Part shown: positions 1 through 42,196 of the stretch, in pieces
Layout of the letters: the number at the start of each line of letters is the position of its first letter
How positions within the stretch are numbered: position 1 is the stretch's first letter
Virus record (IMG/VR): IMGVR_UViG_3300045258_000151
Span: 1-42,196 of that record
Strand: one strand, 5' to 3'
DNA: 42,196 nt
Source of the DNA: a virus
Notes under the pieces: generated by a model
Told to the model about the DNA's origin: nothing
What the model saw: only the letters and a program-made list of their open reading frames with translations
Database searches by the model: none
Position numbers and translations under genes: made by a program

Positions 1-384
1 GCGCGTCAGCCAGTCCATGTACTCGCTCATCTCGGCCACGCTGAGGTCGCGCGTGCTCATGCGCGGCACGATGCGCGGCGGCGCGGCTTTCAACAAGGGC
101 ACTTCCGCATGCGTCCCAAAGCGCACCGCCAAGAGGTCGTAGTGCAGGCGCTCGAGTTCGTGCGCGTCATAGCCGCAATGGTCCGCAATGAGCGGCAAGG
201 CGCGACCCCACAGCCACCGGAGCTGGGCGGCGCTGCGCGTCGCTTTCGCTTTCTCGACCGTGACCGTGACCGACGCGCCGGCATAGGACGGGAACACCTC
301 GAGCAGGCGCGCGACCTGGCCGCGGTCGAGCTGGCCGTCGACCGGCACGACGAGCACGAGCGGCAGGGGCGCGGCCTTCGCCAT
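1..384 (-). CDS. NinB-like recombination protein (C-terminus outside window), allele 1
   Basis: Partial gene, 128 codons visible, running off the left edge. The protein has the order expected of phage NinB-like recombination proteins: an N-terminal beta region, a central WLWGRALPLIADHCGYD segment (about residues 51-67) and a C-terminal LSVAEMSEYMDWL helix. NinB-type proteins bind single-stranded DNA and assist phage recombination, which fits its place downstream of the exonuclease and RecT genes. The ATG at 384 is used here. A GTG at 414 is an alternative, because the sequence just upstream (CAIGED) is conserved in the second copy at 41525-41986. Family call is from pattern memory, moderately sure. 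Confidence 0.6.
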   Translation of the reverse strand, partial: MAKAAPLPLVLVVPVDGQLDRGQVARLLEVFPSYAGASVTVTVEKAKATRSAAQLRWLWGRALPLIADHCGYDAHELERLHYDLLAVRFGTHAEVPLLKAAPPRIVPRMSTRDLSVAEMSEYMDWLTR

Positions 385-415
385 GTCCCCCGTATCTTCG
401 CCGATCGCGCACACG

Positions 416-757
416 CTAGACACCGGCGGCCTCCGCAGCGGTTTCCAGTTCACGCATCCGCGCTTTACTCAATAACACCCCGCGCGGATAGACCGCGAGC
501 CGCGCCGGAGGGGCATCCGTCACATCCACGGTGCCGACTTCGCCCCCAGGATTGCAGCCCAGACGATGCGCTTCGCGCAGGGCCGCCCCCACCCATTCGG
601 CGCCATCCTGCGCCTGCGGGAATCGCAGCGACATGTCAATGAGCGCATCGGCCGCCATCGCCTCGGTCACATCGATCACCGCCACGCCGAGAAACTGCTG
701 CCCCTTCGGCTTCGTGGCGTCACAAAACGACAGCCAGAATGTGCGCGTCTCAGACAT
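416..757 (-). CDS. hypothetical protein, variable cassette gene 2
   Basis: A 113-aa protein starting MSETRTFWLSF. It looks like a compact alpha/beta protein, with a hydrophobic strand FLGVAVIDV, a helix around MAADALIDMSLRF and an acidic C-terminal helix. I do not recognise the family. The start ATG overlaps the stop of the zinc-ribbon gene by 8 nt (ATGTCTGA), so the two are translationally coupled. The gene is missing from the second copy of this locus at the right end of the window, so it is dispensable or exchangeable. Position among recombination genes hints at a DNA-metabolism accessory role; this is inference only. Confidence 0.7.
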   Translation of the reverse strand: MSETRTFWLSFCDATKPKGQQFLGVAVIDVTEAMAADALIDMSLRFPQAQDGAEWVGAALREAHRLGCNPGGEVGTVDVTDAPPARLAVYPRGVLLSKARMRELETAAEAAGV

Positions 758-950
758 GGTCCGCCTCGATCTGTTCGCAGTCGGCCGGGTAGAACACGAG
801 CCCGCAGACGCAGCACTCGACCGGCGCGCGCAGACTCGTCTGCGGGTCGATGCCGACGACGGACCGACACCGGCAACATTCGACACACCGAAGGCCGGCC
901 GTGTCCAACCGACTGCCGACCCCCATCAGACTCAAGATCCGCCTAGACAT
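750..950 (-). CDS. zinc-ribbon small protein, variable cassette gene 1
   Basis: A 66-aa protein with CVECCRCRS (about residues 22-30) and CCVCGLVFYPADC (about residues 45-57), two cysteine clusters typical of a zinc ribbon. It probably binds DNA, RNA or protein, but no function can be assigned. The chosen start at 950 overlaps the exonuclease stop as ATGTCTAG; the same 8-nt overlap style joins it to the next gene. An internal ATG at 926 is the alternative. Like the gene after it, it is absent from the right-end copy of the locus. Confidence 0.65.
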   Translation of the reverse strand: MSRRILSLMGVGSRLDTAGLRCVECCRCRSVVGIDPQTSLRAPVECCVCGLVFYPADCEQIEADHV

Positions 951-1614
951 GCGCCGCTTCCCGCAACGTCCCGCCCAGGTTCGCCATCGTCCGCACAGCG
1001 GCCAATTCTGTGTCGACTTCCGACAAGAACGCACGCAGCAGCCGGTCATAGGTGGGCAAATCCGCCTCCGCCGCCGTATAGCGCGTCACGAACAGTTGCA
1101 ACTCGGGGGGAAACCTCGGGTCATAGGACACGAAGTCCACCCACGGCAACCCCGAGACATACAGCGCATGGCGGAGCTGCGGCACGTAGGCCGACGGCAC
1201 GCCGCCTTTGCGCCAGTAAGAAAAATGCGTCGTCTGACGGGGGCACTTCACTTCCAAAATCCCCTCGTAGGCGCCAATCACGCCATCCGGGGAACAGCCC
1301 GCGGCGACGTCCGTGCGTTCGAGGAAGCCCACGCGTTGCACCAGTGTGCCCGTCTGGGCTTCATAGGCGGCGATGGCCTCGGGTTCCATGTCCGTGCCAC
1401 GCTGCATGTCGACACTAACGAAACCCGGCTCGATCTGCTGCCCCGTGACCTGCTCGACGACGAGGGCTTCTCGGAGCCCACGACGCCCCGCGGCTTCCCC
1501 ACTTTTCACGCTCGCCAGCATGTCGGCGGCCACGCTGCCCGTGACCTTGCCCCGGCGCACGGCGAACCACTCGGCCGTCCGTTGCTCACAGTCGTGGACG
1601 CGGACGTTACGCAC
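943..1614 (-). CDS. YqaJ/lambda-exo-type viral recombinase exonuclease
   Basis: A 223-aa 5'-3' double-strand exonuclease of the YqaJ family, which resects DNA ends and hands single strands to the RecT/Bet annealase encoded just upstream in the operon. Visible motifs: RRGKVTGS (about residues 20-27, DNA-binding/active-site entry), RGTDMEPEAIAAYE (about 71-84, catalytic Glu), and the PD-(D/E)XK core CSPDG...GILEVKCP (about 107-126). Length matches phage exonucleases of this family. The start is GTG at 1614, overlapping the HNH stop by 8 nt (GTGCGTAA). The homologous 3' end reappears at 42024-42196. Confidence 0.9.
   Translation of the reverse strand: MRNVRVHDCEQRTAEWFAVRRGKVTGSVAADMLASVKSGEAAGRRGLREALVVEQVTGQQIEPGFVSVDMQRGTDMEPEAIAAYEAQTGTLVQRVGFLERTDVAAGCSPDGVIGAYEGILEVKCPRQTTHFSYWRKGGVPSAYVPQLRHALYVSGLPWVDFVSYDPRFPPELQLFVTRYTAAEADLPTYDRLLRAFLSEVDTELAAVRTMANLGGTLREAAHV
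989..1115. repeat. 127-bp exact repeat, copy 1
   Basis: Identical base for base to 42070-42196, the end of the window. The bases just before (988 C against 42069 G) differ. Read as an assembly overlap marking genome circularity. Confidence 0.9.
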
Positions 1615-2257
1615 GGGTCACCGCCAGTCGAATCGCCTGCTCATCCGACCATCCCCGACGCACCAACCCGCGCAGCCGCTCATACGAACAGCCAATGGCG
1701 CGACTCCACTCAGTCAGGGTTTTTGTTTCCCCGTCACAGGTCAGCCGGTGGTTGTTCCGCCGGTTGTTCTGCTGTTCACGAGCGGTCGCCCACCGACAGT
1801 TCTCCGGCGCGTAGGGGCCGTCGTTGTTGAGGCGGTCAATCGAGTGCTGGGCACTTGGTCTCGGCCCCATGTCGGCCAGAAACGCCGCGTAGTCATGCCG
1901 CCAGCGGTCGCAGACCGTAATCCCACGAGCCCCATACCGCGCATAACTGCGATGCGATGGATTGACACACCGCAAGACCATCTGATGCCACACCGTATAT
2001 TCCGGCGTCCGTCCGTAATGGCGCGTGGCCCCATGCGTCACGACCGGCCCGAGTTGTCGTGCTTCCCTTGCGCGGCACCCACACGAGACCGTGCCGGCGC
2101 GCAGCGCGCTACCCAGCACATCCTTCTGCACGCCACAGTCGCACTGACACCGCCAGAACCATTGCCCGTGCCAGACCAGTTCGCCGGTCGTGACCAGACG
2201 CCCGATCCGCGTGCCGGCCGGAATCTGGATTAACCGCGTGCGTGAGTGGTGATACAT
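1607..2257 (-). CDS. HNH homing-type endonuclease (1 of 7)
   Basis: A 216-aa protein of the common phage HNH family. It has an N-terminal zinc-binding half with CQCDCG and SCGCR (about residues 38-60), a central GATRHYGRTPEY and ARYGARGITVCDRW nuclease core (about 76-119), the SIDRLNNDGPYAPENCRWAT signature (about 139-158) and a C-terminal helix-turn-helix. Such enzymes cut DNA and spread themselves. It sits between recT and the exonuclease, which normally adjoin, so it is probably an insertion that kept the operon intact. Start ATG at 2257 overlaps the RecT stop (TGATG). Confidence 0.9.
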   Translation of the reverse strand: MYHHSRTRLIQIPAGTRIGRLVTTGELVWHGQWFWRCQCDCGVQKDVLGSALRAGTVSCGCRAREARQLGPVVTHGATRHYGRTPEYTVWHQMVLRCVNPSHRSYARYGARGITVCDRWRHDYAAFLADMGPRPSAQHSIDRLNNDGPYAPENCRWATAREQQNNRRNNHRLTCDGETKTLTEWSRAIGCSYERLRGLVRRGWSDEQAIRLAVTRA

Positions 2258-3045
2258 CACTCAGGCTCCCGCACCGCCGCCGCTTTGGTTTTCATGGCCT
2301 GCCATTCAGCCGCCCAATATTTGCTCATATAGGCACGATGATCTTTTCTCGAGGCCGCCCACGCGGTCTGCAGAACATGCGTGCCTTCATCGGCGGCCGC
2401 TTGCATGTCCAAGCACCATTCGCGCCATCCTTTCGGGGGTTCTGGCGGCTCCGGCACGTCATCCGGCGTGGCCTCGACGACCGTCACGCCGTTGGTCGGC
2501 GCGTCGGCCTGCGCCATCTCGTCGGCCGTGTAGAGGCCGCTCAACTCCTGCGGAAACGCGCGCCGCAGCGCTAAGGCCTCGGCGACTTTGCCGATCATGA
2601 GTTCCGGCATTTTCTTCCACAGGTTGTCGCCGGCATAACTCGCAAACCGCGCGACGGCCCACAAGGGCTCGGCGAAGTCCTTGCGGAGCACGGCGACTTT
2701 CGACGCCGCCGGCGCGGTCGGCGCCACCCACACGTCAAGCCAGACGCCGTCCGGCCCGCACCAGAGCGGCCCGAGCTGGCCGGCATAGAGGCCCGTCCGC
2801 TCGGCGATGAGCCGATAGCCGTCGATGCTGGTCTGAATCGTCATCCGCCCGCCGCGCTTGATGGCGTAAATCTGGCGCGTGAGCGGGTCCAGGCCCGTGC
2901 GCTTGCACTGGTGCAAGAACAAGGCAAGCTCGGCGTCGTCCAGGTCGCGGCCGATCGTGCGCTTGATGAGCGCGACGTGGTCGGCGGTGAGCGCCTGGGC
3001 CGTCGGGGGTCGGTCGGTCACTTGTGCTATCGTTTGCGTGGCCAT
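2257..3045 (-). CDS. RecT/Bet-family single-strand annealing protein
   Basis: A 262-aa phage recombination protein Bet. Diagnostic stretches are [20 protein letters not shown] (about residues 40-59), [20 protein letters not shown] (about 59-78) and a late helix [17 protein letters not shown] (about 149-165), all typical of the RecT family. It anneals complementary single strands made by the exonuclease encoded two genes later; together they form a Red-like recombination pair. A strong ribosome site AAGGAG lies just before the ATG, right after a 9-bp GC hairpin (3062-3083). The C-terminal tail is tryptophan-rich and probably contacts partner proteins. Confidence 0.93.
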
Positions 3046-3061
3046 TGCGTTACTTCTCCTT

Positions 3062-3083
3062 GGGGACGGTCCGCACCGTCCCC
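3062..3083. terminator. GC hairpin with T-run on + strand, before recT
   Basis: Perfect 9-bp stem (GGGGACGGT / ACCGTCCCC) with a 4-nt loop. On the + strand it is followed by GTTTTTATTT, the form of an intrinsic terminator that would stop rightward or antisense transcription. On the minus strand it sits between the stop of the 117-aa gene (3088) and the AAGGAG site of recT, so it may instead shape recT mRNA stability or translation. Confidence 0.6.
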
Positions 3084-3087
3084 GTTT

Positions 3088-3441
3088 TTATTTCCGGTAG
3101 TAACCTGGCACGGCCGCAGCACCCAGGCTGAACAGCCGTCCCGTGAACTCGTCAATCGCCTGCCGCGCGATCGTCGCGTCGTGCCCGCGCAGGTCGCCGT
3201 CATCCGCATCGGCGATGTCGGCGATGATCTGCTGCGTGAGCTTCGGCAGCGTGTCGAACACACACAAGCGATACGCCACGGCGGCCATCAGCCGCGTGCG
3301 CGTCGTCACCTGGGGCTGCTCGGCCAGCGCGTGGCCGACGTTGTGAATGAGCGCCTGCTGCAGCCATTCGGCCGCGTGCGCGAGCGCGGCGGCGGTCGGG
3401 GTCGTCTCAGGGGTCGTGTCGGTCGCTACTAAGGTCGTCAT
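3088..3441 (-). CDS. hypothetical protein, first gene of recombination operon
   Basis: A 117-aa, mostly alpha-helical, soluble protein beginning MTTLVATDTTPETTP, with a Thr/Pro-rich disordered start and a helical body (AAEWLQQALIHNVGHALAEQ). I do not recognise the family. It is the first gene after a well-formed leftward promoter (TTGACA, 18-nt spacer, TAGAGT) whose spacer holds a palindrome, and has a purine-rich ribosome site (GGAAAGGACGG) about 6 nt before its ATG, unlike the many leaderless genes in this genome. Position suggests a role with RecT and the exonuclease, but that is only inferred. Confidence 0.75.
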   Translation of the reverse strand: MTTLVATDTTPETTPTAAALAHAAEWLQQALIHNVGHALAEQPQVTTRTRLMAAVAYRLCVFDTLPKLTQQIIADIADADDGDLRGHDATIARQAIDEFTGRLFSLGAAAVPGYYRK

Positions 3442-3462
3442 GTGTTCCGTCCTTTCCCGACT

Positions 3463-3492
3463 ACTCTAAACCGGAGCGCTCCGCTTTGTCAA
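3463..3492 (-). promoter_or_regulatory. leftward promoter for the 3441-1 operon
   Basis: Minus-strand -35 TTGACA (3487-3492) and -10 TAGAGT (3463-3468) separated by 18 nt. The spacer carries the perfect palindrome CGGAGCGCTCCG (3472-3483), so a bound dimer would block RNA polymerase. Confidence 0.7.
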
Positions 3493-3525
3493 GCGCTCTG
3501 GTTTGTATTCGCCGCAGCGCTGCGG
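3472..3525. promoter_or_regulatory. three AGCGCT-cored operator sites between divergent promoters
   Basis: Three sites share the self-complementary core AGCGCT: CGGAGCGCTCCG (3472-3483), AAGCGCTCTG (3491-3500) and CCGCAGCGCTGCGG (3512-3525). The first lies in the spacer of the leftward promoter, the second touches its -35 box, the third ends one base before the rightward -10 box. This is the layout of a multi-operator switch read by one dimeric regulator. Which protein binds is unknown; the HTH protein at 5482-5817 is a candidate. Confidence 0.6.
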
Positions 3526-3526
3526 T

Positions 3527-3532
3527 TATACT
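3527..3532 (+). promoter_or_regulatory. -10 box TATACT, leaderless start for 3539 gene
   Basis: TATACT ends 6 nt before the GTG start at 3539, so transcription should begin at or next to the start codon. No convincing -35 box is visible (best TTGTAT at 3503-3508). Confidence 0.5.
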
Positions 3533-3538
3533 CGGCCC

Positions 3539-3670
3539 GTGGCGAAAAACCCCCATGCCGTCGCGCTCGGCCGCAAAGGCGGACGCGCGAAGACGGACGC
3601 GCAAAACGCCGCGCGACGCGCCAACGGCAAAAAAGGCGGCCGGCCGCGCAAGACCGCGCCGTCAAAATAA
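3539..3670 (+). CDS. small basic AVALGRKGG protein
   Basis: A 43-aa, strongly basic protein with GTG start: opens AKNPHAVALGRKGG and ends in GKKGGRPRK. It is a paralogue of the 46-aa protein at 40560-40700, which begins with the same AKNPHAVALGR. Repeated KGG-type motifs and charge suggest nucleic-acid binding. The start is supported by the shared N-terminus and by the -10 box 6 nt upstream. It is transcribed against the early operon and ends 10 nt from the convergent 3681-3881 gene. Confidence 0.7.
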   Translation: MAKNPHAVALGRKGGRAKTDAQNAARRANGKKGGRPRKTAPSK

Positions 3671-3680
3671 GCCCGCCCCG

Positions 3681-3881
3681 TCATCGCGTCCCCTTCGTCC
3701 CCGCCCGCGCTTGCGCGAGCGCCCGCTGCTGCGCGTCCAGTTCCCGCGCCCGACGCGCCGCCAGACTCGGCTTCGAGCTGTCATAGCCGCGAAACGAATA
3801 CCGATAACCCGTCGGTTGCCACGCCGGATCGGCGTGCCGTTCGCGCCAGCGGCGAATCAGCCGGCGTATCCAGAGCCTCAT
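3681..3881 (-). CDS. small basic hypothetical protein
   Basis: A 66-aa arginine-rich protein starting MRLWIRRLIRRWRERH and ending in a helical, alanine-rich stretch. Its ATG overlaps the stop of the preceding gene (ATGA at 3878-3881), so it is the last gene of the early replication operon that begins at 5817. No family recognised. The charge suggests nucleic-acid or membrane-surface contact, without firm evidence. Confidence 0.6.
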   Translation of the reverse strand: MRLWIRRLIRRWRERHADPAWQPTGYRYSFRGYDSSKPSLAARRARELDAQQRALAQARAGTKGTR

Positions 3882-4504
3882 CGCCGTCCGCTCTCCACGA
3901 GCGCGAGGCGGCGACGTTCGACCTCGGCCAGCACGGCCGCTGTGTGATCCGGCGCCGCCAATGTGGGGGCCGCCGGCAGGCCGTCGAGCGGCCCGATGTG
4001 CGCGGGCGGTTGGTCACGGTGCAGGCCCGGCAAGATCACGGGGTCCGCGGGCCGGCGGGCCACGATGACCGGAAAAAGCGCGAGAAACGTCTGCCGACGA
4101 ATGGCCCAGCCAGGGCTGTCGGTGTCATACCGGCACGCCTCGGCCCACGACCCGAAGACTTGCCGCACGGTCTCGCCGAACGCGGCATCGGCGAAGGCCG
4201 CGCCGCGATACGCACCAATGCGCCGAATCTCGGCCTCGAGTCGCCCCCAGGCCGCATGCGCGAGCGCGTGGACATCGACCGGCGGCGCCAGCACCCCGAG
4301 TAAATCCGACAGGCGCGGAAAAAATGGCGACTGCCGCATCCACATCCGGGCCGCGGCTTCCAGCGCCTCCGGCGAATAGGACGCGAGCCCGTCCAGGTAA
4401 ACGGCGAGCTGCGTCTCGTTGAGCGGGTAGTTCTGACCATCGCGCGTGGCGTAGAACGCCTGCAACACGCGAAGGGTGACGCGAACGGCGGCGGCGGGCG
4501 TCAT
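3878..4504 (-). CDS. putative replicative-helicase loader-like protein
   Basis: A 208-aa protein encoded directly after a DUF1376-type replication protein with an ATGA overlap. The N-terminal region (AFYATRDGQNYPLNETQLAVYLDGLA; SPFFPRLSDLLGVLA, about residues 16-75) resembles small phage helicase-loader/G39P-like proteins that measure host-helicase recruitment at the origin. The C-terminal half is Pro/Ala-rich and variable. No ATP-binding motif is visible, so it is not a DnaC-type ATPase. The assignment rests on gene order and general helical pattern, so it is tentative. Confidence 0.5.
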   Translation of the reverse strand: MTPAAAVRVTLRVLQAFYATRDGQNYPLNETQLAVYLDGLASYSPEALEAAARMWMRQSPFFPRLSDLLGVLAPPVDVHALAHAAWGRLEAEIRRIGAYRGAAFADAAFGETVRQVFGSWAEACRYDTDSPGWAIRRQTFLALFPVIVARRPADPVILPGLHRDQPPAHIGPLDGLPAAPTLAAPDHTAAVLAEVERRRLALVESGRR

Positions 4505-5280
4505 GGTTTGCTCCTGGCGAGCACGCGGTCCCAGGCGAGATCGGTGGGGTCCGGCATCTCAAAGGGCTCGTCTTCCCACTGCCGGCCGTTGAGCCAGGTG
4601 GCCGGATGCGGCACGAACCGGCCGCCGTCTTTCAGCCAGCCCGGCTGCTGACACTGCCACTCGAGCGCGCGGGTCATGCGGTCGACGAGCACGGCATCGA
4701 CGGCGAGTTTCTGCCACGCCTTCCACGCCTCGGCTTTTGAGACCTTCCGCGGATAGGCGGTCCAGAAGCGGGCAAAGAGCGGGTCGGTCACACGCCCCGG
4801 CGCAGCCGGGGTCTGTGTCTTGATCTTTGGAGTAGGAGATGGATCAGGAATAGGAATAGGAATAGGAGTAGGAGGGGTTATCTGGGGCTTTTGATTCGGC
4901 AAACCCGGGGCTTTAGCCGGGGCTTTTTGCGGACGGCCGCCGAGTATCCCTTTGGCGCGCTGTCGCGCGACGAAGTCGTCCCGCTCGACGCGCGTGCGCT
5001 CGAGCCGCAGATTGATCCAGCCGTCCGGCGTGCGCTGCCATTTCGCACGCACTTCGGCCCAAATCTCGGCAAACGGCGGATCGGTAGGGCTCAGATGCAT
5101 CGCCTTCCACATCGCGGCTTCGTTGTCTGGAATCGGGCCGACTTCCCACGCACTGCACAACATGCTGATATAGGCCCCGACGGCGGCACGACTCATCAAC
5201 ATCGTCCCAGTCAAAAAATCGCCGGTGAAAAACGGCAAACTCGGCCGGCGAACCATCCGTAGCTCCGCGACGGCGCTCAC
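4501..5280 (-). CDS. DUF1376-type phage replication protein
   Basis: A 259-aa protein with an N-terminal DUF1376 domain (PSLPFFTGDFLTGTMLMS, about residues 12-29, continuing GAYISMLCSAWEVG) and a C-terminal segment typical of phage O-like replication proteins (FWTAYPRKVSKAEAWKAWQKL in two overlapping parts, then PHPATWLNGRQWEDE). The two are joined by a Pro/Ile repeat linker coded by a hexamer repeat (about 4838-4875). It probably initiates phage DNA replication together with the next gene. Start GTG at 5280 overlaps the upstream stop as GTGA; ATG at 5256 is the alternative. Confidence 0.75.
   Translation of the reverse strand: MSAVAELRMVRRPSLPFFTGDFLTGTMLMSRAAVGAYISMLCSAWEVGPIPDNEAAMWKAMHLSPTDPPFAEIWAEVRAKWQRTPDGWINLRLERTRVERDDFVARQRAKGILGGRPQKAPAKAPGLPNQKPQITPPTPIPIPIPDPSPTPKIKTQTPAAPGRVTDPLFARFWTAYPRKVSKAEAWKAWQKLAVDAVLVDRMTRALEWQCQQPGWLKDGGRFVPHPATWLNGRQWEDEPFEMPDPTDLAWDRVLARSKP
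4838..4877. repeat. GGAATA hexamer microsatellite
   Basis: Imperfect tandem copies of the hexamer GGAATA inside the DUF1376-type gene, coding alternating proline and isoleucine in the inter-domain linker. Length could vary by slippage without a frameshift, since each unit is two codons. Confidence 0.7.
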
Positions 5281-5495
5281 CCCGCGATCCGATGCGTCTG
5301 GCGCGTCCCGACTCGTCGGCCTTCGGTCCACCACAGGCGCAGCCGGTCGCGGCTCCAGCGCGCCGGTTGCGTCAGGTCGGGCGATGGAAACTTGCCGGCC
5401 TGCACGGCGCGATAGAGCGCATTGAGCGAGCGATACTGAAAAATCTCCATCACGAGGGCGCGGGTGATCACATCGGGCGCGTCATCGAGTCGCAT
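5277..5495 (-). CDS. AlpA/Xis-like helix-turn-helix protein
   Basis: A 72-aa protein. The pattern MEIFQYRSLNALYRAVQAGK followed by FPSPDLTQPARWSRDRLRLWW is that of small winged-helix regulators of the AlpA/excisionase kind: recognition helix, gly-lys turn, wing, and the final W-containing strand. It overlaps the upstream regulator by 14-19 nt and the downstream replication gene by a GTGA, so it is a core member of the early operon. It may act as a transcription regulator of early genes; an excisionase role is less likely since a second Xis-like HTH lies beside the integrase. Confidence 0.65.
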   Translation of the reverse strand: MRLDDAPDVITRALVMEIFQYRSLNALYRAVQAGKFPSPDLTQPARWSRDRLRLWWTEGRRVGTRQTHRIAG

Positions 5496-5817
5496 GGGCG
5501 TCTCCTGGCGGGTAGGCGCTGGGGAGCGACTGGTCGGGCGCCGGCTCAGGCGGCGGGGGCGCGATCACCGGCTTGGCGCGCGGCGGCGCAGCCCCGGTCA
5601 GGTACCCCCGTTTATCGCGTGGGAAGGGGGTCAGGTCGATGCCGGTGACCCGTCGAAACTTGCGGATAAACGGGGGGGTCAGGGCGCGATACCCGTTGAC
5701 CACCCCGGAGATTAAGGCACCGGAATATTCCATCTCGCGCGCCAGCCAGGCCTGGGGCTTGCCGCGCTTGGCCAGAAACGCACGCATTGCACGCCGGGGC
5801 GCATCCCTGTTCGTCAT
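5482..5817 (-). CDS. Cro/CI-type HTH regulator, first gene of early operon
   Basis: A 111-aa protein with an HTH_3 domain (MRAFLAKRGKPQAWLARE, then YSGALISGVVNGYRALTPPF, about residues 11-50) and a Pro-rich tail. No peptidase domain, so it is a Cro-like repressor or activator rather than a LexA-type CI. It is encoded leaderless: the best promoter of the genome (TTGACA-17-TATAAA) ends 6 nt before its ATG. It faces the HTH gene at 5942 across a 124-bp region full of palindromes, the usual shape of a lysis-lysogeny switch. Confidence 0.8.
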   Translation of the reverse strand: MTNRDAPRRAMRAFLAKRGKPQAWLAREMEYSGALISGVVNGYRALTPPFIRKFRRVTGIDLTPFPRDKRGYLTGAAPPRAKPVIAPPPPEPAPDQSLPSAYPPGDAHATR

Positions 5818-5823
5818 AGGGCA

Positions 5824-5852
5824 TTTATAAGTCAGCGGCGTTGCCTTGTCAA
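5824..5852 (-). promoter_or_regulatory. early leftward promoter (consensus sigma70-like)
   Basis: -35 TTGACA at 5847-5852 (perfect), 17-nt spacer, -10 TATAAA at 5824-5829. Only 6 nt separate the -10 box from the ATG at 5817, predicting a leaderless transcript of the early operon. Confidence 0.8.
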
Positions 5853-5862
5853 CCTAGAAATA

Positions 5863-5920
5863 TCCCATCGGGAAACCGCATCCACCGTTGGTGGATTTCT
5901 TCACTTGACGGTTATGTGAA
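5863..5920. promoter_or_regulatory. candidate operators of the lysogeny switch
   Basis: Three inverted repeats lie between the divergent promoters: TCCCATCGGGA (5863-5873), ATCCACC-GTT-GGTGGAT (5880-5896, perfect 7-bp arms) and TTCAC/GTGAA (5900-5904 and 5916-5920), the last flanking the -35 box of the rightward promoter. They differ in sequence, so more than one regulator may bind. Confidence 0.5.
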
Positions 5921-5933
5921 AAAGATTTACAAC
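5905..5933 (+). promoter_or_regulatory. rightward promoter for integration module
   Basis: -35 TTGACG (5905-5910), 17-nt spacer, -10 TACAAC (5928-5933), then 8 nt to the ATG at 5942. Again a leaderless arrangement. Confidence 0.65.
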
Positions 5934-5941
5934 TAAGACTC

Positions 5942-6613
5942 ATGTATATCCCCCGCACGGCCGAAGACCTGTTCTTGGAAGCCTTCGCGGTCATCTTCGA
6001 GACCATCAAAAGCGAAATGGCCGCCCGTGGCGAACCGACCAGCCAGTACCGCGTGGCCCAACACCTCGGCTTGAGCCCCAGTACGGTGTCTGCGTGGCTT
6101 CGGGGCACCCATCGCGGGATTTCGCTCGACATCATCAATCGCTTGGCCCGCGACCGACAGCTCCCCGTCGATCGCCTCTTCAAGGGGGTCGACGTCCTGG
6201 CCGACCCGGTCCCCGCTCGCCCCAGGGGGGGACCAGATGAAGCCGCCGCTGCCGCTGGTGTTCTCTGCGCGTCCGATCAAGAAATACAGCAAGGCCTTGA
6301 AGCCGCTCAACGTCTCTTTGCCCGGCTCCAACGCCGCGTCACACTTCTACAAGCTCGACGACGTCCTCAGCCTCGTGCATCAGCTCGCCCGGCACCGGCC
6401 GTCTGCACGGTCAGCGACCTGCAGCGCTTTCTCGGCATGAGCCGCTCCACGATCTATCGCTTCATTCATCGGGGTGTCTTCCCGAGTTTTTGGTGTGGCG
6501 GCTGGCGTATTCCCAAGACGGCACTGTGGAATCACCGCGCGCCGGGTCAGGCGCGGTGGGACATTTGGCCCCAGATCTGTGAGGCCCAGATCAAAACAGA
6601 AAGAGTGCAGTAA
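5942..6613 (+). CDS. HTH regulator apparently fused to Xis-like HTH
   Basis: An open frame of 223 codons with two different HTH domains: an N-terminal Cro/CI-type HTH (SQYRVAQHLGLSPSTVSAWL, about residues 35-54) and a C-terminal excisionase-type HTH (VSDLQRFLGMSRSTIYRFIH, about 158-177, then a GGWRIP wing). The middle, about 6232-6400, has poor third-position GC in this frame and good GC in the +1 ORF at 6237-6440. A run of seven G (6225-6231) marks the change. With one extra G, or a -1 ribosomal slip there, the regulator ends at a TGA at 6238-6240 overlapping the next ATG. So this may be two or three genes read as one. Confidence 0.55.
   Translation: MYIPRTAEDLFLEAFAVIFETIKSEMAARGEPTSQYRVAQHLGLSPSTVSAWLRGTHRGISLDIINRLARDRQLPVDRLFKGVDVLADPVPARPRGGPDEAAAAAGVLCASDQEIQQGLEAAQRLFARLQRRVTLLQARRRPQPRASARPAPAVCTVSDLQRFLGMSRSTIYRFIHRGVFPSFWCGGWRIPKTALWNHRAPGQARWDIWPQICEAQIKTERVQ
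6237..6440 (+). CDS. small protein in alternate frame between regulator and Xis
   Basis: A 67-aa ORF starting MKPPLPLVFSARPIKKYSKA and containing FYKLDDVLSLVHQL, the kind of ending seen in small winged-helix proteins. It has a strong G-rich ribosome site (GGGGGGG, 5 nt upstream) and much higher third-position GC than the overlapping frame of the 223-aa ORF. Its ATGA start would overlap the regulator stop if the G-tract were one base longer, and its TGA overlaps a further ATG at 6437 (ATGA) inside the Xis-like region. Reality of this gene versus the fusion is unresolved. Confidence 0.5.
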   Translation: MKPPLPLVFSARPIKKYSKALKPLNVSLPGSNAASHFYKLDDVLSLVHQLARHRPSARSATCSAFSA

Positions 6614-7908
6614 TGCCCCGTCAAGGTTCGCGCCGCAAATTGGCAAAGTACGTCTATCAGGATCAGAACGGCATCTCGGGATCGGTCTACGTCAAAGGCC
6701 GTCCGCGCGTCGAGCTGCGCTTCCCGCTCCGCACGCCGCTCGCCGAGATTCGGCGGGCGATGGAACTGCGCGCGACGCAACTGCACGCCATGCCGGCGAC
6801 GATGCCGTCCAAGGGCACGGTCGCCTGGGTGCTGACGGACTACATGCGGCGGCTGGACGAGACGAAGGCCGAAGACGATGAACGGGGCCGGCTGCGGCCG
6901 TGGGTGGACGCGCTCGGGCCTGAACCGTTCGCCACGCTCACGAAAGGCCAACTGAATACCGTCGCCGATGCCTGGCGCCGGAAGGGCTGGCGCAAGAAGA
7001 AAAAGCCGGACGCGCCGAACACGATCGCCAAACGCATTTCGGCGCTCCGCAAAGTCGCCATGGCCGTCGCGGATGCGAGCGCGCTGCCCCTGCCGCCGCA
7101 CGCGAGCACGCTCATCAGCCGCCCCAAGACGCCGCGCTCGGGCGAGATTCGCGGGCGCGATATGGCGCTCGTGCAGCGCGTGCTCGACCAGGTCACCGAT
7201 TGGAACCAGAGCGCGGGTCAGCCGAGTAAGGCCAAAGTCCGGCTCGCCGTGTGGGCCTGGACCGGACTCAACCCCGCCATGATGCAACTCCTCCGACCCG
7301 AGCACGTCACCTGGACGACGACGCCCGTGCAGCTCTACGTCCAGCCCCGCCGCAAAGGCGCGGGCGTCGATGCCGGCTGGGTGCCGATCGATCCGCACGC
7401 GGTCGAGGCGCTCCGCGAGTTCTTTGCGCGGGGGGCCGATGGCCCCTGGGATAAGGGCACGCTGCTCCGGGCCTTCAAGCGAGCGCGCACGAAGACCCAA
7501 CGCGACCTGCGACGGGACGAGCGCCATGATGACGCCGCCAAGCTCGAGGGGATGCTCCCGAAGGATCTGCGCCACTCGTTCGGCACGGCCGCGCTCAAGG
7601 CCTCGGGCGACATCTACGGCGTCAGCAAACTCATGCGGCACGCCGACATCAAGACCACCCTGCGCTACACCGAAGGCGCGGCCGGGCCACGCGAGCACGC
7701 CGTCATCGCCGCGCTCACGGCCGCGACGAGCGGGCCAGAGTTCTCCACAAACTTCTCCACAAAACATCCCCGATTAGTGCGGCGAAACGCGAAAGTACGC
7801 CACGCCGCGCCACAAAGTGCGAAAGGCGGCAAGTCGCAAGACGCCCATGACTTAGCGGTCGATCCGATGGATGTTGGGGGAAGGGCGCTTTCGCCACGAG
7901 TCAGTTAG
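6613..7908 (+). CDS. int: tyrosine-family site-specific integrase
   Basis: A 431-aa phage integrase that recombines attP with a host tRNA-Arg gene. The SAM-like core-binding domain spans roughly residues 60-170, the catalytic domain 180-365. Visible catalytic parts: Lys in QPRRKGAGVD (about 241-250), Arg in DLRHSFGT (about 318-325), His in LMRHADIKTT (about 341-350) and the tyrosine nucleophile in RYTEG (about 352). The place of the first arginine (usually TGLR) reads TGLNPAMM, so that residue is Asn; the HxxR histidine is Lys. Start ATG overlaps the previous stop (TAATG). Its stop codon lies within the attP core, and the last 50 or so codons carry arm-type repeats. Confidence 0.92.
   Translation: MPRQGSRRKLAKYVYQDQNGISGSVYVKGRPRVELRFPLRTPLAEIRRAMELRATQLHAMPATMPSKGTVAWVLTDYMRRLDETKAEDDERGRLRPWVDALGPEPFATLTKGQLNTVADAWRRKGWRKKKKPDAPNTIAKRISALRKVAMAVADASALPLPPHASTLISRPKTPRSGEIRGRDMALVQRVLDQVTDWNQSAGQPSKAKVRLAVWAWTGLNPAMMQLLRPEHVTWTTTPVQLYVQPRRKGAGVDAGWVPIDPHAVEALREFFARGADGPWDKGTLLRAFKRARTKTQRDLRRDERHDDAAKLEGMLPKDLRHSFGTAALKASGDIYGVSKLMRHADIKTTLRYTEGAAGPREHAVIAALTAATSGPEFSTNFSTKHPRLVRRNAKVRHAAPQSAKGGKSQDAHDLAVDPMDVGGRALSPRVS
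7741..7764 (+). repeat. integrase arm-type sites, left pair
   Basis: Two tandem 12-bp units, TTCTCCACAAAC and TTCTCCACAAAA, inside the 3' end of int. Matching units occur on the other side of the tRNA core at 7982-8005. Paired short direct repeats flanking a core are the usual arrangement of arm-type binding sites for the N-terminal domain of tyrosine integrases. Confidence 0.65.
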
Positions 7909-7943
7909 GAGGGCGGTGCTCTATCCAGCTGAGCTACGGGCGC
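7905..7943 (-). other. attP core: 5' half of tRNA-Arg(CCT)
   Basis: On the minus strand this reads as the first 39 nt of a tRNA-Arg: acceptor GCGCCCG, TA, D-arm GCTC...GAGC, anticodon stem CCGCC and loop CTCCTAA with anticodon CCT. Similarity stops exactly at the end of the anticodon loop; the 3' half of a tRNA is missing. It overlaps the int stop codon. Such a piece next to an integrase is the phage attachment site, and crossover in the anticodon loop is common for these enzymes. It is not a functional tRNA gene by itself. Confidence 0.85.
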
Positions 7944-7981
7944 GATCAATGTTTATGGGGTGTTTTCGAGGGTTCGCTTAC

Positions 7982-8005
7982 TTCTCCAAAAAGTTCTCCA
8001 AAGGA
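7982..8005 (+). repeat. integrase arm-type sites, right pair
   Basis: Two tandem 12-bp units TTCTCCAAAAAG and TTCTCCAAAGGA, in the same orientation and period as the pair at 7741-7764. Together they bracket the tRNA-derived core. Confidence 0.65.
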
Positions 8006-8018
8006 ATCCGACGAAACG

Positions 8019-8216
8019 TCAGCGAACCCGCGTCAGCCGGGCGATCATGCCGGCCAGTTGGCCCAAGTGCAGATAGAGCGTGCTGCGCGGTGTCCGGTCG
8101 GCCCGATCGGCGTCACGGTAATACACAAACAGCGCCGCGGCGAAGGTCTCCGGGTCGTCGATCGCCATCAACTCAGCCGCCATCGCTAGGTCGGCGGGTG
8201 TCCGTTGATCCTCCAT
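8019..8216 (-). CDS. small hypothetical protein, third gene of brnTA operon
   Basis: A 65-aa, mostly helical and acidic protein (LAMAAELMAIDDPETFAAAL) with a basic end LTRVR. It starts 2 nt after the brnA stop, so it is co-transcribed with the toxin-antitoxin pair, and it is the last leftward gene before attP. Family not recognised. It could modify the toxin system or be unrelated cargo. Confidence 0.65.
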   Translation of the reverse strand: MEDQRTPADLAMAAELMAIDDPETFAAALFVYYRDADRADRTPRSTLYLHLGQLAGMIARLTRVR

Positions 8217-8218
8217 CG

Positions 8219-8533
8219 TCAGGACGCCTTCCGTCGTCGCCCGGTGGTCGTGCGCTTACTCGACACGAGCGCGAAGAGCGCGGCCTCGAGCCGGGTCTGC
8301 CAGCCGGGCCCTTGCTCTCGAAAATGGAGCACAATTTCCGGTCGCAGTCGGATCGTAATCGGCACCTTGGTCGGCGTCTTCTGTGGCCCTCGGCCGTGGC
8401 GGTGCTGCCAGGCGGCGATGTTCCGCAGGAACTTCGGCGAAAGCACTTCGACACCGCTCTTGGAGGCGCGCATCATCTCAAGGGTCCATTCGGGGTTTTC
8501 CTTGGTCGGCGTGTCATATCGTCGCTTGGGCAT
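8219..8533 (-). CDS. brnA: BrnA-type antitoxin
   Basis: A 104-aa protein with the BrnA/DUF4415 signature: KVPITIRLRPEIVLHFREQG (about residues 60-79) followed by PGWQTRLEAALFALV, a ribbon-helix-helix DNA-binding unit. BrnA neutralises the BrnT ribonuclease and represses the shared promoter. The gene overlaps brnT by 20 nt, as is usual for this type II system. An N-terminal extension (EWTLEMMRASKSGVEVLSP) looks like the toxin-contacting arm. Confidence 0.88.
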   Translation of the reverse strand: MPKRRYDTPTKENPEWTLEMMRASKSGVEVLSPKFLRNIAAWQHRHGRGPQKTPTKVPITIRLRPEIVLHFREQGPGWQTRLEAALFALVSSKRTTTGRRRKAS

Positions 8534-8783
8534 ACCGTCTCCTCTCTCGTCGGCTGGCTGGACGCAAACTGATGAGGTGTAGTCGATCGCCGCGCGGGGT
8601 CACGATCGCCGCGTAGAGTCGGCCGTCGATGTGGCCGAGGTATTTGTCGCGCACCGCATCAGTTCCGGGTCGCGTGGGCAGGCACATGGCGCCAGCCCAG
8701 TCAAAGGCATACGCCCGCTCGAACGGAATGCCGTGGTCGATGAGATTGCCCGCGTATTTCTCCGGCCGCCATTCCAGTTCCAC
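8514..8783 (-). CDS. brnT: BrnT-type ribonuclease toxin
   Basis: An 89-aa BrnT-family toxin: the opening ELEWRPEKYAGNLIDHGIPF, then YLGHIDGRLYAAIVTPRGDR and ISLRPASRRERRRY follow the family pattern along its full length. BrnT is a RelE-like ribonuclease that halts translation, held inactive by BrnA from the next gene. Start is GTG at 8783. In a prophage, the pair can stabilise the lysogen or act against other phages; neither can be decided here. Confidence 0.88.
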   Translation of the reverse strand: MELEWRPEKYAGNLIDHGIPFERAYAFDWAGAMCLPTRPGTDAVRDKYLGHIDGRLYAAIVTPRGDRLHLISLRPASRRERRRYAQATI

Positions 8784-8792
8784 GCTACGTAT

Positions 8793-8823
8793 ATTGTATG
8801 CACAAAATACGCGCCTTGGTCAA
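8793..8823 (-). promoter_or_regulatory. brnTA promoter and operator
   Basis: Minus-strand -35 TTGACC (8818-8823), 19-nt spacer, -10 TACAAT (8793-8798), GTG start 9 nt further on. An imperfect inverted repeat (GTATTTTGT / ACAATATAC, about 8790-8811) overlaps the -10 region and is the likely BrnA operator. Confidence 0.6.
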
Positions 8824-8831
8824 CCAGAGCG

Positions 8832-9035
8832 TTAACGGTGCCGCTTCCGCGCCGGCCGCAGGTCAATGCGCCAGTCGCCGTCGACATACACGGCCTCGAA
8901 GTCGCGGGCACACACCCGGCAGAAGAACCTGGACGGCGCGTAGGGTTCGAGCGGAATGACATCTTGCCGGCAGGCGGCGCACCGGGGTGGACTCGCGGGC
9001 GCCGTCAGCCGCTTCAGCGCGGCCAGCAGCGACAT
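8832..9035 (-). CDS. zinc-ribbon small protein
   Basis: A 67-aa protein with two Cys pairs, CAACRQD (about residues 19-25) and CRVCARDFE (about 39-47), then a short basic end RPARKRHR: a zinc ribbon. A -10-like TACACT (9042-9047) ends 6 nt before its ATG, so it is probably expressed separately and leaderless. Similar small zinc proteins occur at 750, 39854 and 40709. Function unknown. Confidence 0.7.
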   Translation of the reverse strand: MSLLAALKRLTAPASPPRCAACRQDVIPLEPYAPSRFFCRVCARDFEAVYVDGDWRIDLRPARKRHR

Positions 9036-9041
9036 GCCCCT

Positions 9042-9047
9042 AGTGTA
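9042..9047 (-). promoter_or_regulatory. -10 box TACACT, leaderless start for 9035 gene
   Basis: TACACT on the minus strand with 6 nt to the ATG at 9035. No good -35 box seen. Confidence 0.4.
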
Positions 9048-9053
9048 CCGCCG

Positions 9054-9143
9054 TCATTCACTGTGGAGCACGAGCACGACGGCCACGAGCAGGCCGCCCA
9101 CCACCAGCCCCACGGCAGCGCCAATCACGAGCGCGGCGGTCAT
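9054..9143 (-). CDS. 29-aa single-span membrane peptide
   Basis: ATGA overlap with the stop of the 81-aa gene upstream gives a 29-aa peptide, MTAALVIGAAVGLVVGG plus LLVAVVLVL and a short polar end: one transmembrane helix and nothing else. It is at the 3' end of the tail operon. It could be a small lysis or membrane-modifying factor; the size alone cannot decide. It is too short for most gene callers. Confidence 0.55.
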   Translation of the reverse strand: MTAALVIGAAVGLVVGGLLVAVVLVLHSE

Positions 9144-9385
9144 GGGACCAGCGGCGTGGCATCCGCCAGGCCGAGCAACGCGCGCAGGATGAGCGCGAAC
9201 TCGGGTGTGACGACCACGCCGATGAGCACCTGGCGGTCAGCGGACGCCGTCGATCGCAGCCGGAAGGTGTGCGTCACCTCTGGCGGCGGGCGCGTCCCGT
9301 CCGCGATGAAGCAGAGCTTCGTCACGAACCGCTGCGCCTCGGGATGGGTGCCGAGCCAGGAGTCGAGCAGTTGCTGGATGTTCAT
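9140..9385 (-). CDS. hypothetical protein
   Basis: An 81-aa protein (MNIQQLLDSWLGTHPEAQRF at the start) with a helical beginning and a mixed beta middle (VLIGVVVTPEFALILRALLG). Family not recognised. It follows the barrel-like tail protein gene by 12 nt on the same strand and is coupled to the membrane peptide after it. Confidence 0.6.
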   Translation of the reverse strand: MNIQQLLDSWLGTHPEAQRFVTKLCFIADGTRPPPEVTHTFRLRSTASADRQVLIGVVVTPEFALILRALLGLADATPLVP

Positions 9386-9397
9386 GGGAACGATCCT

Positions 9398-10450
9398 CTA
9401 GAGCGGCGAGCCGTCGTCCCGCGACGCATCGTTAAAGTACGCGCCCTGCATCGTCTGGTCGTGGTAGTGACTCGCCATCACATACCGCCCCTTCTGCCGG
9501 CCATAGAGCGCCATCGCATCTGACGGCTGGTCGTACAATCCCTGCGCGGACTGTTCGGCGCAGCACAACCGCAACGGCGGCGGCAACGACTGCAACACCT
9601 TGGCATCGTTCGACTGCAACTCGTCGAGCTGCGTGTTGTGGTCGAGCTGGCCGAGGTGGCCGTCGAGATAGTTCACCGCGAACGTCTGGAAGCTGAAGCG
9701 GTCGCACACGCCGAAGCGCATACACGACCCGTTCGGGTCGTGCTCGTCTTCCGGCGTCCACCACGCACACGCCCCGTTGAGCCAATGCACCCACCGGCCG
9801 AGCTGGTGCGGCACACAATAGGCCGACTGCAGGATCAACTCGTCGCAGAGCCGCGGCGGGTCGTAGTAGCGGTCGACCTGCCAGCAGAAGCACACGCTAT
9901 CTTCGCCCGGCACGAGCGCGCCCTTGGCCAGCAAGTGATCCAGCCACGGCACCGCCACGTCGAAGCTGTCGCCATCCGAGACGGCGTTCATCATCACAAA
10001 CAGCCCGCGCGCCTTCGCCTTGAGCGCGGCCGTCGTCAGTTGCTCGAGCGTCATCCCGTTGTTCTTGCCGTGCGGAATGGACAACAGCACATGCGTGAAG
10101 ACGGTCGCGTAGTAGTCCAGCACGTAGTCTTCGTCGGCCTCGGGCATGGTCGGCACGTCCCAGGTCATCACGACCCGGCGGTCCTTGTCGTTGTAGCCGC
10201 CCGTGAACCCCGGCACGATGAGACAAAAGTTGCCCCGGCAGAAGAACCGATCGGGATGGTCCGGCACTGGCGGCAGCGCCGAGTCAATTTCTTCCTTCCG
10301 CCAGCACTGAGATTCAGGGTCAGGCGGTTGCTCGTTCCGTGCAGGAGGCTTCGGCGGCAACGGCTCACGGGACGCGAGCGGCCAGTGCCGGCCCGGGGGC
10401 GGCGTCGGGCCACTGCCAAGCGCCGGCAGATAAAACGCATGGGCGCTCAC
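9398..10450 (-). CDS. putative barrel-fold tail protein, possible carbohydrate-active
   Basis: A 350-aa protein. After a Pro-rich start it shows alternating strand/helix units with acidic strand ends that suggest a TIM barrel: VVMTWDVPTM, THVLLSIPHG, GLFVMMNAVSDGD, VCFCWQVDRYYDP, VHWLNGACAWW (about residues 80-250). Conserved Asp/Glu, Trp and His at these ends would fit a glycoside-hydrolase-like site in a tail spike. It is coupled (GTGA) to the larger fibre gene at 10447-12216, whose middle also looks barrel-like. Depolymerase activity is an inference, not shown. Confidence 0.5.
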   Translation of the reverse strand: MSAHAFYLPALGSGPTPPPGRHWPLASREPLPPKPPARNEQPPDPESQCWRKEEIDSALPPVPDHPDRFFCRGNFCLIVPGFTGGYNDKDRRVVMTWDVPTMPEADEDYVLDYYATVFTHVLLSIPHGKNNGMTLEQLTTAALKAKARGLFVMMNAVSDGDSFDVAVPWLDHLLAKGALVPGEDSVCFCWQVDRYYDPPRLCDELILQSAYCVPHQLGRWVHWLNGACAWWTPEDEHDPNGSCMRFGVCDRFSFQTFAVNYLDGHLGQLDHNTQLDELQSNDAKVLQSLPPPLRLCCAEQSAQGLYDQPSDAMALYGRQKGRYVMASHYHDQTMQGAYFNDASRDDGSPL

Positions 10451-12216
10451 TGGGCCGCCAAGGTCGCGTCGACGTCGCAGCCCTTCTCGACGAGCAGCCG
10501 CCAGACGTCGGTATAGCCTTGCCCGTAGTTGTTCTTGTCCTTGTTCATGGCCCCGTCGTGCAGAATGGACAACGCCTTCCCCGCGGCCACGTCGGGCGCC
10601 GCGCCACCGGACAGCATCGCCCAGCCGCCGAGGAACCCTTGCACATAGTCGCCGTCCGGCTTCACGGCCCGAATGGCGGTCTGGAAGTCCTCGTAGCCAC
10701 TCGTCGGGTGCGGCACGGCGAACGGTGCCGTCACCGTCAGCGAGACGGGCGACTTCCCCGCTTGATGGACAAACGGCCAACTAGTCACAGGCGGAATCGG
10801 CATAGGCACCTCACTGGGCGGCACGATGGGTGGATCGGGCGGAATCGGCGGGTCAATGGGCGGATCGGGCGGTTCAGGCGGCACCGGCGGGTCCGGCATC
10901 GGCGTCCACGCCGGCTCGCCGAGCACACTGGCATCGAGCGTCCGTCCATACATCTCGGCGATCGGCGGCCGTCCCGTAATGCCGTTCACCCGCTCATACT
11001 GAAACGGCGCGATGACTTTCCAGCGCGCGTTCGTGTTGATGGTCGTGAGCGACGACGCGATGGCGTCGACGGTCGCCTGGTCGCCGAAGTCCCCGTAATA
11101 CATCGGGACAAGGCCGAGGTCGTGGCACGGACTGGCCAACGCGGCGGCCTCCGCGCGTGTCCACCGGGCCCGTGCGTCGGCCAGCGTCTCGCCGGCCACA
11201 AGATATTCTTCGACCCAGACTTGATCCCAGGCCTTCAACTCGCGCGGCACCACGGGCGGCTCAGGGCTGTCCTGCAGCCACGCAATGCGGCACCCCAGCC
11301 GGTCGGCCACGATGCGCGCGTGCTCGACGCCGCGGTCGCCGTGGTCTTGCGCGTAGACGCCCACGAGCGTCTCATCCTCGGCCGCCCGGTCAATGGCCGT
11401 CGTCCCGCCGTCCAGGTCAAACCCCACCCAGCACGGCCGCGGCACGGCTTGACGGGCGCCGTCGATCACGACTTCGCTGTCGGCTTCTGACGTGCCGTCC
11501 GGGTCTTTGAACGGCGCGATCGAGACGGCATGCGCGAAGGGCGCAATCGCCGGATAGACGACGGTCGGGCTCTGGTCAATGACGGGCAACGCGCGCAGTT
11601 CGTCCATCGTCGCCCAGACAATCACCGCCGGCTCGCCGGCGTGCCGCACCATGGCCAGTGAGACATCGTTCCCGACCCGCTGCCCGCGAATGAAAAAACA
11701 ATCACCGGGTTCGACCATGCGGAGGTCGTGCCCATCCCAGAGCGCACAGCCCGGCGTGACATTGCACTGCCCCACGTACAGGCCGTCGCCTAAGTAAGTC
11801 CACTCGGCCAAGCCGAAATCCGACCCGAGCGTCTGATCGCCCGTCACGAGCGCGCCGGTCTCGACGTCCACATAGCGGTAGCCCTGCGAGCCCACCGCCG
11901 GGCCGCAGTCGGAGATGTGGAGCGTCCCGGCCAGGTCGTAGATGACCGGCGACACCCCGCACGGGACGATGGGCCGGGGCACCCAGCCCGTGCCTTCGAT
12001 CCATTCGATCGTCTCGGGGGAATTGCTCGACTGGCCGGCAAACTTGAACGGGCCCTCGCGCGGCACGCGCACATACAGCGGCCGGGCATCGCGCGGAATC
12101 GTCAGCCGTTCCGTATCGAGCTGCATGCCGGGGCCGTCGTCGACGACCAGACACGCAAACCGCCCGTCGGGCCGGGCATCGACATAGGTGCCGAAGGGAA
12201 TGTGGAGCGTTCTCAT
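10447..12216 (-). CDS. large tail fibre/spike protein with duplicated N-terminal module
   Basis: A 589-aa protein. Residues 1 to about 210 are clearly homologous to the start of the 355-aa protein at 23078-24145 (shared GTYVDARPDGR, FKFAGQSSNSP, GTGWVPR, QGYRYVDV, GSDFGLA, GLYVGQCN). Residues about 270-420 look like an enzyme barrel (ARIVADRLGCRIAWLQDS, LVPMYYGDFGDQATVDAI). A Pro-rich linker (PPVPPEPPDPPIDPP) leads to a C-terminal helical domain. The layout suggests a virion-attachment head, a sugar-processing or lysis-like body and a distal domain. Start is ATG, ATGA-coupled to the holin-like gene. Confidence 0.55.
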   Translation of the reverse strand: MRTLHIPFGTYVDARPDGRFACLVVDDGPGMQLDTERLTIPRDARPLYVRVPREGPFKFAGQSSNSPETIEWIEGTGWVPRPIVPCGVSPVIYDLAGTLHISDCGPAVGSQGYRYVDVETGALVTGDQTLGSDFGLAEWTYLGDGLYVGQCNVTPGCALWDGHDLRMVEPGDCFFIRGQRVGNDVSLAMVRHAGEPAVIVWATMDELRALPVIDQSPTVVYPAIAPFAHAVSIAPFKDPDGTSEADSEVVIDGARQAVPRPCWVGFDLDGGTTAIDRAAEDETLVGVYAQDHGDRGVEHARIVADRLGCRIAWLQDSPEPPVVPRELKAWDQVWVEEYLVAGETLADARARWTRAEAAALASPCHDLGLVPMYYGDFGDQATVDAIASSLTTINTNARWKVIAPFQYERVNGITGRPPIAEMYGRTLDASVLGEPAWTPMPDPPVPPEPPDPPIDPPIPPDPPIVPPSEVPMPIPPVTSWPFVHQAGKSPVSLTVTAPFAVPHPTSGYEDFQTAIRAVKPDGDYVQGFLGGWAMLSGGAAPDVAAGKALSILHDGAMNKDKNNYGQGYTDVWRLLVEKGCDVDATLAAQ

Positions 12217-12476
12217 GCGTGCGTCGTCCCGTTCCGTTTCTGCTGCCGCAGTTTCGCGATGCCGACGCCGCCGCCGAGCCCGACGCCGGCCGCGATGATG
12301 CCGCGAATCCAGAGCGTGTCTTCGCGCGTCGTCTTTTTCAAGTCCGCCACCGTGGCCTCGAGCACCGCAATGCGCGCCTCGGTGTGCTGCGCTTCAATCA
12401 CGCCGAGGCGGCGCGGCAGATCGTCGGCCGGTTGTACGCCGAGCAGCAGGAAGCCGAGCAGGAGCGGCGACATCAT
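12213..12476 (-). CDS. membrane protein with coiled coil, holin-like candidate
   Basis: An 87-aa protein: a hydrophobic N-terminal segment (MMSPLLLGFLLLGVQ), a heptad-like coiled coil (EARIAVLEATVADLKKTT), a second transmembrane stretch (IRGIIAAGVGLGGGVGIA) and a basic tail (KLRQQKRN). This is the topology of XhlA-like hemolysin/holin-associated proteins. It lies between fibre genes and is coupled on both sides (TGATG start). It is one of few lysis candidates in the genome, but a structural membrane role cannot be excluded. Confidence 0.5.
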   Translation of the reverse strand: MMSPLLLGFLLLGVQPADDLPRRLGVIEAQHTEARIAVLEATVADLKKTTREDTLWIRGIIAAGVGLGGGVGIAKLRQQKRNGTTHA

Positions 12477-13135
12477 CAGCCTGCCGATGCCGGGTTGTGG
12501 CTCGACAAAATCCACCACGTCGGCAGGCCCCCCGTGTCGGGCGCGATCTCAATCGTAAAGTAGACCGGCAGCGTCGCCGACCCCATCGTCCAATGCGTCA
12601 GCCCGTTCTCGATGGTGTTGGTCCCGAACGGGACGACGTTGGCCTGCTTCGGGCCGACGTTCTTAATCCAGAGCGGCGTCGTGCGCGTGGCGACGTTCGG
12701 CAAGTTGATGATCGCCGGCTCGGTCACGGTCTCGTTCACCGTAATCAGGTGGTCGCTGTCGAGCACGGTGTAGCCCGACGTGACGTTGCGCGCGCCGGAT
12801 GTATCCAGCGGCACCGCGACGGGCGTGTCGGGCGTCGGCGTGTCGCTGCCGATGCCTTCGACCGTATAGAGCAGCGTCAGGTTGACGTCGCGCACCGTGA
12901 CGTCATACAGGCCCGGTTCCAAGAACACCGTCACGCGGCCGGTGCTGTCGAGCTGCAGCGGGTTCGCCTGCACGCTGACCGGATCGAGATCGGCTTGCGA
13001 GAAGGTCGGCTTGTGCGTCGACGGGACGCCGTTCTCGAAGAACTCCAGCCAGCCGCCGACGAGCGGCTGATCGTCGACGAGCGAGCGGAAGCCGCGGTCC
13101 AGCCATGGCAGGAGCGCCCCAACAGGTGTCGACAT
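12476..13135 (-). CDS. tail fibre/spike N-terminal-type protein
   Basis: A 219-aa protein with the well-known podovirus fibre start: GGWLEFFENGVPSTHKPTFS, then NPLQLDSTGRVTVFLEPGLY (about residues 27-76), where short-tailed phages attach tailspikes. The C-terminal half is a beta domain (ITVNETVTEPAIINLPNV; PLWIKNVGPKQANVVPFG) typical of fibre-associated folds. It probably forms a small fibre or an adaptor for the following fibre genes. Confidence 0.7.
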   Translation of the reverse strand: MSTPVGALLPWLDRGFRSLVDDQPLVGGWLEFFENGVPSTHKPTFSQADLDPVSVQANPLQLDSTGRVTVFLEPGLYDVTVRDVNLTLLYTVEGIGSDTPTPDTPVAVPLDTSGARNVTSGYTVLDSDHLITVNETVTEPAIINLPNVATRTTPLWIKNVGPKQANVVPFGTNTIENGLTHWTMGSATLPVYFTIEIAPDTGGLPTWWILSSHNPASAG

Positions 13136-13164
13136 CTCTAATACTCCGCCAGCATATTTGGCAC

Positions 13165-13170
13165 TATCAT
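13165..13170 (+). promoter_or_regulatory. -10 box TATCAT, leaderless start for 13176 gene
   Basis: TATCAT ends 5 nt before the ATG of the + strand HNH gene, giving it its own transcription inside the oppositely oriented tail operon. No clear -35. Confidence 0.45.
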
Positions 13171-13175
13171 GCCTT

Positions 13176-13802
13176 ATGGCTGGAAAATCGATAAATCTGA
13201 CTGGGCAACGGTTTGGACGGTTGACCGTGCTCAGGTTTCACAAGATCGACAATCGACGGACGATGTGGTGGTGCCGTTGTGCCTGCGGCCAGCACAAGTC
13301 TGCCGATGCCCACAGTCTCAAACGCGGGTCGACGAAAAGCTGTGGATGCTTTCACCGCGACTCTATCCGCGCGCGCGCGACGATTCATGGCCGAAGCGGG
13401 TCCAGGGAATATAGCGCCTGGGAAAACGCCAAAGCTCGCTGTTTCAATCCCCACTGCAAGGACTTCAAGCATTATGGCGGTCGGGGCATTACGATGAATC
13501 GCGCGTGGGCCGATGATTTTTCCCAGTTCTACCGCGACCTTGGCGCGTGCCCGCCCAAATTGACGCTTGAGCGCATTGATAACGAAGGGAACTACGAAAA
13601 AGGTAACTGTCGCTGGGCGACCATGGCGGATCAACGCGTGAACTACCGCGACAATCGTTTCCTGACATTTCGTGGCGAACGACTGACGATTGCCCATTGG
13701 GCAGACCGTCTGGGTCTTGGCCGCGACATGATCTATTGGCGACTGAATCACGGCTGGACCGTCGAGAAGGCATTGACGACACCATCTCAACGCAAGGCTT
13801 AA
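13176..13802 (+). CDS. HNH homing-type endonuclease (2 of 7), opposite strand
   Basis: A 208-aa free-standing HNH endonuclease. It shares the layout of the 1607 protein: CRCACGQ and SCGCF zinc half (about residues 32-57), HGRSGSREYSAW and KHYGGRGITMNRAW core, the LERIDNEGNYEKGNCRWAT signature and a C-terminal HTH (TIAHWADRLGLGRDMIYWRL). It is inserted against the direction of the tail operon, with its own -10 box. ATG 13176 preferred over the upstream TTG at 13158. Somewhat lower GC than the neighbours, as expected for a mobile gene. Confidence 0.9.
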   Translation: MAGKSINLTGQRFGRLTVLRFHKIDNRRTMWWCRCACGQHKSADAHSLKRGSTKSCGCFHRDSIRARATIHGRSGSREYSAWENAKARCFNPHCKDFKHYGGRGITMNRAWADDFSQFYRDLGACPPKLTLERIDNEGNYEKGNCRWATMADQRVNYRDNRFLTFRGERLTIAHWADRLGLGRDMIYWRLNHGWTVEKALTTPSQRKA

Positions 13803-13837
13803 GTGGAGCAAACTGCCGACGGTGGTGGTAGGCATGG

Positions 13838-14731
13838 CTATTTATTGGCGCGCGTCAATCCGCGTGCGGTGAGTCCGACGTATTCGGTAAAGTCGGGCGC
13901 CGACGGATCGTGCATGTAAATGCCGTCGTAGCCGGCGTGTCTGGCCGCCATGGCGCCCAAGGCTTCGAGGCGTTCTTGTCGGTCAAAGTATTTCGTCGTC
14001 ACGCCGAGGGATGCCAGCCGGCGGTCTAACTCATCGATCGGCGCCGTCGCCAATTTCTGAAACTCCGTCTCGCCCACGATGGCTTTGAGTGCATGCACGC
14101 CCGTGCCCGAGTCGATCGCGCCTTGGCGAATGGGCAGCGGGGTGGACCCCGTGACATTGAGGACATTCGCATCCCGTGGACGAATCCAGGCGGTCTTGTC
14201 GCCGATGTCGGCATGGGGGGATGTCACGCCTTCCGGCGTGACATAGAGTCCGTGTGGTTTGGTCACGGAGGGTGTTTTTCCTGGGGCGTCGAATCGCTGA
14301 AATCTGAGCGGCACGTCCGCTTCCGCGGTGGCCGACTCCGCCAGTTCGCTTAAGGGTCGCGCTAGGCCCAGCAGCCCTTTCAGGGGTGGTGGCCCCGGCA
14401 TCGCCCCAGACACCAGCGGCGGCTGCTGCGGTGCGTTCGACCCCGACAGCAAGGCTGTCACCAAGGACAGCGCATCGGGAAAGCGGGCGAAAAACTCATT
14501 GCTCGCCGCAGGCACCGCTGGTCGGTCGAACGGCCCCGCAGGGCCAATCCCCGTCGCCTTCTTGAACACGCCCGTGACGTAATTCTCTGGCGGGAGTTCA
14601 CTCGTCGGCAGATCGTCGTAGACCGACGGATATTTCAGTTTGACCTTGTGCTCGAGTTCACTATCCGACAGATCGTCATAGGCGCCGGGGTGCTTCGCCT
14701 TGATACGCTGCGCGAGGGTGGGGTCTGGCAT
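13838..14731 (-). CDS. ejection-region protein with possible ADP-ribosyltransferase-like C-terminus
   Basis: A 297-aa protein. The N-terminus has two copies of a motif common in phage virion proteins (KHPGAYDDLSDSEL and KYPSVYDDLPTSEL, about residues 13-46), then a Pro-rich middle. The C-terminal domain (about residues 140-295) shows the spacing of an ADP-ribosyltransferase-like fold: Arg in LRFQRFDAPG, GLYVTPEGVTSPHADIGD, and late GYDGIYMHDP...TEYVGLTARGL. It follows ejection-protein genes, so it could be a protein injected into the host. The enzymatic idea is an inference from pattern only. Confidence 0.5.
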   Translation of the reverse strand: MPDPTLAQRIKAKHPGAYDDLSDSELEHKVKLKYPSVYDDLPTSELPPENYVTGVFKKATGIGPAGPFDRPAVPAASNEFFARFPDALSLVTALLSGSNAPQQPPLVSGAMPGPPPLKGLLGLARPLSELAESATAEADVPLRFQRFDAPGKTPSVTKPHGLYVTPEGVTSPHADIGDKTAWIRPRDANVLNVTGSTPLPIRQGAIDSGTGVHALKAIVGETEFQKLATAPIDELDRRLASLGVTTKYFDRQERLEALGAMAARHAGYDGIYMHDPSAPDFTEYVGLTARGLTRANK

Positions 14732-15975
14732 CAGCGTATCCCGATCGGGTCGACTTGGGGCTGGTCTGTGCCCTGTTTCGCCGTCGTCGCCTGCGGCGCG
14801 TCCGTGGCCCCGCCGAGCACGGCCCCAAGCGCCATCAGCGTGCCTGCGGGGACATGCGCGATCTTTTCCGCGCTCGTATAGAGTCCTCGGGCGATCATCG
14901 AGTTGAGGGCGGGGCTTCTCCCAGAGATGGCCGACAGCGTCCGCATCGCCAGCGACTTGTTTTTCCAGAGGGCATTGGCCCGCGCGGCCGCCGCCGTTGC
15001 ATCGATCAGGTCCGCGACCTTCGCGTTGGCGGCGCTCAATGTCTTCGTCGTATCCAGGGCTTCCAAGCCCTCTTTCAAGCCGCGCCCAATCGCCTTACGC
15101 GCTTCAATCGCGGATCGGGCTTCCTCGCCGAAGGGGACGCCTTGGCGATACTGCGTCTTGAGCACGTCCGCGAGTTTAGGCGCGAGCCACTGGCGTAAAC
15201 GGCCCGTGGCAGGATCGCGGACATACTGGGCCGAAAAGTCATCAATCACTTGCTGCGCGAATTTCTTATCGGCGTTGATCAGCAGCCCGTCGGCATAGCC
15301 TTGCGCCACCGCTGCGACATTGCCCGGACTGACTTTGCCGCCGAGATTGACGACGATCGCATCCTTGACGGCGGTAGCCGCGTCTCGGGCACCCGCGAGG
15401 GTCCGCACGCCGCTCGGCGTGACATCGCCGCCGGCTTCGAGCGCGGCCGTGACCATCCGGGGTGTTTCTGCGGCGGTTTCGAGTTCCCCGGTTTTCTGCA
15501 GCACTTTGATGCCGGGATTTAGGGCGCTCCGCATGAACGACGGCGCGAATGTCTTGAGGACGCCCATCGTGCCCTGGCCGCCAGCCTCGGCCAAGCCTTG
15601 CTTGCCCGCCTCGATGCCCACGGCTTTCGCGGCGTCGATCGAGGTGGCGGGCGCCGGATTGCCAATAGCGCGATTGATCAGTTCTTTTCCCGCTTCGCCC
15701 GCCCCGCCGCCGAGTGCCGCGCCCCCGACGGCTCCAGGCCAGCCGCCAACGCCCATGCCGAAGACGGTGCCCCCAATGCCGCCGGCAATGCCGCCCGCTA
15801 AGCCGCCGGCCGCTGGGAGCCAATCCAGCAATTTCGCGACAATCGGATGCGGCACGGGCGTGCCCGCGTCGACGTGCTGCCGGGCGTCGGCCACATCCTT
15901 CTCAAAGTCGCTACGGGCGGCTTGAAGGTCGTCGTCGAACGAGCTACTTGACGGTGTAGCCGGCTGCTGTGGCAC
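14731..15975 (-). CDS. internal virion/ejection protein with glycine-rich membrane segment
   Basis: A 414-aa protein. A long Gly/Ala hydrophobic stretch (GGLAGGIAGGIGGTVFG, about residues 55-71, continuing to GGGAGEAGKEL) resembles membrane-inserting segments of phage DNA-ejection proteins; the rest is helical with charged repeats (RSAIEARKAIGRGLKEGLEA). It probably leaves the head with the DNA and helps it cross the envelope. Start GTG at 15975, overlapping the upstream gene by 32 nt; coding frame quality begins there. Confidence 0.6.
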   Translation of the reverse strand: MPQQPATPSSSSFDDDLQAARSDFEKDVADARQHVDAGTPVPHPIVAKLLDWLPAAGGLAGGIAGGIGGTVFGMGVGGWPGAVGGAALGGGAGEAGKELINRAIGNPAPATSIDAAKAVGIEAGKQGLAEAGGQGTMGVLKTFAPSFMRSALNPGIKVLQKTGELETAAETPRMVTAALEAGGDVTPSGVRTLAGARDAATAVKDAIVVNLGGKVSPGNVAAVAQGYADGLLINADKKFAQQVIDDFSAQYVRDPATGRLRQWLAPKLADVLKTQYRQGVPFGEEARSAIEARKAIGRGLKEGLEALDTTKTLSAANAKVADLIDATAAAARANALWKNKSLAMRTLSAISGRSPALNSMIARGLYTSAEKIAHVPAGTLMALGAVLGGATDAPQATTAKQGTDQPQVDPIGIR

Positions 15976-17572
15976 GCGCCTTCTCCTGTTCGACGGTGGT
16001 GCCCTTGCGTCTCGCAATGGCTTGAAGTTCTGAGAGGGTGACGACCTTACCGGCGGTATTGGCCGTGTCGGCATACGGCCCCATCTGCCCGAGAATGGAC
16101 GCCTTCTTGCGCGCGACAAACGGCAAGACGATCTCTTCGACGTTGCTGCGGAAGTTTGCGGGCGACTGATTCATGTCCGTCATGTCGTAGCCCATCTCGC
16201 GCGACATGTCCGTTGCCGACCCGTAGCCGAGCGCGCCCGACAGTTCATCGGCAAACGCCGTGATGGCCGTTTTGAAGTTGGTGTACGGCTTGCTGCCGAC
16301 GGCGAGCTGAATCGGCCGCACGGCATACTGATTCAGCATCGTCGCGCCGCTGCGTGTCGCGGCATCACTGGCTTTCAGCAAATCCGGCACGCCCGACTCG
16401 ACGTTCTTGATCGAGCCGATCTGCGATTTCACCTTGGGATTGCTGGCGTAGCGGTAGCCGATTTCAAACGCCGCCGGATTGAAGTTCGGATTGAGCGTGC
16501 GCGCCGTGTCGTAAATGGCCGCGCGCAGTGGCGCATCCGCTTGTGCGCGGCTGTGCAGGCGTTGAAAGTCTTGAAATGTCAGCGTGCCGTCGGCCAGGTC
16601 TTGCGCTTGGCGGTAATTCGCCGTGCCGGGTTTGAGCACGATCTCCGCGCCTGGCGTGCCCGCCCCACCCGCGCCCGGTTTGGGTTGTTCGCGCGTCTTG
16701 ATCTCACTCGCCACATTCGCGGCTTGCGTGGCCGAGTTGATGGCGGCGATGTTCAGGTTCCCTTCGGCGATGTCGTGCCCCCGTGTGGTTTGGACGAGCG
16801 CGTCTTTCGCCTGCTGTTCCAGCGCCCGGTCGTGCGGCCCGACGAGCGTCGTGCGGGCGAGTGGGGGAATCTGCTCCAGCGGAATGTTCCATTTCTGGCG
16901 CGTGCTGACCGGCGCCCCCATGTCCTGATTGCGTTTCAAGACATCGGCCACCGTGTCATCCGTCAACTGGCCCGCCGCCGCGAGCGCGTCCATCTCTTTG
17001 GCAATACTCGTATCCCATTCCCCCTTGAGTTGGTGGTTGCGGGCGTCCTCTTTCACTTTGTTCTGCTCAGGAATGAGCGTGGCCGCTTTGATCACCGACT
17101 CGTTGCGCGTGGGATTAAACTCGCGCGTGAGCCCATAGCGACTGGTGACCCCCGGCATCGTGCGGTTCAGAAAGTCATAGCGGTCGGGCCAATTCTCGGC
17201 GGTCGCGTCGCCGAGCGTCTGCGCGACGAACTCGCCTTCATGCGCCCGATGGTCGTCCTCGAGCTTGTAGGTCTCCGCCTGCGATTTCTTCGCGGTGTTC
17301 ATCGCCGCATCGAACTTCTGCAGATAGCGCGGCGCAACGGCGGCGAGCGACTTCCGCACGCCGTCAAAGTCCGGCGTGCCGTCGGGGCCGAGATTGCTCT
17401 TGACGGCCCAGTCGTAGAGTTGATTCTCGTACTCGGCGTCCTGCTTCGCCTTGGCCGCTTCGCGCAGTTGCTCGACGCGCGCGCGGCGTTCGGCCACGAC
17501 GTCCGGCGCGTCATAGGGCGTGCGCGCCTGCGGCTGCAGGCCATAGAGCAGGACGCTGGGGTCAATCGGCAT
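15944..17572 (-). CDS. large helical internal virion/ejection protein
   Basis: A 542-aa, highly charged, mainly helical protein with coiled-coil tendency near the start (VAERRARVEQLREAAKAKQD, about residues 25-44) and many Gln/Ala/Asn helices. No signal or membrane span. Its place between two other candidate ejection proteins and upstream of the tail genes matches P22 gp7/gp20/gp16-type injected proteins, which share little sequence between phages. Function assigned by context only. Confidence 0.55.
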   Translation of the reverse strand: MPIDPSVLLYGLQPQARTPYDAPDVVAERRARVEQLREAAKAKQDAEYENQLYDWAVKSNLGPDGTPDFDGVRKSLAAVAPRYLQKFDAAMNTAKKSQAETYKLEDDHRAHEGEFVAQTLGDATAENWPDRYDFLNRTMPGVTSRYGLTREFNPTRNESVIKAATLIPEQNKVKEDARNHQLKGEWDTSIAKEMDALAAAGQLTDDTVADVLKRNQDMGAPVSTRQKWNIPLEQIPPLARTTLVGPHDRALEQQAKDALVQTTRGHDIAEGNLNIAAINSATQAANVASEIKTREQPKPGAGGAGTPGAEIVLKPGTANYRQAQDLADGTLTFQDFQRLHSRAQADAPLRAAIYDTARTLNPNFNPAAFEIGYRYASNPKVKSQIGSIKNVESGVPDLLKASDAATRSGATMLNQYAVRPIQLAVGSKPYTNFKTAITAFADELSGALGYGSATDMSREMGYDMTDMNQSPANFRSNVEEIVLPFVARKKASILGQMGPYADTANTAGKVVTLSELQAIARRKGTTVEQEKARATAAGYTVK

Positions 17573-17574
17573 GG

Positions 17575-18651
17575 CTAAAACTTGTAATTGCGCAGCCAGT
17601 CGGAGAGCGACTGATAGAACTGGTTTTGCTGCGCGCTGCCGACTTGCGTGCCGGTGGCGCGTGCGTTCCCCTGGCCGGTCGTCAAGTTGACGTATTGACT
17701 GGCGAAGTTATTGGTCAGGTCGCTCAGGTTGTTGCTGTAGCCGCCGAGCGCACTATTGGCCTGGCCCGCCGCGTTCAACCCGAGTCCCGTCGTCGCGTAG
17801 AGCTTCTGGAACGGATCGTTTTGATTATTCCTAAAAATATCGTAGTTCTGGCCGAAGGCCTGGAACGCCGTGTTGTTGTTGAACCCGGCGGTATTCAGCG
17901 CACGGTTGTAGCTGCCGGCGTAATCCTGCAGCGCCGCGCCGGTCGTGTAGCTCGCCAAGTCCTTCAGCGTGCCGCCGGTGAGCAGGTTGCCCTTCGCCGC
18001 CGCACTGCGCGCAATGGCGTCCTGGCCTTGCTCGACGGCGAACTTGAAGCCGGGATCGTCGGTGCCGACCGGCGCCTGGAAGTTCGTGACGGGCGGGACA
18101 TACGTCCCGGTATAGGGCGCCGTGAACGCGCCGAAGCCGCCCGCACTGTCGCCACTGCCGCCGGTGTCGGGCGTCTGCAAGCGACCGAGCCAATAGGACA
18201 TATCCGATGACTGCGGTTTGGACTCAATCGCACTGACCCAATAATCGGGGTTTGAGGCGATGTCGTCGCGGCCAATGCCTTTGGCCGCCCGAATCACCCA
18301 GTCGCGGGTCGACTCACCTGGGAGCCGCGCGTTGTAGTTCGTGCTCCCGGCCGGTGGCGTCGTGGCGGCTGGTGTGGTTGGTGCCGTTGTGGCCGCCGGT
18401 CCAGTAGGGAACGGCTGCGACGGATTGATCGGCGTGACACCCTTCGGCGGCAGAATATATGGCCCTTGAGTCGCCATGCCAGGGAGCGGTTGTCCTGGGT
18501 TAAACGTCGGTGCTAGTTGCGTGCCCACCGGCGGCGTCGGCGTCGGGTTCGGATTGAAGTGACCAGCGACCGGGATGTCGGTCGGAGGCGCGTTCTGCTG
18601 GAACCACGGACTCGTGGGCGTGTTGGGAAGACCGATCTGCCCTGTCGCCAT
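17575..18651 (-). CDS. putative DNA-transfer (ejection) protein
   Basis: A 358-aa protein with a Pro/Thr-rich first 110 residues and a C-terminal domain rich in Asn/Gln/Gly (GNLLTGGTLKDLASYTTGA, AFGQNYDIFRNNQNDPFQKL, LYATTGLGLNAAGQANSALG, SLSDWLRNYKF). This C-terminal pattern is common in phage proteins annotated as DNA transfer proteins in short-tailed phages. Its ATG shares one base with the HNH gene stop before it (TAATG), and 2 nt separate it from the next gene. Confidence 0.6.
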   Translation of the reverse strand: MATGQIGLPNTPTSPWFQQNAPPTDIPVAGHFNPNPTPTPPVGTQLAPTFNPGQPLPGMATQGPYILPPKGVTPINPSQPFPTGPAATTAPTTPAATTPPAGSTNYNARLPGESTRDWVIRAAKGIGRDDIASNPDYWVSAIESKPQSSDMSYWLGRLQTPDTGGSGDSAGGFGAFTAPYTGTYVPPVTNFQAPVGTDDPGFKFAVEQGQDAIARSAAAKGNLLTGGTLKDLASYTTGAALQDYAGSYNRALNTAGFNNNTAFQAFGQNYDIFRNNQNDPFQKLYATTGLGLNAAGQANSALGGYSNNLSDLTNNFASQYVNLTTGQGNARATGTQVGSAQQNQFYQSLSDWLRNYKF

Positions 18652-19088
18652 TACGCTACCGCTGCCTTCTGCCGACGTTCATACGTGCACGCTCGACATT
18701 CCAGAGCCAAACCATCGTATCGAGCGCAGTGCTTGCCGAAGGCCTCATAAGGTTTGAGGTGTTTGCATCGGCAACAAATCTTGTCGGTGTTCGGATTTCC
18801 CCCAGCGTCTTGGACGCGCATCCGCGCGTGCAAGAGCCGGTGATATTTCTCATTTGGGCAAATCACAAGCGGAGCAGTGTCTGACTTTGACCCGTCCGCA
18901 TGATGCACGACGGCTTTCATCGGGAGTGGCTTTCCGAGCGCACGCTCAGCTCTGACGCGATGCAGATACACGTCCTGGCCAACATACCGATACTTTCTCG
19001 TCGGCCGCGTTCGATGATAGTGGCGACCGACAAACCGCGCGGATGGCGTGGTTGTCTCAAGGCCGCACCCACATTGACAGAGACTCAT
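18651..19088 (-). CDS. HNH endonuclease with C-terminal zinc ribbon (3 of 7)
   Basis: A 145-aa protein: a zinc start (CQCGCGLETTTPS), HNH core (KYRYVGQDVYLHRVRAERAL, then KAVVHHADGSKSD and CPNEKYHRLLHARM, about residues 32-92) and a C-terminal CCRCKHLKPYEAF...CRACTYERR zinc ribbon, which likely reads DNA. It sits between two ejection-protein genes on the same strand with an ATGA overlap, so insertion did not break the operon. Confidence 0.85.
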   Translation of the reverse strand: MSLCQCGCGLETTTPSARFVGRHYHRTRPTRKYRYVGQDVYLHRVRAERALGKPLPMKAVVHHADGSKSDTAPLVICPNEKYHRLLHARMRVQDAGGNPNTDKICCRCKHLKPYEAFGKHCARYDGLALECRACTYERRQKAAVA

Positions 19089-20524
19089 ACCGCCACTGCC
19101 CCCTTCGACTCAAACCACTGCTGCTGCTCACGTGGCACGCGGTCCACTTCCCCATTCGGGGCCCGCATGGTGACGTAGCTACTCTGTGTTTGCGTCTGCG
19201 GCGACAGACTCGACGCGGGTTGGGGCGGCGCGGGTGCCGACGTCGCGCTGGGAAAAGGGACGCTTGGCGTCTGCCCAGGTCCGGGTGGCACGTAGGGTGA
19301 AGTCACGCCCGGCTGGAATGTTGCCGCCAAGCTGGACCCAGGGGGCGCCGTGGTCGTGGCCGTGCCAATCTGGGGATAGGTCGAAAATGGATCGATGGGC
19401 GGTGCATACACGCCACTCGGCGCGGCTTGCACGCCGGGAATCCCGAGCCCATAGCCGAGTAAGGATGCCGCGCCACTCCCTAACGAGGTGTAGGGCGCGA
19501 GATTCGCCTGCTGCCGCTGCACGACTTGACTCAGGACCGGCGTGACGCCGCCGTAGACCTTCGCCAAGTCGGCTTTCGCCTGCTGGCCGGCTTGCACGAG
19601 TTGCTGCGTGGCCGTGTTGGTGGCGTTTTGACTCTGCCGGGTCGCCAGATAGTCGAGCGGCAGGCCGAGCAGCGGCAGAATCTTGCCCAACAAACTCGAG
19701 CCGGGCTTGGGCGGCGCGGGTGGCGGCTGATCCAGACTGCCGGGCGCGTACTGCTGGTCTTGACGCTGCTGCTGCGACGGGTCGATGTATGTTTGCGATG
19801 GCGGCTGCGGCATGGGCGTGCCGGGCCGCGTCAGTGATGGCGGAGGCGGAGCCCCGCCGAACGACCCCGGCGGGGTCAGGGGTTGATTAACCCCGGCACG
19901 ATAGATCGGCTGGCCGGTCTTGGGGTCGATCTCTTGCTCCGGCTGTTGCCGCAGCGCCTGATCCTGCGGCGAATTGCGGAGCGGCGGGGGTTGGCCCGAG
20001 CGCGACAACTGCGAGAGGGCGAGACCCCCACCGGCCCCCAAGCCAGCGGCGGCCGCGCCCCCGGGGATGAGGGCCGCCGTATCGCCGAGCGTAAAGACTT
20101 GGCTTCCGACGGTCGCGGTGTTGCCCGCGAGCGCAAACTCGCCGGCCGGAATACTGGTCGCCGTGCCATCCGCCGCCGGAATCAGCAAGCCGCCGAGGCC
20201 ATCGAGATAGGCAAGCCCGATGACCGTACCGAAATCCATCAAGATTCCCTTCCAGGGAATCGTCTTGAACCCGCGCGGCCCCGGCTTCTGCGTCGTCGCC
20301 TGACTCGGATCGCCCGACGGCTGGTTGTTGTACGCCTGCTGCGCTAGTTCGGGTTCGGCGTCTTTCCACGCCGCGAAGTCGGGATAGCCGTGCGACTGCG
20401 CGATGGCATCAAGCGACGGCCCGGTACTCGTCGGTCCCGGCGCCACATACGGGCCCGGTGGCGGACGCCGCACGGCGCCGCTCGTCGGCATCGGCGTGTT
20501 CGGGCGCGTCAAGGATGTGGCCAT
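19085..20524 (-). CDS. proline-rich virion/ejection protein
   Basis: A 479-aa protein dominated by Pro/Gln-rich disordered stretches around a glycine/alanine-rich hydrophobic block (IPWKGILMDFGTVIGLAYLD and ALIPGGAAAAGLGAGGG, about residues 88-172) that could insert in a membrane. It ends with a compact motif (TMRAPNGEVDRVPREQQQWF). A ribosome site GGAG lies 11 nt before the ATG and a TATAGT box (20540-20545) just upstream may give extra expression. Most likely injected with the DNA; assigned by composition and location. Confidence 0.5.
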   Translation of the reverse strand: MATSLTRPNTPMPTSGAVRRPPPGPYVAPGPTSTGPSLDAIAQSHGYPDFAAWKDAEPELAQQAYNNQPSGDPSQATTQKPGPRGFKTIPWKGILMDFGTVIGLAYLDGLGGLLIPAADGTATSIPAGEFALAGNTATVGSQVFTLGDTAALIPGGAAAAGLGAGGGLALSQLSRSGQPPPLRNSPQDQALRQQPEQEIDPKTGQPIYRAGVNQPLTPPGSFGGAPPPPSLTRPGTPMPQPPSQTYIDPSQQQRQDQQYAPGSLDQPPPAPPKPGSSLLGKILPLLGLPLDYLATRQSQNATNTATQQLVQAGQQAKADLAKVYGGVTPVLSQVVQRQQANLAPYTSLGSGAASLLGYGLGIPGVQAAPSGVYAPPIDPFSTYPQIGTATTTAPPGSSLAATFQPGVTSPYVPPGPGQTPSVPFPSATSAPAPPQPASSLSPQTQTQSSYVTMRAPNGEVDRVPREQQQWFESKGAVAV

Positions 20525-20576
20525 GGGGAAAGTGCTCCTACTATACGCGCATGGCGCAGATGTTCGTCATTGGCGG

Positions 20577-21404
20577 TCAGCCGAGATAGGCCACGCTCGT
20601 CGCGCCGCCGCCGCCACTCGTCGCGGGTTCCTGCATCCCGACCACGGCCACGCGCAGCATCCGACTCGCCGACGTATTGCTACTGCAGTTACAGCGCACC
20701 GCGAGGCGCGTACCGGCGGCAATCGTGATCGGCAGACGCATCGCCTGCGGGCGTGTCTGGTCGGCCGCGCTGTTGGCCACGATCAAGAGGTCCGCCAGCA
20801 CGACCACCTCCGACCCGGCGGCCCCGGTGGCCACATCGACACTCCATTGGGTAAAGGACGGCACGGCGGTCGTCGTGGAGGTATCGAAGAAGATGCTGAG
20901 GAGCAGTGCATCGATCCGCGCCGTCGTGCTGGCCGTCAGTTGGGCGTAGGCCCCTTTCGTATTGATCGTGCCGCCGGGGTCCACCTGGGTGCCGCGCGAA
21001 TTGGCCGTCGAGGTGCCATAGGTGACGGGGGCCGTGAGCGACCCGAGGGCGCGATTGTCCTGCGCGAGTTGCACGTTCATGGTCGTGGCGCTGCCGTTAT
21101 TGGTCTGAATCCGGACGGCCAGCCGCGTGCCGGTCGGAATATCGACGTCGACGGGCATGACGAGGCCCGTGCAAAAATCGCTATCGCTGACGCACGAGAT
21201 ATTGCTGATGACCACGGTTTCCGACCCGGCGCCCCCGGTGGCCACATCCAGCAGGACCGAGAGACCGGCGAGCCCAGCGGAGGCCGTCAGGACCACGAGG
21301 CGCGAGCTGTCGAACGTGGTCGCGGCCGTGACTTGGGTGTAGGCCCCTTTCGTGTTGACCGTGCCACTGGTCGCGGTCACGAACGGATAGACGGTCGTCG
21401 CCAT
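20577..21404 (-). CDS. tail/virion protein with internal duplication
   Basis: A 275-aa beta-rich protein built from two related halves of about 125 residues. The first has GTVNTKGAYTQVTA and GAGSETVVISNI and GTRLAVRIQTNNGSA; the second has GTINTKGAYAQLTA, AAGSEVVVLADL and GTRLAVRCNCSSNTS. Such domains with Ser/Thr-rich strands fit fibre or decoration proteins. Located between fibre and ejection genes. Confidence 0.6.
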   Translation of the reverse strand: MATTVYPFVTATSGTVNTKGAYTQVTAATTFDSSRLVVLTASAGLAGLSVLLDVATGGAGSETVVISNISCVSDSDFCTGLVMPVDVDIPTGTRLAVRIQTNNGSATTMNVQLAQDNRALGSLTAPVTYGTSTANSRGTQVDPGGTINTKGAYAQLTASTTARIDALLLSIFFDTSTTTAVPSFTQWSVDVATGAAGSEVVVLADLLIVANSAADQTRPQAMRLPITIAAGTRLAVRCNCSSNTSASRMLRVAVVGMQEPATSGGGGATSVAYLG

Positions 21405-21417
21405 GACTCGAACTCCC

Positions 21418-22560
21418 TTACGCGAGCGTCAACACGAAGAGCAGCCGCGTGATCGTCGCGACCGATGCCACGCTGAATCGGAAGCGCGATCCGGCGGCCA
21501 CACTGGTCGTCCAGCCCGTCAAGGTGACATCCTGCCCGCTGGAAGCCGAGGACAGGGTCGGCGGCGCCGAGGCGACGATCGACGTGGTCGGCACCGTCCC
21601 GAACGCCGCAGACTTGAGCACATCGAGCACGACTGATCCGCTGACATCGGCGATGAGCGTCGCGGCGGTGATCGTGCAAGCGAACGTGACGTAGAGATCG
21701 GTTTTCACGCCCGTCGTGAGGACCGCGCCGCCGCCATCGAGGATCACGGTGATCTGCCGCGCCGGGGCCGGGAGGCGGGCCGCGGCGATCGTCCCCGTCG
21801 TGATCACGCTCCCCGCGAGCGCCGTGATCGCGTCACTGCCGCCCGTTTCATGCGTCGTGTGATGGGCGGCCGGGGCGACCCCGCCGGTCGCGGTAATCGT
21901 CACGGCCCCGGCGGCATTGGTGACGGTAATGCCCGTCCCCGCCGTGAGCGTCGCGAGCGTGACGGTGCCGCCCGACGTCGTGCCGATGGGAATCTGGCCG
22001 TCGGTCGCCGCGACGACTTTCACATCGGCGCTGGCGTTGCCGACGACCAGTTGATTCAGCGCGAGCGCGCCGGCCGTGTGCGTGACCGTGCCCGTGCCGC
22101 CGGCCGAGCCACTGGCCGCCGCCGTGAGGCGCCCTTTCGCATCAACGGTGAGATTCGTGTTCGTGTAGCTGCCGGGCGTGACGGCCGTCGTGGCGAGGGT
22201 CGCGGCCTGGCTGCCGCTGCCCGGCCCGGCGGTGACGTCCCCTGTGAGTTGGGTGACGCCGGTATCGGCCGGCGTGCCGAAGGTGCCGTCGGCACGCAGA
22301 AACGTGGTGGTCCCGCCAGGATAGCCGGCGAGATTCGTGACCGTGACCGGATCGGTCCCGCCGCTGCTATGGGTCGGCGCGTGCAGCGCGGGCGGGCCGC
22401 TGCTGGCGCTATCGGCGTAGGTCGCCCACGTCGTCCCGTCCGACTGGGTGGTCGTGGCCGTATCGGTCGCGTAATAGAGCGTGCCGGGCGCGACGGCGGT
22501 GGCGAGCGGGCGACTCGCGGCGGTCCCGCGCAACAAGACGTCTTGGAGGCGGCTCGCCAT
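21418..22560 (-). CDS. tail fibre-like protein
   Basis: A 380-aa protein full of Gly/Thr/Ala beta repeats typical of phage fibres: YYATDTATTTQSDGTTW near the start, LRADGTFGTPADTGVTQLTG, TVDAKGRLTAAASG, HHTTHETGGSDAITALAGSV (about residues 235-254) and a C-terminal beta sandwich (QITVILDGGGAVLTTGVKTD). The HHTTHETGGSD motif is common in trimeric fibre shafts. ATG overlaps the preceding stop; probably a receptor-contact protein. Confidence 0.7.
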   Translation of the reverse strand: MASRLQDVLLRGTAASRPLATAVAPGTLYYATDTATTTQSDGTTWATYADSASSGPPALHAPTHSSGGTDPVTVTNLAGYPGGTTTFLRADGTFGTPADTGVTQLTGDVTAGPGSGSQAATLATTAVTPGSYTNTNLTVDAKGRLTAAASGSAGGTGTVTHTAGALALNQLVVGNASADVKVVAATDGQIPIGTTSGGTVTLATLTAGTGITVTNAAGAVTITATGGVAPAAHHTTHETGGSDAITALAGSVITTGTIAAARLPAPARQITVILDGGGAVLTTGVKTDLYVTFACTITAATLIADVSGSVVLDVLKSAAFGTVPTTSIVASAPPTLSSASSGQDVTLTGWTTSVAAGSRFRFSVASVATITRLLFVLTLA

Positions 22561-23081
22561 CAGACCCCCGTGCTCGCCACGCGCAGAAAGACCTGGCTGG
22601 CCGTGTTGATCGTGGTGCCGTTACTGACCCAGGCGATGGGCAGGCTGGCGTAGAGGCCTTGGTCGGTCGGTACCCCGGTCGTGACCATCCGGAGATAGCG
22701 CCCATGCTCGTCTTTGTCTTGCATGACGATCGTCGAGCCGGTCGGGATAATCATGATGCCCCAATACAAGTCCTGGTCGTCGGCCGAGACGAAGCGCAGC
22801 CAGAGGGTCGTCGCCGTCGTCCAGGGAAAGGCGGCGTTCAGCCGCGCCTGCCCGGCAGAGGGCGGCGCGGTGAGCGTGCTGTTGAACGTGTAATTGAACA
22901 CGCCCGTCCGGCCCGTATAGGACGCCCAGGTCAGGCCATCGGATCGTTGCAGCACGCCCGTGTCGGTCGAAAAGTAGAGCGTGCCGACCAAGACGTCGCC
23001 TGCCGCTGGCTTGGCCGTGCTGAGGCCGGCGCGGTGGATGCCCTCGGTCTTGCGAAACGCTTGCGGCGGCGCGAGCGTCAT
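22560..23081 (-). CDS. tail protein, beta-sandwich
   Basis: A 173-aa protein starting MTLAPPQAFRKTEGIHRAG and containing LYFSTDTGVLQRSDGLTWAS, a motif shared with the next fibre gene (YYATDTATTTQSDGTTWA), then a beta domain (NAAFPWTTATTLWLRFVSAD; STIVMQDKDEHGRY). This is probably a fibre-associated virion protein. It is ATGA-coupled to the 355-aa fibre gene upstream. Confidence 0.6.
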   Translation of the reverse strand: MTLAPPQAFRKTEGIHRAGLSTAKPAAGDVLVGTLYFSTDTGVLQRSDGLTWASYTGRTGVFNYTFNSTLTAPPSAGQARLNAAFPWTTATTLWLRFVSADDQDLYWGIMIIPTGSTIVMQDKDEHGRYLRMVTTGVPTDQGLYASLPIAWVSNGTTINTASQVFLRVASTGV

Positions 23082-24145
23082 ACGGGCACCTGCACGATGA
23101 TGCACTCGCCCGCCGCATAAATCAGATCGGCCGCCACGAGATCCCCATCCGAGAGCGGCGCGTCGTAATGGGTCGCGGTCGGGCCGGTGCCGCCGGCCGT
23201 CACATCGAGCGTCTTCGTGAGCGGGTCACTCACAAACGCGACCGACCCGTCGGCGCTCGTGAACGTCAGCGTATCGGTCGGCACGGTGGCAGCGACCAGC
23301 GGCCCGCCGCCCGCGATGATCCCGAACCCGGCCGGCGGCGGCACGGGCGTCGGCTGAATGGCGATCGCGTGCGAGAGGTCGGCCTGGCCGGTCGTCTGCT
23401 GCTCGAAGAACATCGCCCACGGCCGGGTGACGCGATCGCCGGCCGCCGCATCCACCACCGGATGCTGCAGTGGCGGATGCACTTGCCCACCGCCGGGCGA
23501 GAGCGTCTTCCCCGCGCGCAGCTCGGCCATCGTGGCAAAGACGACGACCGACGGGACGCCCGCGTCTTTCACCATCGCAATCGCGACGTCGTTGCCCACC
23601 CGTTGCGCGCGAATGAAGAAGCAGTTGCCTTCTTCAATCATTCTGAGATCGGTGCCGTCCCACGACGCGCAGCCGGGGGTCGTGTTGCACTGGCCGATAT
23701 AGAACCCGTCGCCCAGGAGCGTCCATTGCGCCAGGCCGAAGTCGGACCCATAGGTCGCATCGGCCGAGACAATCGCGCCGGTGTCGACATCGACATACCG
23801 ATAGCCTTGCGTCCCGACGCCGACTTCGCACGCCGAGATGTGCAGGACGCCACTGTGGTCATAGATGACCGGCGACACGCCGCACGGCACGGTCGCGCGG
23901 GGCACCCAGCCCGTGCCCTCCAGGTATTCGATGGTCTGCGGGGAATTGCTGCTCTGCCCCGCGAACTTGAACGCGCCGTCGCGCGTGACGCGCAGATAGA
24001 GCGGGCGCGCATCCCCCGGAATCGCGAGCGTGCCGGTGTCGGTCTCGATGGTCCCGACGTCGAACGCATCGACCACGAGGCAGGCGTAGCGGCCATCGGG
24101 CCGCGCGTCCACATAGGTGCCGTTCGTGATGCGGATCGTGTCCAT
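23078..24145 (-). CDS. tail fibre protein with shared N-terminal module
   Basis: A 355-aa protein whose first 210 residues match the start of the 589-aa protein at 10447-12216 (GTYVDARPDGR, FKFAGQSSNSP, GYRYVDVDTGA, NCFFIRAQRVGNDVAIAM). The remainder is a different, smaller beta domain (TLTFTSADGSVAFVSDP). Two proteins with one shared N-terminal module and different C-termini suggest that both dock at the same virion site, or that one docks on the other. Confidence 0.6.
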   Translation of the reverse strand: MDTIRITNGTYVDARPDGRYACLVVDAFDVGTIETDTGTLAIPGDARPLYLRVTRDGAFKFAGQSSNSPQTIEYLEGTGWVPRATVPCGVSPVIYDHSGVLHISACEVGVGTQGYRYVDVDTGAIVSADATYGSDFGLAQWTLLGDGFYIGQCNTTPGCASWDGTDLRMIEEGNCFFIRAQRVGNDVAIAMVKDAGVPSVVVFATMAELRAGKTLSPGGGQVHPPLQHPVVDAAAGDRVTRPWAMFFEQQTTGQADLSHAIAIQPTPVPPPAGFGIIAGGGPLVAATVPTDTLTFTSADGSVAFVSDPLTKTLDVTAGGTGPTATHYDAPLSDGDLVAADLIYAAGECIIVQVPV

Positions 24146-24240
24146 CAGGCCGCCGATCCGGGATAAAATAACGGTGCGCGCGACGAGCTGGCACCCGTCG
24201 CACGCGCCTCATCAATGACTCGCAGAGTGAGTGCGACCCA

Positions 24241-24702
24241 ATGACTGACGACAGCATAATCGACCGGAAACGCCGCCACAGCCAATTTCGCCACGGGTAT
24301 TCTCGCGGAGACACGAGTTTCAAACGGGAATATGACAGTTGGACCGCGATGCGTGAGCGCGTGTTCTCGACGCGCCATCATGCGTATGCACGCTACGGCG
24401 GCCGAGGTATTACGATTTGCCATGCCTGGGCATCGTTTCCGCAGTTTCTTGCGGACATGGGGCCACGGCCTGCGGGATGCACGCTCGACCGCATCAATAC
24501 GAACGGCCATTACGAGCCGACGAACTGCCGGTGGGCGACATGGATCGAACAGCAGAACAATCGAAGAGATTGTCGCCTGTATACGCTGAATGGCCGCACG
24601 CAATCGCTCTCGCAATGGGCGCGTGAACTCGGGATCAAACAGGACACCGCCAAAAAGCGCCTGAATCGCGGATGGTCGGTCGACAAAGCCTTTCATCGCT
24701 AA
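24241..24702 (+). CDS. HNH homing-type endonuclease (4 of 7), opposite strand
   Basis: A 153-aa HNH protein without the zinc N-terminal half of its relatives. It contains EYDSWTAMRERVF, YARYGGRGITICHAW, LDRINTNGHYEPTNCRWATW and a C-terminal HTH (SLSQWARELGIKQDTAKKRL). Encoded against the late operon, overlapping the 3' end of the second gp10 gene by 4 nt, and separated from the fibre gene start by a 95-bp non-coding stretch with a TAAAAT box. Free-standing homing endonuclease. Confidence 0.88.
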   Translation: MTDDSIIDRKRRHSQFRHGYSRGDTSFKREYDSWTAMRERVFSTRHHAYARYGGRGITICHAWASFPQFLADMGPRPAGCTLDRINTNGHYEPTNCRWATWIEQQNNRRDCRLYTLNGRTQSLSQWARELGIKQDTAKKRLNRGWSVDKAFHR

Positions 24703-26315
24703 CTCGATCCCTGCACGGGGTCAGGGGTCAGGAGGGCATCGATGAACACCACTTTGGCGTCCGCGCTGCACACGACGCGAAACACCCGATTTCTCGCTTG
24801 CCCCAAGCGCAGCCATCGGTAGCGGTAGCGGTGTTCGCCGATCCGCGCCCCTTCGTTGCGGTGCTCGTGGCCCCATGAGTGGCCGCCATCATCGGACCAT
24901 TGCAGCACGATGGGCATGGCCACGTCCGTGTCCCTGGGGCCACCGGCTTCCGTGAGCAGCTCGAACCCTGGAAACTTCAGGCGTTTGCCTTCGGCCCCGT
25001 CCCATAACACGGGCGCCTGGCGCAGCCGGCGAATCGGCTCGATCGTGCCGGGCGGGGCGGGCGGAATCGGCGGCGGGGGCGGCACGCCAATGGCGAACCA
25101 GAGCATCTCGCGGCCGACGCCGTCGCTGGCCGACCAGTTGAGCGTGAACGTCCCGGCGGGGTTCATCTCGGTGAGCGTGGCGACCGACGTGAACGTGGTG
25201 CTCGGCCCGTTGGCGCCGCCCGTCGGGAAGCGCAGGAGCGTCGTCCCGCTCAAAAAACAGGCGCCCGTGAGCGGCGCGGTGTCGGCGGTTTCCCCGACCC
25301 AGTAGGACGCTTGCCGGCCGTCCGCCGTGGCGCACCCGAAGACACACTCGGCGGCGGTCTGAATCGTCGTCGACGGCACGGCCCCGACGCTCACGACGAA
25401 GACGACCGCCGCATCGAGGCCGGTCGTGACGACCTGGGGCCCGGCGGTGGCCCGCTGAATCAGCGTGCCGGACGCCGTGACGATATTGGGCCCGCCGATG
25501 AGCAGGCCGGGATGGGCCGCACTCGGGCTGCTACTAAAGACGATGGTCGTCGGGTTCCAGGCGGTGACGTGCGGGCCGTCGGTGGCCGTGGTCGTGACGC
25601 CGTTATCGAACGAGACGTGGCTTTGGTAGCGCGCGGGCGCCGTGGTCTGGTTCCCGAGGAACGTGTGGGCCGCCATCGGCCCGCCCGTGGGCGAATCCCA
25701 GCCCCAGCCCCAGCCGGTGAGTCCGCCGGTGGCGGTGGCGATGATCCCGGTCGCGCTGAGCGCCTGCGTTTTCGGATTGAGCAGCCCCTTGGCCTGAAAC
25801 GGGGTCGGCATGGTCGCACTGACTGAGCCGGTGGGCCACGCCATCGCGAAGTCGCTGCCCGTCCCGAAGACGATCACGAGCACATCGGTCGGGACCGCGA
25901 AGTCCTCGGTGGTCACGGTCCACGTGAACCCGCCGGACGAGACGGCCGTGAGCGCCACCGTGCGATAGACGCGTCCGCCGGTCAAGAGCCGCGCCTGCAG
26001 GCTGTCCATCGCCGCGTCGGGGCCGTTGCCCCCGCCTTCATCGCCGATCTTGAAGCCGCCCGACCCGGGATACCACACATCGGCGGCGGCGTTGTAGCCG
26101 GACTTGCTGGTCGCGACCTCCGTCACGTTGGTATTGGCCGAGGCGGCCGTGAACGTGCCCGTGGGCTCGGCATGGAGCACATCGACTTCGCTCGAGCCGT
26201 TGACCGCGAGAATGACGGCGGGCGTAAAGGGCTCCCCGTCCGCATTGACGATGCCCGTCACGGCCTGGACCCCGAGGCCCGTGCGGATCCGCACCGTGCC
26301 GACCCAGACATTCAC
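24699..26315 (-). CDS. gp10-like tail hub, C-terminal half with large inserted module
   Basis: A 538-aa protein. Only its last 100 or so residues (PIRRLRQAPVLW, LQWSDDGGHSWGHEHRNEG, RYRWLRLGQARNRVFRV) match the C-terminus of the P22 gp10 packaged-DNA stabilisation protein. The first about 430 residues are a different beta-rich, Thr/Gly module (TGIVNADGEPFTPAVILAV; FTLNWSASDGVGREMLWFAI) followed by a Pro bridge (PPPPPIPPAPPG). The N-terminal part of gp10 is the separate gene upstream. Start GTG at 26315 overlaps its stop as GTGA, so the two halves are coupled and can be made in equal amounts. Confidence 0.75.
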   Translation of the reverse strand: MNVWVGTVRIRTGLGVQAVTGIVNADGEPFTPAVILAVNGSSEVDVLHAEPTGTFTAASANTNVTEVATSKSGYNAAADVWYPGSGGFKIGDEGGGNGPDAAMDSLQARLLTGGRVYRTVALTAVSSGGFTWTVTTEDFAVPTDVLVIVFGTGSDFAMAWPTGSVSATMPTPFQAKGLLNPKTQALSATGIIATATGGLTGWGWGWDSPTGGPMAAHTFLGNQTTAPARYQSHVSFDNGVTTTATDGPHVTAWNPTTIVFSSSPSAAHPGLLIGGPNIVTASGTLIQRATAGPQVVTTGLDAAVVFVVSVGAVPSTTIQTAAECVFGCATADGRQASYWVGETADTAPLTGACFLSGTTLLRFPTGGANGPSTTFTSVATLTEMNPAGTFTLNWSASDGVGREMLWFAIGVPPPPPIPPAPPGTIEPIRRLRQAPVLWDGAEGKRLKFPGFELLTEAGGPRDTDVAMPIVLQWSDDGGHSWGHEHRNEGARIGEHRYRYRWLRLGQARNRVFRVVCSADAKVVFIDALLTPDPVQGSS

Positions 26316-27433
26316 GCGACCCGCCGATCGGTATAGAGGGCGTTCGACAACGCGTAGATCATCCCGGTCGCAAAGTCCCCGAGGAGATGCGTCCCGAACC
26401 CGAACGTGTGGCACCGCCCGCGAAACGGCGTCCACACCTCGGCGTCACTGTCCCAGTGCGCCCACTCGGTCCACCGCTGACTGGCGGCGTCATAGACCCA
26501 GTGCGTGTCGTTGTGCGCCAGATAGAGCACATAGAAACTGTGGCCGTCGAGCTGACACGTCCACGCGACGGCGTCGGACACCTGCGGCAACGCCTGCAGG
26601 CGCGTCTCGAGCGCATGGGTTGAAATGCGCTTCGCGCTGTAGCCATCGGCCAAAAAGACTTGCGCGCCGCCGGCGAGCGTCTGGCCGAGCCAATAGAGCG
26701 TGTTATCCATCACGGCCGCTGACCACGGCGCGAGAATCCCGACTTGCATATCGGCGCCGAGCACGGGCTGCAGCGGGAACGTCGCGCCCGAGTCGTACCA
26801 GGGATTCACGCGGCTCACGGTAAACGGCCACAACTGGTTGTGACTGACGATGACGGACAAGACCCAGCCGGGTTGTTGACTGAGTTCCGCGACGTCGAGC
26901 GCGTCCCACGTCAGGCCATCTTCGAGATGCGACAAGTTGAATTGATTGCTCGCCGTCTTGAGCGCGCCGAAGTAGCCGTCAAGGAAGAAGCCCATCACGA
27001 CCGGCGTGGGAAAGCCGGGGGCGGTGATTTCGGTCAGCGTGTTGGCGACGAGGTCAAAGATGTAGCCATGGCCGCCGCTGACGATGAACAACTGATGCCC
27101 GCCCGAGCCGTCGCTGCCGCCGTTCGAGCAGATCGTCGCCGGGTTGCCGTCGGCGACGACCGTGCCGCGGATGACGGCGGTCTGGCCGGCAAACAGTTCG
27201 ACAAAGCGCGTGCCGCCGACGCCGAAGACGCGATCGTCCTGCGTGTAGAGCGCCCGCACCGGGCCTTGACCCATGTCAAGCCACGGCGCGATGCCGGGGC
27301 GGCTGTAGAGCGAGGCCGGGACTTTCGGGTTGGCGGCACTCGCTTCCCAGACGAGATTCACCGTGCGTTCGACGTCGATGTCGACCGAGCGCGCGACGTT
27401 ACTCGCGTCGACAAAGCCGGGGAGCTTCGACAC
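26312..27433 (-). CDS. gp10-like tail hub (packaged DNA stabilisation), N-terminal part
   Basis: A 373-aa protein covering about the first four fifths of the P22 gp10 family: VDIDVERTVNLVWEA near the start, LYSRPGIAPWLDMGQGPVRA, GGHGYIFDLVANTLTEI, MGFFLDGYFGAL, WVYDAASQRWTEWAHW, and HLLGDFATGMIYALS just before it ends at LYTDRRVA. In gp10 the chain continues with an IRRxR segment; here that is in the next gene. gp10 hubs plug the portal channel after packaging. GTG start directly adjoins the HNH stop. Confidence 0.85.
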   Translation of the reverse strand: MSKLPGFVDASNVARSVDIDVERTVNLVWEASAANPKVPASLYSRPGIAPWLDMGQGPVRALYTQDDRVFGVGGTRFVELFAGQTAVIRGTVVADGNPATICSNGGSDGSGGHQLFIVSGGHGYIFDLVANTLTEITAPGFPTPVVMGFFLDGYFGALKTASNQFNLSHLEDGLTWDALDVAELSQQPGWVLSVIVSHNQLWPFTVSRVNPWYDSGATFPLQPVLGADMQVGILAPWSAAVMDNTLYWLGQTLAGGAQVFLADGYSAKRISTHALETRLQALPQVSDAVAWTCQLDGHSFYVLYLAHNDTHWVYDAASQRWTEWAHWDSDAEVWTPFRGRCHTFGFGTHLLGDFATGMIYALSNALYTDRRVA

Positions 27434-27889
27434 TCACGGCTCCTCGTGGGTGACGTGCCGCCACGTGCGACGGTTGACGATCGCCCAAATGACCGCTTGC
27501 GTCACACCGAACTCGCGGGCCAGTTCGGGTTGACTGGCCATCGTGAGCCAGCACGCACGGATTTCCCGCACGGCATCGTCGGTGAGTTTGGCCGATCCCT
27601 GCCGCACGCCTTTGGCCTGCCGATTCTTCGTCATCATGTCGGCGGTATTGTCGGCGTGCGTACCCACGAACAAATGATCCGGGTTCACGCAGAGCGGCAC
27701 ATCACAGTGATGACAGACATACATGCCTGTCGGGATGGGACCGCGCGTCAATTCCCAGGCGACGCGATAGGCCAAGCCATAGGGGCGTCCACGGCCCATT
27801 GACACGTTGGGGCGGGTGCCTCGGCTGCCGGTCCACAGCCAACATGTGTCCGTCTTGTGGACGCGCTTCCAAAACCGTTGTGGGGTCAT
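27434..27889 (-). CDS. HNH endonuclease, class B paralogue (5 of 7)
   Basis: A 151-aa HNH protein: FWKRVHKTDTCWLWTGS, AYRVAWELTRGPIPTGMYVC, HHCDVPLCVNPDHLFVGTHA nuclease core and a C-terminal HTH (KLTDDAVREIRACWLTMASQ...FGV). The C-terminal half is nearly the same as the 37503 protein, showing one duplicated endonuclease. It sits between gp4 and gp10-like genes without breaking them. ATG at 27889 is the start giving the family-typical beginning. Confidence 0.88.
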   Translation of the reverse strand: MTPQRFWKRVHKTDTCWLWTGSRGTRPNVSMGRGRPYGLAYRVAWELTRGPIPTGMYVCHHCDVPLCVNPDHLFVGTHADNTADMMTKNRQAKGVRQGSAKLTDDAVREIRACWLTMASQPELAREFGVTQAVIWAIVNRRTWRHVTHEEP

Positions 27890-27893
27890 TGCG

Positions 27894-28637
27894 TCACTGG
27901 TCAGAAAATATATTCCAGGGCTTCCGCGATCCAAACGTCAGGGCAGGGTCCAGTGCCATATCCATAGATTTTGTATTTGCCGTTTTGACCCATGACAATG
28001 CGGATCTCGCTAATTCATCTAACTGTGAGGTCCACGGTTGGCTAAATGGGGCGGCCAAGCGTCTGGCGAGGTTATAGTGCAAAGCCTCTCGATAGCCGGG
28101 TGCCAACGCCACGGGCGTCGTGAGCGAGAGAAACCCTGCCGTGGGCTTCAAGCTATACATCACGAGGCTATTGGCGCCGGTCGTCGGCACGGGATAGAGA
28201 AAGAGCGTGGCCCAGGGATACGTTTCGTTGAAGTAAGCCGCCGTCGGGTAGATGGCGCTGAACGTTTTCATCGCGATCGACCGATACGCCTGGTCGGTCA
28301 AGTTGTCGAGCCAGAGTTCCTGGGGCGCGCTGCCGGTCACGAGCAAGAGCTTGAAGCCGTTGACGTAGGTCGGGCGCACGGTATCGAAGATGGCGCCGGG
28401 GCCGATGAGATACGGACTGTTCGGGCCGCCACGACCGGCGATGAGCGGGAAGGTCTCGCGCGTTTCGTTGAGAATCGTGCCGGGTTGGAGTTCCCACGTA
28501 TCGATCAGGTCATTCAACCGCTGCAGCGCGTCCTGGGCGTCGTCGGCCGACAAGGCTTCGCCGACGGCCTTGACGCCGAGGTCATCGAGCGCCTGGTCGA
28601 TGAGGATGCGCGCGGTCGTGGTGGCCGGAATCGCCAC
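27894..28637 (-). CDS. gp4-like head completion/tail accessory protein
   Basis: A 247-aa protein resembling P22 gp4, which seals the portal after packaging. Typical parts are the N-terminal LIDQALDDLGVKAVGEALSA, DALQRLNDLIDTWELQPGT, then ETYPWATLFLYPVP and LTTPVALAPGYREALHYNLA near the end. Order gp4, then gp10 downstream is as in P22-like phages. Some gp4 proteins also carry muramidase activity; no sign of that is visible here. Confidence 0.8.
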   Translation of the reverse strand: MAIPATTTARILIDQALDDLGVKAVGEALSADDAQDALQRLNDLIDTWELQPGTILNETRETFPLIAGRGGPNSPYLIGPGAIFDTVRPTYVNGFKLLLVTGSAPQELWLDNLTDQAYRSIAMKTFSAIYPTAAYFNETYPWATLFLYPVPTTGANSLVMYSLKPTAGFLSLTTPVALAPGYREALHYNLARRLAAPFSQPWTSQLDELARSALSWVKTANTKSMDMALDPALTFGSRKPWNIFSDQ

Positions 28638-28639
28638 GA

Positions 28640-28999
28640 CTAGGCCTCGTGCGGCGCACGGCGCGGCCGGCCGCGCTTCTTCGGCGCTTCGGGAATCTCG
28701 GTGATGTGCTCCAGGGTGCTCGACTCGTAGTCCTTGACTTCCTGCTGCGCCTTCTCGCTCAGGTGCGCGTCATCGGACGCGCTGACCGCCGCGTCGATCG
28801 CGCGCTGGTCTTCGGCCTGTTCGAGCCGCGCCATCGCCTCTTGCGGCGAGTCGGCCCAGCCGAGACTGAGCGCGAGCGTGTGTTCGGGCGAGGCCTGCTC
28901 GACGATCTTGCTCGTCTGCGTCAGGTAGTCGATGTCGAGCACGACGAGCTTGCCATCGGGCCGCTTCACGCCTTTGTAGAGCGTCGTGCGATAGCTCAT
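28640..28999 (-). CDS. hypothetical virion-region protein with AT-hook-like tail
   Basis: A 119-aa protein: TTLYKGVKRPDGKLVVLDID start, acidic helical centre (SPQEAMARLEQAEDQRAIDA), then a basic end KKRGRPRR, an AT-hook-like minor-groove binding motif. Its ATG shares one base with the stop of the upstream 85-aa gene (TAATG). Could link capsid or tail proteins to DNA; no assigned function. Confidence 0.65.
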   Translation of the reverse strand: MSYRTTLYKGVKRPDGKLVVLDIDYLTQTSKIVEQASPEHTLALSLGWADSPQEAMARLEQAEDQRAIDAAVSASDDAHLSEKAQQEVKDYESSTLEHITEIPEAPKKRGRPRRAPHEA

Positions 29000-29256
29000 T
29001 ACAGTTGCCAGAGGCCCAGGATGAGCGTCGCCGTCGTCGTCGCGGCGTTCACGCGCGTGCAGACAAACGGCAGGAGCGTGCCGGCGACGACCGTGAAGTT
29101 GACCGTGCTGCCGTCGGGTTGCACGGCGACGACGATCCCGGCCCCGCCGACCCACAAGGCGTCGGGATACCGATTGTTCTTCTGCGGACTATTCAGCGTG
29201 TCGCTGGGCGTGATCGGGATCGCGTAATTGAATCCCTGGAGAACTTGTTGTGCCAC
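28999..29256 (-). CDS. head decoration/fibre-like small protein
   Basis: An 85-aa all-beta protein: ITPSDTLNSPQKNNRYPDAL, WVGGAGIVVAVQPDGSTVNF, LLPFVCTRVNAATTTATLIL. The GAGxVVVVxxDGSTV form is widespread among phages between coat and tail genes and is usually taken as a small capsid decoration or stabilising protein. Follows a 12-bp hairpin in the mRNA. Confidence 0.6.
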   Translation of the reverse strand: MAQQVLQGFNYAIPITPSDTLNSPQKNNRYPDALWVGGAGIVVAVQPDGSTVNFTVVAGTLLPFVCTRVNAATTTATLILGLWQL

Positions 29257-29280
29257 GGGCGTCCTTCCAGTCGACGGAGA

Positions 29281-29314
29281 ACACCCCGGGTGCCGTCGTG
29301 CTCACCCGGGGTGT
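29281..29314. terminator. 12-bp GC hairpin between decoration genes
   Basis: Perfect stem ACACCCCGGGTG / CACCCGGGGTGT with a 10-nt loop, in the 67-bp gap between the genes ending at 29324 and starting at 29256. No T-run follows on the minus strand, so it more likely acts as a stabiliser or attenuator that raises coat mRNA relative to downstream genes than as a full terminator. Confidence 0.6.
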
Positions 29315-29323
29315 CCACGTCAT

Positions 29324-29923
29324 TTACGTGAACGTGCCGTTGATGACGGCCGCCGGCAACCAGCGCCCGCCCTGGGCGATGACGGTCAGGCCATCCCCCA
29401 CCGCTCCACCCAGCGTGCAAATCTGCACGGTGCCCTTGAAGCCGAGCGCGGGCGTGGTGACGGTATGAGCGAACGCGGTCGCCGCCGCAATCGTCAGGCG
29501 CCGGCCGTCGATGTCGGTGCCGGGAATCGCGAGCGTCATGGCAATGGCCGCCGCCCCGTTCAGGAAGATGTTGCTGTCCTGCGCCGGGATGGCGATGGCC
29601 CCGGCCACGCCGTAGTAGACGACGCCGGGGGTCGTGAGCGGAATCGGCGTCGGCGAGCCAATCGGGCTCGTGATGGTGAAGTCGACGGCGTTGCCGACTT
29701 GCACGGCCGAGAGCGCCTTGTGCGCCGTGGCCGCCGAGCCTTTGTCGCCGCGCAGGCCGAGCGTGATCGTGACGCCATCGGCGGCAATCGCCGAGACGGA
29801 CGACCACTCGGTCTCCATCTTGACGACCATGCCGACGGCCGCGCCCGTGCCACTGGTGAGTTTGATCGTGCGATCGGACGCGAGCGCGGCCGTCGCGAGC
29901 GTAGTCGAAAGGGTAACAGCCAT
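29324..29923 (-). CDS. capsid-associated beta protein (decoration candidate)
   Basis: A 199-aa beta-rich, low-charge protein with Ala/Thr repeats (TTLATAALASDRTIKLTSGT, ITSPIGSPTPIPLTTPGVVY, GRRLTIAAATAFAHTVTTP). It immediately follows the coat gene (TAATG overlap), the usual position for a decoration or head-fibre protein. A hairpin after it suggests coat and this gene are expressed at a higher level than what follows. Confidence 0.55.
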   Translation of the reverse strand: MAVTLSTTLATAALASDRTIKLTSGTGAAVGMVVKMETEWSSVSAIAADGVTITLGLRGDKGSAATAHKALSAVQVGNAVDFTITSPIGSPTPIPLTTPGVVYYGVAGAIAIPAQDSNIFLNGAAAIAMTLAIPGTDIDGRRLTIAAATAFAHTVTTPALGFKGTVQICTLGGAVGDGLTVIAQGGRWLPAAVINGTFT

Positions 29924-31206
29924 TAGCTCGCGCCTCCTTCAACGGCGACCGTCCACTCGGGTCGAAACAGTTTCCAGCCCCAGAAGGCGTCGATACGACT
30001 GACCTTTTGATCGCTCTGCGCGTTCCACTGCCGTGCGTACCGCATGGCGAAGCCGGTTTTCGCATCCGAGATGCTGCCGGCGTCCGCCCCCGGCAGATCG
30101 CCGTCCGGATCGACCATCGCCAAGACGATGGCTTCCGGCGCATAGACGAGCCCTTCGCGCGTCGCGGTCGCCGTCCAGGTGCCCGCACCGGTCGTAATCG
30201 TCGACCCCAGCGGGATGATGGCGGCGTTATTGGCCGGCAGCGCATCGACGTTCGACTGCGTGTTCGGCAACGGCCCCGCGCCGACCCCGATGAGGGGCGG
30301 GTAGAACGTGATCGTGGCCGCGACGCCCACCGAGGTCACATCCGCCGCGACGGTGAGCTGCATGAGCTGGCCCGTCGAGGTGTAGTTCTGCGGATTGATC
30401 TCGAAGACGTTGGCGATCGTGAACTTGTCGCCGGCCTTGTAGGTCGTGGCGCCGGACGCATTGCCGGCGGTGATGACCGAGGTCATGCCGTCCGCAAACG
30501 TCGTCTGGTTGACCACGGGCGTAAAGGTCGTCGACGTGCCGGTCGTCCGCTGGCGCGTGTTCTGGTCGTAGTACCAGTCGGTGATGCCCAAGCCCATTTC
30601 GCCGCTCGAGAACTGCCCTTTGCGGAAGTTCTTGGAGATGCTGTCCTGCGGGTTGAACAAGGTGGGATTCGACCCGACCATCGTCGCCGACTGATTCGGA
30701 CTCAGGATGGCCACGAGCGAGTCATCGGGGCCGCCGACGTTCCGGATCTTCGTCACCGCATCGAGATAGGTCTGCAGGGTCGTCGGGGTCGTCCCCGGCG
30801 TGCCGACCGCATGGAAGACGAACGGCATCACATTCACGAAGCCGTCGAAGTCGATGCTGTTGGCAATCTGCAGCCCGGCCGGCTTCAGATAGCGCGCCTG
30901 GACTTCCTCGACGCTAAACGTCGCGTCAAACGTCGACCACGAGATGCCGATATTGCCTTGCTGCGTGATGACGACCGGGACGAGGACGTCACTAATCGGC
31001 TGCTGCTGGAACGCCTGGCCATAGGTCGTGGCGAAGCGTTGCGGCAGGCGCAGGCTGAAGCTGGCGCCCACTTTGGCGCCCCCGGCCTTGAAGTCCGCCG
31101 AGTATTTGCGCGTGCAATTTGCGCCGAGTTTGAGGCTATTGACCGCCGAGCGGCCGACTTCCTTGACGACCCACTGCGGAGTCCGGAAGGTATTGGCAAC
31201 GGCCAT
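29923..31206 (-). CDS. P22 gp5-like major coat protein
   Basis: A 427-aa protein matching the length and pattern of the P22 coat family: NTFRTPQWVVKEVGRSAVNS (start), SADFKAGGAKVGASFSLRLP, AFQQQPISDVLVPVVITQQ, SIDFDGFVNVMPFVFHAVG, then KFTIANVFEINPQNYTS. Coat subunits assemble on the scaffold coded next to it into the T=7-type procapsid. Start ATG with AAGGA-like ribosome site upstream. Confidence 0.88.
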   Translation of the reverse strand: MAVANTFRTPQWVVKEVGRSAVNSLKLGANCTRKYSADFKAGGAKVGASFSLRLPQRFATTYGQAFQQQPISDVLVPVVITQQGNIGISWSTFDATFSVEEVQARYLKPAGLQIANSIDFDGFVNVMPFVFHAVGTPGTTPTTLQTYLDAVTKIRNVGGPDDSLVAILSPNQSATMVGSNPTLFNPQDSISKNFRKGQFSSGEMGLGITDWYYDQNTRQRTTGTSTTFTPVVNQTTFADGMTSVITAGNASGATTYKAGDKFTIANVFEINPQNYTSTGQLMQLTVAADVTSVGVAATITFYPPLIGVGAGPLPNTQSNVDALPANNAAIIPLGSTITTGAGTWTATATREGLVYAPEAIVLAMVDPDGDLPGADAGSISDAKTGFAMRYARQWNAQSDQKVSRIDAFWGWKLFRPEWTVAVEGGAS

Positions 31207-31218
31207 ACGGGCCCATCC

Positions 31219-32208
31219 TTAGAGCCCGTCGCGCTTGCGTTGCCGGTCCACCGCGTTCTGTTGCCGTACCCAGTCGGCAAAGTCCGTTTGGTCCGGGTCA
31301 AGCGACCCAGCGGGCGTCATCGGCGAATGGCCCACCGGCTTAATGGGTGCCTTCGCGCGGCTGATTGGACGACCCGGCGCCACTGAGCCGTTCGAGGCAG
31401 CGGCGACCTGGAGACTGAGCTTGCCGATTTCCTTCACGGCCGCAACGGGCGTGAGCGCCGCAATGCGGCGCGCCTCGTCGGCGTGACTGGCGAGATAGTA
31501 CACGATGTCCGGCCCGGCGTCATCTTCGGCGATGGATTGGAGCACCGGCGGCTCGAACTTCACGTCATCAATCGCCGCGACTTTTTCCTGATAGTCGGGG
31601 TGCGACTCCGCAAACGTGGTGATGCGCGCTTCGACCTCGGCGCGGGCCTCGGCGTGGGCCACGAGTTGCTGCTGATAGCCGTCCTGGCGCCGCGCGTCGC
31701 GCACCGCCCACTTCGCGGCTTCGAGCGCAAGGGTCGCGTAGGGGTCCGGGTCGCTCAAATAGCGATCGAGCGTCGGCACCGGATCGCGCGGATCGTCCCA
31801 CGCGGGCGCCTGAACGGCCGGCGGCTGGGAACTCGCCGGGCCGGCAGGCGGCGCGGCGGCGACCACAGGCTGCGCTTGCTGTTGCCGCAACTGCGCCAGC
31901 GCGGCTTCGGTTTCGCGCAGTTTCGCGGTGAGCGTGCGATTGCGCGCCCACTCGCCGGTGTTGCTGACTTTCTTGAAGGTGCCGTCCTTGGCGCGCGGTT
32001 GCTCGACAGCCTCCGGGCCAGGCGCGCCCTGCGACTCCCCAGACACAGGCGCTACCGGGGCCTCGCCGAGCGGCGGCGCCTCGGACGGCACCGTCTCGGG
32101 CGCGACAGCCTCGATCGGGTCGGCGCGCTCTTTCGCGTTTTCCGTCTGCACGTAGTCGCTGAAGGACTCGGCGTCGGCGACGGGGGTCTCGGGGGTTTCA
32201 GTGGCCAT
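31219..32208 (-). CDS. capsid scaffolding protein
   Basis: A 329-aa acidic, Pro/Ala/Gln-rich protein between portal and coat genes, the standard position. The first 90 residues are disordered and acidic, followed by a coiled-coil (AKLRETEAALAQLRQQQAQ, about residues 95-113) and a C-terminal helical end with basic residues (DWVRQQNAVDRQRKRDGL), where P22-type scaffolds contact coat. Overlaps the upstream gene by 11 nt. Confidence 0.75.
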   Translation of the reverse strand: MATETPETPVADAESFSDYVQTENAKERADPIEAVAPETVPSEAPPLGEAPVAPVSGESQGAPGPEAVEQPRAKDGTFKKVSNTGEWARNRTLTAKLRETEAALAQLRQQQAQPVVAAAPPAGPASSQPPAVQAPAWDDPRDPVPTLDRYLSDPDPYATLALEAAKWAVRDARRQDGYQQQLVAHAEARAEVEARITTFAESHPDYQEKVAAIDDVKFEPPVLQSIAEDDAGPDIVYYLASHADEARRIAALTPVAAVKEIGKLSLQVAAASNGSVAPGRPISRAKAPIKPVGHSPMTPAGSLDPDQTDFADWVRQQNAVDRQRKRDGL

Positions 32209-32473
32209 GGGGCGGGCGTTCCTTCTGCAGTGTCTCGACTCTCGCGAGTCGTTCCCATTCCTCGGGGGGCCGCGTGTGTTTGAGGTAGACCGTCAGCGCC
32301 TCAAAGTAGTCGTCACGCCAACGACTCGCCGCCTCGTTCCACTCGGGCGATTGTTTCGTCCAGTCGCCGCCGCTCACGTTCGCCAGCACGACCCAGAGCA
32401 TCTCGGCGGCATCAGCCATCCGGGTCCACCCGGCGAGCAGCGGCGCCGTCTCGGGCGTCTCGGTCGTCGTCAT
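32198..32473 (-). CDS. conserved phage hypothetical protein
   Basis: A 91-aa protein with the conserved phage motif AAEMLWVVLANVSGGDWTKQ (about residues 22-41) then SPEWNEAASRWRDDYFEAL. The motif is familiar from genes next to the portal in several short-tailed phages, function unknown. ATGA-coupled to the portal gene. Confidence 0.7.
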   Translation of the reverse strand: MTTTETPETAPLLAGWTRMADAAEMLWVVLANVSGGDWTKQSPEWNEAASRWRDDYFEALTVYLKHTRPPEEWERLARVETLQKERPPHGH

Positions 32474-34794
32474 GCCGTCGGTTCGCCTTCCGCCGCGGGC
32501 TCGGGCGTCAGCGCCGCCTGCTGTTCGGCATTGGCCTGCGTGTGCTGCTGCGCTTGATCCGCTTGCTGCATGGTCTGGTCGTGGGTCAGGCCCGCCATGT
32601 TCACGTCATGGGTCCGGTCCATCGCCCCTTGATGCTCGTCATGTAAGAGCTGCGTCGCGTGCGTGAGCTTCTCCATGTGCAGATCGAGCGCCTTGCCCCA
32701 GCGGTTCTCGAGCGCATCAATATAGGTGCGCGCGTTCTCGGCATCGATCTTCGCGCCGGCGACCGCAATCTGCGCCGAGGCATTAATCATCGCGATCTTC
32801 TCGCGGCTCGCATTGTCGACTTGCGTTTCCTGCAGCTTGGCCTGCGCTTCGACTTGTTTCGTCTGAATCGCCATCTTCAGCTGCTGGTTTTCCTGCTGCA
32901 GCCCTTGGACGGCGGCTTGAATCTGCGGCGGCAAGTCGGTCTGCGCGCCGGGCGGCTTGATGCGGTCGGCAATGGCTTGCGCTTCGGGGAAGTCCATCGA
33001 CTTCACCCACAAATCCGCAAACTGGGGCACGAGCGGCGGCACGGCTTGCGCGAGCGCCGAGAGGCCGTCCATCGCCGCCTGCCGGCGCGTGGCGTAGGAC
33101 TTCCCGACGTCCACAATCACCGAATACTGGCCTTTGGACAGATCGAAGTGCTGCACCGGCGGCGCCATCGGCGCCCCTTGCGGTCCCGGTGGCCCCGGCA
33201 TCGGCGTCGGGCCGGCACTGGGCGTCATCGGACTCGGCTGGCCCGGCATGACCGGCTGCGGCTGGCCGCCCTGCGAGACAAACGGCTGATTGAGCATCAC
33301 GCGCTGCTGCTGGTCGTCGTCGCCGGTCAGAATCTGCACGACCCGGCCCGGCCGGTCATACACCTTGCCGAGCAGGTCATTGAGAATCACGCCCCCATGC
33401 CGAATCGCGCGCTGCAGATGATCCGGAAAGTTCGACGTGCCCTGTTCGCTCGCCTGCTGGAGCTGCGCGATGGCCCGGCCGCTCCGATCATTCGCATTGA
33501 CGTGGCCCAGCGCGGCGTCGGGCACCCCAGTCGTCGAGCGCACGAAGTTCACATACATGCCGATGGCTTCAGTCGATGGCGGATAGGTCGGAATGTTGCG
33601 CTCGGGCTTCGGCAGGACGGAATTGACGCCATCCGTGATGGCGTTCACTTCCAGATACGGCTGGTTGCGCGTATTGGCCGCCTGCCACTGCGCTTCAAAG
33701 CCTTCAAACTGGCCTTTGTAGCCAATCCACGGCGCTTTCGTGGCGAGCCCCATGTTCTCGGCGTCACTCGAGACCAAGTAGTTGATCATGCGGCACGGAT
33801 CGCGGTTCCCGCGCACGATCCCTTCCCACTGCCGCGCGCCCGACAGGTTCTTTTCGATGCCGATGACCGGGACAATCGGGATAAACTGCCCGTCCCATTC
33901 TTTCGGGCCGTCGAGCACCTCCATCCCGTTCACTTTCGCCCACATAATCGTGCGCGTCTTGATCTCGCGCGTCTGACTCGGGTCGGTCGGATGCGTTTCG
34001 GTGCGGCTCGCGTAGGTCGCGTACCAGTATTCGGCGATGCGATAGGCCGTCCCGGCCTTCTCGTCCTTCAGAATCCAATCCGGCCGCTGGTCGCCCATCG
34101 CGATGAGTTCTTCATCGTCGGCCGACGCGAGCTTGGAGTCCCCAAACTGCCGCACATACACGGCCTTCGGCAAGTCTTGCGTCACAAACGCCCACTCGGC
34201 CGCGCCGGGGTCGTTCAGATCCTGCGTGAACGGGTCCAGATACACGCTCGCGCCGTTGAGAATGGGACAAATCCGCAGATCCTGGTCCCACGCCGCCGGA
34301 TTCTCGCTGGCATCGTCCGGGTCGTCGATCGCATACACCTTGTCGATGCGGAAAAACCCGCGCCCGCACACGACCGCGCGGTTGTACGCCCACAGATACG
34401 CCGTCTGCGCGTGGCTGTCGTACTCGATCGCGCGAATCAGGCCTTGGCGCACGTCCGCATCGTCCTGGCTCGCATCGGACTTCGGCGAAATCTTGATGCC
34501 GAACCGCGCCGTACGCGCCTGGTTGACAATCTGCGCGGTCGGCTGGTCGAGCGTGCGAATGGTAATCATCGGCCGCGCGGGCGTCGGCTGGCCGGTCGCG
34601 CTCGTCCCGCCGCGCTGGCGCTTCACGTCCTCGGGCCACTGGTCGCCGGCATCAAAGCGCAAGTCTTCGTCTTCGCGCGTCCGCTGCGGGCGTTCGACAT
34701 CGGCGACGAAATGGAAGCGTTCGAGCGCCTCGGTGTGCAGCGCCTCCTCGGGTGTCTGCTTCGACTCGCGGCGCAATGCGACGACAGGTGCCAT
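32470..34794 (-). CDS. P22-like portal protein
   Basis: A 774-aa portal forming the dodecameric channel for DNA entry and exit. Family-like parts: DLRFDAGDQWPEDVKRQR near the start, TIRTLDQPTAQIVNQAR, RGFFRIDKVYAIDDPDDASE, SGARQWEGIVRGNRDPCRMI, NDRSGRAIAQLQQASEQGTS (about residues 430-450) and a helical, Gln-rich C-terminal barrel-like region (ALENRWGKALDLHMEKL). Length matches P22-type portals (about 725). A Pro/Gly insert (MPGPPGPQGAPMAPP) lies in the clip-region part. Confidence 0.9.
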   Translation of the reverse strand: MAPVVALRRESKQTPEEALHTEALERFHFVADVERPQRTREDEDLRFDAGDQWPEDVKRQRGGTSATGQPTPARPMITIRTLDQPTAQIVNQARTARFGIKISPKSDASQDDADVRQGLIRAIEYDSHAQTAYLWAYNRAVVCGRGFFRIDKVYAIDDPDDASENPAAWDQDLRICPILNGASVYLDPFTQDLNDPGAAEWAFVTQDLPKAVYVRQFGDSKLASADDEELIAMGDQRPDWILKDEKAGTAYRIAEYWYATYASRTETHPTDPSQTREIKTRTIMWAKVNGMEVLDGPKEWDGQFIPIVPVIGIEKNLSGARQWEGIVRGNRDPCRMINYLVSSDAENMGLATKAPWIGYKGQFEGFEAQWQAANTRNQPYLEVNAITDGVNSVLPKPERNIPTYPPSTEAIGMYVNFVRSTTGVPDAALGHVNANDRSGRAIAQLQQASEQGTSNFPDHLQRAIRHGGVILNDLLGKVYDRPGRVVQILTGDDDQQQRVMLNQPFVSQGGQPQPVMPGQPSPMTPSAGPTPMPGPPGPQGAPMAPPVQHFDLSKGQYSVIVDVGKSYATRRQAAMDGLSALAQAVPPLVPQFADLWVKSMDFPEAQAIADRIKPPGAQTDLPPQIQAAVQGLQQENQQLKMAIQTKQVEAQAKLQETQVDNASREKIAMINASAQIAVAGAKIDAENARTYIDALENRWGKALDLHMEKLTHATQLLHDEHQGAMDRTHDVNMAGLTHDQTMQQADQAQQHTQANAEQQAALTPEPAAEGEPTA

Positions 34795-34895
34795 GCGCCC
34801 TCAGTCCCACAAAACAGACAGTTGCGGCCGGTGCCGATCGGCGGCGCGAAGTGATCGAGCCATGGCAGGCCGAAGGCACACGTTAGTGCGTCCAC
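34623..34895 (-). CDS. possible zinc-ribbon ORF overlapping portal start
   Basis: A 90-codon GTG-start frame that overlaps the preceding stop and runs 172 nt into the portal gene. Its non-overlapping part codes GLPWLDHFAPPIGTGRNCLF then CGTEGAWHLSSHC, a plausible zinc-ribbon with good third-position GC. Past the portal start the frame loses coding quality, so the gene may be truncated or its true end lost. Otherwise positions 34795-34882 have no gene. Confidence 0.35.
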   Translation of the reverse strand: MDALTCAFGLPWLDHFAPPIGTGRNCLFCGTEGAWHLSSHCAASRSRHPRRRCTPRRSNASISSPMSNARSGRAKTKTCALMPATSGPRT

Positions 34896-35095
34896 GCTTT
34901 CGTCGCCGCCCGCTCGGCCTGCCGCACCCGCATCGCCCGCATGCCGGGAATAAACGTCTCGAGCACGCACCCGACCGCGCCCAGCACCAAAAAATGCCGG
35001 TGCTCGTCGTCCTTCACCGCCCACAAGACTTCGGCCAGCGCCACCATCGCGTCATGCACCGCGCGATCTTCGGGGGGTTCGTTATCCCAACTCAT
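34883..35095 (-). CDS. hypothetical protein
   Basis: A 70-aa protein: MSWDNEPPEDRAVHDAMVAL then a hydrophobic helix (HFLVLGAVGCVLETFIPGM, about residues 36-54) and a basic end. Perhaps one membrane-associated helix. Its ATG lies 19 nt from the divergent gene at 35115, with a shared TATA-like element between them (GTATAC). Family not recognised. Confidence 0.55.
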   Translation of the reverse strand: MSWDNEPPEDRAVHDAMVALAEVLWAVKDDEHRHFLVLGAVGCVLETFIPGMRAMRVRQAERAATKAWTH

Positions 35096-35101
35096 TGCGC
35101 G

Positions 35102-35107
35102 TATACT
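35102..35107 (+). promoter_or_regulatory. -10 box TATACT, leaderless start for 35115 gene
   Basis: TATACT ends 7 nt before ATG 35115. The same GTATAC reads as TATACG toward the minus-strand gene at 35095 (4 nt from its ATG), suggesting a compact bidirectional start. -35 weak. Confidence 0.5.
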
Positions 35108-35114
35108 CGTCCGC

Positions 35115-35381
35115 ATGGCGACCCATACCAATCACGGCACCACGCACGCTGTTGTCACGCCCACGCCCACCGAGGTGCTCGGCACCGACGCCACCTTGCG
35201 CGACCTGTTCGCCGCGCAGGCCGTCTCCGGCCTCTGCACGCCGAGTCCGTCGGTCAGTCTCGGCACGCCCGAGTCCATCGCGGTCATGGCCTACCGGGTC
35301 GCCGATGCGCTCATCTCGGCCCGCGACCCCGTGCTGCAGCCGCTCGTCGCGGCCGAGCCCGTAGGCGCGCACGTCAAGTAA
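35115..35381 (+). CDS. small conserved protein, + strand cargo
   Basis: An 88-aa protein with a Thr-rich start and the helical core ATLRDLFAAQAVSGLCTPS, then AVMAYRVADALISARDP, a pattern seen in many small phage and prophage proteins of unknown function. It is transcribed against the late operon from its own -10 box. Start fixed by the -10 spacing and the better coding frame. Confidence 0.7.
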   Translation: MATHTNHGTTHAVVTPTPTEVLGTDATLRDLFAAQAVSGLCTPSPSVSLGTPESIAVMAYRVADALISARDPVLQPLVAAEPVGAHVK

Positions 35382-35385
35382 GCGC

Positions 35386-35556
35386 TCAGCGCCCACGGCG
35401 CACCTTTTTCGGGAGACCCTTCGTCGGGGTCCGCGCAAAGTGCCGCAACGACGAGAGCGGCATCCGCGCCAGCCCCGCATTGCGCGCATACAGCTTCTCG
35501 GGGGCGTGTTCGGCGATCCGGCTCGCGATCGCCTGATTGCGGCTCACGGCAGGCAT
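35386..35556 (-). CDS. conserved small phage protein
   Basis: A 56-aa basic protein: IASRIAEHAPEKLYARNAGL then MPLSSLRHFARTPTKGLPKK. The order EKLY-RN-...-L-x-FA-T-x-GLPKxV is a familiar signature of small phage proteins of unknown function. A minus-strand TATCAT box (35562-35567) lies 5 nt before its ATG. It ends 4 nt from the convergent 35115 gene. Confidence 0.65.
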   Translation of the reverse strand: MPAVSRNQAIASRIAEHAPEKLYARNAGLARMPLSSLRHFARTPTKGLPKKVRRGR

Positions 35557-35561
35557 GGCTG

Positions 35562-35614
35562 ATGATAGTCCACCTGTCAACCATCGGCGCAGGTATTCGC
35601 CGGTGGTGTATCCT
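35562..35614. promoter_or_regulatory. divergent leaderless -10 boxes
   Basis: Minus-strand TATCAT (35562-35567), 5 nt before ATG 35556, and plus-strand TATCCT (35609-35614), 8 nt before ATG 35623. The 66-bp gap holds both start signals; -35 boxes are weak. Confidence 0.4.
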
Positions 35615-35622
35615 TCGCCCGC

Positions 35623-35937
35623 ATGGGGGCGCTCTGTTCCCGCTGCCATCTCGGGCCGCCACGCGCCCGACAGCGGTATTGTCTGGCCTGCCACGCGGCG
35701 CATATGCGCGCCCATCGGCCCACGTATGACGAGATGACCGTCGAGCAACGCTATCGCGCACGGGTCCGGACCCGCAGCAACTACCAGACCCGCCGAGGCC
35801 CGCACCCGCCCGCCCCCTGTCTCCGATGTGGCGCCGCCCAAGCCGAAAATCACCATCCCGACTACAACCAGCCAGACACCGTCCTACGGCTCTGTCGTGC
35901 CTGTCACCGCGCCGCCCACAGCGGGGCGGTCGTCTGA
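35623..35937 (+). CDS. HNH-like zinc endonuclease (6 of 7), + strand
   Basis: A 104-aa protein with zinc-pair motifs CSRCHLGPP (about residues 5-13) and YCLACHAAHMRAHRP, and the HNH signature CLRCGAAQAENHHPDYNQP followed by LRLCRACHRAAHSG. This is a compact HNH nuclease common in phages. Encoded against its neighbours; its 3' end overlaps the convergent 35884 gene by 54 nt. Confidence 0.82.
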   Translation: MGALCSRCHLGPPRARQRYCLACHAAHMRAHRPTYDEMTVEQRYRARVRTRSNYQTRRGPHPPAPCLRCGAAQAENHHPDYNQPDTVLRLCRACHRAAHSGAVV

Positions 35938-36084
35938 CGCCTTCGGCCCGGCGTCGAGCCGGGCGAGCACGGTCGCTTTTGCCCAAATCACGAGCGTGGC
36001 CTCGGCGCGGTCGGCCCGTTCCGTGGCGTGCGACAAGGCGGTTTGAAGGTCATTGATCCGATTATTCAGCCACGGGCCAATCAT
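35884..36084 (-). CDS. small coiled-coil protein, cluster member 1
   Basis: A 66-aa protein with a coiled-coil (MIGPWLNNRINDLQTALSHA then RADRAEATLVIWAKATVL) and a disordered tail. It is the last of several small genes coupled by ATGA/GTGA overlaps. The AERAEA-type helix is shared with the 36684 gene. No family recognised. Confidence 0.6.
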   Translation of the reverse strand: MIGPWLNNRINDLQTALSHATERADRAEATLVIWAKATVLARLDAGPKASDDRPAVGGAVTGTTEP

Positions 36085-36380
36085 GGCGTCTCCTTCGGCG
36101 CGTCGAGCAGGGTGAGTACCCGTCGTGCCGCACCACTGTTCGACTTCCGATACTCCGCCCATGCCCTCACCCTTGCCAGCGCTTCGCGTTGCTGCGCGTA
36201 GGTTGGTTCGGCTAAATAGTGTTCCCCGGTCAGATGGGAGAACAAACCCATCCGCGCCGCATCGCGCTCCTCGGTCAATCGAGCAATGGTCGCTTCAGCA
36301 CGTACCAGTTGGCGCTTCAGCGAGTCGGCAATAGCAACATCTCGCTTAGTCAGCACGGCGTTGAAGTCACGGCGGGTCAT
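36081..36380 (-). CDS. small coiled-coil protein, cluster member 2
   Basis: A 99-aa protein: MTRRDFNAVLTKRDVAIADS start, coiled coil (RQLVRAEATIARLTEERDA, about residues 23-41), then ARVRAWAEYRKSNSGAARRV and the tail LLDAPKETP, shared with the genes at 36475 and 36684. Coupled to the membrane peptide gene (ATGA). Function unknown; spanin-like topology is not supported since no membrane helix is present. Confidence 0.6.
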   Translation of the reverse strand: MTRRDFNAVLTKRDVAIADSLKRQLVRAEATIARLTEERDAARMGLFSHLTGEHYLAEPTYAQQREALARVRAWAEYRKSNSGAARRVLTLLDAPKETP

Positions 36381-36478
36381 TTCAGCACCTCACTCAACGC
36401 CCATCCAAAGACAAAAATGCTAGGAACCGCCAAGACAGCAGCGATGAGAATCCAAAACAACGGATCGAGGCGACTCAT
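36377..36478 (-). CDS. 33-aa single-span membrane peptide
   Basis: ATGA-coupled on both sides. The 33-aa product (MSRLDPLFWILIAAVLAVPS then IFVFGWALSEVLK) is essentially one transmembrane helix. It sits within the small-gene cluster and may be a lysis-related or accessory membrane peptide. Missed by callers because of its length. Confidence 0.6.
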   Translation of the reverse strand: MSRLDPLFWILIAAVLAVPSIFVFGWALSEVLK

Positions 36479-36687
36479 GGCGTCTCCTTCGTCGGGGCGT
36501 CGAGCGACCCTATACGATTCGCGTCGGCACATAATTGCAGGCTCCTGGAGTGGTCATAACCCACGGCCACGACGTGCCCGTCCGCGTCCCGCAACCGATA
36601 CGAGCCGAGCAGGCCATTGGGCTCCACACTGAACGGGGTCCGGCCACAAATCTCCATGCCGTCCGAGAGCCGTACCAGATGACTCAC
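36475..36687 (-). CDS. small protein, cluster member 3
   Basis: A 70-aa protein with GTG start in a GTGA overlap: VSHLVRLSDGMEICG, then FSVEPNGLLGSYRLRDADG, HVVAVGYDHSRSLQL and the tail SLDAPTKETP. The first part is beta-rich, unlike its neighbours, but the tail matches theirs, as if the 3' end had been copied between genes. Function unknown. Confidence 0.55.
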   Translation of the reverse strand: MSHLVRLSDGMEICGRTPFSVEPNGLLGSYRLRDADGHVVAVGYDHSRSLQLCADANRIGSLDAPTKETP

Positions 36688-36947
36688 GGCGTCGGGTCCT
36701 TCGGCGCGGCGTCGAGCAGGGTGAGCAGTTGTAGATGCTCCTGCCCACTCGCAATGCCTGTGACGGCCCACGCCCGCACCGCCGCGACAATCGCCTCGGC
36801 GCGCTCGGCGCGTGCACGCCACAGCCCGATAGCCAGGAGCCACTCGCCGCGCCGATCCCGCTCGGCCTCGGCCTGGTCGCGCGCCGCCTTGACCGTCATC
36901 AGGTCGGCCAGCAGCCGCCGGAAATCGTCTTCCTCTTGCGTGGTCAT
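36684..36947 (-). CDS. small coiled-coil protein, cluster member 4
   Basis: An 87-aa protein: MTTQEEDDFRRLLADLMTVK start, coiled coil (AARDQAEAERDRRGEWLL), RARAERAEAIVAAVRAWAV and the tail LLTLLDAAPKDPTP. It resembles the 36081 protein in order and in its tail. Starts 5 nt after the stop of the membrane-protein gene. Confidence 0.6.
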   Translation of the reverse strand: MTTQEEDDFRRLLADLMTVKAARDQAEAERDRRGEWLLAIGLWRARAERAEAIVAAVRAWAVTGIASGQEHLQLLTLLDAAPKDPTP

Positions 36948-36951
36948 GGCG

Positions 36952-37212
36952 TCATCGCAGCCGCGGCACCGTCGGCCCCACAATCCCGAACGCCTGGAGC
37001 AGCCACAACACCAGCACCAGCACCACCACCACCCGGATCACCACCTTGATGGGTGGGGCGAGCGGGATATACGTCTCCACCAAATAGAGGCAGACCCCGC
37101 ACACCACCAGCACAATCACCAGATCAATCAACGTCATCACGCCCCCCGTCCAGATCGCCCCCACAGCCACCGCCTGCACGACGCCGATTCCCAGCCCCCG
37201 CCAGAACCCCAT
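36952..37212 (-). CDS. Thivi_2564-like membrane protein, holin candidate
   Basis: An 86-aa membrane protein with three hydrophobic segments: GLGIGVVQAVAVGAIW, MTLIDLVIVLVVCGVCLYLV and VVVVLVLVLWLLQAFGI. The middle and last, joined by ETYIPLAPPIK, resemble the Thivi_2564 family, small membrane proteins frequent in phages. Topology fits a holin. It heads the cluster of small coiled-coil genes. Start ATG at 37212 is 1 nt after the previous stop. Confidence 0.6.
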   Translation of the reverse strand: MGFWRGLGIGVVQAVAVGAIWTGGVMTLIDLVIVLVVCGVCLYLVETYIPLAPPIKVVIRVVVVLVLVLWLLQAFGIVGPTVPRLR

Positions 37213-37213
37213 G

Positions 37214-37522
37214 TCAGCCTTGGCGCCGACGGTGCCATGCCTGCCACTCCCGGTAATGCCGCGCCGCGCGCCGCTCAAAGGCGTCCCACGATTCCCGCAC
37301 CGGATCGGCCACGATCGATCCGGCCGGTGGCGCCGGCGGATCGACCCGCATCACGTCCGGGTCGAGACACTGACCCGCCGAGGCCGTCTCGTGCGCTTGC
37401 TGTAACACCGCTTCCTGCGTAATCGGATCGTCCTGCGGACCGAACGTCACGTCCCCATCGGTCTCACACGCGTGACAGTGCCACCGACTCACACCAGCCA
37501 CGTCAGGCGCCGTCCTGCACAT
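37214..37522 (-). CDS. hypothetical protein with N-terminal zinc pair
   Basis: A 102-aa protein with a short Cys-His start (SRWHCHACETDGDVTFGP), an acidic Pro-rich middle and a basic, Trp-rich helix at the end (ERRAARHYREWQAWHRRR). Overlaps the HNH gene by 20 nt. Perhaps nucleic-acid binding. Family not recognised. Confidence 0.5.
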   Translation of the reverse strand: MCRTAPDVAGVSRWHCHACETDGDVTFGPQDDPITQEAVLQQAHETASAGQCLDPDVMRVDPPAPPAGSIVADPVRESWDAFERRAARHYREWQAWHRRRQG

Positions 37523-38000
37523 GCCGCCACGTCTTGCGCAGCACCACGTCACGGATGATGGACGGACTCACGCCGAAGTCACGGGCCAACTGCGCCTGAC
37601 TGGCCATCACGAGCCAACACGCCCGAATCTCGCGCACCTGGTCGTCGGTCAGCTTCGCCGTGCGCGGTTTCTGCGTCCCTTTCGCGCACCGTCCCTTGCG
37701 ATCCCGATCCTCGTTGTTGTCGCGACGGGTGCCGAGGAACATGTGCGCCGGATTGCAGCACAACGGCACATCGCAGTGGTGACACAGCGCCATCCCGTCA
37801 GGAATCACGCCATGCGTCAGCGTCCACGCGACGCGATGCGCCATCAACGTGCGCTTCTGCACCATCAACTGCCCATAGCCCCGGCGCGTGCCCTTCGTCC
37901 ACAACCAACAGGTCGGTGTCTTGTCGACACGCGCCCAAAAGTTCTCAGGCGTGAAGTGCCAGCGCTGGCGCACATGATGCCGCGCGTAATAGGCGCGCAT
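37503..38000 (-). CDS. HNH endonuclease, class B paralogue (7 of 7)
   Basis: A 165-aa HNH protein next to the terminase genes: FTPENFWARVDKTPTCWLW, AHRVAWTLTHGVIPDGMALC, HHCDVPLCCNPAHMFLGTRR and C-terminal HTH (LTDDQVREIRACWLVMASQA). It is paralogous to the 27434 protein, most strongly in the DNA-reading HTH. HNH genes next to terminase can take part in packaging, but its twin elsewhere suggests homing. Start ATG 38000 chosen; a TTG near 38040 would add residues and overlap the large terminase. Confidence 0.85.
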   Translation of the reverse strand: MRAYYARHHVRQRWHFTPENFWARVDKTPTCWLWTKGTRRGYGQLMVQKRTLMAHRVAWTLTHGVIPDGMALCHHCDVPLCCNPAHMFLGTRRDNNEDRDRKGRCAKGTQKPRTAKLTDDQVREIRACWLVMASQAQLARDFGVSPSIIRDVVLRKTWRHVQDGA

Positions 38001-38029
38001 ATAGGCCGCACGGGCCGCACGAGTCTCCG

Positions 38030-39319
38030 CTAAACCAGCCAAGCGTGCTCCCCTTGTGGCATCACGACCGGCGGCCGCTTCACCACGTCCACCGGCGTCT
38101 GTTGACGCACGGCCAGATACCGCCACGCATCCGCCCCGTGACTGGCCCAGTCATGCACTGGGGTCGCCTTGAACTCGTTCAACCGGCTGTTGTAATCGCG
38201 CCGATAGTGCTGTAACGCTTCGAGCCCCGCCGCACAGCGCGTCGCGTCAAACCAGCACTTCGGAAACAGCATGCGCGCCGCGTGAATCCCGTCATCGACG
38301 CTCACCTTCGGCACCACGCGAAACGGGATGCCGAGACTGCGCGCCACTTCCAGCCGTGACCGGCCGGATGCCAACTCTTTCACTTCGATGTCAAACGGCG
38401 CCCAGTGCTTGCCGTAGGTGTAGCCTTTGCGCTGAAGAACCGTAACGTAATGCGGGAGCCCTTCGCCGCTCGCTTCGTAGTAATCGACGACACGCACCTC
38501 GCCGGATCGAAGCGACTGAGTAAACCAGATTGCCGTCGCATCACCGATACCCAAGTCCCAATCGGTATCGACGGGGAGGATCGGATCAACCGGGACAACG
38601 CCGACACGGCCCGCCGCTCGAGCGCCAGCCAGTTCGCCCGCATAGATGGCCCCTTTGACGGCCGCTTCAAAGCTGCACTCGAACTCTTGGTCATATTCGT
38701 CCTGCGTCATCACCTGCCGCGCGGCGGCCAACTCGGCCACGCTCAAGATGCCCGTCTGACTCGCCTTGTATTCGGCAAACGCCCAGCCCTCGAGCCCCGA
38801 CTTCGCCTGCTGCGCGATGTCATAGAACTGGTTCTTGCCGTTCGGCGTGCCGAGAAAGAGCGCCCAGCCGCCCCGGTCCGCGAGCGCCGGCCGCAGGACG
38901 GTCGTGAAGACGTCCGCCTGGTGCAGGCCGTATTCGTCCAGCACGACGCCATCGAGATACAGCCCACGTAGGTTGTCCGGGTCATCGCCGCCGTAGACGC
39001 GCACTTGGCCGCCGTTGGGCAAGTCCACGCGCAGCTCGGACTCGTTACACGTCACCCCCGGAATCTCGCGGCTATAGAACTTCAGGAAATCCCAACAGGT
39101 CGCTTTGCCCATCCGGTAGGTCGGCGCGACATACGCAAAGCGCGGGCGGGGCTGTTTGCAGAGCATCGCGCGCTTGACGAGCTGGTTGACGGCCATGACC
39201 GTCTTGCCCAAGCGCCGATGGGTCACGGCGACGACAAACCGATGGGTGTCCATGAGCGCATGGAGCGCCCACTGGGGCCGGCGGGGTTCGTAGTCTATGA
39301 CGACTTGGGTTCGGGCCAT
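38030..39319 (-). CDS. terminase large subunit
   Basis: A 429-aa packaging motor. Walker A-like RRLGKTVMAVNQL (about residues 36-48), Walker B VVLDEYGLHQ (about 126-135), coupling motif LGTPNGKNQF, and the nuclease acidic patch DTDWDLGIGDATAIW (about 254-268). It translocates DNA through the portal and cuts concatemers. Length is normal for the family. Overlaps the small-subunit gene by 25 nt. Confidence 0.92.
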   Translation of the reverse strand: MARTQVVIDYEPRRPQWALHALMDTHRFVVAVTHRRLGKTVMAVNQLVKRAMLCKQPRPRFAYVAPTYRMGKATCWDFLKFYSREIPGVTCNESELRVDLPNGGQVRVYGGDDPDNLRGLYLDGVVLDEYGLHQADVFTTVLRPALADRGGWALFLGTPNGKNQFYDIAQQAKSGLEGWAFAEYKASQTGILSVAELAAARQVMTQDEYDQEFECSFEAAVKGAIYAGELAGARAAGRVGVVPVDPILPVDTDWDLGIGDATAIWFTQSLRSGEVRVVDYYEASGEGLPHYVTVLQRKGYTYGKHWAPFDIEVKELASGRSRLEVARSLGIPFRVVPKVSVDDGIHAARMLFPKCWFDATRCAAGLEALQHYRRDYNSRLNEFKATPVHDWASHGADAWRYLAVRQQTPVDVVKRPPVVMPQGEHAWLV

Positions 39320-39687
39320 GCGCCCTTCCAGCCGATGTCAATCCCGCCCGTGTGCTCGACCGTCGTCGACTCCACGGGTTTATCGAGGGCGCGGTTCATC
39401 AAGTCCGCAAAGGCGGCGGTCGACGGGTCTTTCATGAAGATCCAGAAGTCGCGGTCTTGGACGCCTTCGGTCAGGAGCTTGTCGGCCTGGGCGGCATCTT
39501 CGATGCGCGTGAACTTGCCGTATTTGTCGCGCGTGTAGACGTGGCCGATGCCGCAGGAGGCGGCGATCTGCGCGCGGGTCATGCGCTCCATGTGCTGCAG
39601 CACGATGACGCGCAGGGCTTCGCGCGCCTGCGCCTTGTCGAGCGTGGGCCGATACTTGGCGCCTTTCTGCGGGCCGCGTTTGCCCAT
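39295..39687 (-). CDS. terminase small subunit
   Basis: A 130-aa protein: MGKRGPQKGAKYRPTLDKA start, HTH-like MTRAQIAASCGIGHVYTRDK (about residues 34-53), and the C-terminal segment FADLMNRALDKPVESTTVEH that in related small subunits contacts the large subunit. It recognises the packaging site. ATG at 39687 preferred to the in-frame TTG two codons before it. Confidence 0.8.
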   Translation of the reverse strand: MGKRGPQKGAKYRPTLDKAQAREALRVIVLQHMERMTRAQIAASCGIGHVYTRDKYGKFTRIEDAAQADKLLTEGVQDRDFWIFMKDPSTAAFADLMNRALDKPVESTTVEHTGGIDIGWKGAWPEPKSS

Positions 39688-39740
39688 ACTCAATGTTTCG
39701 GAAGTTTCGCGACTGGCGACAGTCTACGCCAATGGCGCTG

Positions 39741-39857
39741 CTAATACCACGCCCAGTGGACGAAGCGGACCACGCCATAGAGCACGGCGGCGTAGATGGC
39801 GAGTTGCACGAGGACCGCGATGGTCTCGCCGATCCATTCGACCAGAAAGTCGCTCAT
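39741..39857 (-). CDS. 38-aa single-span membrane peptide
   Basis: ATGA-coupled to the zinc protein gene before it. Product MSDFLVEWIGETIAVLVQLA then IYAAVLYGVVRFVHWAWY: one long transmembrane helix with an acidic start and aromatic end. It lies 54 nt before the small terminase gene start. Possibly a holin-type or regulatory peptide; too short for standard callers. Confidence 0.6.
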   Translation of the reverse strand: MSDFLVEWIGETIAVLVQLAIYAAVLYGVVRFVHWAWY

Positions 39858-40120
39858 GGTCTGGCCACGCGGTCCACGCGGCGGATGAGCTTGGGGCGCG
39901 TGTGGCCGTCGGCGCAGGCTTCGCAGCAGACGACAAATTCGTGCGCGCGCGACCGCTTAGTCAGGTGGACAACCACTGTGGTGAGCGGCACCGAGTCGCC
40001 GCAGACGTCACAGGCCAAGTAGAGTTTGGCCAGGCAGCGGTCACAGACGGGGTCGTCCTGCGCTTGCTCGCAGGCGTAGCGGGTGGCGGGGCGGCGGCAG
40101 TGGAGACAGCGTTCAGTCAT
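39854..40120 (-). CDS. multi-zinc-ribbon protein
   Basis: An 88-aa protein with four Cys pairs: CLHCRR, CDRCLAK, CDVCGDS and CCEACAD (spread over residues 5-69), so two zinc ribbons, and a basic tail. Candidate nucleic-acid binder. It is the second gene after a strong palindrome-containing promoter in front of the terminase genes. Confidence 0.7.
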   Translation of the reverse strand: MTERCLHCRRPATRYACEQAQDDPVCDRCLAKLYLACDVCGDSVPLTTVVVHLTKRSRAHEFVVCCEACADGHTRPKLIRRVDRVARP

Positions 40121-40347
40121 CGCGGGCCCCTCGTCGGATTCGTCACGCCCCAGGAGGCGAGCTGGGCCGCTTGGCGCTTGGCGCGGAGACGCGATTCGAG
40201 CGCGAGGTAATGCGCCAGTTCGGTCGTGGCGAAGCGGTGGTCATGGCCCCCGGCGGTGGTGAGTGCGAGCGCGCGCTGTTCCTCGGCGATGCGGATCGTG
40301 ACGGTGGCGAGGGCGTCGGTGAGGGCTTGAACTTGTGTCGTTGTCAT
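40117..40347 (-). CDS. small helical protein, first gene of terminase operon
   Basis: A 76-aa helical protein: TTTQVQALTDALATVTIRIA then EEQRALALTTAGGHDH and LALESRLRAKRQAAQLASWG. Predicted coiled coil; not recognised. It is the first, leaderless gene of the operon that continues to the small and large terminase, so it could regulate late expression. Confidence 0.65.
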   Translation of the reverse strand: MTTTQVQALTDALATVTIRIAEEQRALALTTAGGHDHRFATTELAHYLALESRLRAKRQAAQLASWGVTNPTRGPR

Positions 40348-40353
40348 AAGGGA

Positions 40354-40383
40354 AGTATAAGCCCACCCGCGTGGGCTTGTCAA
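40354..40383 (-). promoter_or_regulatory. promoter with 20-bp perfect palindrome, terminase operon
   Basis: Minus-strand -35 TTGACA (40378-40383), 18-nt spacer, -10 TATACT (40354-40359), then 6 nt to ATG 40347. The spacer is filled by AAGCCCAC-CCGC-GTGGGCTT (40359-40378), 8-bp perfect arms. A bound dimer would sit between the two promoter boxes, as in MerR-type or tightly repressed phage promoters. A good candidate for the late-gene switch. Confidence 0.75.
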
Positions 40384-40559
40384 TAGCCAAATCCACGGAT
40401 GGCGCATTTATTTGGTGTGGGGGGATGTCGCGGGTTGGGCGTCAGCGCCTGGACTGGCCGTGGATGGCGTCAGGACGCCCCAGGACGGGCGATCGGGGGC
40501 GTCAGGCGGGTAACAGGCGCGTGCACGGGTGGCGCACGTCTGCGCGGCGCGTGGACGGT
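40384..40559. other. 176-bp non-coding stretch
   Basis: No supported gene. Contains the inverted repeat GGCGTCAGGACGCC (about 40467-40480) and several GGCGTCAG-like repeats, high GC. It separates the terminase-operon promoter from the end of the 46-aa gene; a terminator function for the upstream genes is possible but no T-run is seen. Confidence 0.4.
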
Positions 40560-40700
40560 TTAGGCCTTCGGTGTCTTCTTCTTGAACAAGCTCGGATGCC
40601 CGCCCCGCTGCCCATTCGCTTTGGACGCGGCGATTTGCTTCGGGCTGGGCGTCTGCCGGCTCAGGCGGCCGAGCGCGACCGCGTGCGGGTTTTTGGCCAT
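40560..40700 (-). CDS. small basic AVALGR protein, paralogue of 3539 gene
   Basis: A 46-aa basic protein beginning AKNPHAVALGR, as in the 3539-3670 protein, then SKANGQRGGHP and a Lys-rich end. The shared first 11 residues after Met and GG-containing body identify a paralogous pair. A promoter (TTGCCC-18-TAAACT) ends 5 nt before the ATG. Likely a nucleic-acid-binding regulatory peptide, function unknown. Confidence 0.7.
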   Translation of the reverse strand: MAKNPHAVALGRLSRQTPSPKQIAASKANGQRGGHPSLFKKKTPKA

Positions 40701-40705
40701 GCGCG

Positions 40706-40735
40706 AGTTTACTCTACGCGCTCGGGCTTGGGCAA
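40706..40735 (-). promoter_or_regulatory. leaderless promoter for 40700 gene
   Basis: -35 TTGCCC (40730-40735), 18-nt spacer, -10 TAAACT (40706-40711), 5 nt to the ATG. Same geometry as the promoters at 5824 and 40354. Confidence 0.6.
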
Positions 40736-40930
40736 GGGGGCGGGGCGTGGCTCGGGCTCGGGCTCGGTCGCCAGCCCGCACGGCGGGCAGATGGTGATGC
40801 GCGACGGATACCAGACCTCGCACATCGGGCAGTACCGGCGCGGACGAGGGCGCGTCTCCCGGGCGATCCGCTGGTCGCGCTGGGCCATGCGGCGCAGAAT
40901 GGTCGACATCGGCACGAATCTATGCCCCAT
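40709..40930 (-). CDS. zinc-ribbon protein
   Basis: A 73-aa protein with CPMCEVWYPSRITICPPCG (about residues 33-51), a classic two-knuckle zinc ribbon, and a Pro/Glu tail. Its ATG overlaps the preceding stop by 11 nt. It ends within the promoter of the 46-aa gene. Function unknown. Confidence 0.65.
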   Translation of the reverse strand: MGHRFVPMSTILRRMAQRDQRIARETRPRPRRYCPMCEVWYPSRITICPPCGLATEPEPEPRPAPLPKPERVE

Positions 40931-41132
40931 TGGGTTCCTCCAGGCGCAGGCGCGGCCGGGGCGCCATCGTGGCGAGCTTGCCGTAGTGGGCCCACTCATC
41001 GGCAAACGCGGCGCGCAGCTTGGCCTGGTTGTCGGGGTCGGCGCGCAGGTAGAGGGCGGCCAGGCCTTGCACAAACGAGCCGCCGTACTGGCGCATGGCC
41101 TCGAGCACTTGCTGTTCGCTCGGCTCACTCAT
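40920..41132 (-). CDS. conserved phage hypothetical protein
   Basis: A 70-aa protein: EQQVLEAMRQYGGSFVQGLA, then LYLRADPDNQAKLRAAFADE, WAHYGKLATMAPRPRL. The pattern GGSFVQxLA...ADxDNxxKLxxAF is common among early-region phage proteins. Overlaps the VRR-NUC gene by 8 nt. No biochemical role known to me. Confidence 0.65.
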   Translation of the reverse strand: MSEPSEQQVLEAMRQYGGSFVQGLAALYLRADPDNQAKLRAAFADEWAHYGKLATMAPRPRLRLEEPNGA

Positions 41133-41547
41133 GGGTCACATCTCCCGCCGCCACCGTGGGCCAGCGATAGTGCGGCATCTGCTTTACCGTCAGCCACCCG
41201 CCCGTCATGAGAAACGAAATCACCTCATTGACCCCGCCAAACACATGCGGCACATGGCGGATCACACAGTCCTCCAGGAACACGCGCTGTTCAGGGCGCA
41301 ACCGGCCGCCGGCCGCCTTCACTTCCACCCACACCACATCGACGTCATAGCCCGGCCCGAGCGGCGAGCGGGGCAGAAACGCCCACAGATCGGGCACGCC
41401 CGGCGTTTGCATCGTGCCCGGATAATCACCGCGACGCCGCCGCGTGCCCAGCACATAGACGCGCGCTCCCACCAAGCGCAAGAGCGTGACAATCTGCGCC
41501 TGGATCGCCTTTTCCGTCGGCCCCTTAGTGCGGGCGCGCGTCCGCAT
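41125..41547 (-). CDS. VRR-NUC-family nuclease
   Basis: A 140-aa PD-(D/E)XK nuclease: EKAIQAQIVTLLRLVGARVY (start), the acidic active-site pieces TPGVPDLWAF and VVWVEVKAAGGRLRPEQ, and the end HVFGGVNEVISFL. VRR-NUC enzymes cut branched or structured DNA such as Holliday junctions, fitting the recombination and packaging context. Start ATG 41547 overlaps the NinB-like gene by 23 nt. Confidence 0.85.
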   Translation of the reverse strand: MRTRARTKGPTEKAIQAQIVTLLRLVGARVYVLGTRRRRGDYPGTMQTPGVPDLWAFLPRSPLGPGYDVDVVWVEVKAAGGRLRPEQRVFLEDCVIRHVPHVFGGVNEVISFLMTGGWLTVKQMPHYRWPTVAAGDVTHE

Positions 41548-41986
41548 CGAGCGGCACCTCGTCGGGCAGCGGCACCACGACGCCCAGATGCTCAGCGGCA
41601 TAGCGCGTCAGCCAGTCCATGTACTCGCTCATCTCGGCCACGCTGAGGTCGCGCGTGCTCAGGCGCGGCACGATGCGCGGCGGCGCGGCTTTCAACAAGG
41701 GCACTTCCGCATGCGTGCCAAAGCGCACCGCCAACAAGTCGTAGTGCAGGCGCTCGAGTTCGTGCGCGTCATAGCCGCAATGGTCCGCAATGAGCGGCAA
41801 GGCGCGACCCCACAGCCACCGCAGTTGCGCGGCGCTGCGCGTGGCTTTGGCTTTCTCGATCGTGACCGTGACCGACGCGCCCGCATACGACGGGAACACG
41901 GCGAGCAGGCGCGCGACCTGGGCGCGGTCAAGTTGCCCGTCAACCGGCACGACGAGCACGAGCGGCAGCGGCGCGGCCTTCGCCAT
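41525..41986 (-). CDS. NinB-like recombination protein, allele 2 (complete)
   Basis: A 153-aa protein; the part from 41603 to 41986 aligns gap-free with 1-384 (about 20 base differences, so about 95% identity). It completes the C-terminus missing from allele 1: LSVAEMSEYMDWLTRYAAE then HLGVVVPLPDE. Here the gene directly follows the exonuclease, without the two cassette genes. An upstream ATG at 42031, overlapping the exonuclease stop (ATGCCTAG), would add 15 residues. Confidence 0.65.
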   Translation of the reverse strand: MAKAAPLPLVLVVPVDGQLDRAQVARLLAVFPSYAGASVTVTIEKAKATRSAAQLRWLWGRALPLIADHCGYDAHELERLHYDLLAVRFGTHAEVPLLKAAPPRIVPRLSTRDLSVAEMSEYMDWLTRYAAEHLGVVVPLPDEVPLDADARPH

Positions 41987-42023
41987 CTCCCCGCTATCTT
42001 CGCCGATGGCGCACGTCGCCGTG

Positions 42024-42196
42024 CTAGGCATGCGCCGCTTCCCGCAAGGTGCCGCCCAGGTTCGCCATGGTCCGCACAGCGGCCAATTCTGTGTCGACTT
42101 CCGACAAGAACGCACGCAGCAGCCGGTCATAGGTGGGCAAATCCGCCTCCGCCGCCGTATAGCGCGTCACGAACAGTTGCAACTCGGGGGGAAACC
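42024..42196 (-). CDS. exonuclease C-terminus (second copy, cut by window edge)
   Basis: The last 56 codons plus stop of the YqaJ-type exonuclease, running off the right edge. It corresponds to 943-1115; the part from 42070 on is identical, the last few codons differ (AAHA rather than AAHV before the stop). In a closed circle this joins to the rest of the gene at 1116-1614, giving one intact exonuclease. Confidence 0.85.
   Translation of the reverse strand, partial: FPPELQLFVTRYTAAEADLPTYDRLLRAFLSEVDTELAAVRTMANLGGTLREAAHA
42070..42196. repeat. 127-bp exact repeat, copy 2 (right end)
   Basis: Identical to 989-1115. The window ends exactly with this repeat. Confidence 0.9.

Follow-up and report, generated by a model that had tools for sequence, protein, structure and literature searches.

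Tail hubs of short-tailed phages

In short-tailed phages, the ring-shaped hub plugs the tail and keeps the DNA inside the particle. Since it also ranks among their best conserved tail proteins, an old and stable cut through it is unexpected. The closest described systems are the hubs of the P22 gp10 type, namely P22 gp10, Sf6 gp8 and the hubs of Pam1 and Pan3 (phrog_578, PF11134), whose known members consist of one chain of about 440-540 aa, which forms a hexameric ring between adaptor and needle, and whose gene adjoins an adaptor-like gene downstream of those for portal, scaffold and coat; in nine inspected phage records, gp10 is annotated as a single chain. The nozzles of T7 and SU10 are only distantly similar. 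In the single chain of T7 gp12, a fixed jelly-roll domain forms the dock of the gp17 fibres between the propeller and the C-terminal platform (PMC6702177), on the outer surface. The SU10 nozzle protein gp17 is also a single chain, in which N- and C-terminal parts together build a platform that binds the adaptor (PMC9509320); a loop on the edge of its blade 1 serves as fibre dock, and the inserted nozzle domains separate blade 2 from blade 3. The hubs of P22 and T7 are reported to be reliably alignable only in their central, channel-lining section (PMC10386132). Modular tail fibres and tailspikes, finally, join a conserved anchor to a swapped recognition-type domain, with the exchange point in a linker.

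A P22 gp10-type hub encoded by two genes

The locus described here lies in the IMG/VR virus record IMGVR_UViG_3300045258_000151, whose whole length of 42,196 bases was analysed and is called the window (Table 1). The first gene, gp10N, has a GTG start and encodes 373 aa that end in LYTDRRVA*; the second (gene 2), whose GTG start overlaps the stop codon of gp10N, encodes 538 aa, the hub part gp10C beginning at residue 428 (IRRLRQ, window position 25034). Against phrog_578, the PHROGs profile of head closure Hc3 of the P22 gp10 family (486 positions), gp10N covers positions 8-364 (E 1.1e-63), while positions 367-465 are matched by gene 2 over its residues 426-527 (E 1e-10), so that the two matches tile the profile with a gap of 2 positions; with Pfam PF11134, the window hub scores 15.3 bits, below the cut-off of 25. 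Six-frame searches of both strands of the 42 kb record with custom profiles revealed no further significant copy of gp10N or gp10C. In alignments, intact homologues continue as a single chain past the LYTDRR position into RRxRxAP...WSDDGGxTWS...RRLG, and the hub lengths of the window sum to 484 aa (373 + 111) versus 473-500 aa in intact relatives. The hubs examined outside the clade of split hubs are unbroken at this point, except for two loci cut elsewhere.

The tiling of the profile, the lack of another copy and the intact relatives that run on through the cut establish that the hub is split. The original prediction, made from the letters of the window, had placed a gp10-like chain up to LYTDRR in the first gene and the missing end only at the end of the second, with a summed length normal for gp10 and a GTGA overlap of the two frames, all of which is borne out. 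It would have fallen had the last ~110 residues of gene 2 not matched the gp10 family or had intact gp10 chains ended naturally at LYTDRR; neither is the case, and the unsplit gene that it proposed to look for in related phages was found. A module and a Pro bridge do lie between the hub parts as proposed, but the module measures 411 residues and not about 430. The hub gene also keeps its expected position after the portal, scaffold, coat and adaptor genes (scaffold and coat being assigned from gene order only). As the hub is nevertheless made from two genes, with a foreign module of ~411 aa on the second chain, it represents a split variant of the P22 gp10-type family and not an ordinary member.

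Table 1. Hub genes of the window, their parts and neighbouring features
Feature	Position	Strand	Basis or remark
gp10N: part of the P22 gp10-type tail hub with the N-terminal strands and the beta-propeller	26312..27433	-	phrog_578 match
Gene 2: module, Pro linker and gp10C	24699..26315	-	translation; phrog_578 match
GTGA stop/start overlap of gp10N and gene 2	26312..26315	-	sequence; junction survey of 13 split loci
Exchangeable module, gene 2 residues 1-411	25083..26315	-	unrelated to the module of the sister
Pro-rich linker PPPPPIPPAPPG, gene 2 residues 412-423	25047..25082	-	breakpoint DNA alignment with the sister
gp10C: C-terminal platform part, 111 aa, IRRLRQ to end	24702..25034	-	alignment to intact gp10
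Adaptor-like gene (phrog_12985/phrog_637)	27894-28637		profile match
Portal gene (phrog_156)	32470-34794		profile match
HNH endonuclease gene (phrog_3377)	24241-24702	+	4-nt overlap with the end of gene 2, opposite strand
HNH_3 endonuclease gene	27434-27934	-	between the adaptor-like gene and gp10N

Distribution and origin of the split

Profiles of the two hub parts were used to survey 304 loci, many of which nearly duplicate one another or are overlapping stretches taken from the same contig. Among the matches listed for these loci, the hub parts share one frame in 263 cases and occupy different frames in 26; this ratio is not a frequency because the survey was shaped by pattern scans, most of the further split loci having been supplied by a scan with an alignment of split-clade gp10N. 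The split occurs in at least 18 distinct IMG/VR contigs (the window, L002, L010, L169-L179, L181-L183 and L252), and a 19th, L180, has the same pattern and ends before gp10C. Each split locus, again among the matches listed, has one gp10N and one gp10C. In a maximum-likelihood tree of gp10N, which omits the later found L252, the split hubs constitute one clade with support of 100/99; L180 is labelled intact in the tree output for the sole reason that its gp10C lies beyond the contig end. The hubs of the adjacent clade (L014, L056, L098, L115) are intact. With all split hubs in one supported clade and intact hubs in its neighbour, it is simplest to assume that the split arose once, and it has been kept across hubs that are only 42-45% identical. 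The split-clade gp10N alignment found no relative in bacterial and archaeal genomes, no split was found in 42 annotated phage records with gp10N relatives, where gp10C matches directly downstream of gp10N, and no description of a split gp10 was found in the open-access literature. While the hub family is known, the split hub is thus new, no annotated phage having been found with it.

The same arrangement is present in a sister phage, IMGVR_UViG_3300047409_000338 (L002), where gp10N (8001-9125) and gene 2 (9122-10687) meet in an ATGA overlap. The gp10N proteins of window and sister share 94% of their amino acids (dN/dS 0.107) and the gp10C parts about 99% (dN/dS 0.064); both halves of the hub are under purifying selection. 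The two modules are unalignable (27% identity under forced alignment). In the DNA alignment, the similarity breaks off at the gene 2 start codon and comes back inside the Pro-rich linker; since both hub parts are kept and identity is lost only over this interval, the module has been replaced as a unit.

The overlap of the two genes raises the question as to whether they yield two chains or one. Across the 13 split loci of the junction survey, gp10N and gene 2 are joined by GTGA, ATGA or TGATG overlaps, by TAG followed by GTG or by short spacers, the relative frame being -1 in the majority, whereas it is +1 in L010 and 0 in L169, L178 and L181. Ribosomal frameshifting at the overlap, leading to one fused hub chain, could draw on the second frame, which is open for 132 nt (window) and 135 nt (sister) ahead of the gp10N stop; however, the 8 loci tested contain no slippery heptamer in their overlaps, the relative frames vary among loci and other genes intervene in L169 and L252, so that a programmed frameshift was rejected and this route to a fused chain is held to be very improbable. 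An assembly error or a decaying gene comes to mind with a record from an uncultured metagenome, but practically no room is left for either, as both are refuted by the recurrence of the same cut in at least 18 contigs of one supported clade, with hubs down to 42% identity, and by the dN/dS of 0.06-0.11 in both halves. That the hub consists of two separately translated chains is hence regarded as nearly certain.

Position of the cut in the hub fold

The intact relative L115 was modelled from 92 aligned hubs (pLDDT 95.5, pTM 0.93). With Foldseek, the model matches the hubs of Pan3 (9vyg), P22 (gp10, 8eap, TM 0.85), Sf6 (7sg7) and Pam1 (7eeq), with TM-scores of 0.81-0.85 by query length; the SU10 and T7 nozzles come next at about 0.5-0.63 by query length. 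In this predicted structure the cut corresponds to residue ~362 and is located in the loop that connects the final strand of the propeller (351-356) with the first strand of the C-terminal domain (370-378), that is, between the propeller and the C-terminal platform. The cut thereby fulfils the location of a T7-type dock. The likeness is one of position; the chain is broken here and carries varying modules, in contrast to the one chain and fixed dock of T7 gp12; the split hub likewise differs from the unbroken SU10 gp17 with its insertion between blades. A mean-field coupling analysis of 128 intact hubs (effective number 73) for contacts between gp10N and gp10C was uninformative, its top pairs being about as expected by chance.

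Exchangeable modules and linkers

No relative of the window module was found in Pfam, in the PDB or by BLASTP, gene 2 has no match among PDB sequences, and no recognised carbohydrate-binding or depolymerase fold was seen in the module with Pfam; a single-sequence structure prediction of gene 2 (pLDDT 30) was unusable. Taken together, the modules of the split loci fall into at least 8 classes without detectable relationship by BLASTP: those of the window, of the sister, of a group comprising L010, L170-173/179, L174 and L183, of L169, of L175/176, of L177, of L181 and of L182, the module of L178 having a weak link to the L010 group. A new domain on the second chain, as originally predicted, is thus present, though it is not one domain but a set of unrelated ones in different relatives. 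LamG-like domains occur in two loci, both with Pfam scores under the curated cut-off: in L010 (E 7e-5), where the domain precedes the shared part, and in L169. The gene that follows gp10N in L180 (2746-4641) encodes a right-handed beta helix (PF13229, above cut-off) with a weak polysaccharide deacetylase match. Judged by pairwise BLASTP, some modules resemble free-standing tail-region genes of these phages: that of L181 resembles a gene of the sister (L002 13686-14285, E 5e-13), and that of L182 resembles the window gene at 20577-21404 (E 3e-8). The latter, on the minus strand, encodes a two-repeat tail-region protein whose domain apparently recurs in the L182 hub module.

A Pro- or Gly-rich linker precedes gp10C in most split loci (besides that of the window, PPPPIPPPPPG, GGGGGGGG, PEPEPDPTPFPGPP and others), and none is evident in L175 and L181. 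As in modular tail fibres and tailspikes, the exchange point lies in a linker, but here a C-terminal piece of the hub itself serves as the anchor and it is the N-terminal part that is exchanged. The fusion of module and gp10C is not universal, since in L169 they are two successive genes, gp10C standing nearly alone in a 161-aa gene. In L252, at least 4 ORFs separate gp10N from the module-gp10C region, where gp10C has a frameshift at RRLRR that is perhaps a sequencing error. In L010, a small ORF with one hydrophobic stretch (MSGPILKDATYFGFWAGALLLGLLAQVVEIALLWAILREVRR) lies between gp10N and gene 2 (4425-4552). The last ~80 positions of phrog_19101 (595 positions, function unknown) match gp10C, whereas for its first ~510 positions none of the scanned hubs gave a gp10N match; this family may hold further module-gp10C proteins.

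A hub probably completed in trans

The explanation that accounts best for these observations, and that is thought probable without being secure, is a two-gene hub in which a second chain, bearing an exchangeable module that likely serves host contact, completes the platform in trans. Gene 1 would supply the N-terminal strands and the beta-propeller that lines the DNA channel of a P22-like podophage hub, and gene 2 the C-terminal platform strands, a flexible linker and a large, putatively beta-rich module. Six copies of the second chain would complete the platforms of six copies of the first by strand sharing, the platform domain being presumed to act as in T7 and SU10, where it contacts the adaptor ring. 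As the genes are translationally coupled, the two chains would be made together; with a chain and a linker of its own, the module could be replaced by recombination between start codon and linker, leaving the propeller untouched. The completion in trans is inferred by analogy and without protein-level evidence, yet there is good reason to expect it; the platform roles are drawn from hubs of T7 and SU10 that are only distantly similar. By analogy with the same two nozzle structures, the module is inferred to be displayed outwards and would hang outside the hub at the place of the T7 fibre dock, most likely contacting the host surface or mounting other tail parts. The host-contact role is likewise an inference, towards which the evidence leans. 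The division of the hub into two subunits with a new domain on a separate chain, as put forward in the original prediction, is supported at the level of genes only, by the conservation of the split, the purifying selection and the separate genes in varying frames.

Two further readings accept both chains and assign them other tasks. In one, gp10N alone is the working hub and gp10C merely anchors the module on the adaptor or elsewhere, which would suit the nearly solitary gp10C gene of L169 and the ORFs that separate the two hub parts in L252; however, gp10N would then be left without the platform strands of the C-terminus, the conserved residues of gp10C are retained under strong purifying selection and each split locus retains one copy of each part, so that this reading is considered rather unlikely. 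The other keeps the two-chain hub and confines the module to virion assembly or stability or to the mounting of fibres, without host contact. The dock that occupies the same position in T7 holds fibres and is not a receptor binder (PMC6702177), and tail-fibre-like genes follow gp10C in several loci. Still, wholesale replacement between close relatives next to a conserved hub is the pattern expected of host-contact parts, and weakly matched LamG-like domains and a beta-helix fold occur; a purely structural module is unlikely, though it remains a serious alternative. A hub that is demonstrably split at a defined position, with a split both conserved and old, halves under selection in separate frames and modules exchanged, suggests a hub-based mount for interchangeable host-contact parts. 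It is conceivable, if somewhat doubtful, that the arrangement constitutes a two-component socket that can take six copies of any one of many unrelated host-contact domains at the position of the T7 fibre dock, while the channel stays unchanged.

If the reading of a hub completed in trans is true, two chains can together build the platform, nature offers a precedent for the attachment of arbitrary domains to the tail hub, and hub-borne adhesins emerge as a class that annotation overlooks, since only the last ~110 residues of gene 2 match the hub.

Flanking genes and other hub variants

Both HNH genes next to the hub have relatives elsewhere in the window, one in the case of the HNH_3 gene, of which the sister has no copy, and several in the case of the phrog_3377 gene, of which a diverged copy stands at the same place in the sister. 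HNH endonucleases were dismissed as the general driver of module exchange, as a search of the other split loci for similarity to the two HNH proteins of the window left hub-flanking copies only in window and sister. Two minus-strand genes of the window (23078-24145 and 10447-12216), one encoding 589 aa and one 355 aa, have paralogous starts with 74% DNA identity; the 355-aa gene lies downstream of the split hub.

A second, different break was observed in another hub clade (L244 6679-7014, L246 5454-5693), where an Ig-like or longer insert is followed by the end of the chain within the C-terminal domain, and a small separate ORF encodes the last ~70-95 platform residues. Intact hubs also carry in-frame inserts, in the C-terminal domain (L119, L145, L152) or in the N-terminal, propeller part (L097, L107, L137, L144 and others), which indicates that several loops of the hub accept inserts.
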